A DNA stretch of 64,000 nt, taken from Propionispora sp. 2/2-37 (lineage in GTDB: Bacteria; Bacillota; Negativicutes; Propionisporales; Propionisporaceae). The notes beneath the pieces were generated by a model. It was given only the letters and a program-made list of their open reading frames with translations. It had not been told where the DNA came from and did no database searches. Shown here one piece after another: positions 1-64,000 of this stretch. The stretch is taken from the NCBI RefSeq assembly GCF_001298735.1, contig NZ_CYSP01000010.1, forward strand, positions 1-64,000, given 5' to 3'. Position 1 is the first letter of the stretch. Every line of letters begins with the position of its first letter. Position numbers and translations under genes: made by a program.

Positions 1-4
1 GGAG

Positions 5-34
5 AAAAAGCACTCACTTTTGTGGGTGCTTTTT
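5..34 (+). terminator. Rho-independent terminator of an upstream gene
   Basis: A 13-bp stem (AAAAAGCACTCAC pairing with GTGGGTGCTTTTT, one G-U pair) closes a TTTT loop and ends in five T. It probably ends a gene lying left of the window, since the first gene here starts at 211. Confidence 0.75.
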
Positions 35-101
35 GCGTTCGGTAGAAAAAATGTTATGTATTATGCCGCTGTCTGGGTTGAGCATGGGAGGAATATTTAT
101 T

Positions 102-140
102 AAAGCACCTTAGAATTTGTGTAGGTGTTTTTTATTTTTT
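102..140 (+). terminator. Second terminator-like hairpin before the glycosyltransferase operon
   Basis: AAAGCACCT pairs with AGGTGTTTT across a 12-base loop and is followed by a run of T. It lies 68 bases downstream of the terminator at 5-34, so it may be a back-up terminator. Confidence 0.5.
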
Positions 141-210
141 ATGGGCATTTCAAAGGAATTTCAAAATGAATATTGCGATAGAAAAGTAACTGTGATTATT
201 GGGAGAATTT

Positions 211-1665
211 ATGATGCTTACCGTTTCGGCATGTGTAATAGCAAAAAATGAAGAAGAAAATATTGTCCGCTGCCTGCAAAGCGTGAAAGAGATAGTCGAA
301 GAAATGATCGTTGTAGATACGGGTTCCACAGATGATACGGTTGAAATTGCAAGAGAGATGGGTGCTAAAATTTTTCATTATACCTGGCAGAATGATTTTG
401 CTGCGGCACGTAATTTTGCCTTAGATAAGGTAAAGGGAGACTGGATTATCTTTCTTGATGCTGATGAGTATATTTTACCAAGCAAGATTAAAAATGTGAG
501 ACCGTTTGTAGAAAATATTCATGCTAGTTTAAACGTTCAATCCATTACCTGTCGGATGGATAATCTGGAAGGGGTTGACGGGCAAGTTAGAACCTCCAAT
601 CCGACAGTAAGAATATTCCGTAATTTGCAGTCAATTCGCTACGAGGGCCGTATCCATGAGAGTATTTTTAATTCCGGAAAACCTGTGCAAACCATCATGG
701 ACGATAAACGTTTAATTGTTATTTGCCATACCGGTTATACCAAAAAAACAATAACTGCCAAAATACAGCGTTATGCAGCTCAAATGGAGGAGGAATTGGC
801 CAATGGTGTTGTACGGGATTTAACTTATTACTATCTAAGTGACGCTTACTGGATACTTGGGCAGTATGAACAGGCAATAGAGTTTGCCTGGCATGCACTT
901 GAACATAAGGTAGCCAATAATCCGCTCGCTTATAAACCTTATGTTATACTAATCCACAGCATGGTCCAATTAAGAAAATATAGTGAGGAGACAATTAGAG
1001 CCATTTGTGAACAGGCGGCAGAGAATTTTCCCCATCATGCCGAGGTAACAATGTATCAGGCACTTTACTACCGGTCGATAGGCCATTACCAACTTTCTTT
1101 AGGACTATTCCTGAAATCGGTTGAAAAATCCGGTAATGACAGTTTAAACAGTGATTTTTACAAGCTGCCGTCAATGGAGTATCCAAGGGCGCTTATAAAC
1201 ATTGCCCAAATGTACACTATGATGAACCGGCCGGCTCAAGCTCTTGAATATTATGTTAAAACCCTACAGCTAGACAAGCGGAATAAGGCCGCTTTTGATG
1301 GTCTGATATCTTTAATTAGAAAACAGGCTCCAGTTGATATCATTTATTTTTTGAATACGCTATATGATATTAAAAATGAAGAAGATATCGGGTTTCTTGT
1401 TTCAAGGCTGTCTAGATTGAAGGTGAGAACGGTAGTAGATTATTACCATAAAATTTGGTATGAAAAGTATGGACATAATGAATTTGTCGGTATGATTCTC
1501 TTGCTTAACGAGAAGTTTGAAAAGGCATTCGAGATATTTACCGTTTCTTTTCAAAAATCCGGTGATTATGGTGCACAATTATTTGCAGTGCTGGCGGCGC
1601 TTATCAGTAGTAATCCAGGCTGGGTAACAGCAAAAGCAGGATTAAATTTCTTTAAAAAAAATTAG
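211..1665 (+). CDS. Family 2 glycosyltransferase with TPR region, N-terminal part of a frameshifted gene
   Basis: The first 90 residues are a GT2 (GT-A fold) domain with DTGSTDDT in the nucleotide-sugar site and the metal-binding motif FLDADE. The rest is helical with TPR-like repeats. It should transfer a sugar from a nucleotide donor in the cytoplasm; donor and acceptor are unknown. The start at 211 is chosen because GGGAG at 201-205 precedes ATG ATG, whereas an upstream in-frame TTG would overlap that ribosome site. The frame ends at 1665 immediately after eight A. A second frame, open without a stop from before the A tract, carries on the TPR sequence to 2134, so this is probably the front part of a protein of about 640 residues. 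Confidence 0.85.
   Translation: MMLTVSACVIAKNEEENIVRCLQSVKEIVEEMIVVDTGSTDDTVEIAREMGAKIFHYTWQNDFAAARNFALDKVKGDWIIFLDADEYILPSKIKNVRPFVENIHASLNVQSITCRMDNLEGVDGQVRTSNPTVRIFRNLQSIRYEGRIHESIFNSGKPVQTIMDDKRLIVICHTGYTKKTITAKIQRYAAQMEEELANGVVRDLTYYYLSDAYWILGQYEQAIEFAWHALEHKVANNPLAYKPYVILIHSMVQLRKYSEETIRAICEQAAENFPHHAEVTMYQALYYRSIGHYQLSLGLFLKSVEKSGNDSLNSDFYKLPSMEYPRALINIAQMYTMMNRPAQALEYYVKTLQLDKRNKAAFDGLISLIRKQAPVDIIYFLNTLYDIKNEEDIGFLVSRLSRLKVRTVVDYYHKIWYEKYGHNEFVGMILLLNEKFEKAFEIFTVSFQKSGDYGAQLFAVLAALISSNPGWVTAKAGLNFFKKN
1654..1661 (+). other. A8 homopolymer at the frameshift between the two glycosyltransferase pieces
   Basis: Eight consecutive A lie four bases before the stop of the upstream frame. 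Removing one A, or slipping across it, joins the upstream reading frame directly to the frame that encodes the C-terminal TPR part. Explanations are a sequencing or assembly indel, a real inactivating mutation, or slippage producing a mixture of products. Confidence 0.7.
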
Positions 1666-1735
1666 TGCCGCTTTCTATCGGGCAAAAGCCGGAATTCAGT
1701 TATCGTCAGATGATTTTTCATGTTATTGTGACCTA

Positions 1736-2134
1736 ATGGTCGAACTGGCTTACCTCGGCAGTACCGATCAATTAGAGCGGTTGTTGCAATTGAAAGCGAA
1801 TTTTTCAGAGGATGTGGATTTTACGCAGGCTGGAGACATATTGTTGTATCAAGGTTTTGTTCATTACGCACTTGATATGTATTTATTTCAAATAAATAGA
1901 GGAGTTCAAGGAGAGTATCCTTGTGGAGAATATTACTGCAAGGCTGGATTCTGCTGCTATAAATTAAAAGATTTTTCAGGGGCCATAACCTGTTTTGGAC
2001 AAGCATTAACGTATGGATATCGTAATCATGATATTTTTGAATTTTTAGAGTGGGTGTATCAACAATGTGATAATGAGGTTATAAAAGAAAAATGTCACAT
2101 ACTGAAAACGGATAATAGTTACATACGAAAATGA
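1736..2134 (+). CDS. TPR-containing C-terminal part of the frameshifted glycosyltransferase
   Basis: This 132-residue frame begins at the first ATG, but the frame is open leftward without a stop through the A8 tract at 1654-1661. It has no ribosome-binding site of its own. It contains a TPR-like helix pair near its end (residues about 65-100). It carries no catalytic motif. The stop TGA overlaps an ATG of the next gene (ATGA at 2131), which suggests coupled translation in the intact operon. It is best read as the tail of the preceding protein rather than as a separate gene. Confidence 0.65.
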   Translation: MVELAYLGSTDQLERLLQLKANFSEDVDFTQAGDILLYQGFVHYALDMYLFQINRGVQGEYPCGEYYCKAGFCCYKLKDFSGAITCFGQALTYGYRNHDIFEFLEWVYQQCDNEVIKEKCHILKTDNSYIRK

Positions 2135-2151
2135 CAAAAGGAATATCGAAA

Positions 2152-5034
2152 ATGGAAACAAGTATTATTATTTTAACTTACAATAAGCTAAAGTACACAA
2201 AAAAATGTATTGAAAGCATTCGTGCGTATACTACGCCGGGGACTTATGAAATCATTGTCGTTGATAATAACTCTACCGATGGAACCGTACAATGGCTGAA
2301 AAAACAACAGGATATCCGGGTGATATTCAATAAGGAAAATAAAGGATTCCCTAAAGGGTGCAACCAAGGAATGGAAGTCGCCCGTGGCAATAATATCATG
2401 CTGCTAAACAATGATGTGATTGTGACTCAATATTGGCTTGACAATCTCTTGAAAGCCTTATACAGTGATCCGCAGATTGGCGCAGTCGGTCCGGTCACAA
2501 ACAATAGTTCCTATGGGCAAAAGATTAATGTTAACTATAAGTCTATTGAACAAATGCAAAACTTTGCTAAAGAGTATAATATTTCTAATCCGATGCGATG
2601 GGATAAAAGGTTAAAACTCATAGGATTTTGCTTGGTATTAAAAAGAGAAGTAATGGATCGTGTGGGCTTATTGGACGAAATGTTTTCTCCGGGCAATTTT
2701 GAAGATGATGACTATTCGGTACGGATCAGGCGGGCAGGGTATCATTTACTGCTTTGTCGTGATACTTTTATTCATCATTTTGGTAATATTTCTTTTCGAG
2801 ATAAAGCAGATGCTTATGGAGACCTGTTACGTCACAATGGTGATTTGTTTGAAAAAAAATGGGGCTATCGAGCAGAATATTCCATGATGGTCCGCAATGA
2901 AATTATTAATTGGATGGATGCTCCCAACGAAGCTTCAGTTCGGGTATTAGAAGTCGGTTGTGCCTGCGGCGGTACTTTGCTGCAGATTAAAAACAAGTAT
3001 GGTAACGCTTCTTTGTTTGGGATTGAGCTAAATGAAAATGCAGCAAAGGATGCCAGCCTTTTTGCTGAAATTTCAGCGGTAGATATTGAAAATGCTGAAT
3101 TGCAGTATCCTAAACGTTTTTTTCATTATATTATTCTGGCAGATGTTTTGGAGCACTTGCGCAATCCGTGGGAAACTGTGAAGCGGCTTTATGAATATCT
3201 GACTCCGGACGGTCAGCTGTTAGCCAGCATTCCCAATGTAATGCATTTTAGTGTTATCCGGCACATGATCAACGGACATTGGACCTATGAGGATGCCGGC
3301 ATACTGGATAAAACTCATTTACGCTTTTTTACATTGGATGAAATACGGAAAATGTTTGTCGCGAGCGGGTTCTCGGATATTCAGTTTGGAGCGACCCACA
3401 CCGAATTATCGGAAGAGGATAAGAATTTTATTAATTCACTTGCAGCTATTACCCAGGAAAAAATGAAACCTCAGTATACAGCATATCAATATCTTGTCAA
3501 AGCTAAAAAAGGCTTTCCCGGAAATGATTTAAAAGCATTGCTTCTGGAAATTGAGCAGGGGAATCATACTGAAGAAAATGTTCAACATGTCAATCACTAT
3601 AAAATCGAATCCGTTTTACATTACATAAGCCTTTATAGTACTGATAAGCTTAAAGTACTGAACCTCATAGCAACTACAAATTATGTTCTCAAGGCTTATG
3701 AGTATATTATTCCTTATTTGCATGCGGCTTTACAAGGTAATCCAACTGATGCCGAGACTTTGTATAATCTTGGTTATGTTCTGTTTATGATGCAAGAGTA
3801 TGATTTGTCACTACGTTATTTGGATCAAATTGTAAATCAGAGCGAAACAGTCCAGTCTTTAATAGAAATAGTAAAAGAGAAAAAGGCTGCTGCCAGGGGA
3901 ACAACAAAAATGATCAGTCATGCATCTGGCAAACGTATGGTCACTTTATTTCCGGAGGCAGAGAATGTTCATTTGGCTAAAGATGTCGGGATGATTCCAT
4001 TTGTACTGTATAAACATTTTGGCTACGATTCTGTCCTGGTTTGCTACCGGAATGGAGATTATCCTTACCTTAGCCAGGAAGTAAATGGATTGAAGATTGA
4101 CTTTCTGGACCGCTATTATAAAGATTCTGCCGGCGATGGGTGTGATTATATTGCAAAGCATGCCGCGGAAATTGACATATTACATCTGTTTCACCTGGAA
4201 AATAGAACGTTACAATGGATAACTCAATACAAATCCTTGAACCCGGAAGGCAAGGTATATCTTAAACTAGATGCGAACATTAGAGCACTTGGTCTGGAAC
4301 TGGACCATGCAGTTTTACACATATTAGGCTTATGCGATCTGATTAGTGTGGAAACGAGGCAATTGTATCAAAAACTCAGCAAGCTATGGCCATTGAAGCT
4401 GGAGTATATCCCCAATGGTTTCTACGATTTTGGTGAGAAAAGAAATGTCAGATGGGAAGAAAAAGACAATATTATTTGTACGGTAGGCCGCATTGGGCTC
4501 CCCGTAAAGGCCAATGAAGTATTGCTTCAGGCTTTTAACTTGGCTTCTTCTTTTATCCCTGACTGGAAGTTAAAGCTTATTGGCCCTGTAGAAAAGGAAT
4601 TTACAGCCTATATTGATCATTTTTTTGCCGAGAATCCTAACTTGGTGGATAAAGTTATTTTTACCGGTGAAATTTCTAATAAACAAATGTTAGATCAGGA
4701 ATACCGAAAAGCTAAGATCTTTTGCATGACTTCCATCATCGAGAGTTTTGGGCTGGTTTTTGTTGAGGCTATAAAAAATGGCTGCTTTGTTGTTACCACG
4801 AAAGTCTCGGCAGCCAATGATATTACCGATAATGGCAAATATGGATATTTCTTTGAGGCTGGCGATGCCAATCAGCTGTCACAGCATCTGATTGCACTTT
4901 GCAATAACCAGGAATTTCCCAGGTCGGTTTGTGGGAGTATCCAGGCATACGCCTATAACCATTTCCATTGGGTCAATATATGTGAAAAGATACTTAAGGC
5001 CTTGCTGTCTGCCGGCGATACAGGTATGAGGTAA
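2152..5034 (+). CDS. Multidomain glycosyltransferase: GT2 - SAM methyltransferase - TPR - GT4
   Basis: Four modules are visible. Residues 1 to about 260 form a GT2 domain (SIIILTYN, VVDNNSTDGT, LLNNDV). Residues about 270-430 form a class I SAM methyltransferase (VLEVGCACGGT, then LADVLEHLRNP). A TPR stretch follows at about 480-580. The C-terminal about 320 residues form a GT4-like glycosyltransferase (TVGRIG, ESFGLVFVEA). It probably adds and methylates sugars on a surface glycan or protein. The start at 2152 has AAAGGA about 10 bases upstream; an in-frame ATG at 2131 overlapping the previous stop is the alternative. Proximity to flagellar genes makes flagellin glycosylation possible, but nothing in the sequence proves the acceptor. 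Confidence 0.85.
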   Translation: METSIIILTYNKLKYTKKCIESIRAYTTPGTYEIIVVDNNSTDGTVQWLKKQQDIRVIFNKENKGFPKGCNQGMEVARGNNIMLLNNDVIVTQYWLDNLLKALYSDPQIGAVGPVTNNSSYGQKINVNYKSIEQMQNFAKEYNISNPMRWDKRLKLIGFCLVLKREVMDRVGLLDEMFSPGNFEDDDYSVRIRRAGYHLLLCRDTFIHHFGNISFRDKADAYGDLLRHNGDLFEKKWGYRAEYSMMVRNEIINWMDAPNEASVRVLEVGCACGGTLLQIKNKYGNASLFGIELNENAAKDASLFAEISAVDIENAELQYPKRFFHYIILADVLEHLRNPWETVKRLYEYLTPDGQLLASIPNVMHFSVIRHMINGHWTYEDAGILDKTHLRFFTLDEIRKMFVASGFSDIQFGATHTELSEEDKNFINSLAAITQEKMKPQYTAYQYLVKAKKGFPGNDLKALLLEIEQGNHTEENVQHVNHYKIESVLHYISLYSTDKLKVLNLIATTNYVLKAYEYIIPYLHAALQGNPTDAETLYNLGYVLFMMQEYDLSLRYLDQIVNQSETVQSLIEIVKEKKAAARGTTKMISHASGKRMVTLFPEAENVHLAKDVGMIPFVLYKHFGYDSVLVCYRNGDYPYLSQEVNGLKIDFLDRYYKDSAGDGCDYIAKHAAEIDILHLFHLENRTLQWITQYKSLNPEGKVYLKLDANIRALGLELDHAVLHILGLCDLISVETRQLYQKLSKLWPLKLEYIPNGFYDFGEKRNVRWEEKDNIICTVGRIGLPVKANEVLLQAFNLASSFIPDWKLKLIGPVEKEFTAYIDHFFAENPNLVDKVIFTGEISNKQMLDQEYRKAKIFCMTSIIESFGLVFVEAIKNGCFVVTTKVSAANDITDNGKYGYFFEAGDANQLSQHLIALCNNQEFPRSVCGSIQAYAYNHFHWVNICEKILKALLSAGDTGMR

Positions 5035-5119
5035 AATAAGTTTTGTAGTAAAGCTGAAGAAAGAATATTGCTGCGGCAAATGGTTTGTGTGTCGCTCAAA
5101 CTCGCTCATTTATAAAATT

Positions 5120-5160
5120 ACCGGAACCTTCACATGGGTATTTGTGAAAGGTTCCGGTTT
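5120..5160 (+). terminator. Terminator of the glycosyltransferase operon
   Basis: CCGGAACCTTCACA pairs with TTGTGAAAGGTTCCGG (one bulge) and is followed by TTTTAGTTT. It lies 86 bases after the large glycosyltransferase. Confidence 0.7.
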
Positions 5161-5268
5161 TAGTTTGAAATATATTCATCCAGTTGAGCTTTTTATCTTT
5201 GATCGCGAATAGTAGCGCTACTGTTGTTAGATTATTTCCTCGCAGGATCGTAAGGAGCACCTGTTGGT

Positions 5269-5412
5269 ATGCTGGCCGGTAATGCGATATCAACCGCATT
5301 TTCCGGTAATCCCCAGGAGTTTTCCGAGGAGACAAAATATAATTTCTATGCAGAGGTTTTGTGTAATAAAGACAATGAAAAAGTTATCAAGCGTTGTAAT
5401 AGGACATACTAA
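5269..5412 (+). CDS. Possible small protein of unknown function (47 aa)
   Basis: AAGGAG at 5252-5257 precedes an ATG by 11 bases and opens a 47-codon frame rich in charged residues. There is no recognisable domain or membrane segment. The 410 bases between the upstream terminator and potA hold nothing else I can support; overlapping frames here do not resemble known proteins. It may be a real small gene or gene debris. Confidence 0.25.
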   Translation: MLAGNAISTAFSGNPQEFSEETKYNFYAEVLCNKDNEKVIKRCNRTY

Positions 5413-5574
5413 AAGCTGGAATGGCGTATGTAAAATTAAGATAATGTTTACTCGGATGATAAAGGATTTTGACAGCATACAGCGAATACTAGCAAAGTTA
5501 AAAAGGATATACTCTAAGTAACTAAACAAACTGGAATGTTTTTATGTTCTTGGCGTGGCAGGAGGAGATAGTAT

Positions 5575-6639
5575 TTGCCTGATAATATGGTGCAACTTGT
5601 GAATGTAGTAAAAGAATTCGAAGATAATGTTGCCGTAAACCAGCTTTCCATTGATATCCGGCGTGGGGAGTTTTTAACCCTGCTCGGACCCAGCGGCTGT
5701 GGTAAGACAACCGCCCTGCGGATGATTGCGGGCTTTGAGCAGCCAACTAAAGGGGATATATTCCTTGATGGTGAGAATGTGGTCGGCAAGCCTGCCTACA
5801 AGCGTGTTGTAAATACCGTTTTTCAAAATTACGCGCTGTTTCCCCATATGAATGTTGCGGAAAATGTTGCGTTTGGCTTAAAAATGAAGAAAATTCCCAA
5901 ACCGGAAATAAAACAACAGGTTGACAATATGCTGCGAATGGTGCAGTTGGAAGAGTATAGTGAACGGCGTCCCGATCAGTTAAGCGGGGGGCAAAAGCAG
6001 CGGGTGGCTATTGCCCGGGCCTTAGCTACCAATCCCAAGGTGTTATTGCTGGATGAGCCGCTGGGAGCGCTGGATTTGAAGCTGCGCAAGCAGATGCAAC
6101 TGGAACTGAAGCATTTGCAGCAGAAGCTGGGAATCACCTTTATTTTTGTTACCCATGACCAGGAAGAGGCACTCATTATGTCGGACCGGATTGGGGTTAT
6201 GAATCAAGGGCGGCTGGAGCAATTGGGTACACCTGATGAAATTTATGATAACCCGGCTACGGTTTTTGTTGCCGACTTTATTGGTGAAACCAATCTGTTT
6301 CATTCGGTGATTTCTTCCGTAGAGGGAGAAACTGCCTGGGTGGAAGTGGAAAGCCAAAGAATACCGGTACATGGACGGCAACTGAAAGCCGGAGAGAAAA
6401 TCTGCCTATCGGTGCGGCCGGAACGTATTCAGCTTACCGGTCAACCGACCGAGGTTGGTTTTGCCTTCCGGGCCAGACTAAAGGAACGTATTTTTGTAGG
6501 GACGGCCTTAAAAACAGTCGTCATTTTAGATACAGGTAAAGAAGTGGTGGTGAGCGAGCCGGCTCATACCCCTATAGAAGCAGGAGAAATGTATGTGTCC
6601 TGGCCTGTTCAGGCAGCGGTGGTGATAAAAACTGAATAA
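5575..6639 (+). CDS. potA: Spermidine/putrescine ABC transporter ATP-binding protein
   Basis: This is the ATPase of a polyamine importer. Walker A GPSGCGKTT (residues 38-46), the signature LSGGQKQRVA (136-145), Walker B VLLLDEP (156-162) and the H-loop THDQEEA are all intact. A C-terminal TOBE region of about 110 residues carries the usual SVRPERI sequence. Length (354 aa) fits PotA. The start is a TTG at 5575 preceded by AGGAGGAGA; ATG at 5587 is the alternative. It opens the potABCD operon: potB follows after 4 bases and the four genes are all on this strand. The membrane partners are PotB and PotC; PotD delivers substrate. Confidence 0.95.
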   Translation: MPDNMVQLVNVVKEFEDNVAVNQLSIDIRRGEFLTLLGPSGCGKTTALRMIAGFEQPTKGDIFLDGENVVGKPAYKRVVNTVFQNYALFPHMNVAENVAFGLKMKKIPKPEIKQQVDNMLRMVQLEEYSERRPDQLSGGQKQRVAIARALATNPKVLLLDEPLGALDLKLRKQMQLELKHLQQKLGITFIFVTHDQEEALIMSDRIGVMNQGRLEQLGTPDEIYDNPATVFVADFIGETNLFHSVISSVEGETAWVEVESQRIPVHGRQLKAGEKICLSVRPERIQLTGQPTEVGFAFRARLKERIFVGTALKTVVILDTGKEVVVSEPAHTPIEAGEMYVSWPVQAAVVIKTE

Positions 6640-6643
6640 GAAA

Positions 6644-7480
6644 ATGCCGTTACTAACCCTTTCGCCGTTTGTGGTTTGGATGACCGTTTTTTTAACAGCG
6701 CCGCTACTGTTAGTGCTCATTGTAAGTTTCTGTCAGCGAAGTGCCTATGGCGAGATCCAGTATGTATTTACGCTGGCGAACTACAGCCGAATGCTTGACC
6801 CGCTTTTCCTTAATATAGGCTGGAGTTCGTTTATTGTATCCTTGGCGACAACCGTTTTATGCCTGGTGCTGGGCTATCCCTTTGCTTACTTTATAGCGCG
6901 TGCCCCCAAGCGTTACCGTATTTTTCTGTTGATGCTTACCATTATTCCCTTTTGGACAAATTCTCTGGTTAGAACGTATGCCTGGATTATGCTGCTCCGG
7001 ACAGAGGGCATTATCAATTCGTATTTGTTGGCATTGGGGTTTGTTGATAAACCCTTGGCCATGCTGTATAATCAGGAGGCTGTCTTATTGGGGATGGTTT
7101 ATACCTTGTTTCCATTTATGGTGCTGCCCCTGTATGCGTCCATTGAAAAGATGGACCGGACTTATCTCGAAGCTGCCGCCGATCTGGGGGCCAATCCGGT
7201 TTATTCGTTTTTTAAAGTAACGCTGCCTTTAACTTTGCCGGGCATTGTTGCCGGATCCTTGCTGGTGTTTGTGCCGACTCTAGGTTATTTCTTTATCCCG
7301 GATTTGATGGGCGGCAGCAAGATTATGCTGATCAGCAATATGATTAAGAATCAGTTCCTGACAGCCAGAGACTGGCCGTTTGGTTCGGCATTATCCATTG
7401 TCTTAATTGTACTGACCTTGGCGTTAATTGCGCTGTACATGCGTGTATTAAGAAAAGAAAAAGATCCGGAGGTGTTTTAG
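6644..7480 (+). CDS. potB: Spermidine/putrescine ABC transporter permease PotB
   Basis: Inner-membrane permease of the BPD (MetI-like) family with about six hydrophobic segments. The EAA loop that docks on PotA is visible as EAAADLGANP around residue 182. Length (278 aa) matches PotB. It begins 4 bases after the potA stop with only a weak ribosome site, suggesting translational coupling, and its stop abuts the start of potC. Confidence 0.93.
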   Translation: MPLLTLSPFVVWMTVFLTAPLLLVLIVSFCQRSAYGEIQYVFTLANYSRMLDPLFLNIGWSSFIVSLATTVLCLVLGYPFAYFIARAPKRYRIFLLMLTIIPFWTNSLVRTYAWIMLLRTEGIINSYLLALGFVDKPLAMLYNQEAVLLGMVYTLFPFMVLPLYASIEKMDRTYLEAAADLGANPVYSFFKVTLPLTLPGIVAGSLLVFVPTLGYFFIPDLMGGSKIMLISNMIKNQFLTARDWPFGSALSIVLIVLTLALIALYMRVLRKEKDPEVF

Positions 7481-8260
7481 TTGAAGCAGAAACGGTTTCA
7501 ATGGGCATCTGCCGTTTATCTCTTTTTCGGTTTTTTGTTTTTGTATGCTCCCATTATTATGCTGGTTATTTTTTCTTTTAATGATTCTAAAGTGAATGCA
7601 GTGTGGACAGGGTTCACTTTTAAATGGTATATGCAGCTTTTTTCCAATCAGGCCGTGTTGGAGGCGGCAGAGAATAGTCTGATTATTGCTTTGGTGAGTA
7701 CGGTCGTTGCTGTCATGCTGGGAACGGTCACGGCAGTAGGCATGTATAAGTCTGCATTTAAGGGGAAAGGCGCGCTGGATGCCTTGCTGTACATACCTAT
7801 CGTAATCCCGGAGATTGTTTTGGGTATAGCCCTTTTGGCACTTTTTTCCCTGTTTAAAATCAGTTTAGGGATGCTTACTTTGATTATAGCGCATATTACC
7901 TTTTGTTTGCCGTTTGTTGTTTTGGTAGTCCGTGCCAGGATTCAGGGATTTGATTCTTCTTTGGAAGAGGCGGCCATGGATTTGGGCGCCAATCCCTGGC
8001 AAACATTTATGCAGGTGACATTCCCGATTATTTTGCCGGGCATTGTGGCCGGTGCGTTATTGGCGTTGACATTATCACTGGATGATGTCATTATCAGCTT
8101 CTTTGTAGCCGGACCGGCCAATGTGACACTGCCGCTGAAAGTATTTTCCATGGTGAGAGCGGGTGTCAGCCCGGAAATCAATGCCCTGTCTACTTTATTG
8201 CTGGTCATTGTGATCCCTTTGGCCCTGATTGCCGAAAGATTGCGGCATAACAACAGGTAA
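7481..8260 (+). CDS. potC: Spermidine/putrescine ABC transporter permease PotC
   Basis: The second permease subunit, with about six membrane segments and the EAA motif EEAAMDLGANPW near residue 163. Translation starts at TTG 7481, directly after the potB stop, with GGAGGTG just upstream. PotB and PotC should form the channel through which polyamine passes. Length (259 aa) is normal. Confidence 0.93.
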   Translation: MKQKRFQWASAVYLFFGFLFLYAPIIMLVIFSFNDSKVNAVWTGFTFKWYMQLFSNQAVLEAAENSLIIALVSTVVAVMLGTVTAVGMYKSAFKGKGALDALLYIPIVIPEIVLGIALLALFSLFKISLGMLTLIIAHITFCLPFVVLVVRARIQGFDSSLEEAAMDLGANPWQTFMQVTFPIILPGIVAGALLALTLSLDDVIISFFVAGPANVTLPLKVFSMVRAGVSPEINALSTLLLVIVIPLALIAERLRHNNR

Positions 8261-8292
8261 TGCAATACAAAGATTTCTTTAGGAGGATGGAA

Positions 8293-9369
8293 ATGTCAAA
8301 AAAAATACCAGGTAGTTTTTTTGTGGTTCTTTTAGTCGTTTTTATGAGCCTGTTTTTGCTGGCAGGCTGTGGCGGCAGTGCCGGCAACAAGCAGGCTGCG
8401 GAGCAGAAAGATACCGAGCTCAATTTGTTTATTTGGTCGGAGTATATACCGCAGTCGGTTATTGACAAGTTTGAAAAAAAATACGGGATCAAGGTCAACT
8501 ATACGACTTACTCGTCCAACGAGGAGATGCTGGCCAAACTTTCAGCCGGAGCTTCTCAGTATGATCTGTCGGTAGCTACTGATTATATGGTGGAAATTCT
8601 GCATAAGCAGGAACTGATGCAGCCATTGGAATTAAGCAATATTCCTAACTTTAAAAATATCGGCGATGAGTTTAAAAATATCGCAGCCGATCCGGGCAAC
8701 AAGTACACCGTGCCGTATATGTGGGGGGCGGTACCCATTGCTGTGAATACCGAAAAGGTCAAAGCACCGGTAACCTCCTATAAGGATTTATGGCGGCCGG
8801 AATTTGAAAATTCTTTGGTTGTGCTAGATGATCAACGGGCAATTATCGGGGCGGCTTTGAAAAAACTAGGATATTCTTTAAATGAAACTGATCCGGCAAA
8901 ACTGGAGCAGGCTAAGGCAGAGCTAAAGAAATTGATGCCGAATATCAAGTCTTTTGACAGTGACAGTCCCAAAACGCTGTTAATTAACGGCGAGGCCAAA
9001 GCGGCTTTGGTTTGGGGTGCCGAAGTATCACTGGCCGCCCGTGAAAACAAAAATATTAAAGTGGTGTTCCCGGAAGAGGGCATGTATTTATGGCAGGATA
9101 ATTTCTTTGTTCCCAAGGGGGCACCGCATCAAAAAGCGGCGGAACTGTTTATTAATTTTATTCTGGAACCGGAAATCAGTGCGGAGATATCGCAGGCCTT
9201 TCCTTATGCTAATCCCAATGTGGCTGCACATAGTCTGATTGACAAGGCTATTATGGAAGATAAAGCGGTGTATCCGCCCAAGGAAGAACTGGCTAAAGGA
9301 GAACATTTAAGAGACGTGGGCGAGGCGACTACGATTTTTGACCGGATTTGGTCGGAAGTGAAACAATAA
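8293..9369 (+). CDS. potD: Spermidine/putrescine-binding lipoprotein PotD
   Basis: Extracellular substrate-binding protein of the importer. It has a lipoprotein signal with lipobox LAGC at about residue 25, then the PotD/PotF fold (LNLFIWSEYIP, PYMWGAVPIAVN, FDRIWSEVK). The start at 8293 is chosen because AGGAGG at 8281-8286 lies six bases upstream; an in-frame ATG at 8260 overlaps the potC stop and would put extra charged residues before the signal. It is the last gene of the operon. Binding of spermidine rather than putrescine cannot be decided from the sequence alone. Confidence 0.93.
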   Translation: MSKKIPGSFFVVLLVVFMSLFLLAGCGGSAGNKQAAEQKDTELNLFIWSEYIPQSVIDKFEKKYGIKVNYTTYSSNEEMLAKLSAGASQYDLSVATDYMVEILHKQELMQPLELSNIPNFKNIGDEFKNIAADPGNKYTVPYMWGAVPIAVNTEKVKAPVTSYKDLWRPEFENSLVVLDDQRAIIGAALKKLGYSLNETDPAKLEQAKAELKKLMPNIKSFDSDSPKTLLINGEAKAALVWGAEVSLAARENKNIKVVFPEEGMYLWQDNFFVPKGAPHQKAAELFINFILEPEISAEISQAFPYANPNVAAHSLIDKAIMEDKAVYPPKEELAKGEHLRDVGEATTIFDRIWSEVKQ

Positions 9370-9400
9370 TATCCGGACGTATGACAAAGGGGGAGATTAC

Positions 9401-9928
9401 GTGATTAGTGTAAAAATGCAGGACGCTATCAACAAGCAGATTCAGGCGGAAATGTATTCCGCAAATCTTTACTTATCTATGTCGGCTTACTGTGAGCTTA
9501 AAGGGGTTAAAGGGGTCGGGAACTGGCTCAGGGTTCAATATCAGGAAGAAATGGCGCATGCCCTTTTGCTGCTGGATTATTTAAAAGAGCGGGGAGGAAA
9601 GGTGCAGTTGGCGCAAGTTGAAGCACCGCCAGCCGATTTTGGAACGCTGACCGAAGTGTTCACCAAAGTACTGGAACATGAGCGGCATGTTACCGGTTTG
9701 ATTAATCAGCTTTATGAAGTGGCGATCCAGGAAAAAGATTTTGCCGCACAAATCTTTTTGCAGTGGTTTGTGAATGAACAGGTTGAGGAAGAAGCCAATG
9801 CGACTGAGATTCTGGACAAACTGGCGATTATTGGCGACCGGGGTGTGGATATATTGTATATGGATAAAGAATTAAGTACCAGAGTGTTTGTACCTCCTTC
9901 CATTGCCGCTACAAACAGTAATGGATAA
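9401..9928 (+). CDS. ftnA: Ferritin (non-haem, FtnA type)
   Basis: A 175-residue four-helix ferritin that should oxidise Fe(II) and store iron in a 24-mer shell. Ferroxidase residues are visible: Glu in AEMYSANLYL, Glu and His in QEEMAHA, and later Glu in LEHERHV and NEQVEEE. It starts at GTG 9401 with AAGGGGGAG upstream. It sits alone between potD and a bidirectional terminator. A gap of 31 bases after potD may allow read-through from that operon. Confidence 0.93.
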   Translation: MISVKMQDAINKQIQAEMYSANLYLSMSAYCELKGVKGVGNWLRVQYQEEMAHALLLLDYLKERGGKVQLAQVEAPPADFGTLTEVFTKVLEHERHVTGLINQLYEVAIQEKDFAAQIFLQWFVNEQVEEEANATEILDKLAIIGDRGVDILYMDKELSTRVFVPPSIAATNSNG

Positions 9929-9953
9929 AAAACGATAGATGGCTAATGAAATA

Positions 9954-9989
9954 AAAAAGATATCCGTGCCGTTTGGTACGGATATCTTT
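9954..9989. terminator. Bidirectional terminator between ferritin and the PaaK-like gene
   Basis: AAAAGATATCCGTGCC pairs with GGTACGGATATCTTTT over a GTTT loop, with A and T runs on both sides. It can end both convergent genes. Confidence 0.85.
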
Positions 9990-10012
9990 TTTATTTCATC
10001 AAGTTCAAGGAA

Positions 10013-10975
10013 CTAAAGGTGTAAACAGTGTAATCGGGCGGAGGTCCGGCCACAGGGGCACGGGGTATGGTCGAGAACGGCCATGTCACCGGTGCGATAG
10101 CGAATGAGGGGCATACCTTCGCGGGAAAGCGTGGTAAGCACCAATTCACCGGGCTGTCCGTCCATAAGTACTTCTTGCGTATCGCGATCGATAATTTCCG
10201 CATAGAAATGGTCTTCATGGATATGAAGTCCCTGTTTTAGGTGACATTCGCCGGCTATTCCCAGAGGCATGATATCGCTGTGACCATACAACGCGTAGAC
10301 CGGTACCGTATAGTGGGCGGCGAGGTTGGTCCGTTGCTCGGGGGTTAACTGCCTTGCTTCGCACCATAGCTGGATCACCGGCAGGTCATGGGTTGAAAAA
10401 CCTAAATGGTGTAACACTTGAGCTAGTTCAATTAAGGTTGAAGGAGCCGCAAACAGTGTAGTTACCCCAAACTCCAGCATGGTTTTCAACTGGTCTTTGG
10501 CATTGATGGTAAAACCGGTAATGACTGTAGCCCCCAGGGTTTCGGCTGTCTGTTGCAGCGACAAGACGTTTGCCGGATCGAGACCGGCCGGTAGGATCAT
10601 CACCACAGAGGCCAGCGTGACGTTGCCGGCGATCAGGCAACGGGCCAGCATTTCAGTTTGGTTGGCAAGGTCTCGCTGTGTCAGACCTGTCGCCTTGGCG
10701 GGAGCCGACTGCTGAAAACGGACAATACCGCTGACCGGGATGGTCAGCAGGCCGTAGGGGAAATTAAGCATTAGGTCGTTGGCATTTATAAGCGGCAGTT
10801 TTCTGATATCTGCAATTGTTTGAATGTTATTGGGGGTCACATGGGAAGCTTGTAAAGCGTCGTGGTAAAACCGGTTTTTTTGGTCAATCCGTGTAAGCAG
10901 AGCGTGCAGTTGTTCGCTTTGCAGCGCTTCTTTTTCTGCCGGGGACAAAGTTTCCCGCTGTGTATTGAAGATCAA
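10013..10975 (-). CDS. Truncated phenylacetate-CoA ligase-like protein lacking the P-loop and C-terminal domain
   Basis: The middle and C-terminal part match the PaaK branch of adenylate-forming enzymes (GLHIHEDHFYAEIID, GELVLTTLSREGMPLIRYRT, CPCGRT). Two key parts are missing. The Ser/Gly/Thr-rich ATP loop is replaced by QQSAPAKATG. The roughly 100-residue C-terminal lid that carries the catalytic lysine is absent, since the protein ends eight residues after CPCGRT. It is 320 residues against about 430 for PaaK. Start TTG 10975 is supported by GGAGGT just upstream and by a promoter at 11013-11041 that rules out more upstream starts. It is likely a pseudoenzyme or a decaying gene. Confidence 0.7.
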   Translation of the reverse strand: MIFNTQRETLSPAEKEALQSEQLHALLTRIDQKNRFYHDALQASHVTPNNIQTIADIRKLPLINANDLMLNFPYGLLTIPVSGIVRFQQSAPAKATGLTQRDLANQTEMLARCLIAGNVTLASVVMILPAGLDPANVLSLQQTAETLGATVITGFTINAKDQLKTMLEFGVTTLFAAPSTLIELAQVLHHLGFSTHDLPVIQLWCEARQLTPEQRTNLAAHYTVPVYALYGHSDIMPLGIAGECHLKQGLHIHEDHFYAEIIDRDTQEVLMDGQPGELVLTTLSREGMPLIRYRTGDMAVLDHTPCPCGRTSARLHCLHL

Positions 10976-11012
10976 TGAACCTACCTCCGCAAATGTAGTA
11001 TGTTTACTTTTT

Positions 11013-11041
11013 ACCATAACGTTTTGAGTCAAATGTGTCAA
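11013..11041 (-). promoter_or_regulatory. Sigma-A promoter for the PaaK-like gene
   Basis: Reading the minus strand: TTGACA (11041-11036), a 17-base spacer, then TATGGT (11018-11013), about 38 bases before the TTG start at 10975. Confidence 0.65.
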
Positions 11042-11274
11042 GAAAAGGTTCATTATATCTAATAGGCATAACCGTACAAGTTGAATGGATGTTTAATATT
11101 GATTTTGCGACAGGTAGGCTTTACCTTTTTTTATTCAGCTTATGTAAATAATAGGACTAATGTACTAATTTCGACGAAATATTTTAATTTACGAGGTTTT
11201 CCAAAGAAACTCCAATAAACATCTACGACAATTAAGTAAAGAAAGTTGTGATAAAGAAAAGGAGGAGCGTCAGC

Positions 11275-11595
11275 TTGGAAGTCGCTACAAGGGCTGTCAA
11301 TACTGCAACGAATTTAGTCAGGATGCAGGATTACCTGCTGGATATAGAGCGCCGTATGGCTCTTTTAAATAACCGCTATGTCGATTTAACAACCAAAGAG
11401 TTTGATCTCTTGGTGTTATTTGCCAGACACCGGGGTATCGCTCTTTCGAGGGAACAAATTATCCGTTTTGTCTGGGGCGAGAATTATTTTGGTTCCGACC
11501 GGGCGGTGGATGATTTAATAAGAAGGATGCGCAAAAAAATGAAACGGCTCAGAGTAGAAACCTTATACGGCTATGGTTACCGGATCATATCCTGA
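11275..11595 (+). CDS. Stand-alone winged-helix DNA-binding protein (OmpR/PhoB C-terminal type)
   Basis: The 106-residue protein is almost only a Trans_reg_C domain: LTTKEFDLLVLF, LSREQIIRFVWG, then the recognition helix region DDLIRRMRKKM and the wing YGYGYRI. No receiver domain is present, so phosphorylation cannot control it in the usual way. TTG at 11275 is taken as start because GGAGGAG lies about 9 bases upstream; GTG 11248 is the longer alternative. It stands alone ahead of the flagellar block, separated by a terminator. A role in flagellar gene control is possible from position only. Confidence 0.75.
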   Translation: MEVATRAVNTATNLVRMQDYLLDIERRMALLNNRYVDLTTKEFDLLVLFARHRGIALSREQIIRFVWGENYFGSDRAVDDLIRRMRKKMKRLRVETLYGYGYRIIS

Positions 11596-11609
11596 CGGTA
11601 ATAGAACAC

Positions 11610-11649
11610 AGCAATATGTCGCTTCAGAGTGATATGTTGCTATTTTTTT
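11610..11649 (+). terminator. Terminator after the winged-helix gene
   Basis: AGCAATATGTC (11610-11620) pairs with GATATGTTGCT (11631-11641) with G-U pairs, followed by ATTTTTTTA. Confidence 0.7.
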
Positions 11650-11772
11650 ACTTTAATACAAAAAAATACAAAATCCCACAATTATCCCATAATTATTCCG
11701 AATTTGCTTTGTAAAATTACAGTGGTATAGGCATAGCCTCATGCAAAAACACAAAAACAAGGGGGATTTTTT

Positions 11773-12204
11773 ATGAGCACGTCAGTATCTGTCGATTCAT
11801 TGAATTCGAGTACCACCTCGACTACTACTACTACCAGCACAAGCAACACCACCATTGATTTTGAAGATTTTATTTCCCTGCTGGTAACCGAACTGCAAAA
11901 CCAGGACCCAACAGATCCGGTAGAAACTTCGGAGTATATGTCGCAATTGATCGGGATTGAATCACTGGAACAATTGAACAACACCTATACTCTGAATGCC
12001 ACGTCACAGGCCATCAGCTTAATCGGCAAGGAAGTGGCTTATCAGACGACCGATTCGAGCGGTAATACGACATCGGCAACAGGTACGGTGGATTCGGTTG
12101 TAGCTGTCAGCGGCAGTGTGTATTTGATTGTGGATGGTACCCAGGTGGATCTCAGTTCGGTATACCAGGTGGCAGATGCCTCAGATTCCACCACAACTGC
12201 TTAA
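11773..12204 (+). CDS. flgD: Flagellar hook-capping protein FlgD
   Basis: FlgD is the scaffold at the tip of the growing hook. The conserved N-terminal region is clear at residues about 30-75 (FISLLVTELQNQDPTDP, SLEQLN). A Ser/Thr-rich leader of 25 residues precedes it. At 143 residues the protein is short: only a reduced beta region follows, without the full Ig-like part of enterobacterial FlgD. The start has GGGGGA about 9 bases upstream. It opens the late flagellar gene run and lies 96 bases before flgE. Confidence 0.9.
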   Translation: MSTSVSVDSLNSSTTSTTTTTSTSNTTIDFEDFISLLVTELQNQDPTDPVETSEYMSQLIGIESLEQLNNTYTLNATSQAISLIGKEVAYQTTDSSGNTTSATGTVDSVVAVSGSVYLIVDGTQVDLSSVYQVADASDSTTTA

Positions 12205-12300
12205 GCTTATAAAAATGCATTCAGCCGGACCGTTAACGGGGGCTGAGGGCTATTTCTGAATGACGGAAGAAATAGTAACTAACAGGAGGACGATTCTATT

Positions 12301-13920
12301 ATGATGGCATCAATTTATTCGGCCGTTTCGGGTGTTTCGGCCCAGGCGACCAAATTGGATGTAATTGCAAACAATATTGCCAATGTCAGTACAACGGGTT
12401 ATAAGCAGCAGAATGTCACTTTCAGCGATTTACTGAGTCAGACAATTAGCGGTGCCACCGGCTCCAGCGCCACAAGAGGCGGCACCAATGCGGTCCAATT
12501 AGGGCTCGGGGTGGCTGTTGCCTCGACGAGCATTGATTTTACTGCCGGCACCGCGCAGTCAACCGGGGTGGGTACGGATGTCTCCATAGGCGGCACCGGT
12601 TTCTTTATTGTCAGCGGGGGAACGGAAGGGAAATATCAGTTTACCCGCGACGGCAGTTTTGATGTTGACGAAGATGGCAATTTGACGGTAAACGGCTATC
12701 TGGTCAACGGCTGGCTTTCTTATACAGAAAATGCGGACGGCACTTACAGCTACGATACCAGTAAAGATATATCGGCAATTAATATTTATTCGGATATCTA
12801 TAATGGCGATAAATCGCAGCTTGCAGCTGAAGCCACAACAAAGGCGACATTGACAGGTACCCTTGATCCAAGCGCGGATGCCAACTCCAATGCAACGGCC
12901 TTGAATTCTATAGGCGAACTTTCGCAGACGACCACAATTAAAAGCAATTCCACCGGAGCCAGCGTTTCTTCGACTACCGGGCTGACCGACAGCAGTGTGT
13001 ATACCGTAACCTTGAAGGACAGCACTGTTACGAGTGGTAACTTTGATATCACTTTAACGGATGCTGACGGCAATGTCGTCGCTACTCTTACCGATGAAGA
13101 CCTTAGCGATGGAGCGACTTTGACGGGGACGAATGGTGAAACCGTTGTGCTGGGGGCGTCGGATAGTGCTACGGCAGGCACGATGAAATTTACGAGTGCC
13201 ACTGATTGGACGACATCGACCTCCGTGACGGCTTATGATTCGAAAGGGACTTCTTACGATTTGAGTGTCAATTTTGCAAAATGCTACTATGATTCTACTA
13301 CCGGTACGACCAGTTGGTACTATGATGTAACATCGACATCTGATGGGGTGACCTCGGTAACGGGCAGTGGCTATCTTTTGTTCGATTCCGATGGCAAACT
13401 GATTACGGATAATGGCAGCTACAGCACTACTCCTTCGATTACAGTAGCGACTGACGAAGGTTCGGATATTACCATGACACTGGATATGTCGGGCCTTTTA
13501 TCACAGACTCAGGATGACGAAGACGACATGATTGTCTCTGTTTCGTCGGTTGACGGTTGTGCGGCGGGAACGCTGACGGATATTAGTATTGGTTCCGACG
13601 GGGTGATTACCGGAACATACAGCAATGGGGAGACCAGACCGTTGGCTATGATTGCTTTGGCTACCTTCCAAAACGAGGGTGGACTTGAAAAAATTGGTGA
13701 CAATTTATATGTTCAAACCGCCAATACCGGAACTTTTAAGATCGTAGCTGCCGGTGCCGGCGGAACGGGGACTTTGTCGACAGGAACTCTGGAAATGTCC
13801 AATGTGGACCTGTCGGGACAGTTTAGTGAAATGATGATTACCGAACGGGCTTATCAGGCGAATACTAAAGTGATCACGGCTTCGGATGAATGCCTGCAAA
13901 CCCTGATTAATATGATCTAA
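12301..13920 (+). CDS. flgE: Flagellar hook protein FlgE
   Basis: Hook subunit with the N-terminal rod/hook signature (SAVSGVSAQATKLDVIANNI, then NVSTTGYKQQ) and the C-terminal FlgE end (MITERAYQANTKVI). At 539 residues it is longer than a typical 400-residue hook protein. Part of the extra length is an inserted Thr/Asp/Gly-rich domain at residues about 211-303, containing TLTDADGNVVATL, that also occurs in FlgL and FliC of this window. AGGAGGA lies upstream; start may be 12301 or the next ATG at 12304. It is exported by the flagellar type III system and has no signal peptide. Confidence 0.93.
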   Translation: MMASIYSAVSGVSAQATKLDVIANNIANVSTTGYKQQNVTFSDLLSQTISGATGSSATRGGTNAVQLGLGVAVASTSIDFTAGTAQSTGVGTDVSIGGTGFFIVSGGTEGKYQFTRDGSFDVDEDGNLTVNGYLVNGWLSYTENADGTYSYDTSKDISAINIYSDIYNGDKSQLAAEATTKATLTGTLDPSADANSNATALNSIGELSQTTTIKSNSTGASVSSTTGLTDSSVYTVTLKDSTVTSGNFDITLTDADGNVVATLTDEDLSDGATLTGTNGETVVLGASDSATAGTMKFTSATDWTTSTSVTAYDSKGTSYDLSVNFAKCYYDSTTGTTSWYYDVTSTSDGVTSVTGSGYLLFDSDGKLITDNGSYSTTPSITVATDEGSDITMTLDMSGLLSQTQDDEDDMIVSVSSVDGCAAGTLTDISIGSDGVITGTYSNGETRPLAMIALATFQNEGGLEKIGDNLYVQTANTGTFKIVAAGAGGTGTLSTGTLEMSNVDLSGQFSEMMITERAYQANTKVITASDECLQTLINMI

Positions 13921-13961
13921 GGGCTATAATGGTTATGCTTTTATGAAAAGGAGGGATGGTT

Positions 13962-15443
13962 ATGGGATCGACTTTTGGCAGCTATGGTATTGCCACTTCC
14001 GGTTTGCGTGTCAATCAGGCAGCTCTGACGGTGGTCAGCAATAACTTGTCTAATGTGAACACCACCGGTTACTCGCGTCAGCGTATCAGCATGGTGGAAA
14101 CAAGCAACGGCACGTCCCTCGGCATGGGGGCTAATGTGGAAAGTATTACGCGGGCGCGTAATACTTTCCTGGACAAAACGTACCGTAATGAAAATACCGA
14201 TGCCGGTTATTGGACGGTAAAAAGCGGCGATTTGGAATATATGCAGGAGATTGTCAATGAATATGAATATTCGTCGGATGATGAAACCACTAAGACCAGC
14301 CTGCAGACGCTGCTGGAGGATTTTTTTGACAGCTGGTCGGATGTGGCGACCGATCCCAGCGATCAGAGCAGCCGGGAAATTGCCGTATCAAGCGCAGTAT
14401 CCCTGGTGGAAGCCCTGAGCGATATGGATGCCCAGTTGCGGCAATTACAGGAAGACGCCTGTGATCGTATCGGTGAAGGTGTTGATACGCTGAATAGCCT
14501 GGCACAGCAGGTTGCGGATTTGAATGAACAAATTATGGCGGGCAAGATAAACGGCGGGGAAGTCAGCTACTTGGAAGATGCGCGTGACAGCCTGATTGAT
14601 GAGATGTCGAATTATGCTCAGCTTACGGTTACGACTTATTCGGACGGGAATGTAACCGTCAGTATCGGTGGTATCAATCTGGTTAATGAGGATAAGGTTA
14701 AAGAACTGGTCGTGTCCGGTACCGGATCGGTCAGTGATCCGGTCACGATTTCCTGGGCGGATACCGGCCAGAAAGCGGATATCAGCAGCGGCACGCTCGG
14801 CGCCTATCTGGAAGAGTCGGAACAGGTGGACCTGGATGCGCTGGATGGAACGGACCTGCCTTATAATTTTACGACCGGTTCGCTGAGTGAAATCAATACC
14901 ATGCGCCAAGCATTAAACACTATGATCACGACTGTTGCAGTAACCGTAAATTCGCTTTGCACATCGGGAACGGATTTAAACGGGGATACCGGTATTGCCT
15001 TCTTTACCAAGATTGATGACAGCCAGCCGCTTAGCATTAGCAATATTCAGGTTAACCCCGAACTGCTGGAAGACGACGGCTACCAGAAGGTGGTTGCCTC
15101 CAGTAATGGCAGTGAGGGCGACAATACCATCGCCAACGCCATATATGCATTGCAGGATGAGGAACTGTTCCAGTTTAACGGCACGTCCATGAACATCGCG
15201 ACCTTTTATTCTACGTTCACCTCCTGGCTGGGGACTGCTGCGGACGATGCCAACAGTTCGTATGATACGCAGGCGGCGCTGGTATCTTCTGTGGATTCTG
15301 CGCGGCAGGAAGTTTCTTCTGTTTCACTGGACGAAGAAATGGCGAATATGGTTCAATTTCAGAATGCTTATGCGGCCAGTGCCAGGGTGTTGAGTGCGAT
15401 AGACAGCCTGATCGGTGATATGATTGATCAAATAGGCGGATAA
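13962..15443 (+). CDS. flgK: Flagellar hook-filament junction protein FlgK, first copy
   Basis: HAP1, the first junction layer between hook and filament. The N-terminal motif is ALTVVSNNLSNVNTTGYSRQ and the C-terminal motif is SLDEEMANMVQFQNAYAASA, both diagnostic of FlgK. Length is 495 residues. The start at 13962 sits 8 bases after AAGGAGG; an ATG at 13956 is too close to it. It is followed after 13 bases by a second complete FlgK gene, and the two differ along most of their middle region, so this is an old duplication. Confidence 0.9.
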   Translation: MGSTFGSYGIATSGLRVNQAALTVVSNNLSNVNTTGYSRQRISMVETSNGTSLGMGANVESITRARNTFLDKTYRNENTDAGYWTVKSGDLEYMQEIVNEYEYSSDDETTKTSLQTLLEDFFDSWSDVATDPSDQSSREIAVSSAVSLVEALSDMDAQLRQLQEDACDRIGEGVDTLNSLAQQVADLNEQIMAGKINGGEVSYLEDARDSLIDEMSNYAQLTVTTYSDGNVTVSIGGINLVNEDKVKELVVSGTGSVSDPVTISWADTGQKADISSGTLGAYLEESEQVDLDALDGTDLPYNFTTGSLSEINTMRQALNTMITTVAVTVNSLCTSGTDLNGDTGIAFFTKIDDSQPLSISNIQVNPELLEDDGYQKVVASSNGSEGDNTIANAIYALQDEELFQFNGTSMNIATFYSTFTSWLGTAADDANSSYDTQAALVSSVDSARQEVSSVSLDEEMANMVQFQNAYAASARVLSAIDSLIGDMIDQIGG

Positions 15444-15456
15444 AGGAGGGAAAGAT

Positions 15457-16977
15457 ATGGCTTCGACTTTTGCGGGTCTGGTTACTTCGACCAACGGCTT
15501 AACGGCCTCCAAGGCTGGTTTGACTGTGACCAGCAATAATATCAGCAATGTGAATACGACCGGGTATTCCCGGCAGGTGTTGATTCAAAGCGCCATTGGA
15601 CCCGCGGCTGTATATAACCGCAGCGCGGTGGGTGTAGGGGCTTCGGTGGATTCGGTGACACGGGTCTCCGACTCGCTACTGGATAAAAAGTACTGGACGG
15701 AGAATGCCACCCTGGGTGCCACTACAGTTTCCGTCAGCTATCTGGAAGAGCTGGAAGCGGTCATGGGGGATGCGGATGATACCTTTTCTAGCCTGATGAA
15801 TGACTTCTATGAAGCATTGGAAGATGTATCCACTGACTCTGGTAGTTCGGAAACACGTACGGCTCTACAAACAGCCGGAGAAGCAATTTGTGACTATCTC
15901 AATGAAATATCCAAAGGCTTGTCCCAACTGCAAAGTGATGTCAATACGGAAGTAAAAACGACAGCAACACAGATCAATTCCTACGCCAGCCAGATTGCGG
16001 CGCTTAATGATCAAATCAGCAAGGCCCAGACATCGGGTGCCTCTACAAACGAACTGGAGGATTCACGGGATGCCCTGCTGGACAAGCTCTCCAGCTTGGC
16101 TGACATCACGGTCGGAGAGGTGGTCGTCGGGACTAATGCGGATGGCAGCGACCGGACAAAATTGACGGTTAGCATTAACGGCGTTAATCTGGTGTATGGT
16201 GACGATGTCAATGAACTGACTTGTGACGATACCGACGGGGACGGTCTGTATGATGTGGGCTGGTCCAACGGGGCCAAGTTCAGCGTGGACGATGGAGAAT
16301 TGGCCACCTACCTTAGCCTCCGCGATGGTTCAAGCAGTACGGACAAGGGCATTCCCTATTATACCAACAAATTGGATGAATTTGCGCAGACCTTTGCCAA
16401 AGCCTTCAATGAAGGCGTATTTGCCGACGGGGAAACCTATTATGCCGGTCATGCCGGAGGGTATGATGCTGATGGGGATACCGGCGTAAGGTTCTTTTCC
16501 TATAACGGACTGTCGTCGGAGGAGCTGGCCAGTCTTATCTCCACCAGCGGGGTGGATGCGGTGTATGCCAATATTACGGCTGCCAATATATCGCTGTCTT
16601 CCGATGTACAGGACGATGTTAATAAAATTGCCGCTGCCTCCGAGGGCGGGGAAGAAAGCAATAATGAAAATGTGGATGCCCTGCTGGATTTGTGCAAAGA
16701 CAGCAGGATGTTCAGCACCGGTACGGCGGAGGACGCCATGGCTTCCATTGTCGCCATTTTGGGCTCGCAAAGCGAGTCGGCCCAGAACAAGAGCGACCGG
16801 CAGTCCACCATAGTAGACTTTTTAACGGCCAGCCGTTCCTCTGTGTCCGGTGTGTCTACCAATGAAGAGACAATCAATATGACTACCTACCAGGAAGCCT
16901 ATGAAGCGTCAGCCAGCCTGGTCAGTATGTGGAATGAAGTTTATGCGACGACCATTAATATGGTCAATGATGATTAA
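15457..16977 (+). CDS. flgK: Flagellar hook-filament junction protein FlgK, second copy
   Basis: A second full-length FlgK (506 aa). It has GLTVTSNNISNVNTTGYSRQ at residues about 22-41 and NEETINMTTYQEAYEASASL at the C-terminus. In its central part it differs from the first copy, with Asp-rich stretches such as DDTDGDGLYDVGW. AAAGGAGGGAAAG precedes the ATG. Both copies keep both terminal coiled-coil ends, so neither is a fragment. They might build a mixed junction or serve different filaments. Confidence 0.9.
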   Translation: MASTFAGLVTSTNGLTASKAGLTVTSNNISNVNTTGYSRQVLIQSAIGPAAVYNRSAVGVGASVDSVTRVSDSLLDKKYWTENATLGATTVSVSYLEELEAVMGDADDTFSSLMNDFYEALEDVSTDSGSSETRTALQTAGEAICDYLNEISKGLSQLQSDVNTEVKTTATQINSYASQIAALNDQISKAQTSGASTNELEDSRDALLDKLSSLADITVGEVVVGTNADGSDRTKLTVSINGVNLVYGDDVNELTCDDTDGDGLYDVGWSNGAKFSVDDGELATYLSLRDGSSSTDKGIPYYTNKLDEFAQTFAKAFNEGVFADGETYYAGHAGGYDADGDTGVRFFSYNGLSSEELASLISTSGVDAVYANITAANISLSSDVQDDVNKIAAASEGGEESNNENVDALLDLCKDSRMFSTGTAEDAMASIVAILGSQSESAQNKSDRQSTIVDFLTASRSSVSGVSTNEETINMTTYQEAYEASASLVSMWNEVYATTINMVNDD

Positions 16978-16991
16978 GGGGGGGGATAACG

Positions 16992-18353
16992 GTGCTACGG
17001 ATTACTGACAGTATGGTTACGGCACAAACGCTGGCCAATATCAACAATAATACCAAGCGTTTGTCGGAAGCCAATGACCGGGTGGCAAGCGGCAAGAAGA
17101 TTGATGAAGCTTCGGATGACCCGACGGTCGCTGCGCGGGCCATCAAATACCGCAACTATGTCGCCAAAATCGAACAGTACCAGGATAACGCCAGTGCCGC
17201 CACTTCCTGGCAGAAGGTGACCGACGATGCCATGGACGACCTGGACGACGTGATTCAGCGTTTGCAGGAAATTACTACGCAGGCTGCCAGTACGGCGACA
17301 TCCTCAGATACCGATATGGAAGCGCTGCAGCAGGAGGTTACCGAACTGCAGCAGCAGCTCGTGGATATCTTAAATACCAGCTATGCCGGACGCTATGTAT
17401 TTGCCGGCTATGATACCGGCGAAGCGCCTTATGCCCTGGTGCAAACCTATACTGCGGCCGATGTCACCACTACGGACGACACCGGCTATACGGAAGACAG
17501 TATCGGCGGGATAACCGGTTTGACGGCCGGAAGCAGCTATACGCTTACGGTTGCCGACAGTACAGCGTATGCGGGCGCCTATAGCTATACTTTGACGGAT
17601 GCCAACGGCAATATAGTGGCCTCTGTTGATAATATTACCGATACCACCACGGCAGTGACGCTGACGGGAACGGATGATGAATCAATTACGCTGGCTGGTA
17701 CTACCGGGGTGACTACCGGGGATATGACCTTTACGGTCAACAATTCTTCGCTTGGCAGTACGATTACGTACAAGGGGCAGGTTCTTAGCCTGTGTGGCGT
17801 GGTGGATTCCTCGGTCAGCGACGACGATATTATCAGTTACTATACGGCTAACGCCAGCGTGGAATATGACGCTGCCAATTCCGGAACACAGGCCATTAAA
17901 TATAATATCGGCTACGGGATTGAAATTGCCGTCAATGTGGAGGGCCAGGACATTACCGGCACCGGGGCTGACGATACCAATCTGTTTGATACCGTTGCCA
18001 AGCTGTTATTGTCGCTGGATGGGGATACCAGCTATAAGACCTATAACAGCGAGACCGGTGAGGTAGAGACGGTCTCCTTTACCACCGACGAACTGCTGAC
18101 CGAGCTGCAGACCAATGAAGACCGGCTGCTGACGACGCGGACCGATCTGGGAGCGCGGATGAGCTATACCAGTACGGTAACTAGCCGGTTGTCGAATGAT
18201 TTAACCACCTACAAAGAGTTCAAGAGCGACAATGAGGATGTGGATATTGCCGAAGCGGCTACCGAACAGGCTACGGCGGAATATGTGTACCAGGCATCCC
18301 TGACGGTGGGGGCGAGCGTTATCAGCAAAACGCTGGTGGATTACCTTGCCTGA
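16992..18353 (+). CDS. flgL: Flagellar hook-filament junction protein FlgL
   Basis: HAP3, the second junction layer. The N-terminus (RITDSMVTAQTLANINNN, then SGKKIDEASDDPTVAARA) and the flagellin-like C-terminal helix (ATEQATAEYVYQASLTVGAS) are intact. FlgL is usually near 300 residues; this one has 453. The excess lies in the middle, including the domain shared with FlgE and FliC at residues about 168-252 (TLTDANGNIVASV). It starts at GTG 16992 after a G-rich ribosome site. Confidence 0.9.
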   Translation: MLRITDSMVTAQTLANINNNTKRLSEANDRVASGKKIDEASDDPTVAARAIKYRNYVAKIEQYQDNASAATSWQKVTDDAMDDLDDVIQRLQEITTQAASTATSSDTDMEALQQEVTELQQQLVDILNTSYAGRYVFAGYDTGEAPYALVQTYTAADVTTTDDTGYTEDSIGGITGLTAGSSYTLTVADSTAYAGAYSYTLTDANGNIVASVDNITDTTTAVTLTGTDDESITLAGTTGVTTGDMTFTVNNSSLGSTITYKGQVLSLCGVVDSSVSDDDIISYYTANASVEYDAANSGTQAIKYNIGYGIEIAVNVEGQDITGTGADDTNLFDTVAKLLLSLDGDTSYKTYNSETGEVETVSFTTDELLTELQTNEDRLLTTRTDLGARMSYTSTVTSRLSNDLTTYKEFKSDNEDVDIAEAATEQATAEYVYQASLTVGASVISKTLVDYLA

Positions 18354-18375
18354 GTAATGAGAGGAGGTATAAGCA

Positions 18376-20283
18376 ATGAGTGGAATCAGTACGGTCAATG
18401 GAACAACCCGGTATACCGGCCTGGCTTCCGGCCTGGATGTGGATTCCATCGTGGAAAGCCTGATGACGGCGGAGAAAACAAAACTGAATTCGCTGAACCA
18501 GGATTTGCAGCTGGCCGAATGGAAACAGGAAGCTTACCAGGACATCATTGACGATATAACCGAATTTTACGATACCTATTTTAGTACGACCTCGAGCAGT
18601 TCTTTAATGTTGCAGTCGAGCTTTCTGAAGTTTGATGTCAGCAGCGACAGCAGTGCCGTTACGGCAACCTATACCAGCTCTGCCAGTGCAGGGACGCATA
18701 CCGTTACTGTCAGCCAACTGGCGACAGCGGCTACGCTGTCAAATAGCACGAACATTTCCAAAGAGGTTCAGGGTTCGTCTTCGGCAGATTACTCCAGTCT
18801 GAGCGGCACAAGCTTTGTCATTACGGTGGATGATGCCACACGAACGGTGTCGCTGGATAATGTCAGCGATCTTGATTCGCTGCAGGAGGCCATTGACGCC
18901 GCTGTTGGCGAAGGGAAGGTGGTGGTCAGCGAAGACGACGACGGTGTGTTAAGCATTACTGCAGCCGATGACAGCGGGGTACAGGAAATTGCAATCAGTG
19001 CTCCCAGTTCGGGAACCAGCGCACTGAGTAAACTGGGGTTTGGCAGTGACGCCAACCTGTCCAACCGATTAACTATATCTACCAAGCTGTCCGCGCTGGC
19101 TGATCAGTTTTCCAACGGTACCTTGACCTTTAATTCCCTGGGGCAGATTGAACTAACGATAAACGGGACAACTCTTCAGTTTGATTCGGATGATACATTA
19201 AGTGAAATGATTAGTAAAGTCAACTCCAGCGACTGCGGGGCCACCATGAAGTATGACGAGGTGTCCGGCAAGCTGACGCTGACGGCCAATGACACTGGTG
19301 CGGGCAATACGCTGACGGTTACCGAAAGCGACGGCAGCAACTTCCTGGAGGCTGCTTTCGGGATTACCGGCAGCACGGCGACGGCTTCCGGCAAGGACGC
19401 GATCGTTACGGTTGACGGCGTGAAATTGACCCGCAGTTCCAATACCTTTACGGTGGATGGTGTAAAATATACAGTTACGGCCGAAACTTCCGAGAAGGCC
19501 AATATCACCGTTACCCAGGACTCGCAGGCAATTTATGACCTAATATCCAATTTTGTCGATGCCTATAACGATCTGATTGACACCATTAATTCAGCGCTCG
19601 ACGAGGACTATGATTCCGACTATGCGCCGCTTACCGACGACCAAAAAGAAGAGATGACCGACGATGAAATTGAACAATGGGAAAGTAAAGCCAAGACCGG
19701 ATTGCTGGAAAATGACAGCACACTGAAGAGTTTGGTGAGGAATTTGCGACAGTCGCTGACGGATTCGGTTTCCGGCATATCGACAAGTATCTTTGGTATT
19801 GGTATTAGTAGCGGCAGTTATGATGAAAAAGGGAAACTGTACATTGACGAAGATACCTTGATGGATGCTATTGAGAGTGACCCGGAAGCCATTATGAACC
19901 TGTTTACGCAAAAGTCGGAGACCTACGGCTCTACCAGTGATGCCCGCAATTTGACCTCCAAGCAGCAGAGTGTCCGTTATTCCGAGGAGGGGCTTGCCTG
20001 GCGGTTCTACGATATTTTGACCAAAAATGTTGCTACGAAAGTTGACAGCAGCGGTGATAAGGGGTTATTGATTGAACTGGCCGGCACTGATGATGATTCC
20101 AGCGCTACGGATAATACGTATTATACTAAAATCAGCAAACTGGAAGATGAGATTGCTGATGAAGAAGACCGGCTGGATGATTACGAGGACAGCCTGTATA
20201 CCAAATACACCAATCTGGAAACTTATCTGGAAGAAATGAACCAGCAGTTGGCCACGTTGCAGTCTTTGCTCGGCTCGGATTGA
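18376..20283 (+). CDS. fliD: Flagellar filament cap protein FliD
   Basis: The filament cap that folds flagellin subunits at the growing tip. It has the FliD N-terminus (GLASGLDVDSIVESLMTAEK, residues about 13-32), a central region with flagellin hook IN-like repeats, and a coiled-coil C-terminus (LETYLEEMNQQLATLQSLL). At 635 residues it is longer than the common 450-500. GAGGAGGT lies just before the ATG. The gene for the chaperone-like protein follows after 6 bases. Confidence 0.92.
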   Translation: MSGISTVNGTTRYTGLASGLDVDSIVESLMTAEKTKLNSLNQDLQLAEWKQEAYQDIIDDITEFYDTYFSTTSSSSLMLQSSFLKFDVSSDSSAVTATYTSSASAGTHTVTVSQLATAATLSNSTNISKEVQGSSSADYSSLSGTSFVITVDDATRTVSLDNVSDLDSLQEAIDAAVGEGKVVVSEDDDGVLSITAADDSGVQEIAISAPSSGTSALSKLGFGSDANLSNRLTISTKLSALADQFSNGTLTFNSLGQIELTINGTTLQFDSDDTLSEMISKVNSSDCGATMKYDEVSGKLTLTANDTGAGNTLTVTESDGSNFLEAAFGITGSTATASGKDAIVTVDGVKLTRSSNTFTVDGVKYTVTAETSEKANITVTQDSQAIYDLISNFVDAYNDLIDTINSALDEDYDSDYAPLTDDQKEEMTDDEIEQWESKAKTGLLENDSTLKSLVRNLRQSLTDSVSGISTSIFGIGISSGSYDEKGKLYIDEDTLMDAIESDPEAIMNLFTQKSETYGSTSDARNLTSKQQSVRYSEEGLAWRFYDILTKNVATKVDSSGDKGLLIELAGTDDDSSATDNTYYTKISKLEDEIADEEDRLDDYEDSLYTKYTNLETYLEEMNQQLATLQSLLGSD

Positions 20284-20289
20284 TACAGT

Positions 20290-20715
20290 ATGGTTAGCAT
20301 AGACGAGTGGCAGGAGTGGTTGTCGAAAAAACAGGAACTGCTGGAGAAACTGGCCTTTAATGCCAATACGCAGTGTATTTTTGTCCGTCGCCGCGAAATG
20401 CGCGGCCTGCGGCGGGTGATCCGGGAGCGCAAAACCTTGCTTGAGGAATTAGCTGCTGTCAACCGGAGTTTGCACGAAGCAGGTGACGGTATATGCCAGA
20501 AGCACTTTCAGTCAGTGCTGGATGCTATGACTGTCAGGCAAAGCGAAGTGTTGGCTGACAGTACCCAAGCTATTGCCGAGGCACGGACCGAGCGGGAGAA
20601 AATTGCCACAGAGCTTCGCCAGATCCGGCTGGGGAGAAATTTGCAAAGGCATTATGTGCGATCCTGGGAACAGGTACAGTTTAAGTCAGGCGGACGGATT
20701 AACAGAAAAGGCTAA
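20290..20715 (+). CDS. Probable flagellar export chaperone, FlgN/FliT-like
   Basis: A 141-residue, almost entirely helical, charged protein with heptad-like segments (LSKKQELLEKLA, RKTLLEELAAVNRSL, EKIATELRQI). Its size, its pattern of a helical pair followed by a more basic tail ending in GRNLQRHYVRSW, and its place just after fliD resemble FlgN/FliT chaperones that keep FlgK/FlgL or FliD soluble before export. No residue-level signature is decisive, and FliS is not seen in the window. The start lacks a strong ribosome site, so translation probably depends on fliD. Confidence 0.5.
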   Translation: MVSIDEWQEWLSKKQELLEKLAFNANTQCIFVRRREMRGLRRVIRERKTLLEELAAVNRSLHEAGDGICQKHFQSVLDAMTVRQSEVLADSTQAIAEARTEREKIATELRQIRLGRNLQRHYVRSWEQVQFKSGGRINRKG

Positions 20716-20756
20716 GAAAAGCACTTGCTATATTGCTATAGCAAGTGCTTTTCTAT
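20715..20756 (+). terminator. Terminator of the flagellar operon
   Basis: A perfect 17-bp stem (AGAAAAGCACTTGCTAT with its complement) encloses a 5-6 base loop and ends in TTTTCT. It ends the flgD-to-chaperone run. Confidence 0.9.
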
Positions 20757-20847
20757 GCGTTTAATTTATGCAAGGATTTGGCGGCATTGTTGGAAAAGTA
20801 GAAGGGTTTTCTCTACAGCTTTTCGACAGGAGTGCGAATAAGGCATA

Positions 20848-20879
20848 AAAAATACCCATTCAGAAGAATGGGTATTTTT
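20848..20879 (-). terminator. Terminator of the flagellin gene
   Basis: A perfect 14-bp stem AAAAATACCCATTC / GAATGGGTATTTTT around an AGAA loop, 16 bases past the flagellin stop on the minus strand. The symmetric A and T runs allow action in both directions. The 92 bases between this and the previous terminator show nothing else. Confidence 0.85.
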
Positions 20880-20895
20880 AAAGTTAGAGCAAAAT

Positions 20896-22335
20896 TTATT
20901 GCAACAAGGACAATACGTTTTGCGGCTGAGAATTGGCTTGAGCAAGCATGGAAGTAGCGGCTTGCGTGAGTACGTTGAGTTTCGTGTACTCGGCCATTTC
21001 GGAAGCCATATCGGTATCGCGGATCAGGGATTCAGCAGAGGTTAAGTTTTCACTGGCGGTAGTCAGGCTGCTGACGGTGTAATCCAACCGGTTTTGATAA
21101 GCGCCTAATGCCGACCGTTGTTTTGATACGGTGGAAATAGCGTCATCAATGGAGGAAAGAGCAGAGGAAGCTCCGTCGGTTGTGGTCAGGTCCAGGCTGT
21201 CAACGCCCAGAGCCAATGCACTCATGTCGCCAACGGAGATTTTCATGGTTTCGCCTTCATTGGCGCCTATCTGCAAAGTGGCGGCGTTATTTCTGACGGT
21301 GACGGCAGATGTCGTATTAGCTGCTGACAGAAGAGTGTCCACATCCATTGTCATTGTAAAGCCGTTAGCATTTAAGGTATCTGAAGTCAACGACGTATCT
21401 GCAGCGGAAGAATATACGCTGACGCCCGTTGTCGCATTGGTGACTTTCAGGGCGCCGGCATCAGCCAGGTCAGCGCCAAGCGTGAAGTTCATGCTGCCAG
21501 CCGAGGTGATTTTAGAGGCGTCGAGAGTAAACGTTACGGCTGTTCCGTCTGCTGCTGTGCCTGTCATTGCAGTTGCTGCAGTATTAGTAGCACTTGCCGA
21601 AGCCACTACGTTTCCGTCGGCGTCGGTTAATTCGAGGTCATACAGGGCAACTCCACTACCATCTACTCCGGCAGAGGTTGCGGTAAGTGTATAATCTCCT
21701 AAGTTAAGGCCGGAAATTGCAGTAGTAGCATCCATTGTGAAATCAGTGCCGTCATCTGCCAATCCGAGTGAATTGGTGTTAGCGGTTGCAGTAATTGTAG
21801 CAGCGCTGGTTAAGGTTACGGAATAGGTACCGCTGGCAATATCGGCGCTGTTAATACTGACACTGCCGATTCCAAGAGCATCGGTCGAATCGGTAGTGGC
21901 GTTGACGCCCATAGTCCCGTTTAACAAGTTCTTGGTGTTGAAGGTCGTGGTGCTGGCAATGGTGTTGATCTGGGTGGTCAATTGATCGATTTCGTCCTGA
22001 ATGGCTGTACGGTCGCTGTCCGTGTTAGTTTCACTGGAGGCTTGTACGGCTAACTCACGCATACGCTGCAGGATATCTTCGGTATCGCTTAATGCGCCGT
22101 CAGCTGTTTGCAGCAGAGAAGTACCGTTTTGTGCATTTTCGCTGGCCTGATCCAGACCACGGATCTGTGAACGCATTTTTTCGGAAATTGCCAAACCGGC
22201 GGCATCGTCGGATGCACTGTTAATCTTATAGCCGGAAGACAGTTTTTCCAAAGATTTTGTTAACGCATTGCTGTTGGCGCTTAACGCGTTATACGTGTTC
22301 AACGCCGAGATGTTTGTGTTGATTACCATACCCAT
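20896..22335 (-). CDS. fliC: Flagellin
   Basis: Filament subunit of 479 residues. The D0/D1 ends are classical: MGMVINTNISALNTYNALS, then KLSSGYKINSASDDAAGLAI at the front and AEYTKLNVLTQAATSMLAQA with terminal SLLQ. The central variable region (residues about 150-390) is Ala/Thr/Asp-rich and contains, at about 198-290, the domain shared with FlgE and FlgL (LELTDADGNVVAS). The start at 22335 is set by AAGGAGG about 9 bases upstream; in-frame codons further out lie in the structured leader. Convergent with the flagellar operon. Ser/Thr richness would offer sites for O-glycosylation. Confidence 0.95.
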   Translation of the reverse strand: MGMVINTNISALNTYNALSANSNALTKSLEKLSSGYKINSASDDAAGLAISEKMRSQIRGLDQASENAQNGTSLLQTADGALSDTEDILQRMRELAVQASSETNTDSDRTAIQDEIDQLTTQINTIASTTTFNTKNLLNGTMGVNATTDSTDALGIGSVSINSADIASGTYSVTLTSAATITATANTNSLGLADDGTDFTMDATTAISGLNLGDYTLTATSAGVDGSGVALYDLELTDADGNVVASASATNTAATAMTGTAADGTAVTFTLDASKITSAGSMNFTLGADLADAGALKVTNATTGVSVYSSAADTSLTSDTLNANGFTMTMDVDTLLSAANTTSAVTVRNNAATLQIGANEGETMKISVGDMSALALGVDSLDLTTTDGASSALSSIDDAISTVSKQRSALGAYQNRLDYTVSSLTTASENLTSAESLIRDTDMASEMAEYTKLNVLTQAATSMLAQANSQPQNVLSLLQ

Positions 22336-22416
22336 ACTAAAATTCCTCCTTGAGTTTTGTGTGCTGGGCATCCCTGCCCGCTTTTGGAAATTAACAATTT
22401 TGTCTGCCATGTTGTG

Positions 22417-22443
22417 AAAAGCAACCTAGCTCGGGTTACTTTT
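22417..22443 (-). promoter_or_regulatory. Second hairpin in the flagellin leader
   Basis: AAAAGTAACC pairs with GGTTGCTTTT (one G-U) around a 7-base loop on the minus strand. It lies between the 5' hairpin and the true ribosome site, with no T run, so it is more likely a stability or regulatory structure than a terminator. Confidence 0.4.
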
Positions 22444-22474
22444 CCATGTGAGGTCAGACAGACAAACCTCTGTT

Positions 22475-22506
22475 ATACCGAACGTAAACCTCCTTTCGTT
22501 TGGTAT
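22475..22506 (-). promoter_or_regulatory. 5' leader hairpin of flagellin mRNA presenting GGAGG in its loop
   Basis: On the minus strand ATACCAAACG pairs with CGTTCGGTAT (9 of 10 pairs), and the 12-base loop holds AAAGGAGG (22496-22489) with no start codon at a usable distance. GGA in a hairpin loop is the known target form of CsrA, which represses flagellin translation in Bacillus. If transcription starts near 22506, this hairpin is the very 5' end of a leader of about 170 bases. Confidence 0.5.
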
Positions 22507-22512
22507 GTCTAT

Positions 22513-22520
22513 ATATCGGC
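22513..22520 (-). promoter_or_regulatory. Candidate sigma-28 (SigD/FliA) -10 element for flagellin
   Basis: GCCGATAT on the minus strand matches the sigma-28 -10 consensus exactly. The -35 TAAA is not at the ideal spacing; a duplicated ATTCTTCAAAGATT-like stretch lies there instead. The site is just upstream of the leader hairpin. Confidence 0.5.
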
Positions 22521-22610
22521 TGGGAATCTTTGAAGAATCTTTGAATTTGTAAAATATCGGTACAATTTTATTTTTTTTGCCATTTTATACAGAATTTTGT
22601 TTAAAGATGT

Positions 22611-22642
22611 AGAAAAGCCGCCGGAAAGATAATGCCGGCGGC
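22611..22642 (-). terminator. Terminator of the two-component operon upstream of flagellin
   Basis: GCCGCCGG and CCGGCGGC form a perfect 8-bp GC stem with TTTTCTA after it on the minus strand, 28 bases beyond the histidine kinase stop. It separates the kinase transcript from the flagellin promoter. Confidence 0.8.
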
Positions 22643-22669
22643 TGATTTTGAAACCATAATATAGCAGTG

Positions 22670-23905
22670 TTAGCTGCATTTGCTCGGGATTTGGATGGTA
22701 AAGGTAGTGCCGATTCCCGGCGTACTGGCAACCTGAATGATGCCACGGTGTTTTTCCACGATCCATTTGGCAATGGCCAGTCCTAACCCGGCCCCGCCTT
22801 TGGAACGGGATTGATCGACCTGATAAAAGCGGTCAAAGATTTTGTCAAGGTAAGCAGGATCAATGCCCTCTCCTGAATCGGCCACTGTCAGCAGTGTCCG
22901 GGAGCCCTTGGGTGTCAGCCGCAGGGTGATTTGTCCGCCGGCCGGTGTATGGCGCAGGGCGTTGTCCATAAGGATACAAACGACCTGTTTAATTTTACCT
23001 TCATCCCCCTGTACAATGACTTGGGGACCGGCATCCACCAGCAAGGCAATGCCCTTGGACGCTGCCAGCGGTTCAAAGGAACGTACCGACTGGATAATCG
23101 TGGAAGCCAAGTCGAAGGCTTTATTTTCCATCTGCTGTTCCTGTGAATCGATCCGGGCTAAAAACAGCAGGGAATTGATGAGCTTGGTCATCTGCGTAGC
23201 TTCTTCCTGAATGTTGTCCAGCCAGCGTTTTTGGCTGGCAACCGTACCGGACGGCGTGTTCAGGACGATATCCAAATTGGTCTGCATAACTGCCAGTGGC
23301 GTTCGCAGTTCATGGGAAGCATCGGATAGAAATTCTTTTTGCTGCTGCAGGGCTTTTTGAATGGGAATCATAGCCCGTTCGGCCATAAAGGCGCTGCTGA
23401 AAAAGGAAAGAGCCAAACAGATAATGCCGACAATGCATAGCGCCGTAAGTAAGCCGCGCAGGGTGTTTCGAGCCATAGTCATGTCCTCAAAAACAATGAC
23501 TGTTCCCGTATGGTTTTCCAGCGGGGATTTCATATAAAAATATTCAACATCACCGGCCTGGACATGCCCCTCCGAAGCTTTAGCCTGCAAACTTTGCGTT
23601 ACCAGCACGTTTAAGTATTCCGGTTCAGTCATGCGTCCGGCGTCCGGCTTAAAGATAATATTGCCGCCTGGATCGGTTTTGACAAAGAAAATAGTATGTA
23701 ATGGACCGGGGGGCGGCAGCGGCGGCAGCAGCTCGTCCATTTTACCGGATTTGATATCGGCGATTAATTTACGAGCGCCAAATTCGGTGCGGTTATTCAT
23801 ATTGGCCTGCATAAAATAATAGGTACCGCCGGTTAATACGACAAGCAGAAAAAAAGTAACGGCAACATTAATTAGTGTAAGCTTAAAGCGCAGTTGCTGA
23901 AACAT
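22670..23905 (-). CDS. Membrane sensor histidine kinase
   Basis: Partner kinase of the response regulator gene that overlaps its start. Membrane segments at residues about 13-33 and 151-174 flank an extracytoplasmic domain of about 115 residues with a proline-rich patch (PPLPPPGP). There is little space for a HAMP domain before the HisKA box SDASHELRTPLAV (His198). The ATP-binding lid follows with DNALRHTPAGG, DSGEGIDP and GAGLGLAIA. It starts 23 bases inside the regulator gene, with AGGA upstream. The signal sensed is not evident. Confidence 0.9.
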   Translation of the reverse strand: MFQQLRFKLTLINVAVTFFLLVVLTGGTYYFMQANMNNRTEFGARKLIADIKSGKMDELLPPLPPPGPLHTIFFVKTDPGGNIIFKPDAGRMTEPEYLNVLVTQSLQAKASEGHVQAGDVEYFYMKSPLENHTGTVIVFEDMTMARNTLRGLLTALCIVGIICLALSFFSSAFMAERAMIPIQKALQQQKEFLSDASHELRTPLAVMQTNLDIVLNTPSGTVASQKRWLDNIQEEATQMTKLINSLLFLARIDSQEQQMENKAFDLASTIIQSVRSFEPLAASKGIALLVDAGPQVIVQGDEGKIKQVVCILMDNALRHTPAGGQITLRLTPKGSRTLLTVADSGEGIDPAYLDKIFDRFYQVDQSRSKGGAGLGLAIAKWIVEKHRGIIQVASTPGIGTTFTIQIPSKCS

Positions 23906-24569
23906 GAGTATCGTCCTGTAAAAAATAACCTACGCCGCGCACCGTTTTAATATAAGGAACTTTGAGTTTCTTGCGTAAATAATGGATATATAAATCCACA
24001 TTGCTGATTTCGGTGTCAGAATTGTAGCCCCACACCTTTTCCATAATCCGTTCTTTGGTCAGTACCTGTCCCTGGTTAATCATGAGAAGTTCTAATAACT
24101 GGGATTCCTTGGTGGTTAGATGAATCGTCAGATGATCTTTTACTACCTCACAGCGCAAGGGATAAAAAAGTAAATCAGCTACCTTGAGGCAGTCGTCTAC
24201 TAAATGTTTGGTTTTTCGGCGGGTTAAGGCCCGAAGGCGGGCTAATAATTCCTCGGCAAAAAACGGTTTAATCAAATAGTCGTCGGCACCGGCATCCAGC
24301 CCTTCCACCCGGTCGTGGGTGCTGTCTTTGGCTGTCAGGAATAATACCGGGGTATCAAGCCCTAAAGCCCGGATTTCCCTGAGCAGGGAAAGGCCGTCAA
24401 GTGAAGGCAGCATGCGGTCTAAAATGATGACGTCATAAGAGCCGCTGGCTGCTATTTCGATGCCTGTTTCGCCATCCAGTGCCGCATCGACTACATAGCC
24501 ATTTTTTTTCAGTAGGTGAGATAGTGATTCAATCAGCTTCTTTTCATCCTCGACTAACAATAATTTCAT
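23883..24569 (-). CDS. OmpR-family response regulator
   Basis: A 228-residue regulator. The receiver has VEDE at residues 6-9, phospho-acceptor Asp51 (IILDRMLP) and the TAKDS switch. The C-terminal winged helix has TTKESQLLELL, TKERIMEKVWG and DLYIHYLRKKL. The start at 24569 follows AAAGGAG by six bases; a longer frame to 24590 has no site. It is the first gene of a two-gene operon with the kinase and would activate or repress unknown promoters. Confidence 0.92.
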   Translation of the reverse strand: MKLLLVEDEKKLIESLSHLLKKNGYVVDAALDGETGIEIAASGSYDVIILDRMLPSLDGLSLLREIRALGLDTPVLFLTAKDSTHDRVEGLDAGADDYLIKPFFAEELLARLRALTRRKTKHLVDDCLKVADLLFYPLRCEVVKDHLTIHLTTKESQLLELLMINQGQVLTKERIMEKVWGYNSDTEISNVDLYIHYLRKKLKVPYIKTVRGVGYFLQDDTHVSATAL

Positions 24570-24641
24570 GTCGAACTCCTTTAATAACACAGCCCTGTAG
24601 AAAATTGTCCGTCCCTGGATTATTTTACATATTCTATTTTA

Positions 24642-24688
24642 TTAGAGGTTTCTTTGAAATGCATTTGTTTTTTCAAAGAAACCTCTAA
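24642..24688. repeat. Perfect 18-bp inverted repeat upstream of the response regulator
   Basis: TTAGAGGTTTCTTTGAAA is followed after 11 bases by its exact complement. It is about 75 bases upstream of the regulator start, with no T run after either arm. It could be an operator, an mRNA leader hairpin, or a remnant of a mobile element. The remaining bases to 24851 are AT-rich and show no gene. Confidence 0.7.
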
Positions 24689-24851
24689 CATTTAGATAAA
24701 TTTTTCTAAGATTAGACATCATTTCTTTTACTTCTAGAATTTCTCCTTCTATTATAAATTAAATAGTCAAAAATAATAAAAGAATAGTATAGCATGTTCT
24801 ATCCCATACTAATGTAAAATGCAGTAAACAATTAAGCAGGAGGGAACATAG

Positions 24852-25055
24852 GTGAAGCATGAAAGTTCTGATAAAAACGCCAGGGTTAATCAGGAAAGTA
24901 GCAAAGAATATGCAAAGAAGGTGGCGGCTATGGGCAATGCCGCCACAGTCGGGAAGGTAGGTTCCACCGTCCGGGAAAGCTTAAACCGGGAAGAAGTGGC
25001 CATGGCCAAAGCTGCCAATGGGGTGGGAGAACTTGATCCTGATAAAAAAGTATAA
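24852..25055 (+). CDS. Small protein of unknown function (67 aa)
   Basis: GTG 24852 follows AGGAGGG by about 9 bases. The protein is hydrophilic with an Ala/Gly/Val-rich centre (AAMGNAATVGKVGSTV) and charged ends, no membrane segment and no cysteine. I do not recognise the family. Size and composition would allow a small spore or stress protein, but the alpha/beta SASP signature is not present. It stands alone, with its stop codon inside a very long terminator stem. Confidence 0.55.
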   Translation: MKHESSDKNARVNQESSKEYAKKVAAMGNAATVGKVGSTVRESLNREEVAMAKAANGVGELDPDKKV

Positions 25056-25110
25056 AGCTTACAAAGCCCGAAATAATCAGTTTCGGGCTTTGTAAGCTTT
25101 ATACTTTTTT
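25044..25110. terminator. 30-bp perfect inverted repeat, bidirectional terminator
   Basis: Positions 25044-25073 and 25081-25110 are exact complements around TAATCAG, with six A before and six T after. The left arm overlaps the last codons of the small gene. The 152 bases from 25111 to 25262 show no gene. Confidence 0.85.
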
Positions 25111-25262
25111 ACGCCTGAAGGCGAAGATAATAAAACCTTGTCTTTACAGCATGATTATTTGGTTTTACTGGCGTGGTTGATAAAGTTTTTGCAATTGCTT
25201 GACGAAAAAAGGATTATAGCCTGAAATATAGAAATGTAATCTCAAGTTAACTGTATACATGA

Positions 25263-25457
25263 AGGACTTTTTCCCGCGACGAAATCGGCGAATTAGCAAA
25301 TGATTTTAACAGTATGTTGATCGACAAATTATCCAAAACGGTTGCCGACTCTTCAGCGGAGCTTAAAAAGGCGGTAGAAGATTTTGATGCAAGCTGTTTT
25401 AAAACATGCGGAAAGTACCCATCAACTGCAAAAACAAGATATTGTCCGGTTACTTGA
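25263..25457 (+). pseudogene. Remnant of a HAMP-domain receptor or sensor protein
   Basis: The frame reads SRDEIGELANDFNSML at 25272-25319, then helical linker sequence KTVADSSAELKKAVEDF. DEIGELA..FN.M is the end of a HAMP domain, as in chemotaxis receptors and sensor kinases. The frame has a stop just upstream at 25260, no start codon with a ribosome site, and runs into hydE out of frame, ending at 25457. Nothing of the membrane or signalling domains remains. Confidence 0.6.
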
Positions 25458-26427
25458 AGACGAGGCAACTGCAGCGGATTTGTTTGCAGCGGCCGACAGA
25501 GTCCGGGCAGCGTATGTCGGCAATGAAGTCCATTTGCGGGGCTTGATTGAATTTTCCAATACGTGTAAGCAGAATTGTTTGTACTGCGGCTTGCGCAGAG
25601 ACAATAAAAAGATTACGCGGTATCGGCTGATGCCGGATATGATTGTTGAATTGGCACGCAAGGCACAAACCTACGGCTACAAAACAGTGGTTTTGCAGTC
25701 GGGGGAAGATCCCTACTATTCGCTAGCAATGATGCAGGAAATTCTGCTCAGGATTAAAACCCTGGGGTTAGCAATTACACTTAGTATTGGCGAAAAAACG
25801 CGGGAGGAATATCAGGCATACCGGGAGGCCGGGGCGGACCGCTATCTTCTCAGGATTGAAACAACGGATCAGGCGCTGTATGAACAGTTAAATCCGGGGA
25901 TGAATTTTTTGAACCGGCTGCGCTGCCTGCAGGATTTGAAAGAATTGGGTTATGAAGTAGGTACCGGAATTATGGTGGGTTTACCTGGGCAGTCGTTGGA
26001 GTCGCTGGCGCAGGATATTCTGTTTTTTAAAGCGATCAATGCCGATATGATCGGTTTGGGACCCTTTATTTCCAATCCGGATACGCCGCTTAAAGCAGCG
26101 GGCGGGGGAGAATTCTCTCTGGCACTTAAAGTTATGGCCATTACCCGCCTGTTGTTACCGGACAGCAATATACCGGCAACTACGGCCATGGAAGCACTGA
26201 ATAAACAAGGTAGGACTATTGCCCTTCAAAGTGGTGCTAATGTGGTGATGCCCAACGTAACCGAGGGGGAGTATCGGGAATTATATATGCTTTATCCAGG
26301 AAAAATCTGTATTAATGATACTCCGGCTCATTGTCGCCAGTGTATCGGCGGCAAAATTGCGGCTATTGGCAGAAGTGTCGCTCAGCATGCCGGTTTCAGG
26401 AACAGGAAAAGCCCGGAACAGTTATAA
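25387..26427 (+). CDS. hydE: [FeFe]-hydrogenase maturation radical SAM protein HydE
   Basis: A 346-residue radical SAM enzyme that helps build the dithiolate-bridged H-cluster of [FeFe]-hydrogenase, together with HydF and HydG, which are not in this window. The iron-sulfur motif is FSNTCKQNCLYCGLRRDNK (residues about 56-74), typical of HydE, followed by GEDPYYS. A C-terminal Cys pair (HCRQCIGG) is present. It starts inside the HAMP remnant, with no clear ribosome site before ATG 25387, so expression may be weak or rely on chance sequences. BioB and PylB are relatives, but the CGLRRDN sequence favours HydE. Confidence 0.87.
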   Translation: MQAVLKHAESTHQLQKQDIVRLLEDEATAADLFAAADRVRAAYVGNEVHLRGLIEFSNTCKQNCLYCGLRRDNKKITRYRLMPDMIVELARKAQTYGYKTVVLQSGEDPYYSLAMMQEILLRIKTLGLAITLSIGEKTREEYQAYREAGADRYLLRIETTDQALYEQLNPGMNFLNRLRCLQDLKELGYEVGTGIMVGLPGQSLESLAQDILFFKAINADMIGLGPFISNPDTPLKAAGGGEFSLALKVMAITRLLLPDSNIPATTAMEALNKQGRTIALQSGANVVMPNVTEGEYRELYMLYPGKICINDTPAHCRQCIGGKIAAIGRSVAQHAGFRNRKSPEQL

Positions 26428-26442
26428 CTGTTCCGGGCTTTT
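26407..26442. terminator. 36-base perfect palindromic terminator overlapping the hydE stop
   Basis: The 36 bases from AAAAGCCCGG to CCGGGCTTTT are their own reverse complement. The hydE stop codon lies at the centre. The A and T ends allow termination both ways. Confidence 0.8.
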
Positions 26443-26488
26443 CTCAGTTTGTCCCGAATGAGCGATAAAAAAGCGGCTTTCGGGCAGT

Positions 26489-26734
26489 TTGGCGGCTGAC
26501 CTTACTTTTGAACTGATTACCCATAGATTTACCAAGCGGGCCAAAAATAATATTCTGGCACTTTATCCAAATTCCCGGCTGCTGTTGGATGAGGGAGTAC
26601 GCAGTTTTAAATTCGGACAGTTTGGTTATGGTAAATATATTTATGGTAAAGAGGTCAGGCAGGATATAAAAGATTTTATGGCCGGAGAATTACTGCGGCA
26701 TTTTCCGACAGCCGAAATAGAATATTTTGTATAA
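26489..26734 (+). pseudogene. splB: C-terminal remnant of spore photoproduct lyase
   Basis: The 81 residues FELITHRFTKRAKNNIL, FKFGQFGYGKYIYGKE and the end EIEYFV match the C-terminus of SplB, the radical SAM enzyme that repairs spore photoproduct in UV-damaged DNA. The N-terminal about 260 residues, including the catalytic Cys motif, are missing. The frame begins at a TTG with no ribosome site, 62 bases after hydE. It cannot be functional as a lyase. It indicates that the ancestor formed endospores and that a deletion or insertion occurred here. Confidence 0.7.
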
Positions 26735-26836
26735 ATATCGACAAAAGAAGTGATTTTTAGAAGGATTATAACAAAAAAAAAAGAACTGTTAATTAGCATA
26801 AAAGTGTTTCTTAAGGTTAGGGAGGCCGCTGATTAT

Positions 26837-27139
26837 ATGAACCAGGAAGTGTGTATTATTGACGGCATTGTCCATCTAACAATTGGCGGTAGTATTTATG
26901 CAGAAGAAGCGGACATGCTTAAGGAGAGTTTGTGGCAATACATGGAGAACGGGTATAGTCGTTTCAGCCTTAAGTTTGATCATGTGGATTATATTGACAG
27001 CGCCGGGCTGGGAGCTCTGGTGGCGGCACAGAAGAGAGCCCTGTATTTTTCGGGTGAAATTATCATATGCGGACTGGGTGGTGCGGTGAAAGAACTATTT
27101 GAATTGAGCAGACTGAATACGGTATTTAAAGTGGAGTAG
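26837..27139 (+). CDS. STAS-domain protein (anti-sigma factor antagonist type)
   Basis: A 100-residue single STAS domain with the phosphorylatable serine region FDHVDYIDSAGLGALVAA (residues about 51-68). Such proteins bind an anti-sigma factor or another partner when dephosphorylated. The start at 26837 follows AGGGAGG by about 10 bases; a longer frame to 26750 has poly-Lys from an A run and no site. No cognate anti-sigma kinase or phosphatase is nearby. It lies 143 bases upstream of motA, so a link to motility is possible. Confidence 0.85.
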   Translation: MNQEVCIIDGIVHLTIGGSIYAEEADMLKESLWQYMENGYSRFSLKFDHVDYIDSAGLGALVAAQKRALYFSGEIIICGLGGAVKELFELSRLNTVFKVE

Positions 27140-27282
27140 TGCATACGTCTCATTACATAACATGTTCCAGGCAGCAAAGTTTAGTCAGCTATACGCCCGT
27201 TGAGGGTTTTTGTTCATTTTGTTACCATAAATGTATTTATTGCAGTTTATGAAGGTTTATTTTGTGGTTAGGAGGCCGAATT

Positions 27283-28074
27283 TTGGAAAAGTCAACAGCG
27301 ATAGGTATTATTCTTGGTTTATTAGCCGTTGGTGTCGGGATGGTATTAAAGGGTGCCAGCCTGTCAGCTCTAAACAACCCTGCTGCATTTTTGATTATTA
27401 TCGTAGGTACGGTGGCTTGTATCTTTAATGCTTTCCCCATGGAAGACATTAAGAAGTTTCCCACGCTGATAAAAATGTTGTTCCGTCAGCCCGCTCTCTT
27501 CCCTAAAGAACAGCTTTTAAAATTGTTCGTGGAATTGTCGCAGACGGCCAGACGCGAAGGAATTTTAGCGCTGGAAAGCCGGGTGACGGAGATACCGGAT
27601 GCTTTTTTGCGCAATGGCCTGTCTATGGTTATTGATGGCCTGGATCCCGATTTTGTGAGTGATGTACTGGATGCGGAAGTACAGGGAATGGAGGAGCGGC
27701 ATCGCACCGGTGCCTTAATCTTTTCTCAGGCCGGATCATATGCACCGACACTGGGGGTTTTGGGAGCCGTTGTAGGTTTGGTTGCGGCGTTGGGCAATTT
27801 AAATGATATCGAAAAGCTGGGTCATTCGATTGCAGCTGCATTCATAGCCACAATGCTTGGTATTTTTACCGGATATGTGTTGTGGCATCCATTTGCCAAT
27901 AAGCTTAAGCTTATGTCCAAATTGGAAGTCGAAAATAAAAAAATGATGATTGAGGGGATTTTATCATTACAGGCAGGCGACTCTCCAACCGCGATTGAAG
28001 CTAAACTGCTGGTATTCATTCCGCAAAAGGAAAGGGCGCTTTTAAAGCCTAATGCGGAGGCAAGAAATGGCTAA
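27283..28074 (+). CDS. motA: Flagellar motor stator protein MotA
   Basis: Inner-membrane stator subunit (263 aa) with membrane segments at residues about 3-20 and 28-45 near the N-terminus and two more at about 145-200, flanking the cytoplasmic loop that contacts FliG. Signature YAPTLGVLGAVVGLVAAL is present. The start is TTG 27283 with TAGGAGG seven bases upstream; the longer frame to 27262 would include the ribosome site. MotA overlaps motB by 8 bases. Proton rather than sodium coupling is assumed, not shown. Confidence 0.93.
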   Translation: MEKSTAIGIILGLLAVGVGMVLKGASLSALNNPAAFLIIIVGTVACIFNAFPMEDIKKFPTLIKMLFRQPALFPKEQLLKLFVELSQTARREGILALESRVTEIPDAFLRNGLSMVIDGLDPDFVSDVLDAEVQGMEERHRTGALIFSQAGSYAPTLGVLGAVVGLVAALGNLNDIEKLGHSIAAAFIATMLGIFTGYVLWHPFANKLKLMSKLEVENKKMMIEGILSLQAGDSPTAIEAKLLVFIPQKERALLKPNAEARNG

Positions 28075-28825
28075 GAAAAAGCATCATGCCCAGCAGCACG
28101 AAGAACATATGGATGAGACTTGGCTGATTCCTTATGCTGACTTACTGACTTTGCTTTTAGCAGTATTTATTGTTTTATTTGCTTCATCGCAAATTGATCA
28201 AAAAAAGTTTGAACAGATTTCCAAATCAATGAGCGTTGCTTTTGGCAGTGGTAGCCCGGCCATTTTTGACAGTATGCGGGTAGATCCGCAGTCCAGCGAT
28301 GACCCGTCTGCCGCCGACAGCCTCGCAAAATCAGCCCAGGAACAGGCGTATGTGGAAGAAAGTGCACAGCTTATGCGCACAAAACAAATTCTGGATAAGT
28401 ATATTCAGGATAATGGCCTGACGAATGAACTGCAGACTATTCTTACCGATGAGGGCCTTTTGATCCGAATTAAAGATAATGCCCTGTTCCCTTCAGGCAG
28501 TGCGGATCTGCTGCCGGATTCGCGTCGTACCGGCGGGGAAATAGCCAAGATGCTGTTACCGCTTTCGCAAAAAATTATTGTATCAGGGCATACGGATAAT
28601 GTCCCTATCAATACGGGGGCGTTTCCTTCCAACTGGGATTTGAGTACAAAACGGGCGGTTAATTTCGTGAAATTTTTATTATCTCAGGAAAAAATCGACC
28701 CAGGACGGTTCAGTGCTACCGGGCATGGAGAGTTTCGCCCCGTAGCTTCCAATGATACTGAGGAGGGGCGGGCTCAAAACCGCCGTGTTGAAGTTTTGAT
28801 TGCACGTAATTACCGCTTACAATAA
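28067..28825 (+). CDS. motB: Flagellar motor stator protein MotB
   Basis: A 252-residue stator subunit. One membrane segment near residues 25-43 carries the essential aspartate in YADLLTLLLAVFIVLFA. The C-terminal OmpA-like domain binds peptidoglycan (ISGHTDNVPI replaced here by VSGHTDNVPI, then GRAQNRRVEV). ATG 28067 with GGAGGC just upstream overlaps the end of motA, so the two are translated together in a stator ratio. A terminator follows. Confidence 0.94.
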   Translation: MAKKKHHAQQHEEHMDETWLIPYADLLTLLLAVFIVLFASSQIDQKKFEQISKSMSVAFGSGSPAIFDSMRVDPQSSDDPSAADSLAKSAQEQAYVEESAQLMRTKQILDKYIQDNGLTNELQTILTDEGLLIRIKDNALFPSGSADLLPDSRRTGGEIAKMLLPLSQKIIVSGHTDNVPINTGAFPSNWDLSTKRAVNFVKFLLSQEKIDPGRFSATGHGEFRPVASNDTEEGRAQNRRVEVLIARNYRLQ

Positions 28826-28840
28826 GAATCAGTCATTGAG

Positions 28841-28875
28841 AAAAACCTTGCATCCTGTATGCAGGGTTTTTTATT
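28841..28875 (+). terminator. Terminator after motB
   Basis: AAAAACCTTGCAT pairs with ATGCAGGGTTTTT (one G-U) around CCTGT, then TTATT. Confidence 0.8.
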
Positions 28876-28882
28876 ATGGAAA

Positions 28883-28922
28883 AATAAATAAATATAAATA
28901 AAAATATTTATATTTATTTATT
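28883..28922. repeat. 18-bp perfect AT-only inverted repeat
   Basis: AATAAATAAATATAAATA, four A, then its exact complement. It lies between the motB terminator and the acpS promoter. It may be an additional terminator or a DNA-bending/UP-like element for the promoter at 28951. Confidence 0.6.
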
Positions 28923-28950
28923 GACCAAATGATACGGGAAGAACTGCAGC

Positions 28951-28980
28951 TTGGCAAACCCTATGGAAGAAGGCTATAAT
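28951..28980 (+). promoter_or_regulatory. Sigma-A promoter for acpS
   Basis: TTGGCA (28951-28956), 18 bases, then a perfect TATAAT (28975-28980). acpS begins 33 bases later. Confidence 0.65.
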
Positions 28981-29013
28981 TACAAAAGGAAAAGAGACTA
29001 AGGAGACGGGCTG

Positions 29014-29394
29014 ATGATTGTCGGGATAGGGATTGATATTGTTGAAATAGAGAGGATTCGTTCCGCTGTTAAACGGGATAGGTTTGTACGGCGGGTGTTT
29101 ACCAGGGGGGAACAGGCCTATTGTGAAAGCCGTGGCCAACAAGGTGCCGCTTCCTATGCCGCACGGTTTGCCGCGAAGGAGGCTGTTATGAAAGCTTTTG
29201 GAACGGGTTTGGCAGGCGGGAACTGGACGGATATTGAGATTGTTGTGGATAAAAACGGACGCCCGTCGGTGGTTTTGCAGGGAATGTTCGCAGAACGGGC
29301 GCAGCAGTTGCATCTCGTGCAAATTTATATTTCATTAACCCATGCACAGGAATATGCCGCTGCTCAGACTGTATTATGGGGGAGGGAGCCTTGA
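29014..29394 (+). CDS. acpS: Holo-[acyl-carrier-protein] synthase
   Basis: Transfers 4'-phosphopantetheine from CoA to ACP for fatty acid synthesis. The metal-binding GIDIVEIERI (Asp8) and the ARFAAKEAVMKAFGTG motif are intact. At 126 residues it is the usual size. AAGGAGACGG precedes the ATG. The stop overlaps the start of the next gene (TGATG), so the two are coupled. Confidence 0.96.
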   Translation: MIVGIGIDIVEIERIRSAVKRDRFVRRVFTRGEQAYCESRGQQGAASYAARFAAKEAVMKAFGTGLAGGNWTDIEIVVDKNGRPSVVLQGMFAERAQQLHLVQIYISLTHAQEYAAAQTVLWGREP

Positions 29395-30968
29395 TGAAAG
29401 CGGCAACAGCTGAACAGATGAGAAAAATCGACAATTTGGCGATGGACCAATATAAAATTCCCGGCATTGTGCTCATGGAGAATGCCGGAAAAGCACTGGC
29501 TGAAGCCATAGAAGCCGCTTTGTACGGGGTCAATGAAAAAAAAGTCTGTATTTTTGCCGGCAAGGGGAATAACGGTGGGGATGGTTTTGTGGCTGCCCGG
29601 CATTTAAGCAACCGTGGGGCGAAAATAAAAGTATTTTTGTTTTGCCCCAAAGATCAAATTTCCGGTGATGCCGCACTTAACCTGCAAGTTCTGCTGCGGA
29701 TGGGGGTGGATATTGTTGAAGTAACCGGGATTCGCGATTGGGATAAAGTAAAGATCGGAATTTCTTTCGCCGACTGCTTAGTGGATGCTTTATTGGGAAC
29801 CGGTTTTAAAGGGGAAATTACCGGCAATATGGCACAGGTTATTGATCTGATAAATCTTGCCGGAAAAATCGTTGTTGCTGCTGATATTCCTTCCGGAGTC
29901 CATGCGGATAACGGGCAGGTGGGAAAGACTGCGGTACGGGCCCGGCATACGGTTACGTTTGGTCTATATAAACCAGGGCTGTTGTTTCATCCGGGTTGTG
30001 AATATGCCGGTCGAATCACGCTTGCTGATATCGGAATTCCCGGTATGCTGTTGGTTGATCCGGAAATTAAGCAGAATATGGTTACTCAGCAGGAGGTAAC
30101 GGACACACTTAAGCCGCGCCATCCTGCCGCTCACAAGGGAATATGCGGTCATGTCCTGGCAGTGGCCGGATCACCAGGGCTTACCGGGGCCGCCGTATTG
30201 TGTTCGGAAGCTGCTATGCGTGCCGGTGCCGGCTTGGTAACGTTAGGGATTGCCGCCGGTTTGAATGACGTGCTGGCGATAAAATTGACGGAAGTGATGA
30301 CCAAAGCCTTGCCGGAGCACACCGATGGGGTATTGGGAAACGAAGCCTGGGAAACGATCAGCCTGCTCTCTGCCAGGTGCCAGGTGCTGGCTGTTGGCCC
30401 GGGGCTAGGTCGGCATGAGGCTACGCAGGCATTGGTTGAAACCATCATAAAGCAAGCGCAATGCCCGCTGGTTCTTGATGCCGATGCGCTGTTTGCCATT
30501 AGCGGGAATACCGGCGTGCTGGCTGAAGCGCAAGCCTTGCCTGTCCTTACTCCTCATCCGGGAGAGATGGCTAGATTGACCGGGCTAAGTATTAGTGATA
30601 TTAATGAAAATAAAACGGATATTGCCAGAATGGCAGCTGCTGAATGGCAGGCAATTGTCGTTTTGAAGGGAGCTCCGACGGTTACTGCTTTTCCCGATGG
30701 GGAAATATTTATTAATACTACCGGAAATGCCGGCATGGCGACAGCCGGAAGCGGGGATGTGCTGACAGGCGTAATTGCCGGCTTGGTAGCCCAAGGGTTA
30801 TCTTCTCACGATGCGGCTGTCAGTGGGGTGTATGTGCATGGCCTGGCCGGGGATATTGCAGCGCAGCGCGGTATTACCGGAATGATGGCTGCCGATATCG
30901 TGAGAGCCTTACCGGAGGCTATTTACCGCATTCAGCATAGTAAATCGAACGGTGGTAAACTATTTTAG
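29394..30968 (+). CDS. nnrD: Bifunctional NAD(P)HX epimerase / ADP-dependent NAD(P)HX dehydratase
   Basis: Repairs hydrated, damaged NADH and NADPH. The N-terminal YjeF_N epimerase spans residues 1 to about 215 (MENAGKALAEAI, GKGNNGGDGFVAARHL). The C-terminal dehydratase with the ribokinase-like fold spans about 230-510 (GSPGLTGAAVL, LTPHPGEMARL, TAGSGDVLTGVIAG). The start at 29394 is set by the GGGGGAGGG seven bases upstream. The acpS-nnr order is common in Firmicutes; alr, which often follows, is absent. A 188-base gap follows before the toxin-antitoxin pair. Confidence 0.95.
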   Translation: MKAATAEQMRKIDNLAMDQYKIPGIVLMENAGKALAEAIEAALYGVNEKKVCIFAGKGNNGGDGFVAARHLSNRGAKIKVFLFCPKDQISGDAALNLQVLLRMGVDIVEVTGIRDWDKVKIGISFADCLVDALLGTGFKGEITGNMAQVIDLINLAGKIVVAADIPSGVHADNGQVGKTAVRARHTVTFGLYKPGLLFHPGCEYAGRITLADIGIPGMLLVDPEIKQNMVTQQEVTDTLKPRHPAAHKGICGHVLAVAGSPGLTGAAVLCSEAAMRAGAGLVTLGIAAGLNDVLAIKLTEVMTKALPEHTDGVLGNEAWETISLLSARCQVLAVGPGLGRHEATQALVETIIKQAQCPLVLDADALFAISGNTGVLAEAQALPVLTPHPGEMARLTGLSISDINENKTDIARMAAAEWQAIVVLKGAPTVTAFPDGEIFINTTGNAGMATAGSGDVLTGVIAGLVAQGLSSHDAAVSGVYVHGLAGDIAAQRGITGMMAADIVRALPEAIYRIQHSKSNGGKLF

Positions 30969-31086
30969 CGAGCATCGTGCCGGTTTTACTAGCCGGCTAT
31001 ATTTTGATGGCAATAGTAGGCATAATTTGTTTATTGCTAATGCATACTTAGTTATGATATAGTTGATTTTGACAGTATATAAAAAC

Positions 31087-31116
31087 GTTGACTTGAGTAT
31101 ATAAAGATAGATATAA
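31087..31116 (+). promoter_or_regulatory. Sigma-A promoter for the EndoAI/EndoA pair
   Basis: TTGACT, 18 bases, TATAAT, 40 bases before the start of ndoAI. Confidence 0.65.
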
Positions 31117-31156
31117 TTAATATATGGATCATGTGTAGACTGGCGGGGGTGAAGGT

Positions 31157-31429
31157 GTGGCTGAGTTGAAACGTATTATGATAAGTATTCCCAACACTTT
31201 ATTGCAGGAAGTTGATGGCATCATTGCCATGGAAAAGCTAAGCCGCAGCCAGTTTGTGCGCGAAGCGATGCGCCTGTATATTGAAGATCGCAAGAAGAAA
31301 GCTATTCGTGATATGATGCGGAAGGGCTACCAGGAGATGGCTGTTATTAATTTGTCGCTGGCCGAAGAAGGCTTGCTGGTTGATTCGGATATGTTTGAAA
31401 TGCCTACTCTGCTGGCGGAGCGTGAATAG
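31157..31429 (+). CDS. ndoAI: Antitoxin EndoAI (MazE-like, ribbon-helix-helix)
   Basis: A 90-residue protein with an N-terminal ribbon-helix-helix (KRIMISIPNTLLQEVDGI, then SRSQFVREAMRLYIE) for DNA binding and a C-terminal tail that should cap the toxin. It starts at GTG 31157. The toxin gene follows after 3 bases, so expression is coupled. Such pairs usually autorepress their own promoter. Confidence 0.92.
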   Translation: MAELKRIMISIPNTLLQEVDGIIAMEKLSRSQFVREAMRLYIEDRKKKAIRDMMRKGYQEMAVINLSLAEEGLLVDSDMFEMPTLLAERE

Positions 31430-31432
31430 GCT

Positions 31433-31783
31433 ATGATTGTGAAACGTGGGGATGTTTATTATGCCAATTTGAGTCCGGTGGTGGGATCGGAGCAGGGAGG
31501 GCATCGCCCTGTTTTAGTTATTCAAAATGATGTTGGAAATAAATACAGCCCTACCGTTATTGTTGCCGCAATTACTTCACAGATTTCCAAGGCCAAGCTG
31601 CCGACACATGTTGAATTGAGCGCTAAACAATATAATTTGGAAAAGGACTCGGTTATTCTACTGGAGCAGTTGCGGACTATTGATAAACGCCGGTTAAAAG
31701 AAAAGGTAACCCATCTGGGCGAAGATATTATGGGACAAATTGATGAAGCTGTACGGGTCAGTCTGGGGCTGGTGCAACTATGA
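31433..31783 (+). CDS. ndoA: Endoribonuclease toxin EndoA (MazF/PemK family)
   Basis: A 116-residue MazF-type mRNA interferase that cleaves single-stranded mRNA at short sequences. [20 protein letters not shown] and [10 protein letters not shown] at the start and [13 protein letters not shown] near residue 80 match EndoA closely, with catalytic Arg and Thr positions retained. Immediately downstream of its antitoxin. In Bacillus relatives the pair is chromosomal and follows alr. Confidence 0.94.
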
Positions 31784-31859
31784 TAACAGAACAGTCAATT
31801 TTCGGCTATAGGCGGGCAACTGCCTATTTTTAGTTTATAACCAAAACAGGAGAGGATGT

Positions 31860-32756
31860 ATGATATTGTCGCGCAGTTTTCATAAAGCTTTACTGGCCGG
31901 TATAATGGCACTGCTTTGTGCCGCTGTTTTTATCCTGCCCGGTTGCAGTGTCCAAACACAAGCGCCGGAAAAGGCTATAGGTATAACGGTGCATGTTATT
32001 GATGTCGGGCAGGGGGATGCTATTTTGATCTCGTCGTCCCGGGAGAATGTACTGGTGGACACAGGCGACGTACCGGACCGGGACAAACTGGTGTCTTACA
32101 TAAAAAAACAGGGAATTTCCACTATTGATAAGGTCATTATTACTCATCCTCATGCCGACCATTTGGGGGGAATGCCTGCTGTCCTTGAGCATTTTACCGT
32201 GAAACAGCTGTATGACAGTGGACAAACTACAACAACCGGTTTATACCGGCGTTATTTAACTACAGTGAAAGACAAAAAAATCCCTTTCTCTATTTTAACT
32301 GGCGGGCAGACCCTCGAACTTGGCGACGGAGCCGTTTTGCATATTCTCTCGCCGGGTAAGCCTTATTTTGACGGGCCGGACGCATTAAACAACAATTCGA
32401 TTGTGGCGAAACTGGTATATGGGAACTTTTCCATGCTGCTCACCGGCGACGCTGAGCAAGAAGCGGAACAAAAACTGGTCAAACTCTATGGAGAGGATTT
32501 GCACAGTACGGTTTTGAAAAGCGGTCATCATGGCAGTAATACTTCCTCGAGCAGTTCTTTTTTGAAGCAAGTGAGGCCGGAGGTCGCCGTTATTTCGGTG
32601 GGAGCCGGCAATGAATATCATCATCCTCACCCGTCGACGCTAAAAAAATATGGGGCGATGAAAAGCAAGGTATACCGTACCGACCGAGACGGCACCATAA
32701 CCATATATAGTGACGGACAGTCTTATCAGGTGAGAAAGGAGAAAAACAACCAATGA
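31860..32756 (+). CDS. Metallo-beta-lactamase-fold lipoprotein, ComEC/Rec2 C-terminal type
   Basis: A secreted lipoprotein (lipobox LPGC near residue 29) with the metal motif THPHADHLGG and later LLTGDAE, SGHHGSNTS and HPHPST. This is the competence-related hydrolase type found at the C-terminus of ComEC, here without the membrane channel. It may act on nucleic acid or phosphodiester substrates outside the membrane, but the substrate is unknown. AGGAGAGG precedes the ATG. Its end overlaps the next gene by 4 bases. Confidence 0.88.
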   Translation: MILSRSFHKALLAGIMALLCAAVFILPGCSVQTQAPEKAIGITVHVIDVGQGDAILISSSRENVLVDTGDVPDRDKLVSYIKKQGISTIDKVIITHPHADHLGGMPAVLEHFTVKQLYDSGQTTTTGLYRRYLTTVKDKKIPFSILTGGQTLELGDGAVLHILSPGKPYFDGPDALNNNSIVAKLVYGNFSMLLTGDAEQEAEQKLVKLYGEDLHSTVLKSGHHGSNTSSSSSFLKQVRPEVAVISVGAGNEYHHPHPSTLKKYGAMKSKVYRTDRDGTITIYSDGQSYQVRKEKNNQ

Positions 32757-32983
32757 TCATTCAGGCAATTATTGATCGTTTTGAGGGCCAACAGGCGGTC
32801 CTGCTTATAGGCGCTGAAGAGGTTCGGGTTGTCTGGCCTTCTGTTTTTTTGCCCGAGGGCTGTCGGGAGCAGGATGTACTGAAGTTTGACCTCCGGCTCG
32901 ATGCCGAGGCTACACAAAAGGCGAAACGGGAGGCTCAGGAATTGCTGAATCAATTGTTGCAATCCGGTAAAAAGGACGAATAA
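32753..32983 (+). CDS. DUF3006 family protein
   Basis: A 76-residue protein beginning IIQAIIDRFEGQQAVLLIG, the DUF3006 pattern of a small beta domain followed by a charged helix. Function is unknown. It overlaps the metallo-hydrolase gene by 4 bases (ATGA), and such pairs recur in Firmicutes, so the two probably work together. Confidence 0.8.
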   Translation: MIIQAIIDRFEGQQAVLLIGAEEVRVVWPSVFLPEGCREQDVLKFDLRLDAEATQKAKREAQELLNQLLQSGKKDE

Positions 32984-33075
32984 ACAGTTTTTTTGTGATT
33001 TTTATTGATGATTTGCAGGATTTTTCTCAAAAAACGCGAATTTTAGTAAGGCACGTCGTAATATGGAGGTGTGTT

Positions 33076-34230
33076 GTGCGGCGCAAATTGGTTTTCGCGT
33101 TTTTTATGATTTTCTTGATTTTCCCGCAAATATTATTTGCGGCTGCCGCGAATAACGCAGCAGTTGTTTCGACAGCGGCAAAACCTTCTCAGGGTACTGC
33201 AAAGAACATGCAGCAAGTGAGTAGCAAATCGGCATCTGCAGAACTTTTAAATGTACGTTATGCCATACATAACGATGCGGTGAAGGGCGGCAGTACATTA
33301 CGGCTGGTCATTGATTCTTCAGGACCGATTGAGGCGAGCGGTACTATGATTAATTCTCCGTCGCCCCGGCTCATCGTTGATGTAAAGGGGGCCGCGCTTG
33401 GCAAATTAAAGAAAAGCATGGTGCTGGATGGCACCATTGCTGAAAAAGTGAGTTTTTTGGCTGTTGGCAGCAAAAACAGCCGTATCCTCATTGATCTGCC
33501 GACCGTAATCAACAACAATGGGTACCGGGTTTTTACCTTAAAGAATGACCCGGGAGCCAAAAAGACCAATCGTGTGGTTGTGGATATTGAAAAACCGGTG
33601 CCGAAACCTGTATTCTCTTTTACGCCGGGACTAAAGGGAAAAACGATAGCGATCGATCCAGGTCATGGCGGCAGTGATCCGGGGGCTATTGGCAATAATA
33701 AAACCCAGGAAAAAAACGTTACACTGGCTGTGGCACAGAAAGTTCAGGCATTGCTGACTCAGGCGGGAGCCCAAGTGATTATGACACGGGACACGGACAG
33801 GGATGTTTTTGGACTGAATGCCAGTGCGGTGGACGAGCTTGGTGCGCGGACCTTGATTGCCAATAAGCGTAAGGCGGATGTGTTTGTCAGTATTCATATT
33901 AATGCCTTTACCGATCCGTCCGTTGGTGGTATCGCCAGTTATTATTATCCCAAGACCGGTTATGATATGATGTTGGCCCAGAATATACAGGATAAATTAA
34001 TAACGGTTTCCGGCGATTTTCCGGACCGTGGTGTCAGCCAGGCAGGGTTTTATGTTATGAAGCATGCGGATATGCCGGCTACCTTGCTGGAACTTGGTTT
34101 TATATCTAATCCGCGAGAGGAAAAACTGCTTAACACACTTCAGTTTCAGCAGGAAGCAGCCCGTAGTATTGTTGACGGTTTGGAAAGCTTTTTTGCGCAA
34201 GCTGCTGCCGTAACAGGAGGTGGGCGATAG
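33076..34230 (+). CDS. N-acetylmuramoyl-L-alanine amidase with AMIN domain
   Basis: A secreted cell-wall hydrolase. A signal peptide (residues 1 to about 23) is followed by an AMIN domain at about 45-175, which targets peptidoglycan, and an Amidase_3 domain at about 190-375. Zinc and catalytic residues are visible: IDPGHGGSDPGA, SIHINAF and LLELGFISNPRE. The start is GTG 33076, because GGAGGT lies just upstream and the longer frame to 32995 would bury the signal peptide. It cleaves the bond between MurNAc and the stem peptide. It shares an operon with the GerMN lipoprotein. Confidence 0.9.
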   Translation: MRRKLVFAFFMIFLIFPQILFAAAANNAAVVSTAAKPSQGTAKNMQQVSSKSASAELLNVRYAIHNDAVKGGSTLRLVIDSSGPIEASGTMINSPSPRLIVDVKGAALGKLKKSMVLDGTIAEKVSFLAVGSKNSRILIDLPTVINNNGYRVFTLKNDPGAKKTNRVVVDIEKPVPKPVFSFTPGLKGKTIAIDPGHGGSDPGAIGNNKTQEKNVTLAVAQKVQALLTQAGAQVIMTRDTDRDVFGLNASAVDELGARTLIANKRKADVFVSIHINAFTDPSVGGIASYYYPKTGYDMMLAQNIQDKLITVSGDFPDRGVSQAGFYVMKHADMPATLLELGFISNPREEKLLNTLQFQQEAARSIVDGLESFFAQAAAVTGGGR

Positions 34231-34231
34231 A

Positions 34232-34831
34232 ATGAATGCAAGAACTTTAAGAGAATTTCTGCTTGCGTTGCTTTTAAGCATGTTGACGTTGCTTTTGGTT
34301 ACCGGCTGCTCGGAACAAACCACCTCAGGCAATATTACCGAGCCTGCGGAGCAGACCACTGCTGCAGCTTCTGAAGAGCAGATATCCCCGGATAATCATC
34401 CGGCGGGACAAAAAAATACGATACAGATCGTAATCTATCAGGCGACCAAAGATGCTAAGTATCTCGTACCGGAGGTTCACGTGGTGCCGCTTAATGCTCA
34501 TCCGGCCAGAACGGCCATTGAACTATTAATAGCAGGTACTAAAAACAAAGATCTGGTTGCCGTTATGCCGCCGGATACCCAGTTGCGTTCTTTGTCGATA
34601 AAGGATCATACTGCCTATGTGGATTTCAGTAGTCAACTGATAAAAAACAATCAGGGCGGGTCGGCTTCGGAAATGCTGCTGGTAGGTGCGGTGGTGAATA
34701 CCTTGACAGAATTTCCGGAGATTGATAAGGTGCGTTTTTTGGTTGAGGGTAAACTGATTGATACGATTAACGGGCATATGGATATAAGTCAGCCGTTAAG
34801 TCGTTCGGAAAGCATGATAAAGAAAAACTGA
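34232..34831 (+). CDS. GerMN-domain lipoprotein
   Basis: A 199-residue lipoprotein (lipobox VTGC near residue 25) with a GerMN domain at about 75-190 (AIELLIAGTKNKD, AYVDFSSQL, VNTLTEFPEI). The domain is named after GerM of spore formation and germination. ATG 34232 has AGGAGG 11 bases upstream and comes two bases after the amidase stop, so the two are one operon. Amidase plus GerMN suggests work on peptidoglycan, perhaps in spore development. Confidence 0.85.
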   Translation: MNARTLREFLLALLLSMLTLLLVTGCSEQTTSGNITEPAEQTTAAASEEQISPDNHPAGQKNTIQIVIYQATKDAKYLVPEVHVVPLNAHPARTAIELLIAGTKNKDLVAVMPPDTQLRSLSIKDHTAYVDFSSQLIKNNQGGSASEMLLVGAVVNTLTEFPEIDKVRFLVEGKLIDTINGHMDISQPLSRSESMIKKN

Positions 34832-34940
34832 GTAGTCAGTAGCTGATAGTAGCTTACAACCGGAGTTGTTTGTATGACGATGGTAAAAAGCTATTATCAG
34901 CTATTCTTGTTATGCCGGAATGTAAAACTTTAGTTCCTGA

Positions 34941-34971
34941 TTTACAAATTTTTTCACGGAAGTGGCATACT
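34941..34971 (+). promoter_or_regulatory. Possible extended -10 promoter for thiL
   Basis: TTTACA, 19 bases, then CATACT preceded by TGG (extended -10). It lies 73 bases upstream of thiL. The gap 34832-35043 also holds a long-range inverted repeat, AGCTGATAGTAGCTT with AAGCTATTATCAGCT, which may form a weak terminator after the GerMN gene. Confidence 0.35.
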
Positions 34972-35043
34972 AAGGATGCAGGAATAATGATATTTGCCAA
35001 GAATTACAGTTTATGAAAAAGCACATGGTGGTGTCTCTACTTC

Positions 35044-36048
35044 ATGATGAATAGTGGGTTAAAAGACCTTGGCGAGTTTGGTTTAATTGATCTGATAAAA
35101 CAGGATACCATTCAGGATCCGAGCAGCGTAATTGCCGGTATTGGCGATGATGCGGCCATTGTGTTGCCGACTCCCCGCCAACTGCAGCTTTTAACTACGG
35201 ATATGCTGGTGGAAAGTGTTCATTTTGATTTGAAAACAACTACGCCCTGGCAGCTTGGCTACAAGGCGGTTGCCGTCAATCTGAGTGATATTGCCGCTAT
35301 GGGCGGTAATCCTAAACAGGCGTTGGTTTCATTAGCCATTCCGAAAACTACGCCGGCTGATTTTGTTGTTGATTTATATAAAGGCATGAAGGAGATTTGC
35401 CGGGAATTCGGTGTAAACATTGTCGGCGGTGATACGGTTTCCACGCCGCAGACGTTGACCATCAACGTTGCCGTACTAGGCGAGGTAGAGCCCGGCGGTA
35501 TCGTGCGCCGTTCGGGTGCCGGGATGGGGGATATTGTGGCTGTTACCGGAACATTAGGCAATTCCGGGGCCGGCCTTGACTTACTGCTGGCAGGAGATTG
35601 GGAAGAACACGATTTTGCCTGGCCTTTAGTGACCGCTCATTTGACGCCGCGTCCACAGGTGAAGGCCGGGCAGCTTTTAGGCGGGATGGGCGTCTCCAGT
35701 TTAAATGACGTCAGTGACGGGCTGGCCAGTGAAGCCCATGAAATTTCCCTTGCCAGCGAAGTGGGAATGCATATTTTTGCCGATAAGATCCCCTTGGCAG
35801 GTGAACTGAAGGCTGCTGCGGCTTTGCTGCATACCGAAGCGCTCCACTATGCGCTGTACGGTGGTGAAGATTATCAACTGTTGTTTACAGCGGAGCCGAG
35901 CCGCTGGGGGCAATTAGCCGAGATGGATATCGGAGTTGAAGTTACGGCGATTGGGAAAGTTACCAGGAAAGAAGAAGGGGTTAAACTGGTTATGCCTGAC
36001 GGCAGGATTTTGCCGCTCGAACCCAAAGGATATAACCATTTTCGTTAG
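35044..36048 (+). CDS. thiL: Thiamine-monophosphate kinase
   Basis: Phosphorylates thiamine monophosphate to the active cofactor thiamine diphosphate. The AIR-synthase-like fold is shown by GIGDDAAIV (residues about 34-42), TTDMLVESVHFD, AVNLSDIAAMGG and LNDVSDGLASEA. Length 334 is normal. Start at 35044 or 35047 (tandem ATG) lacks a strong ribosome site. It leads the conserved thiL-tsaE-tsaB-rimI-tsaD order also known in Bacillus. No TPP riboswitch is seen upstream. Confidence 0.94.
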   Translation: MMNSGLKDLGEFGLIDLIKQDTIQDPSSVIAGIGDDAAIVLPTPRQLQLLTTDMLVESVHFDLKTTTPWQLGYKAVAVNLSDIAAMGGNPKQALVSLAIPKTTPADFVVDLYKGMKEICREFGVNIVGGDTVSTPQTLTINVAVLGEVEPGGIVRRSGAGMGDIVAVTGTLGNSGAGLDLLLAGDWEEHDFAWPLVTAHLTPRPQVKAGQLLGGMGVSSLNDVSDGLASEAHEISLASEVGMHIFADKIPLAGELKAAAALLHTEALHYALYGGEDYQLLFTAEPSRWGQLAEMDIGVEVTAIGKVTRKEEGVKLVMPDGRILPLEPKGYNHFR

Positions 36049-36144
36049 TGCGTGGACATTATAGTGAGCAGTAACAGGTTTAATTTTTCTGTTTTCGAAT
36101 GACGCGTCAGGATAGGGAAAAGTGACAAGGAGTTAAAGTTCAAT

Positions 36145-36627
36145 ATGATCATATGTAAAACACAGAGCCCGGAAGCGACTTTCGCTTTCGGGAAAAAATT
36201 GGCCGGTTTATTACATAGTGGCGATGTTCTGTGCCTTGAAGGCGATCTGGGAGCAGGGAAGACGCTCCTGGTACAGGGAATAACGGCAGGATTGCCAGCT
36301 GCTGGTCCTGTTACCAGTCCGACGTTTACCGTAATGAATGTATATGAGGGACGGTTGCCGGTGTACCATTTTGATATCTACAGACTGGAACATCCCGCGG
36401 AATTGCAGGATATCGGCTTTGATGAATATACCGGTTCACATGTTGAAGGCATAGCCGTCATTGAATGGCCTGATAAATTTCCCGAATATATGCCGGAGGA
36501 AAATATATGGATTATCCTTTCAGCGGGTGAAAACCCGGATGAACGGGTATTATCTATTCAGGTACATGGAAAACGTTATGCAGACTATGAAGAGGAGTTG
36601 AGAAAGATTGCCGATTCTTGCCATTGA
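36145..36627 (+). CDS. tsaE: tRNA threonylcarbamoyladenosine biosynthesis ATPase TsaE
   Basis: P-loop ATPase of the t6A37 tRNA modification complex; it drives cycling of TsaD-TsaB. Walker A is EGDLGAGKTLLVQG (residues about 33-46), followed by SPTFTVMNVYEG and HFDIYRL. 160 residues is usual. The last 20 bases overlap tsaB. AAGGAG lies upstream of the ATG. Confidence 0.94.
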   Translation: MIICKTQSPEATFAFGKKLAGLLHSGDVLCLEGDLGAGKTLLVQGITAGLPAAGPVTSPTFTVMNVYEGRLPVYHFDIYRLEHPAELQDIGFDEYTGSHVEGIAVIEWPDKFPEYMPEENIWIILSAGENPDERVLSIQVHGKRYADYEEELRKIADSCH

Positions 36628-37315
36628 TACAGCTACTCTCGTATCCAGCGTAGCGCTTGCTGCAGCGGATACGCTGGTAGCTGAACTTACTTTACAGACC
36701 AAAAAAACACATTCGGAATTATTGATGCCGCATATTGATCGAATTTTACAGATGGCGACAATCGAAAAGTCGTTACTTAAGGCAGTGGCTGTCAGCATTG
36801 GACCAGGTTCGTTTACCGGTCTTAGAATTGGTTTGGCTACGGCCAAGGCCTTGGCCTATGCGCTTCATATTCCTCTGATCGGAGTACCTAGCCTGGCGGC
36901 TCTGGCGTTTAACTGCCCTGTACCGGGAAGCATTTTATCACCGGTATTGGATGCACAAAAGGGGAATGTATATCAGGCATTATATACCTGGCAGAATGCG
37001 GAACTTACCGAACTGGTCCCACCCAGAGTCATCTCTTTTGCAGCCGCATTGGAGGAACTGGCAGTTAGGGAACACCCGGTGCTGTTACTGGGCGAAGCAG
37101 CAGTGGCGCATCGTCGTGAAATTGAAGCGCGGGGTGCTAATATCATGATGGCGGCACCTCATGTGGTTATGGCGCGTGCCGGCAGTATTGCCATGCTGGC
37201 ACACCGGCTGTTAAAGCAGGGAGTGTACCACGATGTATTTTCCTTAGAGCCGCTTTATATTCGTAGATCGGAAGCCGAAGAATTGTGGGAAAAACGCTGT
37301 GGTGCGGTGCAATGA
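36608..37315 (+). CDS. tsaB: tRNA threonylcarbamoyladenosine biosynthesis protein TsaB
   Basis: Non-catalytic partner of TsaD with the ASKHA fold: ILAIDTATLVSSVAL at the N-terminus and SIGPGSFTGLRIGLATAKAL at about 63-82. It starts at TTG 36608 inside the tsaE gene and overlaps rimI by 4 bases. It stabilises the TsaD-TsaB heterodimer that adds threonylcarbamoyl to A37. Confidence 0.94.
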   Translation: MPILAIDTATLVSSVALAAADTLVAELTLQTKKTHSELLMPHIDRILQMATIEKSLLKAVAVSIGPGSFTGLRIGLATAKALAYALHIPLIGVPSLAALAFNCPVPGSILSPVLDAQKGNVYQALYTWQNAELTELVPPRVISFAAALEELAVREHPVLLLGEAAVAHRREIEARGANIMMAAPHVVMARAGSIAMLAHRLLKQGVYHDVFSLEPLYIRRSEAEELWEKRCGAVQ

Positions 37316-37758
37316 ACCCAATAGGTATCCGGCGTATGCAAATGTTGGACATTGAGGCCGTTATGAAGGTTGAACAGGCATCCTTTTCCACTCCCTGGTC
37401 ACAGCAGGCCTTTGAATCGGAGCTGAAAAACGAATTAACCTATTATCTGGTGTTGTGCGAAGGCAGGAAAATAATCGGATATGCGGGTATGTGGATTATC
37501 GTGGACGAGGCCCATGTAACCAATGTGGCCGTACTGCCTGAATACCGGGGACGGGGACTTGGTGAGAAACTAATGTCCTCGCTTAAGGAGGCTGCCGCGG
37601 CACGGGGGGCGGCCAGTATGACATTGGAGGTGCGCCCTTCCAACCGGGCGGCGCGGAGCTTATATGAAAAGCTGGGATTTGTCCGGTGCGGGTTACGCCG
37701 CAATTATTATACGGACACTGCGGAGGACGCACTCATCATGTGGTGCCGTCGCTTATAA
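37312..37758 (+). CDS. rimI: Ribosomal-protein-alanine N-acetyltransferase RimI
   Basis: A GNAT acetyltransferase of 148 residues. The acetyl-CoA loop is VTNVAVLPEYRGRGLGEKLM (residues about 67-86) and the C-terminal pattern LEVRPSNRAARSLYEKLGF is typical of RimI. ATG 37312 overlaps the tsaB stop (ATGA). The usual target is the N-terminus of ribosomal protein S18, although here the role is by homology only. Confidence 0.9.
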   Translation: MNPIGIRRMQMLDIEAVMKVEQASFSTPWSQQAFESELKNELTYYLVLCEGRKIIGYAGMWIIVDEAHVTNVAVLPEYRGRGLGEKLMSSLKEAAAARGAASMTLEVRPSNRAARSLYEKLGFVRCGLRRNYYTDTAEDALIMWCRRL

Positions 37759-37934
37759 AAAAAGACCACTCGCGTGGTCAAAGGGTGATTGTTCCTTTTA
37801 CAATATGATGCCCGGCCAGAAAGTGTTACGAAAACAATGCAGGAAATGAAATATGTGGCTTGCAGTTGTCTGATTCATTTTACTGAAGTGGAGTGTAAGC
37901 TGCTCAATTACCAGTAATACGGGGGAGTCCATTT

Positions 37935-38969
37935 ATGAAAGTTAGAACACAGCAGCGCTGTTTGATATTAGCGCTGGAAACCAGTTGCGATGAGACATCC
38001 GCAGCCGTCATTGCCGATGGACGCACGGTTTTGTCCAATATTATTTCCTCACAAATTTCCGTTCATCAAAAATTTGGCGGTGTTGTGCCGGAAATCGCGT
38101 CGCGCAAGCACATTGAAAATGTTATTGGAGTGGTGGATGAAGCATTGCATACCGCCGGTGCTGTCTTACAGGATATGGCTGCCATCGGGGTTACTTATGG
38201 ACCGGGATTGGTCGGGGCACTTTTAGTCGGAGTGTCGGCCGCCAAGGCTCTGGCCTTTGCCGCCGATTTGCCGTTAGTAGGGGTAAATCATCTGGAAGGG
38301 CATATGTTTGCTAATTTTTTGGCTCATCCAGAGCTGCAGCCGCCTTTTGTTTCCTTGGTGGTATCCGGGGGACATACCTCCCTGGTTCATGTCCGTGAGT
38401 ATAATTCATTTGCTTTATTGGGCCAAACAAGAGATGATGCCGCCGGAGAAGCTTTTGACAAGATCGCCAGGGTAATGAAATTACCCTATCCGGGCGGCCC
38501 GCACATTGATCGATTGGCTAAGACTGGTAATCCACATGCCTTTCCTTTCCCTAGAGCGCTTACCGGCGAAAATAGTTTTGAATTTAGCTTTAGCGGCCTA
38601 AAGTCAGCAGTTGTTAATTTTTTGCACAATGCCGAACAACGCGGTGAGACAGTTCAAGCTGCTGACATTGCTGCCAGTTTTCAGGCTGCAGTTGTTGATG
38701 TCCTAACGGAAAAAACGGTCCGGGCGGCTCAAAATAATCAGGTGGACCAGGTTGTCCTTGCCGGAGGGGTAGCGGCCAATAGCTATCTGCAACGGGAACT
38801 GGAAGGGCGGTGCCGGCAGGCAGGAATTAAGCTGTATTTTCCTCCGCCAATACTTTGTACCGACAATGCAGCCATGATTGCCTCCCGGGCCTATTACCAA
38901 TACCTGGCCGGTGATCTGGCTGATTTACATCTTAATGCGGTTCCGGCACTACAGTTGGGGACCAAATAG
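37935..38969 (+). CDS. tsaD: tRNA N6-adenosine threonylcarbamoyltransferase TsaD
   Basis: Catalyses transfer of the threonylcarbamoyl group to adenosine 37 of ANN-decoding tRNAs. The metal-binding HLEGH (residues about 118-122), the ALETSCDETSAA N-terminus, VVSGGHTSLV, and FPFPRALTGE are clear. 344 residues, full length. GGGGGAGT precedes the ATG. A 176-base gap separates it from rimI and contains a short hairpin GACCAC/GTGGTC at 37764-37779. Confidence 0.96.
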   Translation: MKVRTQQRCLILALETSCDETSAAVIADGRTVLSNIISSQISVHQKFGGVVPEIASRKHIENVIGVVDEALHTAGAVLQDMAAIGVTYGPGLVGALLVGVSAAKALAFAADLPLVGVNHLEGHMFANFLAHPELQPPFVSLVVSGGHTSLVHVREYNSFALLGQTRDDAAGEAFDKIARVMKLPYPGGPHIDRLAKTGNPHAFPFPRALTGENSFEFSFSGLKSAVVNFLHNAEQRGETVQAADIAASFQAAVVDVLTEKTVRAAQNNQVDQVVLAGGVAANSYLQRELEGRCRQAGIKLYFPPPILCTDNAAMIASRAYYQYLAGDLADLHLNAVPALQLGTK

Positions 38970-39010
38970 TCCATACGCGATATGTTTGGTGAAAATGCTT
39001 GTCATACAAT

Positions 39011-39093
39011 TGTGGATAGTGTGAATAAATAATAAAGAAATAATTATTTATCAGGAATTTCCCTGTGGATAGAATTGTGGATTGTGTGGATAA
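39011..39093 (-). promoter_or_regulatory. Cluster of DnaA boxes downstream of tsaD
   Basis: Five 9-mers in one orientation match the DnaA box TTATCCACA when read on the minus strand with at most one or two changes: TGTGGATAG (39011), TGTGAATAA (39020), TGTGGATAG (39064), TGTGGATTG (39076) and the perfect TGTGGATAA (39085). A weaker TCTGGATAG is at 39108. The stretch 39028-39051 between them is AT-rich. It is not next to dnaA or dnaN, so it is more likely a DnaA titration or regulatory site than oriC. Confidence 0.7.
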
Positions 39094-39186
39094 CTTCGGG
39101 GATAATGTCTGGATAGCTGTTTTGACGGTGAGTTGGTGATAAAAGTATGAGAATGTGTTATTTTAACAATTGTTATAAAAGGAATT

Positions 39187-39214
39187 TTTACGTCTTCAGT
39201 AGAATAACTATAAT
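39187..39214 (+). promoter_or_regulatory. Sigma-A promoter for the HisKA_2 kinase/ANTAR operon
   Basis: TTTACG, 16 bases, TATAAT. It lies 70-100 bases past the DnaA boxes, so those boxes could influence it. Confidence 0.5.
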
Positions 39215-39244
39215 TTGAACATTTCTGGAGGGAAATTGGGGGCT

Positions 39245-40669
39245 ATGAGTGTTGCTGGAGACATATGCAGGAAAATAAGTGGATTGCAGTCCGCGCAGAT
39301 TGAGCTATTAGAAAACATAACGGTGAATTTGGGCATTGTATCTGATTTAGCGCATGCACAAGTCACTGTATATGCCAGAGCCCGTGATGAAAATTTTGTA
39401 GTTATTTTAGCACAGGTAAAGCCACATACTAGCTTTATACAGCGAAAACCGAGTTTATTGGGTTCTACTCTTCCGATTGCCGAAGAACCACTTATTTTTC
39501 GCACTTTTGTCTCCGGTGAATCCATTTGCGGTCAGCGTGAATGGGCATTGGGGATGTGGATGGAAATGTGGACCTATCCGGTTTTGGATAATGAGGGCAA
39601 TATCATTGCTGTCATTAGTTTTGAATCGAATTCCGATGAGGTCCGGGCTGAAGGACACAGCATTCTGGTAGAAAGTGCGTATATGCTGCAATTAATTTTG
39701 CGTGGCGTATCTAATCGTAAACTTTTTCGGCCTCTTTCGGCAAGTGACGGTATTTTAATCATCGATGAAATGGGGCAGATCATTTTTGCTAATGCGGCAG
39801 CTATCAGTATATACAAAGTATTGGGTGTAAGCCATATTGTCGGCCGGCGTTTTTATGATCGGCATGTGGATATGCGGCTGGTGCAAAAGGCAATTCGCAG
39901 CAAGGAACCGAGTGAAGTGGAAATCGAAGCCGGCGGAATGACATTGGTACAGCGTGTCATTCCCATTGTCAATGATACAGGGCAATTAATGAGAGTGGTT
40001 GTCATTGTTGCCAATGTCACGGAAATCAAGAAGAAGGAAAAGGAATTATCCATAAAGGCGGCTGTCATCCAGGAGATTCATCATCGGGTAAAGAATAATT
40101 TGCAAACCATTGCTAGCCTGCTTAGATTACAGGCGCGCCGTACCAAATCGCAGCCGGTCAAGGCAGCCTTAAGGGAAAGTGTGAACCGTATCCTCAGCAT
40201 TTCTGTGGTGCATGAATTTTTGTCGCAACAGGATGCCGAATTTATTGATGTGGCTGAAGTGGCCAGGAATATACTGGATATGGTTATTCAAAATATGCTG
40301 GAACCGGATTTTAATCTGCAGACTATTTTCAACGGCAATACGGTGATACTGGCTTCGGAAAAAGCCAGCAGTCTGGCATTAGTGATTAATGAACTCATTC
40401 AAAATTCTATTGAGCATGGCTTTACCGGCCGCAGAGAAGGCGTAATCGGTGTGGATATAGCCACTTTAGAGGCTACCTACCAGATTGAAATATATGATAA
40501 CGGGATTGGTTTACCACCTGATTTTAATGTGCAAACGTCCAATAGTCTGGGCTTGCAAATTGTACGGACTTTGATTGAAGAAGATCTTGGCGGTAATTTC
40601 CGGTTATATAGTGAACAGGGTACTCATGCTTGTATTACAATTCCCCGTGAGGTGGAGGGAGGGAAATAA
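39245..40669 (+). CDS. Cytosolic sensor histidine kinase (HisKA_2 type)
   Basis: About 474 residues with no membrane segment. An N-terminal sensor region of roughly 150 residues is followed by a PAS-like domain (about 165-265), then the HisKA_2 box EIHHRVKNNLQTIASLL and a HATPase (NELIQNSIEHG, DNGIGLPPDF, LGLQIVRTL). The layout matches kinases that phosphorylate ANTAR regulators, such as PdtaS, and the next gene is such a regulator two bases later. GGAGGG at 39227 allows either TTG 39236 or ATG 39245 as start. Confidence 0.85.
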   Translation: MSVAGDICRKISGLQSAQIELLENITVNLGIVSDLAHAQVTVYARARDENFVVILAQVKPHTSFIQRKPSLLGSTLPIAEEPLIFRTFVSGESICGQREWALGMWMEMWTYPVLDNEGNIIAVISFESNSDEVRAEGHSILVESAYMLQLILRGVSNRKLFRPLSASDGILIIDEMGQIIFANAAAISIYKVLGVSHIVGRRFYDRHVDMRLVQKAIRSKEPSEVEIEAGGMTLVQRVIPIVNDTGQLMRVVVIVANVTEIKKKEKELSIKAAVIQEIHHRVKNNLQTIASLLRLQARRTKSQPVKAALRESVNRILSISVVHEFLSQQDAEFIDVAEVARNILDMVIQNMLEPDFNLQTIFNGNTVILASEKASSLALVINELIQNSIEHGFTGRREGVIGVDIATLEATYQIEIYDNGIGLPPDFNVQTSNSLGLQIVRTLIEEDLGGNFRLYSEQGTHACITIPREVEGGK

Positions 40670-40670
40670 T

Positions 40671-41252
40671 ATGCAACGGCTTAGAATTGTTATTGCCGAC
40701 AATGAATCGATTATCAGAATGGATTTGAAAGAAATTCTGGAAGAAGCCGGACATACTGTGATCGGTGAGGCGACAGACGGTCTGAAAGCTGTGGATTTGG
40801 TGCGGCGGGAGCGTCCTGATTTAGTTATTATGGATATAAAAATGCCGGAAATGGATGGAATTACAGCTGCAAAGATTATTTCCAACGAAAAACTTTCTCC
40901 GGTTTTATTACTTACCGCTTTCAGTCAGAAGGAAATTGTAGAAAAAGCCAAAGATTCCGGCGTTATGGCATATTTGGTCAAACCGGTGAAAGAAGCCAAT
41001 TTATTCCCGGCCATGGAAATTGCTCTGTCGCGTTTTAAAGAATTTATGGACCTGGAACAGGAACTGGAAGGTGTCAAAACCTCGTTAGAAACACGGAAAA
41101 TTTTAGATCGTGCCAAGGGGATATTGATGGATGCCTATAATTTAACTGAAAGTGAAGCTTACCGGCGTATCCAGCAGTATAGTATGAGCAAGCGGAAATC
41201 CATACGGGAAGTAGCCGAGGCTATTGTGGAATCGGTCACAAAAAAAAGGTAA
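40671..41252 (+). CDS. Response regulator with ANTAR RNA-binding domain
   Basis: A 193-residue protein. The receiver has IADNES and phospho-acceptor Asp55 (VIMDIKMPEMDG), then a coiled linker, then the ANTAR domain at about 130-190 (RAKGILMDAYNLTESEAYRRI). ANTAR regulators bind twin hexaloop RNA hairpins and stop transcription termination. GGAGGGAAATAAT precedes ATG 40671. Its kinase is upstream. Targets are unknown; none of the hairpins annotated here is a clear hexaloop pair. Confidence 0.9.
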   Translation: MQRLRIVIADNESIIRMDLKEILEEAGHTVIGEATDGLKAVDLVRRERPDLVIMDIKMPEMDGITAAKIISNEKLSPVLLLTAFSQKEIVEKAKDSGVMAYLVKPVKEANLFPAMEIALSRFKEFMDLEQELEGVKTSLETRKILDRAKGILMDAYNLTESEAYRRIQQYSMSKRKSIREVAEAIVESVTKKR

Positions 41253-41258
41253 GAAGGG

Positions 41259-41290
41259 CCCAGCAGCTGTTTTGCTGGGTTTATTTTTAT
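41259..41290 (+). terminator. Terminator after the ANTAR regulator
   Basis: CCCAGCA pairs with TGCTGGG across 7 bases, then TTTATTTTT. Confidence 0.75.
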
Positions 41291-41449
41291 GGATAGGCTG
41301 AGACAGTAAGTGGTTTAACCAAGCTTAATAAGATTCTGGAAAACTGGAAAATATTCCGGGATTATTGAATATTTTTTCCAGTGGCAGAAAACAATACAAT
41401 GCATGAGATAAAATTTACAAAAAAAATTAGTTTTTTCCCATGAAAAGTC

Positions 41450-41478
41450 TTGATTTTTTTTACCAAATTATATATCAT
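41450..41478 (+). promoter_or_regulatory. Sigma-A promoter of groESL
   Basis: TTGATT (41450-41455), 17 bases, TATCAT (41473-41478). The CIRCE operator begins 12 bases after the -10. Confidence 0.65.
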
Positions 41479-41489
41479 AGTTTATGGAA

Positions 41490-41516
41490 TTAGCACTCGA
41501 CGTCAGTGAGTGCTAA
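41490..41516 (+). promoter_or_regulatory. CIRCE operator, HrcA-binding site
   Basis: TTAGCACTC, nine bases, GAGTGCTAA: an exact CIRCE inverted repeat. HrcA repressor bound here would block groESL transcription until heat or misfolded protein titrates GroEL. hrcA itself is not in the window. Confidence 0.97.
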
Positions 41517-41546
41517 CAATTAAATTATAAATGACAAACACTATAA

Positions 41547-43512
<1,966 letters not shown>

Positions 43513-43595
43513 GGACACCTTACAGCTCAGAAATCAAGGGGTCTCCCTCCATGGTAGGGAATACCCAATGCTGACATATTGCTAACAAATTTGAG

Positions 43596-43638
43596 GCCTC
43601 GCACGAGTTGAGAGAACTTGTGCGAGGCTTTCTCTTTC
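43596..43638 (+). terminator. Terminator of groESL
   Basis: GCCTCGCACGAGTT pairs with AACTTGTGCGAGGC (one G-U) across GAGAG, then TTTCTCTTTC. A weaker hairpin (GGGTCTCCCT / AGGGAATACCC) precedes it at 43540-43567. Confidence 0.8.
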
Positions 43639-43771
43639 ATTCTTCGCAAACACTGAAAGTTGGCAAATTAAACTTGTGGCAGCCTCTTGTTTCTTTTTCC
43701 CTTGGAGCATATTCTTTCTCCTTTTTGCATAAGTACTACTACAGTTTGTTAGGGAGTAGGGAGGTATGCGC

Positions 43772-44512
43772 ATGGTTTTTAATCTGCGGCGTTTTCGAAC
43801 ATATCGGCATTTATTTTATAGTATGATTGGGTTATTGGCTATCAGCACAGTCTACGTAGAGATTGCCGAGCTGATTGCAAACGGCCCTATGGCCATTGCC
43901 GGTACCCGGACAGAACAAAAGGTAGTGGCTTTAACGTTTGATCATTCCTGGGGCAATAAATTTACGCCCTCTATTTTGGATACGCTAAAACAAAACGATG
44001 TGAAAGTTACCTTCTTTATTATGGGACCCTGGGCGAAAAAATTTCCGGAAGTGGCACAACGCATGGTGACTGACGGTCATGAAATCGCCAGTCATGGGTA
44101 TCGGCACGAAAACTATGGCGATAAGCCGACTGAATGGGTGCGTGAAGATATTCAAAAAGCACATGAACTGATTAAAGAAGTTACCGGTGCGGAACCAACA
44201 CTGCTTCGTCCGCCTAACGGCCATTATTCGCAAAATTCTCTGAAGGTCACGGATGAGTTAGGTTATAAGACGATTATCTGGAATGTCGATTCTTTGGATT
44301 GGAAAAATCCGGGACGTGATGTGATTGTGGAACGCGTAATGAAACGCCTTAAGCCTGGAGCCATTATTCTTATGCATGCATCCGACACACCGGTTCAAAC
44401 AGCGGAAGCTCTGCCTATTTTGCTGGATAAAATAAAAGCGGAAGGCTATAAGATTGTGACGGTTGGCGAATTATTGCAAAATTATAGTGAAAAAGGGCTA
44501 CTAAAGCATTAG
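43772..44512 (+). CDS. Polysaccharide deacetylase, PdaB-like
   Basis: A CE4-family deacetylase with one N-terminal membrane segment (residues about 14-30). The motifs follow PdaB: ALTFDHSWGNKFTP (motif 1, with His instead of the second Asp of classic TFDDG), IASHGYRHENYG (metal-binding His pair), LLRPPNGHYS and ILMHASD. It should remove acetyl groups from peptidoglycan or a related glycan outside the membrane; PdaB proteins act in spore formation. ATG 43772 is six bases after GGAGGT; ATG 43766 is too close. Confidence 0.85.
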   Translation: MVFNLRRFRTYRHLFYSMIGLLAISTVYVEIAELIANGPMAIAGTRTEQKVVALTFDHSWGNKFTPSILDTLKQNDVKVTFFIMGPWAKKFPEVAQRMVTDGHEIASHGYRHENYGDKPTEWVREDIQKAHELIKEVTGAEPTLLRPPNGHYSQNSLKVTDELGYKTIIWNVDSLDWKNPGRDVIVERVMKRLKPGAIILMHASDTPVQTAEALPILLDKIKAEGYKIVTVGELLQNYSEKGLLKH

Positions 44513-44517
44513 CGGTG

Positions 44518-44548
44518 CGGAGCAGTCAAAAACTGCTCCGTATTCTTA
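44518..44548 (+). terminator. Terminator after the deacetylase
   Basis: CGGAGCAGT pairs with ACTGCTCCG across a five-base loop, then TATTCTT. Confidence 0.7.
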
Positions 44549-44651
44549 ATGTTTAGACATTTAACGAACAGGCAGGAAATGCGATTCTGCCGGCGAATGT
44601 AAAAAGGTTACATATTATGTTACGGGAATGAACAGAAGTGAAGGTGAATCC

Positions 44652-45782
44652 ATGGTTACTGTTGATGCTGCTGCAGAAAAGATTTTATCCGGTAAGCGGC
44701 TGAATTTTTCTGAAGCAATGGCTTTATACCAGCATAACGATATAGTACATCTGGCTAAACTGGCTCGTTTGGTGAAGCAGGCTAAATCCGGGAGCCAGGT
44801 GTTTTTTAATGTAAACCGGCATATTAATTTGACGAATATTTGTGTTTCCGGCTGCCCTTTGTGTGCTTTTGCCTGCAAAGCGGAAAATGCTGCCGGCTAC
44901 ATTATGGATGAAGCAGAGGTTGTGAGGCTGGTGCGGGCTGCAGCCAATGAATATCCGGATCTTTCTGAAATACACATGGTAAGTGCCTTGCATCCGGACA
45001 AGCCGTTTCAATACTATCTGGATATTGTAAAAGCGGTTAAACGGACATTGCCTGCTATTCATGTAAAAGCCTTTACACCGGTGGAAATTATACATTTTAG
45101 TACCATTGCCCAGATTTCAATCGAAACCGTCCTTTGCAGGTTAAAGGAAGCCGGACTCGACTCACTTCCTGGCGGAGGTGCAGAAATACTGGATGATGAA
45201 GTACGCCGGCGAATTTGCCCGAACAAGGCCACGACTCAGCAATGGTGTGAAGTCATGAAAACAGCGCACCGGTTGGGTTTACCAACCAATGCAACCATGT
45301 TATACGGACATATTGAAACGGTTGAGCAAAGAATCCGTCATTTATTTACCATACGGGATATACAAGATCAGACGAGGGGATTTCAGGCTTTTGTCTCCTT
45401 TCCCTTTCATCCGGATAATACGGCATTAGCTGGACAAACGGCAAGAGCGAGTGCCTGGGAGGACTTAAAAATGATTGCCATTGCCAGATTGGTACTGGAT
45501 AATATTGAGCATATTAAAGCCTTCTGGATGATGCTTACTTTGCCGATCGCTCAGTTGTCTCTTAGCTTTGGGGTGGATGATTTGGACGGTACTGTAGTGG
45601 AGGAAAAAATTATTCATGCCGCAGGAGCCAGTACCCAAAAAGGCATCACCAAAGGGGAGCTTATTAAGTTAGTCCGGGAGACCGGATTTATTCCGGTAGA
45701 ACGTGATACTTTCTACCATCCTGTAAAAATTTATGGAAAGGATGGATCAGGCAATGATACAGCCGAAACTGGGACATATTAA
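44652..45782 (+). CDS. mqnE: Aminofutalosine synthase MqnE
   Basis: Radical SAM enzyme of the futalosine pathway to menaquinone; it joins SAM's adenosyl part to the MqnA product to give aminofutalosine. The cluster motif is NICVSGCPLCAF (Cys-x3-Cys-x2-Cys), followed by HMVSALHPDKPFQYYLD, FTPVEI and GLDSLPGGGAEIL. 376 residues from ATG 44652, which follows GAAGGTG by about 5 bases; ATG 44628 is a longer option. It overlaps mqnA by 29 bases. Confidence 0.9.
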   Translation: MVTVDAAAEKILSGKRLNFSEAMALYQHNDIVHLAKLARLVKQAKSGSQVFFNVNRHINLTNICVSGCPLCAFACKAENAAGYIMDEAEVVRLVRAAANEYPDLSEIHMVSALHPDKPFQYYLDIVKAVKRTLPAIHVKAFTPVEIIHFSTIAQISIETVLCRLKEAGLDSLPGGGAEILDDEVRRRICPNKATTQQWCEVMKTAHRLGLPTNATMLYGHIETVEQRIRHLFTIRDIQDQTRGFQAFVSFPFHPDNTALAGQTARASAWEDLKMIAIARLVLDNIEHIKAFWMMLTLPIAQLSLSFGVDDLDGTVVEEKIIHAAGASTQKGITKGELIKLVRETGFIPVERDTFYHPVKIYGKDGSGNDTAETGTY

Positions 45783-46596
45783 CTTTATCAATTGTTTGCC
45801 ATTAGATTATGGTTTTAAGCAAGGCGGGTTTAATGAGGGCCTGTACATCTATCCGGAAGTCCCTTCGCGATTAAATCAAGCTTTACTTCAGGGAGAACTG
45901 GACGTCAGCCCGGTATCGTCTATTATTTACGCTTTGCATGCGGATGAGCTTTTGATCCTGCCTGATGTATCCATAAGTGCCGCTGCCGGACTCCAAAGTA
46001 TTTTGCTGGTATCGAAACGGCCGATTGCCGAGTTAAACGGAGCAAAAATAGCTTTGACAGCCAAGTCGGCGACCTCGCATGCCCTGCTCAAAATCGTGCT
46101 GCAACAGGCTTACCAGGTGCAGGCCGATTATTTTATCAGTGGACTGTCTTTAGCGGAAGGGGTGCTGGAAACGGCAGATGCCGTTTTGTTTATTGGCGAC
46201 GATGCCCTGCATGCCTATCTTCATCAACAAGAGCCTTACTATCATTATGATATGGGTGAGGAGTGGCGGAAGTTAACCGGCTTATCTATGGTTTATGCGG
46301 TATGGGCGGTTAACCGTTCTTTTGCTGAACAACAGGCTGACTTGCTACAGCGGATTTACCTTCAGGTGACAGGCGGTTTTTCCTATGGTTTGGTACGTAT
46401 AGAAAAGGCCGCTGCCGTTGCCGAGCATACGTCACCGTTTGACGCCCGGCAGATTGTTACCTATCTATCCCTGCTCAATTATCAATTTACCGAAGCACAT
46501 AAGAAAGCCTTGCTGACATTTTACCGACGTGCCTATGAACTTGCCATAATTCCCAGGATGCCTGTGCTGGATTTTGCCGAGGTGGGCCATGAATAA
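45754..46596 (+). CDS. mqnA: Chorismate dehydratase MqnA
   Basis: Removes water from chorismate to give 3-enolpyruvylbenzoate, the first committed step of the futalosine route. The periplasmic-binding-protein-like fold starts GHINFINCLPLDYG and continues DVSPVSSIIYALHAD, with LTAKSATSHALLKI and LFIGDDAL further on. 280 residues. ATG 45754 follows GATCAGG; the upstream ATG 45733 is deep in mqnE. It overlaps mqnC by 8 bases, so the three mqn genes are translationally linked. Confidence 0.93.
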   Translation: MIQPKLGHINFINCLPLDYGFKQGGFNEGLYIYPEVPSRLNQALLQGELDVSPVSSIIYALHADELLILPDVSISAAAGLQSILLVSKRPIAELNGAKIALTAKSATSHALLKIVLQQAYQVQADYFISGLSLAEGVLETADAVLFIGDDALHAYLHQQEPYYHYDMGEEWRKLTGLSMVYAVWAVNRSFAEQQADLLQRIYLQVTGGFSYGLVRIEKAAAVAEHTSPFDARQIVTYLSLLNYQFTEAHKKALLTFYRRAYELAIIPRMPVLDFAEVGHE

Positions 46597-47629
46597 GCGG
46601 ATTACAGCTGCAGAAGGCACTGAATTATTGTGTCAGGCGGATATCCTGGATTTGGGGCAGGCTGCCGATGCGGTGCGCCGGGAAAAACATCCTGGCGATG
46701 TGGTAACCTTTATTATTGACCGTAATATTAATTATACCAATGTATGTGTCAGCCAATGCCGCTTCTGTGCATTTTACCGCCCTGCCGGTCATAAGGATGC
46801 TTATGTATTGCCTAGAGAAGTTATTCTTGAAAAAATCAGGGAAGCCATGAATGCCGGTGGTACACAAATTATGCTGCAGGGAGGGTTGAATCCGGAACTG
46901 GGATTTTCTTATTATCTTGATTTATTGCAGTCAATAAAAAAAGAGTATGCGATTACCATTCATTCGTTTACCCCGACCGAAGTACTTTATCTGGCACAAA
47001 GAGAAGGATTGTCAATAAAAGAGACATTAATCCGTTTAAAAGAAGCAGGCCTGGATTCCCTGCCGGGGGGCGGGGCCGAAATTCTTGTAGACGAGGTGCG
47101 CCGTCAGGTTAGTCCGGGTAAAATCAGTGCAGGGGACTGGCTTGCGGTAATGGAAGCCGCACATCGTGCCGGACTGGCAACAACGGCTACCATGGTAATT
47201 GGTATGGGAGAAACAACGGAACAACGGATCGAGCATATGGAAAAACTCCGCCGGCTTCAGGATCAAACCGGGGGATTCCGGGCATTTATTATGTGGTCCT
47301 ATCAACCGGGCAACACGGAGCTGGGCGGTGAGAAAATATCGGCCTGGGAATACTTGCGTACTCTGGCAGTGGCCAGGCTGTATCTGGACAATATCAGCCA
47401 TGTTCAGGGATCGTGGGTAACGCAGGGTGAACGGGTTGGGCAGCTGACCCTAGCTTTTGGTGCCGACGATTTAGGCAGTATTATGCTGGAAGAAAACGTT
47501 GTAAGGGCAGCGGGAACACAATATCAAATGTCGATCAATAAAATGAAGGAACTGATTCGTGCGGCGGGTAGGCGCCCTGCACAGCGTGATACGGAATATA
47601 ACATTATCAAATTGTTTTCTGAGGTGTAG
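46589..47629 (+). CDS. mqnC: Cyclic dehypoxanthine futalosine synthase MqnC
   Basis: Radical SAM enzyme that cyclises dehypoxanthine futalosine. Motif NVCVSQCRFCAFYRPAG carries Cys-x3-Cys-x2-Cys, then MLQGGLNPELGFSYY, FTPTEVLYLA and WSYQPGNTEL. It resembles MqnE along its length, as usual for this pair. 346 residues from ATG 46589 with GAGGTGGG immediately upstream. Confidence 0.93.
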   Translation: MNKRITAAEGTELLCQADILDLGQAADAVRREKHPGDVVTFIIDRNINYTNVCVSQCRFCAFYRPAGHKDAYVLPREVILEKIREAMNAGGTQIMLQGGLNPELGFSYYLDLLQSIKKEYAITIHSFTPTEVLYLAQREGLSIKETLIRLKEAGLDSLPGGGAEILVDEVRRQVSPGKISAGDWLAVMEAAHRAGLATTATMVIGMGETTEQRIEHMEKLRRLQDQTGGFRAFIMWSYQPGNTELGGEKISAWEYLRTLAVARLYLDNISHVQGSWVTQGERVGQLTLAFGADDLGSIMLEENVVRAAGTQYQMSINKMKELIRAAGRRPAQRDTEYNIIKLFSEV

Positions 47630-47631
47630 TG

Positions 47632-48456
47632 ATGAATTTACTTACAACGGAATTTGCAGTTATCGGCGGTTCGGGGACATTATCCAGTAATTTTCCACAG
47701 GGGATTGACGATGCAGGAGTTACCTTGCTGGCTGATGAACTGGAGTTTGAAACCCCTTATGGACTAAGTCCGGCCTTTCGTTTATTTAGCGTTGACGGCA
47801 GGCAGGTACTTACCTGCCGTATGCATGGCTGGCGCAGCGGGATCAGTCGCGCCGATGCTTCACGCCAGGTCTTCTGGGTTTTGCGTGAGGCCGGTGTAAA
47901 ACGGATTATAGCGGAGGGCGGCGTGGGTTCGGTCAACCATCTGCTTGATCCGCGCGACTTTGTTATTCCGCATGATTATATCGACATGTCTCTCCGGAAG
48001 GACGTAGGGCTGGAGGGAAAATATCTTTTGATTATGCGGGATGCTCTTTGTCCGGAAATTCGTGATATCCTTCTGCAGAATACCAGGAAACAGTATACAG
48101 GACGTATTTTTGAGCGCGGAATTTATGCAGTGACGGAAGGTAGGCACTTTGAAAGCCCGGCAGAAATTGCCATGATGCGGGGAAATGCCGATATTGTCGG
48201 CCAAAGCCTGTGTCCGGAAGTCTATCTGGCACGAGAAATTGGAGCTTGCTACGCAGGGCTGTACTTTGTGGTTAACTATGGTGAAGGCGTGGTGAAAGAC
48301 TGGTCGCACCAGCAGCTTAAAGACATTTTTTACGATGACGCACCCATGATTGGCCGCATTATTATCAATACCATCCGGGACCTGGCGGCGACGGGAAAAT
48401 GCGGCTGTCGTGAATTAAGAAAAGAAACCTTGCTGAAAACTATTTACAATAAGTAG
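47632..48456 (+). CDS. MTAP/PNP-family nucleoside phosphorylase in the menaquinone operon
   Basis: A 274-residue trimeric-type phosphorylase: GGSGTLSS at residues about 13-20, CRMHGWRSG near 63-71, VNHLLDPRDFVIPHDYIDM, and FVVNYGEGVVKDW near 209-221. In methylthioadenosine phosphorylases the base-specificity motif is Asp-Tyr-Asp; here it is Asn-Tyr-Gly, which favours 6-oxopurines such as hypoxanthine. Placed between mqnC and guaA, it is a candidate for the step that removes the base from (amino)futalosine, since mqnB is not present. ATG 47632 has GAGGTG six bases upstream. The substrate is inference. Confidence 0.8.
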   Translation: MNLLTTEFAVIGGSGTLSSNFPQGIDDAGVTLLADELEFETPYGLSPAFRLFSVDGRQVLTCRMHGWRSGISRADASRQVFWVLREAGVKRIIAEGGVGSVNHLLDPRDFVIPHDYIDMSLRKDVGLEGKYLLIMRDALCPEIRDILLQNTRKQYTGRIFERGIYAVTEGRHFESPAEIAMMRGNADIVGQSLCPEVYLAREIGACYAGLYFVVNYGEGVVKDWSHQQLKDIFYDDAPMIGRIIINTIRDLAATGKCGCRELRKETLLKTIYNK

Positions 48457-48502
48457 CAGGATATGATATATTACGCTCAAAGCAGGAGGGATAATAATAT
48501 TT

Positions 48503-50038
48503 ATGAAGCATAGTGAATTGATCATCATCATGGATTTTGGCGGCCAATACAGCCAGCTAATTGCCAGACGTGTCCGCGAATGCGGTGTGTACTGTGAGAT
48601 TGTGCCGTTCAATACTGCAATTGAAAAAATTGCCGGCATGAATCCCAGGGGTATTTTATTTTCGGGCGGACCGTCCAGTGTCTATGGTGATAACGCACCT
48701 GTCTGTGACACGAAAATTTTTGAAATCGGCATTCCTGTTTTGGGAATATGCTACGGTATGCAGTTTATGGCACATACCCTGGGCGGCAAGGTGGCTCATG
48801 CCGCTACCAGGGAGTATGGCAATACCCGCCTGTATCTTGACGGGTATGAGGGAATATTTACCGAAATCAGCAATGAAACGCAAGTTTGGATGAGCCATGG
48901 CGACTACATCGAAGCGGCACCAGCCGGATTTAGCGTTACTGCCCATACCAACAGCACACCGGTAGCGGCTATGGCCAATGAGCAGAAACGCATCTATGGC
49001 GTTCAGTTTCATCCCGAGGTAGTGCATACGCCCGAAGGCATGAAGATGTTGCGCAATTTCTTGTTTAACATCTGCGGATGTACCGGTGACTGGAATATGG
49101 GGTCCTTTGTGGATAAGGCCATCCAGGCAATCCGGGAGCAGGTAGGCAATAAACGGGTTTTATGCGCGCTGAGCGGCGGTATTGATTCGTCCGTGGCTGC
49201 CGTGCTGGTGCACCGTGCCGTTGGTGACCAGCTAACTTGTGTGTTTGTAAATCATGGCTTTTTGCGTAAAGGTGAGCCGGAACAGGTGGTAAAAACCTTC
49301 CGTGACGGCTTTAAAATGAATCTTGTGTATGCCAATGTGGTAGACCGCTTCATGAAACGGGTCGACGGTGTAACCGATCCCGAGCAGAAGCGTAAAATTA
49401 TCGGTGAAGAATTTATTCGCGTTTTTGAAACGGAAGCCGCCAAACTAGGCAAAATTGATTTTTTGGTGCAAGGCACGTTATATCCGGATGTGGTTGAAAG
49501 CGGCACGGCAACGGCAGCTGTTATTAAAAGCCATCATAATGTGGGTGGTTTGCCGGAGGATATGCAGTTTGAACTGGTTGAACCCTTACGCGAATTGTTT
49601 AAGGATGAGGTTCGTGCTTTGGCCAGAGAGTTGAATTTACCGGAAGATATCGTTTGGCGTCAGCCCTTCCCCGGGCCGGGACTGGCCATCCGGATTATTG
49701 GCGAAATTACTGAAGAACGGCTGGAGATTTTACGGGACGCCGATGCGATTGTACACCAGGAAATAAAGGCTGCAGGCCTGTATCGGAAAGTATGGCAATC
49801 TTTTGCGATATTGCCGGCAATGAAAAGCGTTGGTGTTATGGGTGATGAACGTACTTATGCCTATACGGTGGGGCTGCGGATCGTGTCCAGTGAAGACGGT
49901 ATGACAGCCGACTGGGTGAGACTGCCGTATGAAGTTTTGGATACTATTTCACGGCGTATTGTCAACGAAGTAAAAGGTGTAAACAGAGTCGTATATGATA
50001 TCACTTCCAAACCGCCTTCTACGATTGAATGGGAGTAA
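48503..50038 (+). CDS. guaA: GMP synthase (glutamine-hydrolysing)
   Basis: Converts XMP to GMP. N-terminal glutamine amidotransferase with catalytic Cys in LGICYGMQ (about 82-89) and the His-Glu pair in [11 protein letters not shown] pyrophosphatase with P-loop [11 protein letters not shown] (about 226-236); C-terminal dimerisation domain ending [13 protein letters not shown]. 511 residues, full length. AGGAGGG lies about 14 bases upstream. No guanine riboswitch can fit in the 46-base gap before it. Confidence 0.97.
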
Positions 50039-50047
50039 TCCCAGCGT

Positions 50048-50096
50048 AAAATCCTGTAGAACCTTGTAAATTGAGGTTTTACAGGATTTTTTCTAT
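50048..50096 (+). terminator. Terminator after guaA
   Basis: AAAATCCTGTA...AACCT pairs with AGGTT...TACAGGATTTT, then TTCTAT. Confidence 0.8.
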
Positions 50097-50120
50097 ACAG
50101 AGGCCGCTATAAATATGAAT

Positions 50121-50150
50121 AAACATAAATTAAATATTTAATTTATGTTT
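50121..50150. repeat. 30-base perfect AT-rich palindrome
   Basis: AAACATAAATTAAAT is followed directly by its complement, with no loop. It lies between the guaA terminator and the promoter of the YesM kinase. The rest of 50151-50260 shows no gene. It could be an operator or a terminator-like structure for the opposite strand. Confidence 0.55.
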
Positions 50151-50260
50151 TGAAGAATAGAGGAGTTGCTAGCTATTTGTAGAAGTAAATGAATCATTGA
50201 CTCAATAGTGATAAACAGCCGTCAGAAGAAAAATAACAAAAATTCCATTTATTTCTAGAC

Positions 50261-50290
50261 TTGGCTGTTTCAGAAAATTATAATTATATT
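50261..50290 (+). promoter_or_regulatory. Possible promoter for the YesM/YesN operon
   Basis: TTGGCT, 18 bases, TATATT, 26 bases before the GTG start of the kinase. Confidence 0.35.
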
Positions 50291-50315
50291 GAAAACCAAG
50301 ATGCAGGCGAAGTAG

Positions 50316-52094
50316 GTGATCAAACCCTTGCTTACTTCCTTCTTGAAGGGGAAGAGTATCCGTTTTAAATTACAGTTATATTTTTTTTCTCTGATTTTAC
50401 TGCCTATTATTACCATGGGAATGATCGGTGATGTGATTTACAGCAAGGCCATGGAGGAGGAAGTGAATACTCACACGGCACAAATGATTGGAAAAGTTAC
50501 CGATAATGTAGAGTTTTACATTCATGATATGGAAAACTTAATCTATTATCTGGCGAATGATCCCCGGGTTAAGCAGTTTCTCAATGCTTCAGAGAATGAA
50601 TTATCGCAGTCAGGCAATGAGCAAAAAGGCGAAGTTTACAAGGTTTTAGCAACTTATAAATCCATTCATCCGGAGATTGCCGGAATTATGGTGGTCAGTG
50701 AAAATGACCGGTATGCCAGTAATGAAATGACGACAATTTCCAGAGATCCGCTTACTGCCGAGATGTGGTACAAACGTTCTGTTGCTGAAGCCAATACGGT
50801 ACAGCTATTCAGTAAGCCTATCGGGCGCAATATCATGACCAATATTAACTATAGTGCGGATGATGTTGTTGCGGTTGCCAAAGCGGTTAAAAATCCTCTT
50901 ACTGGCAGATGTATGGGAGTCATTCTTATTGATATGAAGCTGGAGGTCATCAAGAAATTGATTGATGGTATCACGCTGGGGAAAAAAGGATTTTTGTATA
51001 TTATGGATGAAAATGGCGGAATTGTTTATGCTCCAATTAATCCGATTGTCTATCGTGTGAATTATGAATGGCTGGGCGAGCAGTCTGGCAGTACGGTAAA
51101 AAAAATAAAAGATGACCGTTATCAGATTATGTATAAAGAATCGGATTATACAAAATGGAAGACTGTCGGCGTATTTTCACTGAACGAAACGCTGGGCGAG
51201 GTAGCTCAAAACCGGTATTATTCTTTTTTTATTGCATTAATTACGCTGATGCTGGCCACGATCGCATCCCTGTTTTTTACGGCATCCATTGCCAAACCGC
51301 TGCTTGCACTTGGCAAGCTTATGCATAGAGCGGAAGACGGAGATCTTTCCGTACGGTTCCATAGCCGCTACAACGATGAAATTGGACGGTTAGGCAATAG
51401 TTTTAACAGAATGATCGGAGAAATCAGCAAGCTGATCGATATGGTCTATGAGGAGCAAAAAAGCAAGCGTGAAGCAGAACTGAAAACCTTGCAGGCGCAG
51501 ATAAAACCACATTTTTTGTATAATACACTGGATACCATTCAATGGATGGCACAAGCGCAGGGGATGGCGGATATTGTCAAGATGGTCAACGCTTTGGCGA
51601 AACTATTCCGTATTGCTTTGAGCCGTGGCAGGGAGGTCATCAAGGTACGGGAGGAGTTGGAACATGTCAATAGTTACCTGACTATTCAGACAGTTAGATA
51701 TGAGGGAAAGCTGGAGTATGATATTAGCTTTGAAGAAGATATATTGGAGTGCGAAGTAATCAAGCTGATTCTGCAGCCCGTTGTTGAAAATGCCATTTAC
51801 CATGGTATCCATGCTAAGCGTGGCAAAGGTAAAATCAGCATCTACGCCGGTAAAGAGCAGGGGAATCTTTGTTTTATTGTTCGTGACAATGGGAAAGGGA
51901 TGACTCCGGAAAAAATAAAGCAGATAACGGAGATGTTAAGAGCCAATAGGTCGCCTGAACAGTCAGGTTATGGCATGTTTAATGTTCATGAGCGCATCCG
52001 GTTATCTTTTGGTGTGGAGTACGGTTTGCAATTTGAAAGCGAATATGAGGCAGGCACGGTAGTAAAGATAATACATCCGCTTATGAAAGGGTGA
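50316..52094 (+). CDS. YesM-family membrane sensor histidine kinase
   Basis: A 592-residue kinase. Membrane segments lie at about 20-44 and 300-325, enclosing an extracellular dCache-like sensor of about 255 residues. A HAMP domain (about 320-375) is followed by the His_kinase box LQAQIKPHFLYNTLDTIQWM and a HATPase (LILQPVVENAIYHGI, DNGKGM). This is the YesM type that controls sugar-uptake genes. It starts at GTG 50316 after AGGCGAAG. The regulator follows after 6 bases and a double sugar-binding protein follows that. Confidence 0.92.
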   Translation: MIKPLLTSFLKGKSIRFKLQLYFFSLILLPIITMGMIGDVIYSKAMEEEVNTHTAQMIGKVTDNVEFYIHDMENLIYYLANDPRVKQFLNASENELSQSGNEQKGEVYKVLATYKSIHPEIAGIMVVSENDRYASNEMTTISRDPLTAEMWYKRSVAEANTVQLFSKPIGRNIMTNINYSADDVVAVAKAVKNPLTGRCMGVILIDMKLEVIKKLIDGITLGKKGFLYIMDENGGIVYAPINPIVYRVNYEWLGEQSGSTVKKIKDDRYQIMYKESDYTKWKTVGVFSLNETLGEVAQNRYYSFFIALITLMLATIASLFFTASIAKPLLALGKLMHRAEDGDLSVRFHSRYNDEIGRLGNSFNRMIGEISKLIDMVYEEQKSKREAELKTLQAQIKPHFLYNTLDTIQWMAQAQGMADIVKMVNALAKLFRIALSRGREVIKVREELEHVNSYLTIQTVRYEGKLEYDISFEEDILECEVIKLILQPVVENAIYHGIHAKRGKGKISIYAGKEQGNLCFIVRDNGKGMTPEKIKQITEMLRANRSPEQSGYGMFNVHERIRLSFGVEYGLQFESEYEAGTVVKIIHPLMKG

Positions 52095-52100
52095 AGCTGA

Positions 52101-53315
52101 ATGTATAAGGTCCTGATTGCTGACGATGAACCGATTATTCGTAGAGGGCTGAGAGGCTTAATTGACTGGAAGGATCTGGGTCTGGAGGTCGTGGGTGAGG
52201 CGGAAGACGGTGAAATGGCTTTGGCTCAGGTTCAAGCGCTGCAGCCGGATATATTGCTCATGGACATCTGCATGCCTTTTCTCAGCGGCCTGGAGCTGGC
52301 CGAGCTGCTTACTCAGGTAGCAGCAAAGCAATGTATGGTGATAGTCATAACCGGACATGATGAGTTCTCTTATGCGCAGCAGGCTGTTCGCTTGCATTTA
52401 TTTGATTATTTGTTAAAACCCGTATGCAGGGAACATCTGCTGGCTGTTCTCAATAAGGCTAAAGGCGAGATCGCCCGGAGCGGGGACAGGGAACATTTTC
52501 TTCAATGGGCCAATCAGCAAATGTGTAGAAATTTACCGGCGATTAAAGAGCAGTTTTTTTCCGATTGGACCGGCGGCCGGTTGACAGAGCCGGGAATTAA
52601 AGAACAATTGAGCTTTTTTCATTTGGAGTACCGGGAACCTTCCGGTATGATAGTGATAAAAATTATGGAGAAAATCAATAGAGACGAAACGGTGAAACAA
52701 TGGGATAAGCAGGTACTGGTGTTTGCTGTGGAAAATATCGTGAATGAAATTTTGGAGAGTAGTTCGGGTACTATGGTATTTCACGATAAATCCGGCCATG
52801 TGATCGCTATTACGGCGATCACGCAGATGAGTGTCTGGCTTACATACGGAGCAAAAATTGAAGCTATGGTGGAAACATATTTAAAGAAAACCGTGTTTGT
52901 CGCGCAGAAGGGTATTGATGGGCTGGCACAGGTTGCAGTGGTGTATGCCGGCTTGCTGGCAGATATAAACAATAAAACCAATTGTACCCCTATTGTGATG
53001 CTCACGCAAAAATATATCGAGAGTAATTTCTATAAAGAAGATTTGTCTTTGCAAGAGGTAGCCGATCATATGCAAATTAGTGCTACCTATCTAAGCAGGT
53101 TGTTAAAGCAGGAAACAGGCTTGTCTTTTATTGACTATCTGACTCATGTGAGAGTCAGTAAGGCCATTCAGTTAATGGGTGACCCGGGGATCAAAATATA
53201 TGAAATCGCAGAGCGTGTGGGTTATAGCAGTCAGCATTATTTTAGTACAGCTTTTAAAAAGGCCTTTGGCGTCTCACCTGTTGAGTATCGGAAAGGGAGG
53301 CCGCAGCATTGTTGA
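52101..53315 (+). CDS. YesN-family response regulator with AraC-type DNA-binding domain
   Basis: A 404-residue regulator. The receiver (1 to about 120) has IADDEPIIRRGL and phospho-acceptor Asp55 (LLMDICMPF). A linker of about 170 residues leads to an AraC-type HTH pair at about 300-400 (SLQEVADHMQISATYLSRLL and VGYSSQHYFSTAFKKAFG). It should activate the importer operon at 55440 onward. Its end overlaps the double binding-protein gene by 7 bases, so the three genes form one operon. Confidence 0.93.
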   Translation: MYKVLIADDEPIIRRGLRGLIDWKDLGLEVVGEAEDGEMALAQVQALQPDILLMDICMPFLSGLELAELLTQVAAKQCMVIVITGHDEFSYAQQAVRLHLFDYLLKPVCREHLLAVLNKAKGEIARSGDREHFLQWANQQMCRNLPAIKEQFFSDWTGGRLTEPGIKEQLSFFHLEYREPSGMIVIKIMEKINRDETVKQWDKQVLVFAVENIVNEILESSSGTMVFHDKSGHVIAITAITQMSVWLTYGAKIEAMVETYLKKTVFVAQKGIDGLAQVAVVYAGLLADINNKTNCTPIVMLTQKYIESNFYKEDLSLQEVADHMQISATYLSRLLKQETGLSFIDYLTHVRVSKAIQLMGDPGIKIYEIAERVGYSSQHYFSTAFKKAFGVSPVEYRKGRPQHC

Positions 53316-55204
53316 AGACCGTGTACTATAGGTATATACAATATATAATCGTGCTGGCAGTCGTGACCCTGGCAGTATTTTCTATTATGCAATATTGGCA
53401 AAACCGTAGCAGCAGTGAGGAGTGCAGCAGTCCGGTGAAATTTTTGATTGGGGTATCACAGGCTAATCTAATTGAACCCTGGCGCGTGGCCATGAACGAG
53501 GAAATAAAAAAAGAAGCCCTGGCCTATAAAGATGTACGGGTGGTTTTTAGCGATGCGGCACAAAGTTCAGACAAGCAGATTCGGGATGTGGAAGCATTAC
53601 TGCAGCAAGGTATCGATTTACTGATTATTTCGCCTAATGATTCGGCGAAATTGACACCGATCGTATCGAAGGCCTATAAAAAGATACCTGTTATCGTATT
53701 GGATCGGGCAGTGGAGGGAGCTGATTACACGCTCTTTATCGGACCGGACAACAAGTTTATCGGTAAGGAAGCCGGCAGGTATGTCCTGGATTTGCTGCGC
53801 AGCAGCGGGGGAAAGGTAGTGGAAATTCAGGGTTTAGCCGGTTCACCTCCGGTACGCGAAAGAAGTGAAGGATTCCGTGAAGTCCTTAAGAATTATCCTC
53901 AGATAGAAATTGTCAAGACGATGGAAGCCGACTGGCAAAAGGATAAAGCGGAAGATAAGATGGCGGAGATATTAACCCGGAGCAGGGATATTGACATTGT
54001 GTTTGCCCATAACGATCCGATGGCACTGGGTGCCTATCAGGCAGTCAAAAAGGCGGGGGGAATTCCAGGAATAAAATTTATCGGCGTTGATGGGTTAAGC
54101 GGCCCCGGCGGGGGATTACAACTGGTGCGTGACGGTGTTCTGAAGGGAACATATACTTGCTCTACCGGGGGAAAAGAAGCTGTACGCTACGCTATCGATA
54201 TACTGAACCATGAAAAGGGAGTTCCTAAAAAAATTATTTTACGGAGCAACAAAATCACTGCCGATAATCTAGCTGAGTATTTGCAAAATGAACGGCAGGT
54301 GGCGAAAGATCCCAGCCATGAAAGCCGGAAGATACGTATTGGATTCTCGCAATTAGGCAGGGAGAGCGAATGGCGGATGGCAAATTCAGATTCGATCAAA
54401 CGGGCGGCAGCCGATGCGCGGGTGGAGTTGTTTTTTGAGGAAGCCGACCAAAAGCAGGAACGGCAAATCGCAGCCATCCGTTCTTTTATCGCCATGGGCG
54501 TTGATATTATCGCTTTTTCACCCGTGATAGAGACGGGCTGGGATGAAGTACTGCAGGAAGCCAAGCAGGCTAATATCCCTGTTATTTTGATGGACCGAAC
54601 GATTAAGGTCGAAGACGATTCATTATACAGCAGCTTTATTGGTGCTGATTTTCAGGAAGAAGGGCGCAAGGCGGCCCGTTGGCTGATGAACAATACAAAA
54701 GAGCTGGCCAGTGTCAATATTGTTGAACTGCAGGGAACGCTGGGGGCGGCGCCGTCCATTGACCGCAAGCAGGGCTTTGCGGAGGTCATTCAGGACAATA
54801 AAAAATACCGGATTGTTTACTCGGAAATTGGGGATTTTACCAAAGCCAGCGGGAAAAAAATCATGCAGGATATATTAGCAAGGGAGACGACCGATATTCA
54901 GGCAGTATTTGCGCATAATGATGATATGGCTTTAGGTGCCATTGAAGCCCTGGAAGAGTATCATTTGCGGCCAGGCAGGGACATTATGATTGTTTCGATT
55001 GACGCTACCAAAAGTGCCTTTGAGGCGATGCTGCAGGGAAAACTGAATTGTACGGTGGAATGCAATCCGCTTTTAGGGCCGGAACTGATGAAGGCGGCAA
55101 AAGACAGGGTGTCCGGCAAACAACTGCCTATTAAAATTATTGCTGCGGAAAGTATTTTTCCGCAGGAGGTGGCTAGCCAGGAATATAAAAAACGCAAATA
55201 CTGA
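53309..55204 (+). CDS. Membrane-anchored tandem sugar-binding protein, probable accessory sensor
   Basis: A 631-residue protein. An uncleaved N-terminal membrane helix (about 10-28, no lipobox Cys) is followed by two complete Peripla_BP_4 domains. The first, about 42-325, is of the general ribose-binding type (GVSQANLIEPWRVAMNEE, AHNDPMALGAYQAV). The second, about 345-628, is close to the downstream YtfQ-like protein over its whole length, sharing AIRSFI, VDIIAFSP, ETGWDEVLQEAK and NIVELQGT. It follows kinase and regulator in the same operon, so it probably presents bound sugar to the kinase, as XylFII does for LytS. Start TTG 53309 or 53312 follows GGGAGG. Confidence 0.8.
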   Translation: MLKTVYYRYIQYIIVLAVVTLAVFSIMQYWQNRSSSEECSSPVKFLIGVSQANLIEPWRVAMNEEIKKEALAYKDVRVVFSDAAQSSDKQIRDVEALLQQGIDLLIISPNDSAKLTPIVSKAYKKIPVIVLDRAVEGADYTLFIGPDNKFIGKEAGRYVLDLLRSSGGKVVEIQGLAGSPPVRERSEGFREVLKNYPQIEIVKTMEADWQKDKAEDKMAEILTRSRDIDIVFAHNDPMALGAYQAVKKAGGIPGIKFIGVDGLSGPGGGLQLVRDGVLKGTYTCSTGGKEAVRYAIDILNHEKGVPKKIILRSNKITADNLAEYLQNERQVAKDPSHESRKIRIGFSQLGRESEWRMANSDSIKRAAADARVELFFEEADQKQERQIAAIRSFIAMGVDIIAFSPVIETGWDEVLQEAKQANIPVILMDRTIKVEDDSLYSSFIGADFQEEGRKAARWLMNNTKELASVNIVELQGTLGAAPSIDRKQGFAEVIQDNKKYRIVYSEIGDFTKASGKKIMQDILARETTDIQAVFAHNDDMALGAIEALEEYHLRPGRDIMIVSIDATKSAFEAMLQGKLNCTVECNPLLGPELMKAAKDRVSGKQLPIKIIAAESIFPQEVASQEYKKRKY

Positions 55205-55229
55205 TAACAGCAGAATATGGCGGGAGAAG

Positions 55230-55271
55230 CCGCAGCAGGGGGCCAGTGAGACCTGCTGCGGTTATTATTTT
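55230..55271 (+). terminator. Terminator between the sensor operon and the importer operon
   Basis: CCGCAGCAGG pairs with CCTGCTGCGG across 12 bases, then TTATTATTTT. Confidence 0.8.
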
Positions 55272-55439
55272 GTCCGTGCCTTGTTGGTATACAGGCGGAG
55301 GGGAAATGACGGTCGCTTGCTTCTTTAAGTAACCTTGTATGTAAAATCATAAAAAAGTTATGAATATTTAAAATACTTATCGGTAAAAGTGCTTTATAAT
55401 CTTAATTGATTCAAAATTATATTAGGGAGGGGAATGGTT

Positions 55440-56456
55440 ATGAGGAAATCCCGAAAAATCATTGCCGGGATACTTGCCGGTGTCATGATGCTGGCACTGG
55501 CCGGTTGCGGCGCAAAACAGGAAGCCAATGCGCCGGCAGGTGAGAAAAACGCCGGTAAAAAAATTACAGTCGGTTTTTCTCAAGTTGGTGCGGAAAGTGA
55601 GTGGCGTACCGCAAACACAGAATCCATTAAGTCGGCAATGAAGGAAGCGGGTATTGATTTAAAATTTTCTGATGCACAGCAAAAACAAGAAAATCAAATT
55701 AAAGCTATCCGCTCTTTTATTCAGCAGAAAGTTGATGTTATCGCTTTTTCACCGGTGGTGGAAACAGGCTGGGATGCAGTCTTGCAGGAAGCCAAAGCCG
55801 CTAAAATTCCGGTTATCCTAACGGATAGAGCGGTTAAATTAAGCAGCGGCAATCCGGAAGAGTACTATGTCACTTTTATGGGGTCTGATTTCGTTGAAGA
55901 GGGACGACGGGCAGCAAACTGGCTGGTCGGATTTATGAAAAAGGATACTGAACCTGTCAATATAGTGGAACTGCAGGGAACAGTCGGTTCCGCACCGGCC
56001 ATTGACCGCAAAACAGGTTTTGAAGAAGTGCTCAAAAATCATGCCAATTACAAGATTATAAAATCCCAGACCGGTGATTTTACGCGGGCAAAAGGCAAGG
56101 AAGTCATGGAGGCTTTCCTAAAATCAGCTAAAGCGGAAAATCAGAAAATAGACGTTTTGTACGCTCATAATGATGATATGGCCATCGGGGCGATACAGGC
56201 CATTGAAGAAGCCGGGCTAAAACCGGGCAAAGACATTATTATTGTTTCTATTGACGGGGTCAAAGGTGCCTTTGAAGCAATGATTGCAGGAAAATTAAAT
56301 GCAACAATCGAATGCAGCCCCCTCTTAGGGCCACAATTGGTAGAGGCAGTAAAAGCCCTGACTGAAGGAAAAACTTTGGAAAAAAGAATCCTAACCCAGG
56401 AAGGGGTTTTTCCGGCTGAGGTAGCAGCCAAAGAATTACCTAACCGTAAATATTAA
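55440..56456 (+). CDS. ytfQ: Galactofuranose-type sugar-binding lipoprotein (YtfQ-like)
   Basis: Substrate-binding lipoprotein with lipobox LAGC near residue 24. It closely follows the YtfQ pattern: VGFSQVGAESEWRTANTESI, QKQENQIKAIRSF, ETGWDAVLQEAK, NIVELQGTVGSAPAIDRK, AHNDDMAIGAIQAIEEAG. E. coli YtfQ binds galactofuranose; other sugars are possible. ATG 55440 is nine bases after GGGAGG. A TATAAT at 55395 has no good -35, fitting a promoter that needs the YesN activator. The ATPase gene follows after a hairpin. Confidence 0.9.
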   Translation: MRKSRKIIAGILAGVMMLALAGCGAKQEANAPAGEKNAGKKITVGFSQVGAESEWRTANTESIKSAMKEAGIDLKFSDAQQKQENQIKAIRSFIQQKVDVIAFSPVVETGWDAVLQEAKAAKIPVILTDRAVKLSSGNPEEYYVTFMGSDFVEEGRRAANWLVGFMKKDTEPVNIVELQGTVGSAPAIDRKTGFEEVLKNHANYKIIKSQTGDFTRAKGKEVMEAFLKSAKAENQKIDVLYAHNDDMAIGAIQAIEEAGLKPGKDIIIVSIDGVKGAFEAMIAGKLNATIECSPLLGPQLVEAVKALTEGKTLEKRILTQEGVFPAEVAAKELPNRKY

Positions 56457-56473
56457 GAATAACGAACTTTATG

Positions 56474-56551
56474 CCACTCCGTAATTCTGTGAGGAATAGA
56501 AAATCAGGGGCTATCCGCAAGGAAAGTCCCTGATGGAGTGGGGTTTCTTTT
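56474..56551 (+). terminator. Attenuator or partial terminator between binding protein and ATPase
   Basis: Two stacked stems, CCACTCC/GGAGTGG (56474-56480 with 56535-56541) and ATCAGGG/CCCTGAT (56503-56509 with 56528-56534), are followed by GGTTTCTTTT. Such a structure would give more binding protein than transporter, a common arrangement. Confidence 0.6.
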
Positions 56552-56613
56552 AATCAAGCGTAACTGGCCTTTGCGAAAGGATGTATTCAATTTTTGGAGG
56601 TGAATAGTACGTT

Positions 56614-58125
56614 ATGGCTGATAATAGAACAATATTGACAATGAAAGGGATCTCTAAATCTTTTCCAGGGGTCAAGGCACTCACGAACGTAAATTTTGAA
56701 TTAAGAAGCGGGGAGATACACTGCTTAATGGGGGAAAATGGTGCCGGAAAATCTACCTTAATAAAAGTGCTTACCGGCGTGGAGACTTTAGATACCGGAG
56801 AAATTACGCTTGATGGTAAAAGTATCAGACCAAATTCACCGCATAATGCGCAGCAGTTAGGTATCAGCACCGTGTATCAGGAAGTAAATCTATGCTCCAA
56901 TTTGTCGGTAGCGGAAAATATTTTCATTGGCAGGGAACCGATACGTTTTGGACATATTGACTGGCAGGAAATAAATAAGCGTTCAGCAGTATTACTATCG
57001 AGGTTAAATTTAAAGATCGATGTTACTCAGCCTCTGGAACGGTATTCTGTAGCTATTCAGCAAATGGTGGCAATTGCCCGTGCGTTGGATGTATCAGCAA
57101 AAGTGCTCATCTTGGACGAACCGACCTCTAGTTTGGACGCGAAAGAAGTAGAGAAACTCTTCGATGTAATGCGCAAATTAAAAAATGACGGTATGGGAAT
57201 TGTATTTGTGACCCACTTTATGGATCAGGTATATGCAGTATCAGACCGTATTACGGTACTGCGTAATGGAGAATTAGTCGGTACGTATAACACCGCGGAA
57301 TTATCGCGGGTACAATTAATTGCCAAAATGATTGGCAAAGAATTTGACGGATTTAAGGAAAAGACCAGCAAAACAGATGAATATTCAGGTCAAAAGGCAC
57401 TTGAGACCTTCCTGACAGTTAAAGGCTTGGGAAAACAGGGTTCGATACATCCTTTTGATTTAGATGTTAATAAAGGCGAAGTACTTGGTTTTGTGGGATT
57501 GTTAGGTTCCGGCAGGACGGAGATGGCGCGGGTTCTTTATGGAATTGACCAACCGGATACCGGTGATATGATGGTCAGAGCTAAAAAGGCTAAATTTAAA
57601 TCCCCGGCGGATGCGATTAAAAGTGGAATGGCTTTTTGTCCGGAAAATAGAAAAACAGAAGGTATTATTGCTGATCTTTCGGTCAGAGAAAATATTATCT
57701 TGGCTCTTCAAGCCAAGCTAGGATGGAATAAATATATTTCCCGTAAAAAGCAAGAAGATTTTGCCGATAAGTATATTAAGCTGTTGAATATAAAAACTGC
57801 CGGGCCGGAGCAAAGGGTCAAAAACCTAAGCGGTGGAAATCAGCAAAAAGTTATCTTAGCCAGATGGTTGCTGATCAACCCGGAATTACTGATCCTGGAT
57901 GAACCTACCCGTGGAATTGATATTGGGACAAAGGCCGAAATACAAAAATTGATTTTGGAGCTGTCCGATCAACGAATGTCAGTTATTTTTATTTCTTCCG
58001 AATTGGATGAATCACTTCGGTGCTGTAGCCGTATGGCTGTCTTGCGGGACAGGATGAAGGTAGCGGAACTTTCCGGTGAAGAGATTGAAGAAAAAACGGT
58101 CATGCAGACAATAGCAGGGGTGTAA
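56614..58125 (+). CDS. ytfR: Sugar ABC transporter ATP-binding protein (YtfR-like)
   Basis: A 503-residue double ATPase of the ribose/galactose importer class. First half: MGENGAGKSTLIKVLTG and VLILDEPTSSLD. Second half: the degenerate Walker A GLLGSGRTEMARVL, then LSGGNQQKVILARW and LLILDEPTRGIDIG. It energises the two permeases. GGAGGTG lies about 12 bases before the ATG. The next gene starts 3 bases after its stop. Confidence 0.93.
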   Translation: MADNRTILTMKGISKSFPGVKALTNVNFELRSGEIHCLMGENGAGKSTLIKVLTGVETLDTGEITLDGKSIRPNSPHNAQQLGISTVYQEVNLCSNLSVAENIFIGREPIRFGHIDWQEINKRSAVLLSRLNLKIDVTQPLERYSVAIQQMVAIARALDVSAKVLILDEPTSSLDAKEVEKLFDVMRKLKNDGMGIVFVTHFMDQVYAVSDRITVLRNGELVGTYNTAELSRVQLIAKMIGKEFDGFKEKTSKTDEYSGQKALETFLTVKGLGKQGSIHPFDLDVNKGEVLGFVGLLGSGRTEMARVLYGIDQPDTGDMMVRAKKAKFKSPADAIKSGMAFCPENRKTEGIIADLSVRENIILALQAKLGWNKYISRKKQEDFADKYIKLLNIKTAGPEQRVKNLSGGNQQKVILARWLLINPELLILDEPTRGIDIGTKAEIQKLILELSDQRMSVIFISSELDESLRCCSRMAVLRDRMKVAELSGEEIEEKTVMQTIAGV

Positions 58126-58128
58126 AAT

Positions 58129-59208
58129 ATGGAACTGATTAAAGAAAAGTGGAAGGAATTCAGTAAATCACAGCTGATCTGGCCGACAGTAGCGTTAGTA
58201 ATCGTGCTGCTTTTTAATTTAATTTATACGAAAGATTTTTTTAGCATTGAAGTAAAAGACGGTCACCTCTATGGCGTTACGATTGATATTTTAAACCGGG
58301 CGGCGCCGCTGATGCTGTTGGCGATAGGCATGACACTGGTTATCGCTACCAGGGGGATTGATATCTCGGTGGGATCGGTCATTGCGATCTCCGGGGCGAC
58401 AGCCGCTTCGCTAATTGGCGGCCATCTGGAATATATTGACGGAGTGCAGAACATGGTGGCCAATGTGCCGATGCCGCTGGCTATTCTGGCCGCACTGGCG
58501 GTTTCGGCATTACTTGGAATGTGGAACGGTTTTCTCATTTCCAGAGTGGGTATACAAGCAATAGTAGCCACACTGATCCTGATGGTGGCCGGCAGAGGGC
58601 TGGCCCAGTTAATCACACAAGGTCAGATTGTTACGATTTATTATAAGCCGTTCAGTTATATCGGCACAGGGTATTTGCTGGGATTGCCGTTTGCCATTTT
58701 CATCGTTGCGGCTACACTTGCCATCACCTTATATATGGTAAGAAAAACGGCAATTGGATTATTCCTGGAGTCCATAGGCATCAATGCCGCAGCCAGCAAA
58801 TTTTCCGGTATCCATGTGGAAAAGTATATCTTTTCCGTCTATGTTTTTTCCAGTCTTTGTGCCGGAATCGCCGGTATCATCATTTGTTCTAACGTTAGTT
58901 CGGCTGATGGGAATAACGCGGGACTATTCATAGAAATGGATGCCATTCTGGCAGTAGCACTTGGCGGCAATTCTCTGGATGGCGGACGGTTCTCACTGCT
59001 GGGCAGTGTAATCGGTGCCCTGGTGATTCAAAGCATCACTACAACGATTTACGCTATCGGCGTGCCGCCGGAAGTAACCTTGGTGGTGAAAGCCATGGTA
59101 GTTATTGCTATTTGTTTGTTGCAGTCGGATCATTTTCGCCAACTGGTATTCAGTAAATTGGCCCAGAACAGGGGGAATCAGCATGAAAAAGTTACAGCTA
59201 AATTATAA
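58129..59208 (+). CDS. ytfT: Sugar ABC transporter permease (YtfT-like)
   Basis: A 359-residue RbsC-type permease with about nine hydrophobic segments. TRGIDISVGSVIAISG near residue 79 and the later ALGGNSLDGGRFSLLGSV are the family's conserved loops. It overlaps the second permease gene by 26 bases, so the two are made together and probably form a heterodimer. Confidence 0.92.
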   Translation: MELIKEKWKEFSKSQLIWPTVALVIVLLFNLIYTKDFFSIEVKDGHLYGVTIDILNRAAPLMLLAIGMTLVIATRGIDISVGSVIAISGATAASLIGGHLEYIDGVQNMVANVPMPLAILAALAVSALLGMWNGFLISRVGIQAIVATLILMVAGRGLAQLITQGQIVTIYYKPFSYIGTGYLLGLPFAIFIVAATLAITLYMVRKTAIGLFLESIGINAAASKFSGIHVEKYIFSVYVFSSLCAGIAGIIICSNVSSADGNNAGLFIEMDAILAVALGGNSLDGGRFSLLGSVIGALVIQSITTTIYAIGVPPEVTLVVKAMVVIAICLLQSDHFRQLVFSKLAQNRGNQHEKVTAKL

Positions 59209-60166
59209 ATTTATTTCTCTATATATTACTATTCTACTATTTGCATTGCTGTTTGCAGCAGGGTCTGTATTATATACGGGATTCTTTTCACTGCAAGTTT
59301 TACTAAACATGTTGATTGACAATGCTTTTTTGATTATCACGGCACTGGGAATGACTTTTGTTTTGATTATTGGAGGCATTGACTTGTCGGTTGGGGCCGT
59401 AATTGCTCTGGTTTGCATGCTTTCGGCACATCTGCTGGAGCATGTTCAGCTAAGCCCGTTTATTGTTATTCCGTTAATGTTGCTTCTGGGAGTTTTTTTT
59501 GGTTTAGGACAGGGAGTTTTGATTCATTATTTTAAAATACAGCCGTTCATCGTTACGCTGGGTGGAATGTTCTTGGCGCGGGGTCTTTGCTATGTTATCA
59601 GTATTGATACCATTATGATTACGGATCCATTTTATCAGATGGTCTCCACTTACAGAATTCCGTTGCCATTTGATACTTCAATTACCATTAGTGTGCTGAT
59701 TGCCCTGCTTACGCTCTTAGGAGCATTGTATCTGGCTAATTTCACGAAATTCGGCCGTACCGCTTATGCGATTGGCGGCAGTGAGCAGTCGGCTGTTTTA
59801 ATGGGCTTGCCTGTAGCAAGAACAAAAATATTAGTTTATGCGCTCAATGGTTTTTGTTCCACGCTGGCCGGTATTGTATTCAGTTTCTATATGCTTTCCG
59901 GGTACGGCCTTCATACCGTAGGGCTGGAAATGGATGCAATCGCTTCAGCCGTTATCGGAGGCACTCCATTAACCGGCGGTGCCGGTTTCATGACCGGTAC
60001 GTTGTTTGGCGTGTTAATTCAGGGCGTGATTCAGACTCTAATCATGTTCCAGGGAACGCTAAGTTCATGGTGGACGAAAATTGCGATTGCCGCTTTACTG
60101 TGTATCTTTATTGTTTTACAGCGTTTGATTATTTCCCGTAAGGACAGCCGTAAAGCCCTGGCTTAA
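59183..60166 (+). CDS. yjfF: Sugar ABC transporter permease (YjfF-like)
   Basis: The second RbsC-type permease, 327 residues, with IGGIDLSVGAVIALVCML near residue 60 and VIGGTPLTGGAGFMTGTLFG near 260. ATG 59183 has AGGGGGA about 7 bases upstream; the longer frame to 59105 is inside ytfT with no site. In E. coli the order ytfQ-ytfR-ytfT-yjfF is the same. A strong terminator follows. Confidence 0.92.
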   Translation: MKKLQLNYKFISLYITILLFALLFAAGSVLYTGFFSLQVLLNMLIDNAFLIITALGMTFVLIIGGIDLSVGAVIALVCMLSAHLLEHVQLSPFIVIPLMLLLGVFFGLGQGVLIHYFKIQPFIVTLGGMFLARGLCYVISIDTIMITDPFYQMVSTYRIPLPFDTSITISVLIALLTLLGALYLANFTKFGRTAYAIGGSEQSAVLMGLPVARTKILVYALNGFCSTLAGIVFSFYMLSGYGLHTVGLEMDAIASAVIGGTPLTGGAGFMTGTLFGVLIQGVIQTLIMFQGTLSSWWTKIAIAALLCIFIVLQRLIISRKDSRKALA

Positions 60167-60167
60167 A

Positions 60168-60227
60168 TTGCTTTAACACAAAAGATCTCCTGCTCATTGT
60201 GCAAGGAGATCTTTTGTGTTAAAGCAA
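60168..60227. terminator. 24-bp perfect stem terminator after the importer
   Basis: TTGCTTTAACACAAAAGATC and four more bases pair exactly with their complement around a 12-base loop. There is no long T run after the right arm, so it may also protect the mRNA 3' end. Confidence 0.75.
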
Positions 60228-60304
60228 ATAGATAAAAAAGAGGGATAGAGCTAAAAAATACAGGATTATCCTGATAAATGATAATTGCTATTAACAGAAA
60301 ACGA

Positions 60305-60333
60305 TTGACAAATAAATTGATTAATATTACAGT
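60305..60333 (+). promoter_or_regulatory. Promoter of the cyd operon
   Basis: A perfect TTGACA (60305-60310), 17 bases, then TACAGT. A near-palindrome ATATTAC AGTAAATAT at 60323-60339 overlaps the -10 and could be an operator. RBS AAAAGGAGG follows at 60352. Confidence 0.45.
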
Positions 60334-60367
60334 AAATATTGTAAGAAATGTAAAAGGAGGTTAAAGG

Positions 60368-61750
60368 ATGAGCGAGATCTTCTTAGCACGATGGCAGTTT
60401 GGCATTACTACCGTATATCACTTTTTATTTGTACCTCTGACTCTTGGATTATCAGTTTTGGTTGCCCTGATGGAGACGGCTTATGTACGGACGGGAAATC
60501 CTCAGTACAAGCAGAAGGCAAAATTCTGGGGAAAACTATTCCTCGTTAATTTTTCGGTAGGGGTAGTAACCGGAATTGTCCAGGAGTTTCATTTCGGGAT
60601 GAACTGGTCGGAATATGCAAGGTTTATGGGGGATATTTTTGGCGCTCCCTTAGCCTTGGAAGCCTTGACTGCTTTTTTCCTGGAGTCTGTATTTTTAGGA
60701 TTGTGGATTTTCGGCTGGGACCGTTTGTCAAAACCCTTGCATGCGGCCTGTATCTGGATAGTGGCCTTTGCCAGCAATTTATCCGCTTTTTGGATTTTAT
60801 CGGCCAACTCCTTTATGCAGTCGCCGGTCGGTTATGCGTTGCGTAACGGGCGGGCGGAAATGACCGATTTCTCTGCACTGATTACCAATCCCTACGTATG
60901 GAGCCAGTTCCCGCATACCGTAGTATCCGGTCTGGTTACGGCAGGGATATTTGTTATGGCGATTAGTTCTTATCATTTGCTGAAGCGAACTCATCTTGAT
61001 TTTTTTCGCAGTTCTTATAAAATTGGTGTTGCCTGTACGCTGATCAGCTGTATTTTAATCATGGGAACCGGCCATCTGCAAGCACAGTTTATTGCCAAAG
61101 CCCAGCCTATGAAACTGGCGTCGGTTGAAGCCTTATGGGAGACTGCCGATCCGGCACCATTTGCCATAACCGCGGCCATTGACGAAGAAAATCAAAAAAA
61201 TACGCTGGAGCTGGGAGTCCCCTACGCTTTATCTTTTTTAGCGCATAATTCGTTTACCGGGGAGATCAAGGGAATTAAGGAACTGCAACAGATGTACGTA
61301 GAGAAATACGGACCAGGTAACTATATACCGGCCGTTACTCCTCTGTTTTGGAGTTTTCGGATCATGATTGCAGCGGGAATCTGGATGCTTTTCCTGGCAG
61401 CGGTTAATGCCATGCTGTTATACTGGAAACGGACGGAGTCTGCCCGCTGGGCGCTGCAGGCCGTGTTATGGAGTTTGCCGGTTCCTTATCTGGCTAATTC
61501 CACGGGCTGGTTCGTTACAGAAGGAGGACGCCAGCCTTGGATTGTTTATGGGTTGCAACGCGTGAGTCAGGCCGTTTCGCCAAATGTGTCCGCCGCTGAA
61601 ATTTGGATTTCACTGATTGGTTTTACACTGCTATATGGTGTTTTGGCGATTGCTGCAGTTTATCTGGTATGTAAATTTGTAGCCAAGGGCCCGGATCAAA
61701 GTGAGAACATCACGCTGCAAGTGGCAAAGGGGGCGGCATTATGGAATTGA
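60368..61750 (+). CDS. cydA: Cytochrome bd quinol oxidase subunit I
   Basis: Holds haems b558, b595 and d and the quinol site; reduces O2 to water using (mena)quinol. His18 (TTVYHFLFVPLTLG), the GIVQEFHFGMNWSEYARFMG segment and SANSFMQSPVGY are conserved haem and proton-path regions. 460 residues, with the short Q-loop form common in Firmicutes. AAAGGAGG precedes the ATG. It overlaps cydB by 10 bases. In an anaerobe it serves to scavenge oxygen. Confidence 0.96.
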   Translation: MSEIFLARWQFGITTVYHFLFVPLTLGLSVLVALMETAYVRTGNPQYKQKAKFWGKLFLVNFSVGVVTGIVQEFHFGMNWSEYARFMGDIFGAPLALEALTAFFLESVFLGLWIFGWDRLSKPLHAACIWIVAFASNLSAFWILSANSFMQSPVGYALRNGRAEMTDFSALITNPYVWSQFPHTVVSGLVTAGIFVMAISSYHLLKRTHLDFFRSSYKIGVACTLISCILIMGTGHLQAQFIAKAQPMKLASVEALWETADPAPFAITAAIDEENQKNTLELGVPYALSFLAHNSFTGEIKGIKELQQMYVEKYGPGNYIPAVTPLFWSFRIMIAAGIWMLFLAAVNAMLLYWKRTESARWALQAVLWSLPVPYLANSTGWFVTEGGRQPWIVYGLQRVSQAVSPNVSAAEIWISLIGFTLLYGVLAIAAVYLVCKFVAKGPDQSENITLQVAKGAALWN

Positions 61751-62745
61751 ACGAGCTGTGGTTTGTGCTCATCACGGTTTTGTTTGCCGGTTTCTTTTTT
61801 CTGGAGGGTTTCGATTATGGAGTAGGTATGCTGCTGCCGTTTCTGGGAAAGAATGATACCGACCGGCGTATCCTTATTAATACAATCGGACCGGTTTGGG
61901 ATGGTAATGAAGTGTGGATGATTACGGCTGGAGGAGCTTTGTTTGCAGCTTTTCCTCACGTGTATGCCACCTTGTTCAGCGGGTTTTACATGGCTTTGTT
62001 TTTAATGCTCATGGCTTTGATTGTCCGCGGCGTTGCCTTCGAATTCCGCAGTAAAGACGACAATCCAGTATGGCGGCACACCTGGGACTGGATGATTTTT
62101 GTCGGTAGTATTGTGCCGGCACTGTTATGGGGAGTGGCTGTCGCCAACTTGATTAAGGGAGTTCCAATTGATGAAAATATGCATTACGTGGGAACTTTTT
62201 TTGATCTGCTGAGTCCATATACGCTGTTGGGAGGTCTGGCCTTCCTGCTGGTGTTCCTATTTCATGGCGCTCTGTTTCTCGCCTTAAAAGTGGAAGAACG
62301 GCTGGTCGAGCCGGTACGGCAAACGGCTGTTACGGTTGGGCTTGCGGCTGCTGTTGCTTTTTTAGGTTTATTGGCGCTGAGCTATATACATACCGATTTG
62401 TTTAACAGTTCCCTGGCGGGAACAGCCTTCTGGGGCGCTGCCCTGTTGTTTGTCGGCGGCTATTTGCTGGCTTGGCGGTGTAAATATGGTTGGGGCTTTA
62501 CCTTGAGTGGTTTATCTATTATCTTAACAACCGTGGCATTTTTCGCCGGTTTATTTCCTAGATTTATGGTATCCAGTTTGAATCCGGAATGGAGTTTGAC
62601 AATCCATAACGCGTCATCCAGTGCCTACACGTTAAAAATAATGACGATAGCCGCTTTGACGTTGGTACCGGTAGTTTTAGTCTATCAGATATGGACGTAC
62701 TGGATATTTAGAAAACGGGTAACCGCAAAGGGCTTGGAATATTAA
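61741..62745 (+). CDS. cydB: Cytochrome bd quinol oxidase subunit II
   Basis: The second membrane subunit, 334 residues with about eight segments. FLEGFDYGVGMLLPFLG and GPVWDGNEVWMITAGGALFA are the signature stretches. It starts inside the end of cydA. A hairpin and 96 bases separate it from cydD. Confidence 0.96.
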   Translation: MELNELWFVLITVLFAGFFFLEGFDYGVGMLLPFLGKNDTDRRILINTIGPVWDGNEVWMITAGGALFAAFPHVYATLFSGFYMALFLMLMALIVRGVAFEFRSKDDNPVWRHTWDWMIFVGSIVPALLWGVAVANLIKGVPIDENMHYVGTFFDLLSPYTLLGGLAFLLVFLFHGALFLALKVEERLVEPVRQTAVTVGLAAAVAFLGLLALSYIHTDLFNSSLAGTAFWGAALLFVGGYLLAWRCKYGWGFTLSGLSIILTTVAFFAGLFPRFMVSSLNPEWSLTIHNASSSAYTLKIMTIAALTLVPVVLVYQIWTYWIFRKRVTAKGLEY

Positions 62746-62767
62746 GTTTATTGCTCAGCAGAGGCTG

Positions 62768-62810
62768 CAGGCTATATTGCCGGATGAACCGGGATATAGC
62801 CTGTTTGTGC
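62768..62810 (+). terminator. Hairpin between cydB and cydD
   Basis: CAGGCTATAT pairs with ATATAGCCTG, with an inner CCGG/CCGG stem, followed by TTTGTGCTTTT. It may partly terminate so that the assembly transporter is made at a lower level. Confidence 0.6.
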
Positions 62811-62841
62811 TTTTGCTAGTTTGTCTGTTTGGAGGATTGTC

Positions 62842-64000
62842 ATGATTGATAAACGGCTTGCCCGTGAAATAAAGCAATATAGCTGGCTGTTATATATACT
62901 GATTGGCTTAAGCTTAGCCGGTGGTTTGTCAGCCATAGTACAGGCATGGTATCTGACAAATGTAATAAACGGGGTGTTCTTAACCGGCTTAAGATTAGTG
63001 GAAATACGGCACTGGATGATCATTCTTCTGTTTTTTATTTTTATCCGGGCCGTCATTGTATGGCTGCTGGAGTTCGTCGGCCACCGTTTGGCTGCGGGGA
63101 TTAAGCAAGAGCTGCGCCGACGGCTGCTGGATAAAATTTTCAGTATGGGTCCTGTTTCCGGCGGGCCGGAGCGGACGGGAGAGTTGGTTACCCTGCTTAG
63201 CCAGGGAATCGAACAACTGGAAGTCTACTTCTCGCGTTATTTGCCACAACTCTGTATTGCTGTGCTGATTCCGTTGTCTATTTTAACGGTTATTGTGGTG
63301 CGCGATCCCGTTACGGCAGGTATTCTGCTGGCGACAGCGCCGTTAATTCCTGTGTTTATGGTTTTAATTGGCAAACGGGCGCAACAAAAGGCTGCAGAAC
63401 AATGGGGTGTTTTATCACGGGTGAGCGCTCATTTACTTGATGTTTTGGAAGGGCTGGCCACTCTCAAGCTGTTCGGACGCAGTAAAGAACAGGTGAAGGT
63501 GGTTGACAGAATGAGCCGGGAGTTTAGTGAAATAACACTTGGTGTCCTGCGGATCGCCTTTCTTTCTGCTCTGGTACTGGAACTGGTGGCTACGATTAGT
63601 ACGGCCTTGGTGGCTGTCGGTATTGGATTACGGCTATTGTATTCGCAGATACAGTTTAGAGAGGCTCTGTTTGTTTTGTTATTAACTCCCGATTTTTATT
63701 TGCCGTTACGGCAACTGGGCAGTCATTTTCATTCCGGTTTAACCGCAGTTTCGGCAGCCGACCGGATTTTTTCGTTGCTTAACCAGGAACATCCCCCGGC
63801 GCAGTTCGGCAAAGAGCAGTTTCCTTTTCCGAAAGAACTGAATGTTGAATTGGAAAACGTCAGCTTTTCTTATCCGGGGAGAATGATTCCAGCCTTGGAG
63901 AATGTATCGGTTTCCGTTCGTTCCGGGGAACGGATCGCTATTGTGGGACCCAGTGGAGCCGGAAAAAGTACGCTGATTCACCTGCTGCTCGGATTTATTA
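62842..64000 (+). CDS. cydD: Cysteine/glutathione ABC exporter subunit CydD (cut by window end)
   Basis: The frame opens at ATG 62842 with GGAGGAT 8 bases upstream and is still open at 64000 (about 386 residues seen). An ABC transmembrane half with about six segments (residues about 15-300) is followed by the start of the ATPase: ELENVSFSYPGRMIPALENV and Walker A GPSGAGKSTLIHLLLG. CydDC exports thiols and is needed to assemble cytochrome bd. Position right after cydAB supports CydD; the C-terminal part and cydC lie beyond the window. Confidence 0.9.
   Translation, partial: MIDKRLAREIKQYSWLLYILIGLSLAGGLSAIVQAWYLTNVINGVFLTGLRLVEIRHWMIILLFFIFIRAVIVWLLEFVGHRLAAGIKQELRRRLLDKIFSMGPVSGGPERTGELVTLLSQGIEQLEVYFSRYLPQLCIAVLIPLSILTVIVVRDPVTAGILLATAPLIPVFMVLIGKRAQQKAAEQWGVLSRVSAHLLDVLEGLATLKLFGRSKEQVKVVDRMSREFSEITLGVLRIAFLSALVLELVATISTALVAVGIGLRLLYSQIQFREALFVLLLTPDFYLPLRQLGSHFHSGLTAVSAADRIFSLLNQEHPPAQFGKEQFPFPKELNVELENVSFSYPGRMIPALENVSVSVRSGERIAIVGPSGAGKSTLIHLLLGFI

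Follow-up and report, generated by a model that had tools for sequence, protein, structure and literature searches.

A directional array of DnaA boxes at the 3′ end of tsaD recurs across a large part of the Bacillota and is probably an ancient replication brake

Directly 3′ of tsaD in Propionispora sp. 2/2-37 there is an array of seven DnaA boxes, located at positions 39011–39116 of the window (the whole stretch of 64,000 nucleotides that was analysed). The boxes have zero to two mismatches and lie on the minus strand only. The array recurs at this location in much of the Bacillota, and is probably an ancient replication brake and not a product of chance. That dozens of families should have one cluster with the same spacing and orientation at one location indicates selection on its geometry. 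With moderate confidence we interpret it as an element external to oriC, already possessed by an early ancestor of the Bacillota, and as the orthologue of the gcp/ydiF cluster of Bacillus subtilis, limiting initiation through ATP-DnaA; no binding or initiation data were obtained here. The features of the region are as follows, with mismatches counted against TTATCCACA on the minus strand.

37935–38969, plus strand: tsaD (t6A synthesis), with the array anchored to its 3′ end
39011–39019, minus strand: DnaA box B1, CTATCCACA, one mismatch; opens a head-to-tail pair
39020–39028, minus strand: DnaA box B2, TTATTCACA, one mismatch; abuts B1, 9 bp start to start
39029–39063, no strand: spacer between B2 and B3, 35 bp, 80% A+T in the window
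39064–39072, minus strand: DnaA box B3, CTATCCACA, one mismatch; 44 bp from B2
39076–39084, minus strand: DnaA box B4, CAATCCACA, two mismatches; 12 bp from B3
39085–39093, minus strand: DnaA box B5, TTATCCACA, perfect match; 9 bp from B4
39097–39105, minus strand: weak box B6, TTATCCCCG, two mismatches; 12 bp from B5
39108–39116, minus strand: weak box B7, CTATCCAGA, two mismatches
39187–39214, plus strand: promoter-like site of the downstream operon, a consensus match only, outside the box array
39245–40669, plus strand: GAF_PdtaS/PAS/HisKA_2 histidine kinase, the next gene downstream, outside the element

Starting from the upstream side, tsaD is the final gene of the order thiL-tsaE-tsaB-rimI-tsaD, and the first box is located 41 bp past its stop codon. 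The first-pass annotation of this DNA had described five boxes in 83 bases with an A+T-rich stretch between them and a single weaker box beyond. The five boxes and the A+T-rich stretch (the 35-base spacer) are confirmed, while the weaker boxes number two, B6 and B7. A further very weak box lies at 39134, and GGGGATAA is found again near the position of B6 in several relatives. Beyond the kinase the strand continues into an ANTAR response regulator, and then groES-groEL. The gap between tsaD and the kinase has neither a match in Rfam nor a hairpin resembling a terminator, and an RNA element was rejected on that basis.

The comparison was confined to the Bacillota, with the class of the window taken as Negativicutes. 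It comprised the window plus 60 other genomes of the class (61 in all), 74 other Bacillota families with one genome apiece, and 80 Bacillaceae chosen as named records, for which the loci were found with a Bacillus TsaD sequence used only as bait. A cluster was defined as a 130-bp span, lying no more than 700 bp 3′ of tsaD, that holds at least four boxes differing from TTATNCACA at one position at most. Such clusters are present in 24 of the 61 class genomes, in 42 of the 74 other families and in 76 of the 80 Bacillaceae. Elsewhere in these loci such a cluster occurs in one, four and four cases respectively. The four from the other families are still 3′ of tsaD and on the same strand, displaced by 1.6–2.7 kb, and seem to have been separated from tsaD by gene insertions. 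Among the named carriers are B. spizizenii, B. velezensis, B. pumilus and B. halotolerans, together with many species of Metabacillus, Cytobacillus and Neobacillus. The inference made from the window alone, that this is a conserved site rather than a chance one, is supported by this distribution across class and phylum, and the proposed refutation, an absence of the boxes from relatives, failed.

Unbiased pattern searches extend the distribution. A three-box pattern run on another 60 phylum genomes has four matches outside the class, all of them directly 3′ of tsaD with differing genes downstream. The strict B1-B2-gap-B3 pattern is matched in 56 of 399 phylum genomes (63 matches in all), while the reversed pattern has no match in the same 399. 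At least 29 of the 63 matches (in 27 genomes) are directly 3′ of tsaD and a further 2–3 are displaced from it; nine are unassessed, and one belongs to a prophage-like region in the genome of the window itself. Some of the neighbours of these matches were named by sequence appearance and not by Pfam. In the literature found by search, which did not cover Okumura 2012, there was no report of conservation across the phylum or of a spacing rule. The cluster type is already known, and it is the breadth, the fixed grammar and the testable variants that appear to be new.

The shared layout is box-9-box-(42–44)-box-12-box-9-box in a common orientation. Distances between antisense boxes peak at 9, 12, 21, 42–44, 52–54 and 63–65 for the class and the other families alike, with additional peaks at 22 and 31 in the Bacillaceae. 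Near tsaD there are 384 antisense boxes against 46 sense boxes. The loci were scored with a five-box template, B1-9-B2-(41..45)-B3-12-B4-9-B5, having a maximum of 42 and a threshold of 33. The window array scores 39.9. Scores of at least 33 are found near tsaD in 22 of the 61 class genomes, 23 of the 74 other families and 37 of the 80 Bacillaceae, and in two of 3742 control chunks of 760 bases, both of which prove to be displaced tsaD elements (L131 and L190). Among the relatives the length of the spacer between B2 and B3 is kept (42–44 bp start to start), but its sequence is not.

The presence of the element is scattered. A TsaD tree with 107 rows places at least 10 changes in presence on well-supported branches, and 30 by parsimony. 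Both congeners (G009 and G028) lack the element, as does a family member from the sister genus (G038). In the congeners the gap between tsaD and the kinase has no DnaA boxes, and that of the family member has one; the same kinase gene follows in each (L033, L034 and L035). The scattered presence, together with the absence from congeners, shows the element to be dispensable. While the tree alone cannot decide between them, loss is more likely than gain, since the shared position, strand and spacing make repeated loss from a common ancestor likelier than repeated gain. Where a single long contig carries both dnaA and tsaD (39 genomes), tsaD is nearer oriC if the element is present: its median distance as a fraction of the chromosome arm is 0.42 with the element and 0.60 without (p = 0.012, uncorrected for relatedness).

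The precedent for the array comes from B. subtilis, where the gcp (tsaD)/ydiF region, with 10 boxes in 300 bp, is the fourth-strongest of 269 DnaA-binding regions in vitro (Smith & Grossman 2015; PMC4447404), and the precedent at gcp that the first-pass annotation named is correct. The region binds ATP-DnaA with a Kd of 0.15 µM and, at 55 nM, prefers this form 16-fold; it is among eight regions bound by DnaA in vivo; the study had too few regions to define the basis of the preference for ATP-DnaA (PMC4447404). Reviews that cite Okumura 2012 state that deletion of six clusters outside oriC led to earlier initiation (PMC5295017, PMC13220808). Like the B. subtilis cluster (DBC), the window array comprises many boxes at the 3′ end of tsaD with no dnaA adjacent. 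The gcp cluster is reportedly among the six of Okumura 2012.

The window array has several boxes within about 100–200 bp outside oriC and is located 3′ of tsaD, as expected for a cluster of the B. subtilis gcp type. Its orientation and spacing also correspond, as judged from species of the subtilis group and not from B. subtilis 168 itself. B. spizizenii, B. inaquosorum and other species of this group have a cluster at tsaD with the 9 + 42–43 spacing; the boxes are at +132, +141 and +184 after tsaD in B. spizizenii, and at +41, +50 and +94 in the window. There are differences. The Bacillus cluster is placed between two convergent 3′ ends, whereas the window array lies between co-directional genes, and the Bacillus cluster has extra boxes 22–31 bp upstream. 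DnaA binding is proven for the B. subtilis cluster only.

The identity of the array as an orthologue of this cluster, and its conservation, are supported by the comparisons; the conserved geometry and the B. subtilis orthologue are the grounds for inferring that it limits initiation through an ordered ATP-DnaA complex. In line with this reading, the DnaA of this genome contains GRDHTTVIHA, and its oriC carries TTATCCACA boxes. Distances close to multiples of 10.5 bp suggest that the boxes are placed on one face of the helix, and those of 9, 12, 21, 42–44 and 63–65 would set B2, B3 and B5 near whole helical turns. On boxes so phased and all pointing in one direction, DnaA, mainly in its ATP form, would be expected to assemble cooperatively into a single ordered complex along one side of the DNA. 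The element would then withhold ATP-DnaA from oriC, and on passage of the fork its copy number would double. The retention of ATP-DnaA combined with the doubling would be predicted to limit or delay initiation. The natural variants (the B1-B2 pair, the 42–44 bp spacing and the B3-B5 triple) allow tests of the preference for ATP-DnaA.

A broader proposal can be made only tentatively, and may well be incorrect. The tsaD element would be the counterpart in the Bacillota of datA, a phylum-wide control site of fixed geometry whose ATP-DnaA complex senses or resets the nucleotide state of DnaA and is not a mere sink. For B. subtilis a review describes it as unknown whether that state is adjusted by anything at all, and the clusters are treated as generic sinks.

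The simplest alternative is passive titration, in which any set of high-affinity boxes would suffice and the fixed spacing reflects descent alone. We find this possible, if rather doubtful. A review describes the B. subtilis data in terms of sensitivity to unbound DnaA, and timing was partly rescued by one cluster restored at various places. By the same account no single cluster is critical in B. subtilis, and a strong phenotype is seen only when all six are gone. Yet the spacer has diverged in sequence while its length is held at 42–44 bp across dozens of families, and a pure sink requires neither phased spacing nor the single orientation of the boxes.

Alternatively the ordered complex might act catalytically as datA does, stimulating ATP hydrolysis by DnaA. 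E. coli datA is likewise a non-origin cluster of DnaA boxes that limits initiation; the ordered multi-box architecture, the location outside oriC and the strong preference of the B. subtilis orthologue for ATP-DnaA (PMC4447404) would all be consistent with such a site. However, datA requires IHF, has its boxes in other positions and is located between yjeV and queG. Neither datA nor DARS nor any activity of the datA type is known from B. subtilis, and IHF is reported to be absent from it (PMC5295017, PMC13220808). We therefore think a catalytic site unlikely.

Under local control of transcription, bound DnaA would regulate either the kinase/ANTAR operon, an alternative that the first-pass annotation had raised, or tsaD, in step with replication. 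In the window the PdtaS-type kinase starts about 130 bp after the end of the array. Most of the other strong DnaA sites of B. subtilis are at promoters under DnaA control (PMC4447404). Those at sda/yqeG, ywlC, ywcI and yydA are, like the tsaD element, high-affinity regions outside oriC, but they are located at DnaA-regulated promoters, whereas no promoter consistently accompanies the tsaD element. The neighbouring gene differs between lineages. The element is present at 74 of 76 loci where a convergent ABC-F gene comes next, at 21 of 51 with a sensor kinase (leaving 30 kinase-linked loci without it), at 13 of 16 with a radical SAM gene, at 8 of 10 with Lgt, at 5 of 5 with a murC-like ligase, and next to others; apart from the kinase these identities were read from sequence appearance. 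Since the next gene is variable, and in the Bacillaceae is convergent with no promoter in the gap, no shared promoter can explain the conservation. Moreover, the only good promoter-like site in the gap of the window is not within the boxes but 70 bases past the last of them. The boxes are thus not at a conserved promoter, and the element tracks the 3′ end of tsaD. Regulation of a promoter or operon was rejected as the conserved role on both grounds, and control of the kinase/ANTAR operon in particular is disfavoured by the existence of at least four other kinds of neighbour. We consider local transcription control quite unlikely.

A silent or back-up origin is very improbable. In the window the boxes adjoin an A+T-rich spacer, but among the relatives the A+T fraction of the spacer averages 0.61, against 0.53 over the locus, which is no strong enrichment, and the spacer was rejected as a conserved unwinding element; only the spacer was profiled, and not the outer flanks. 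There is no dnaA, dnaN or rpmH adjacent to the array; dnaA is on contig C7 and the window on C10, in agreement with the first-pass annotation that no origin gene is near. Occurrence in the whole genome (4.12 Mb) was assessed by pattern searches for triples of TGTGNATW boxes whose gaps do not exceed 28–30 bases; a stricter pattern of three TGTGNATA boxes misses the window array, where one box reads TGTGGATTG, and so the looser one was used. Triples occur in two places only, oriC (between dnaA and rpmH) and the tsaD array, and the reversed pattern used as control has no match in the genome. Equally dense clusters elsewhere would have refuted the proposal, and by this pattern there are none besides oriC. 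While both are triple-box clusters, oriC lacks the head-to-tail 9-bp pair followed by 42–44 bp and has a template score of 28.1 against 39.9. The five-box template is absent from the oriC regions of 20 genomes (best score 32.1, most 24–30), and on that basis a copy of oriC was rejected. A study in B. subtilis considered it unlikely that an alternative origin is used.

Chance clustering has practically no support: DnaA boxes are short and the window has 35 sites with no more than one mismatch, but the array has seven same-strand boxes within 100 bases, each with up to two mismatches, where 60 simulated 64-kb windows reached a maximum of five (mostly three), and four boxes with up to one mismatch where the same simulations reached three, and the idea is refuted by the conservation tests, with the genome-wide search also against it.

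Some further arrays were observed. The window's own genome has a second B1-9-B2-43-B3 array (L364; contig C16, 30972–31031), in the prophage-like region beside a ParB_N/DNA-methylase gene. Titration of DnaA is one possible role for it, and replication of the phage itself another. About 12 of the 63 strict matches are in a comFC / zinc-ribbon / flgN / hpf neighbourhood in several Bacillota families (L365, L368, L373, L374, L376, L377, L380 and L382), and four, from one family, are just upstream of an RNase J gene (L366, L369, L370 and L371). DnaA control sites occur near t6A genes in several settings: tsaD here, ywlC (which we take to be TsaC) in B. subtilis, and E. coli datA at about 2.7 kb from tsaE. 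This may be a coincidence. Lastly, three class members without the tsaD element have triple-box clusters away from dnaA (G029:C1:949121–949256, G050:C1:1862653–1862787 and G005:C1:3589090–3589130), and these might be replacements for it.
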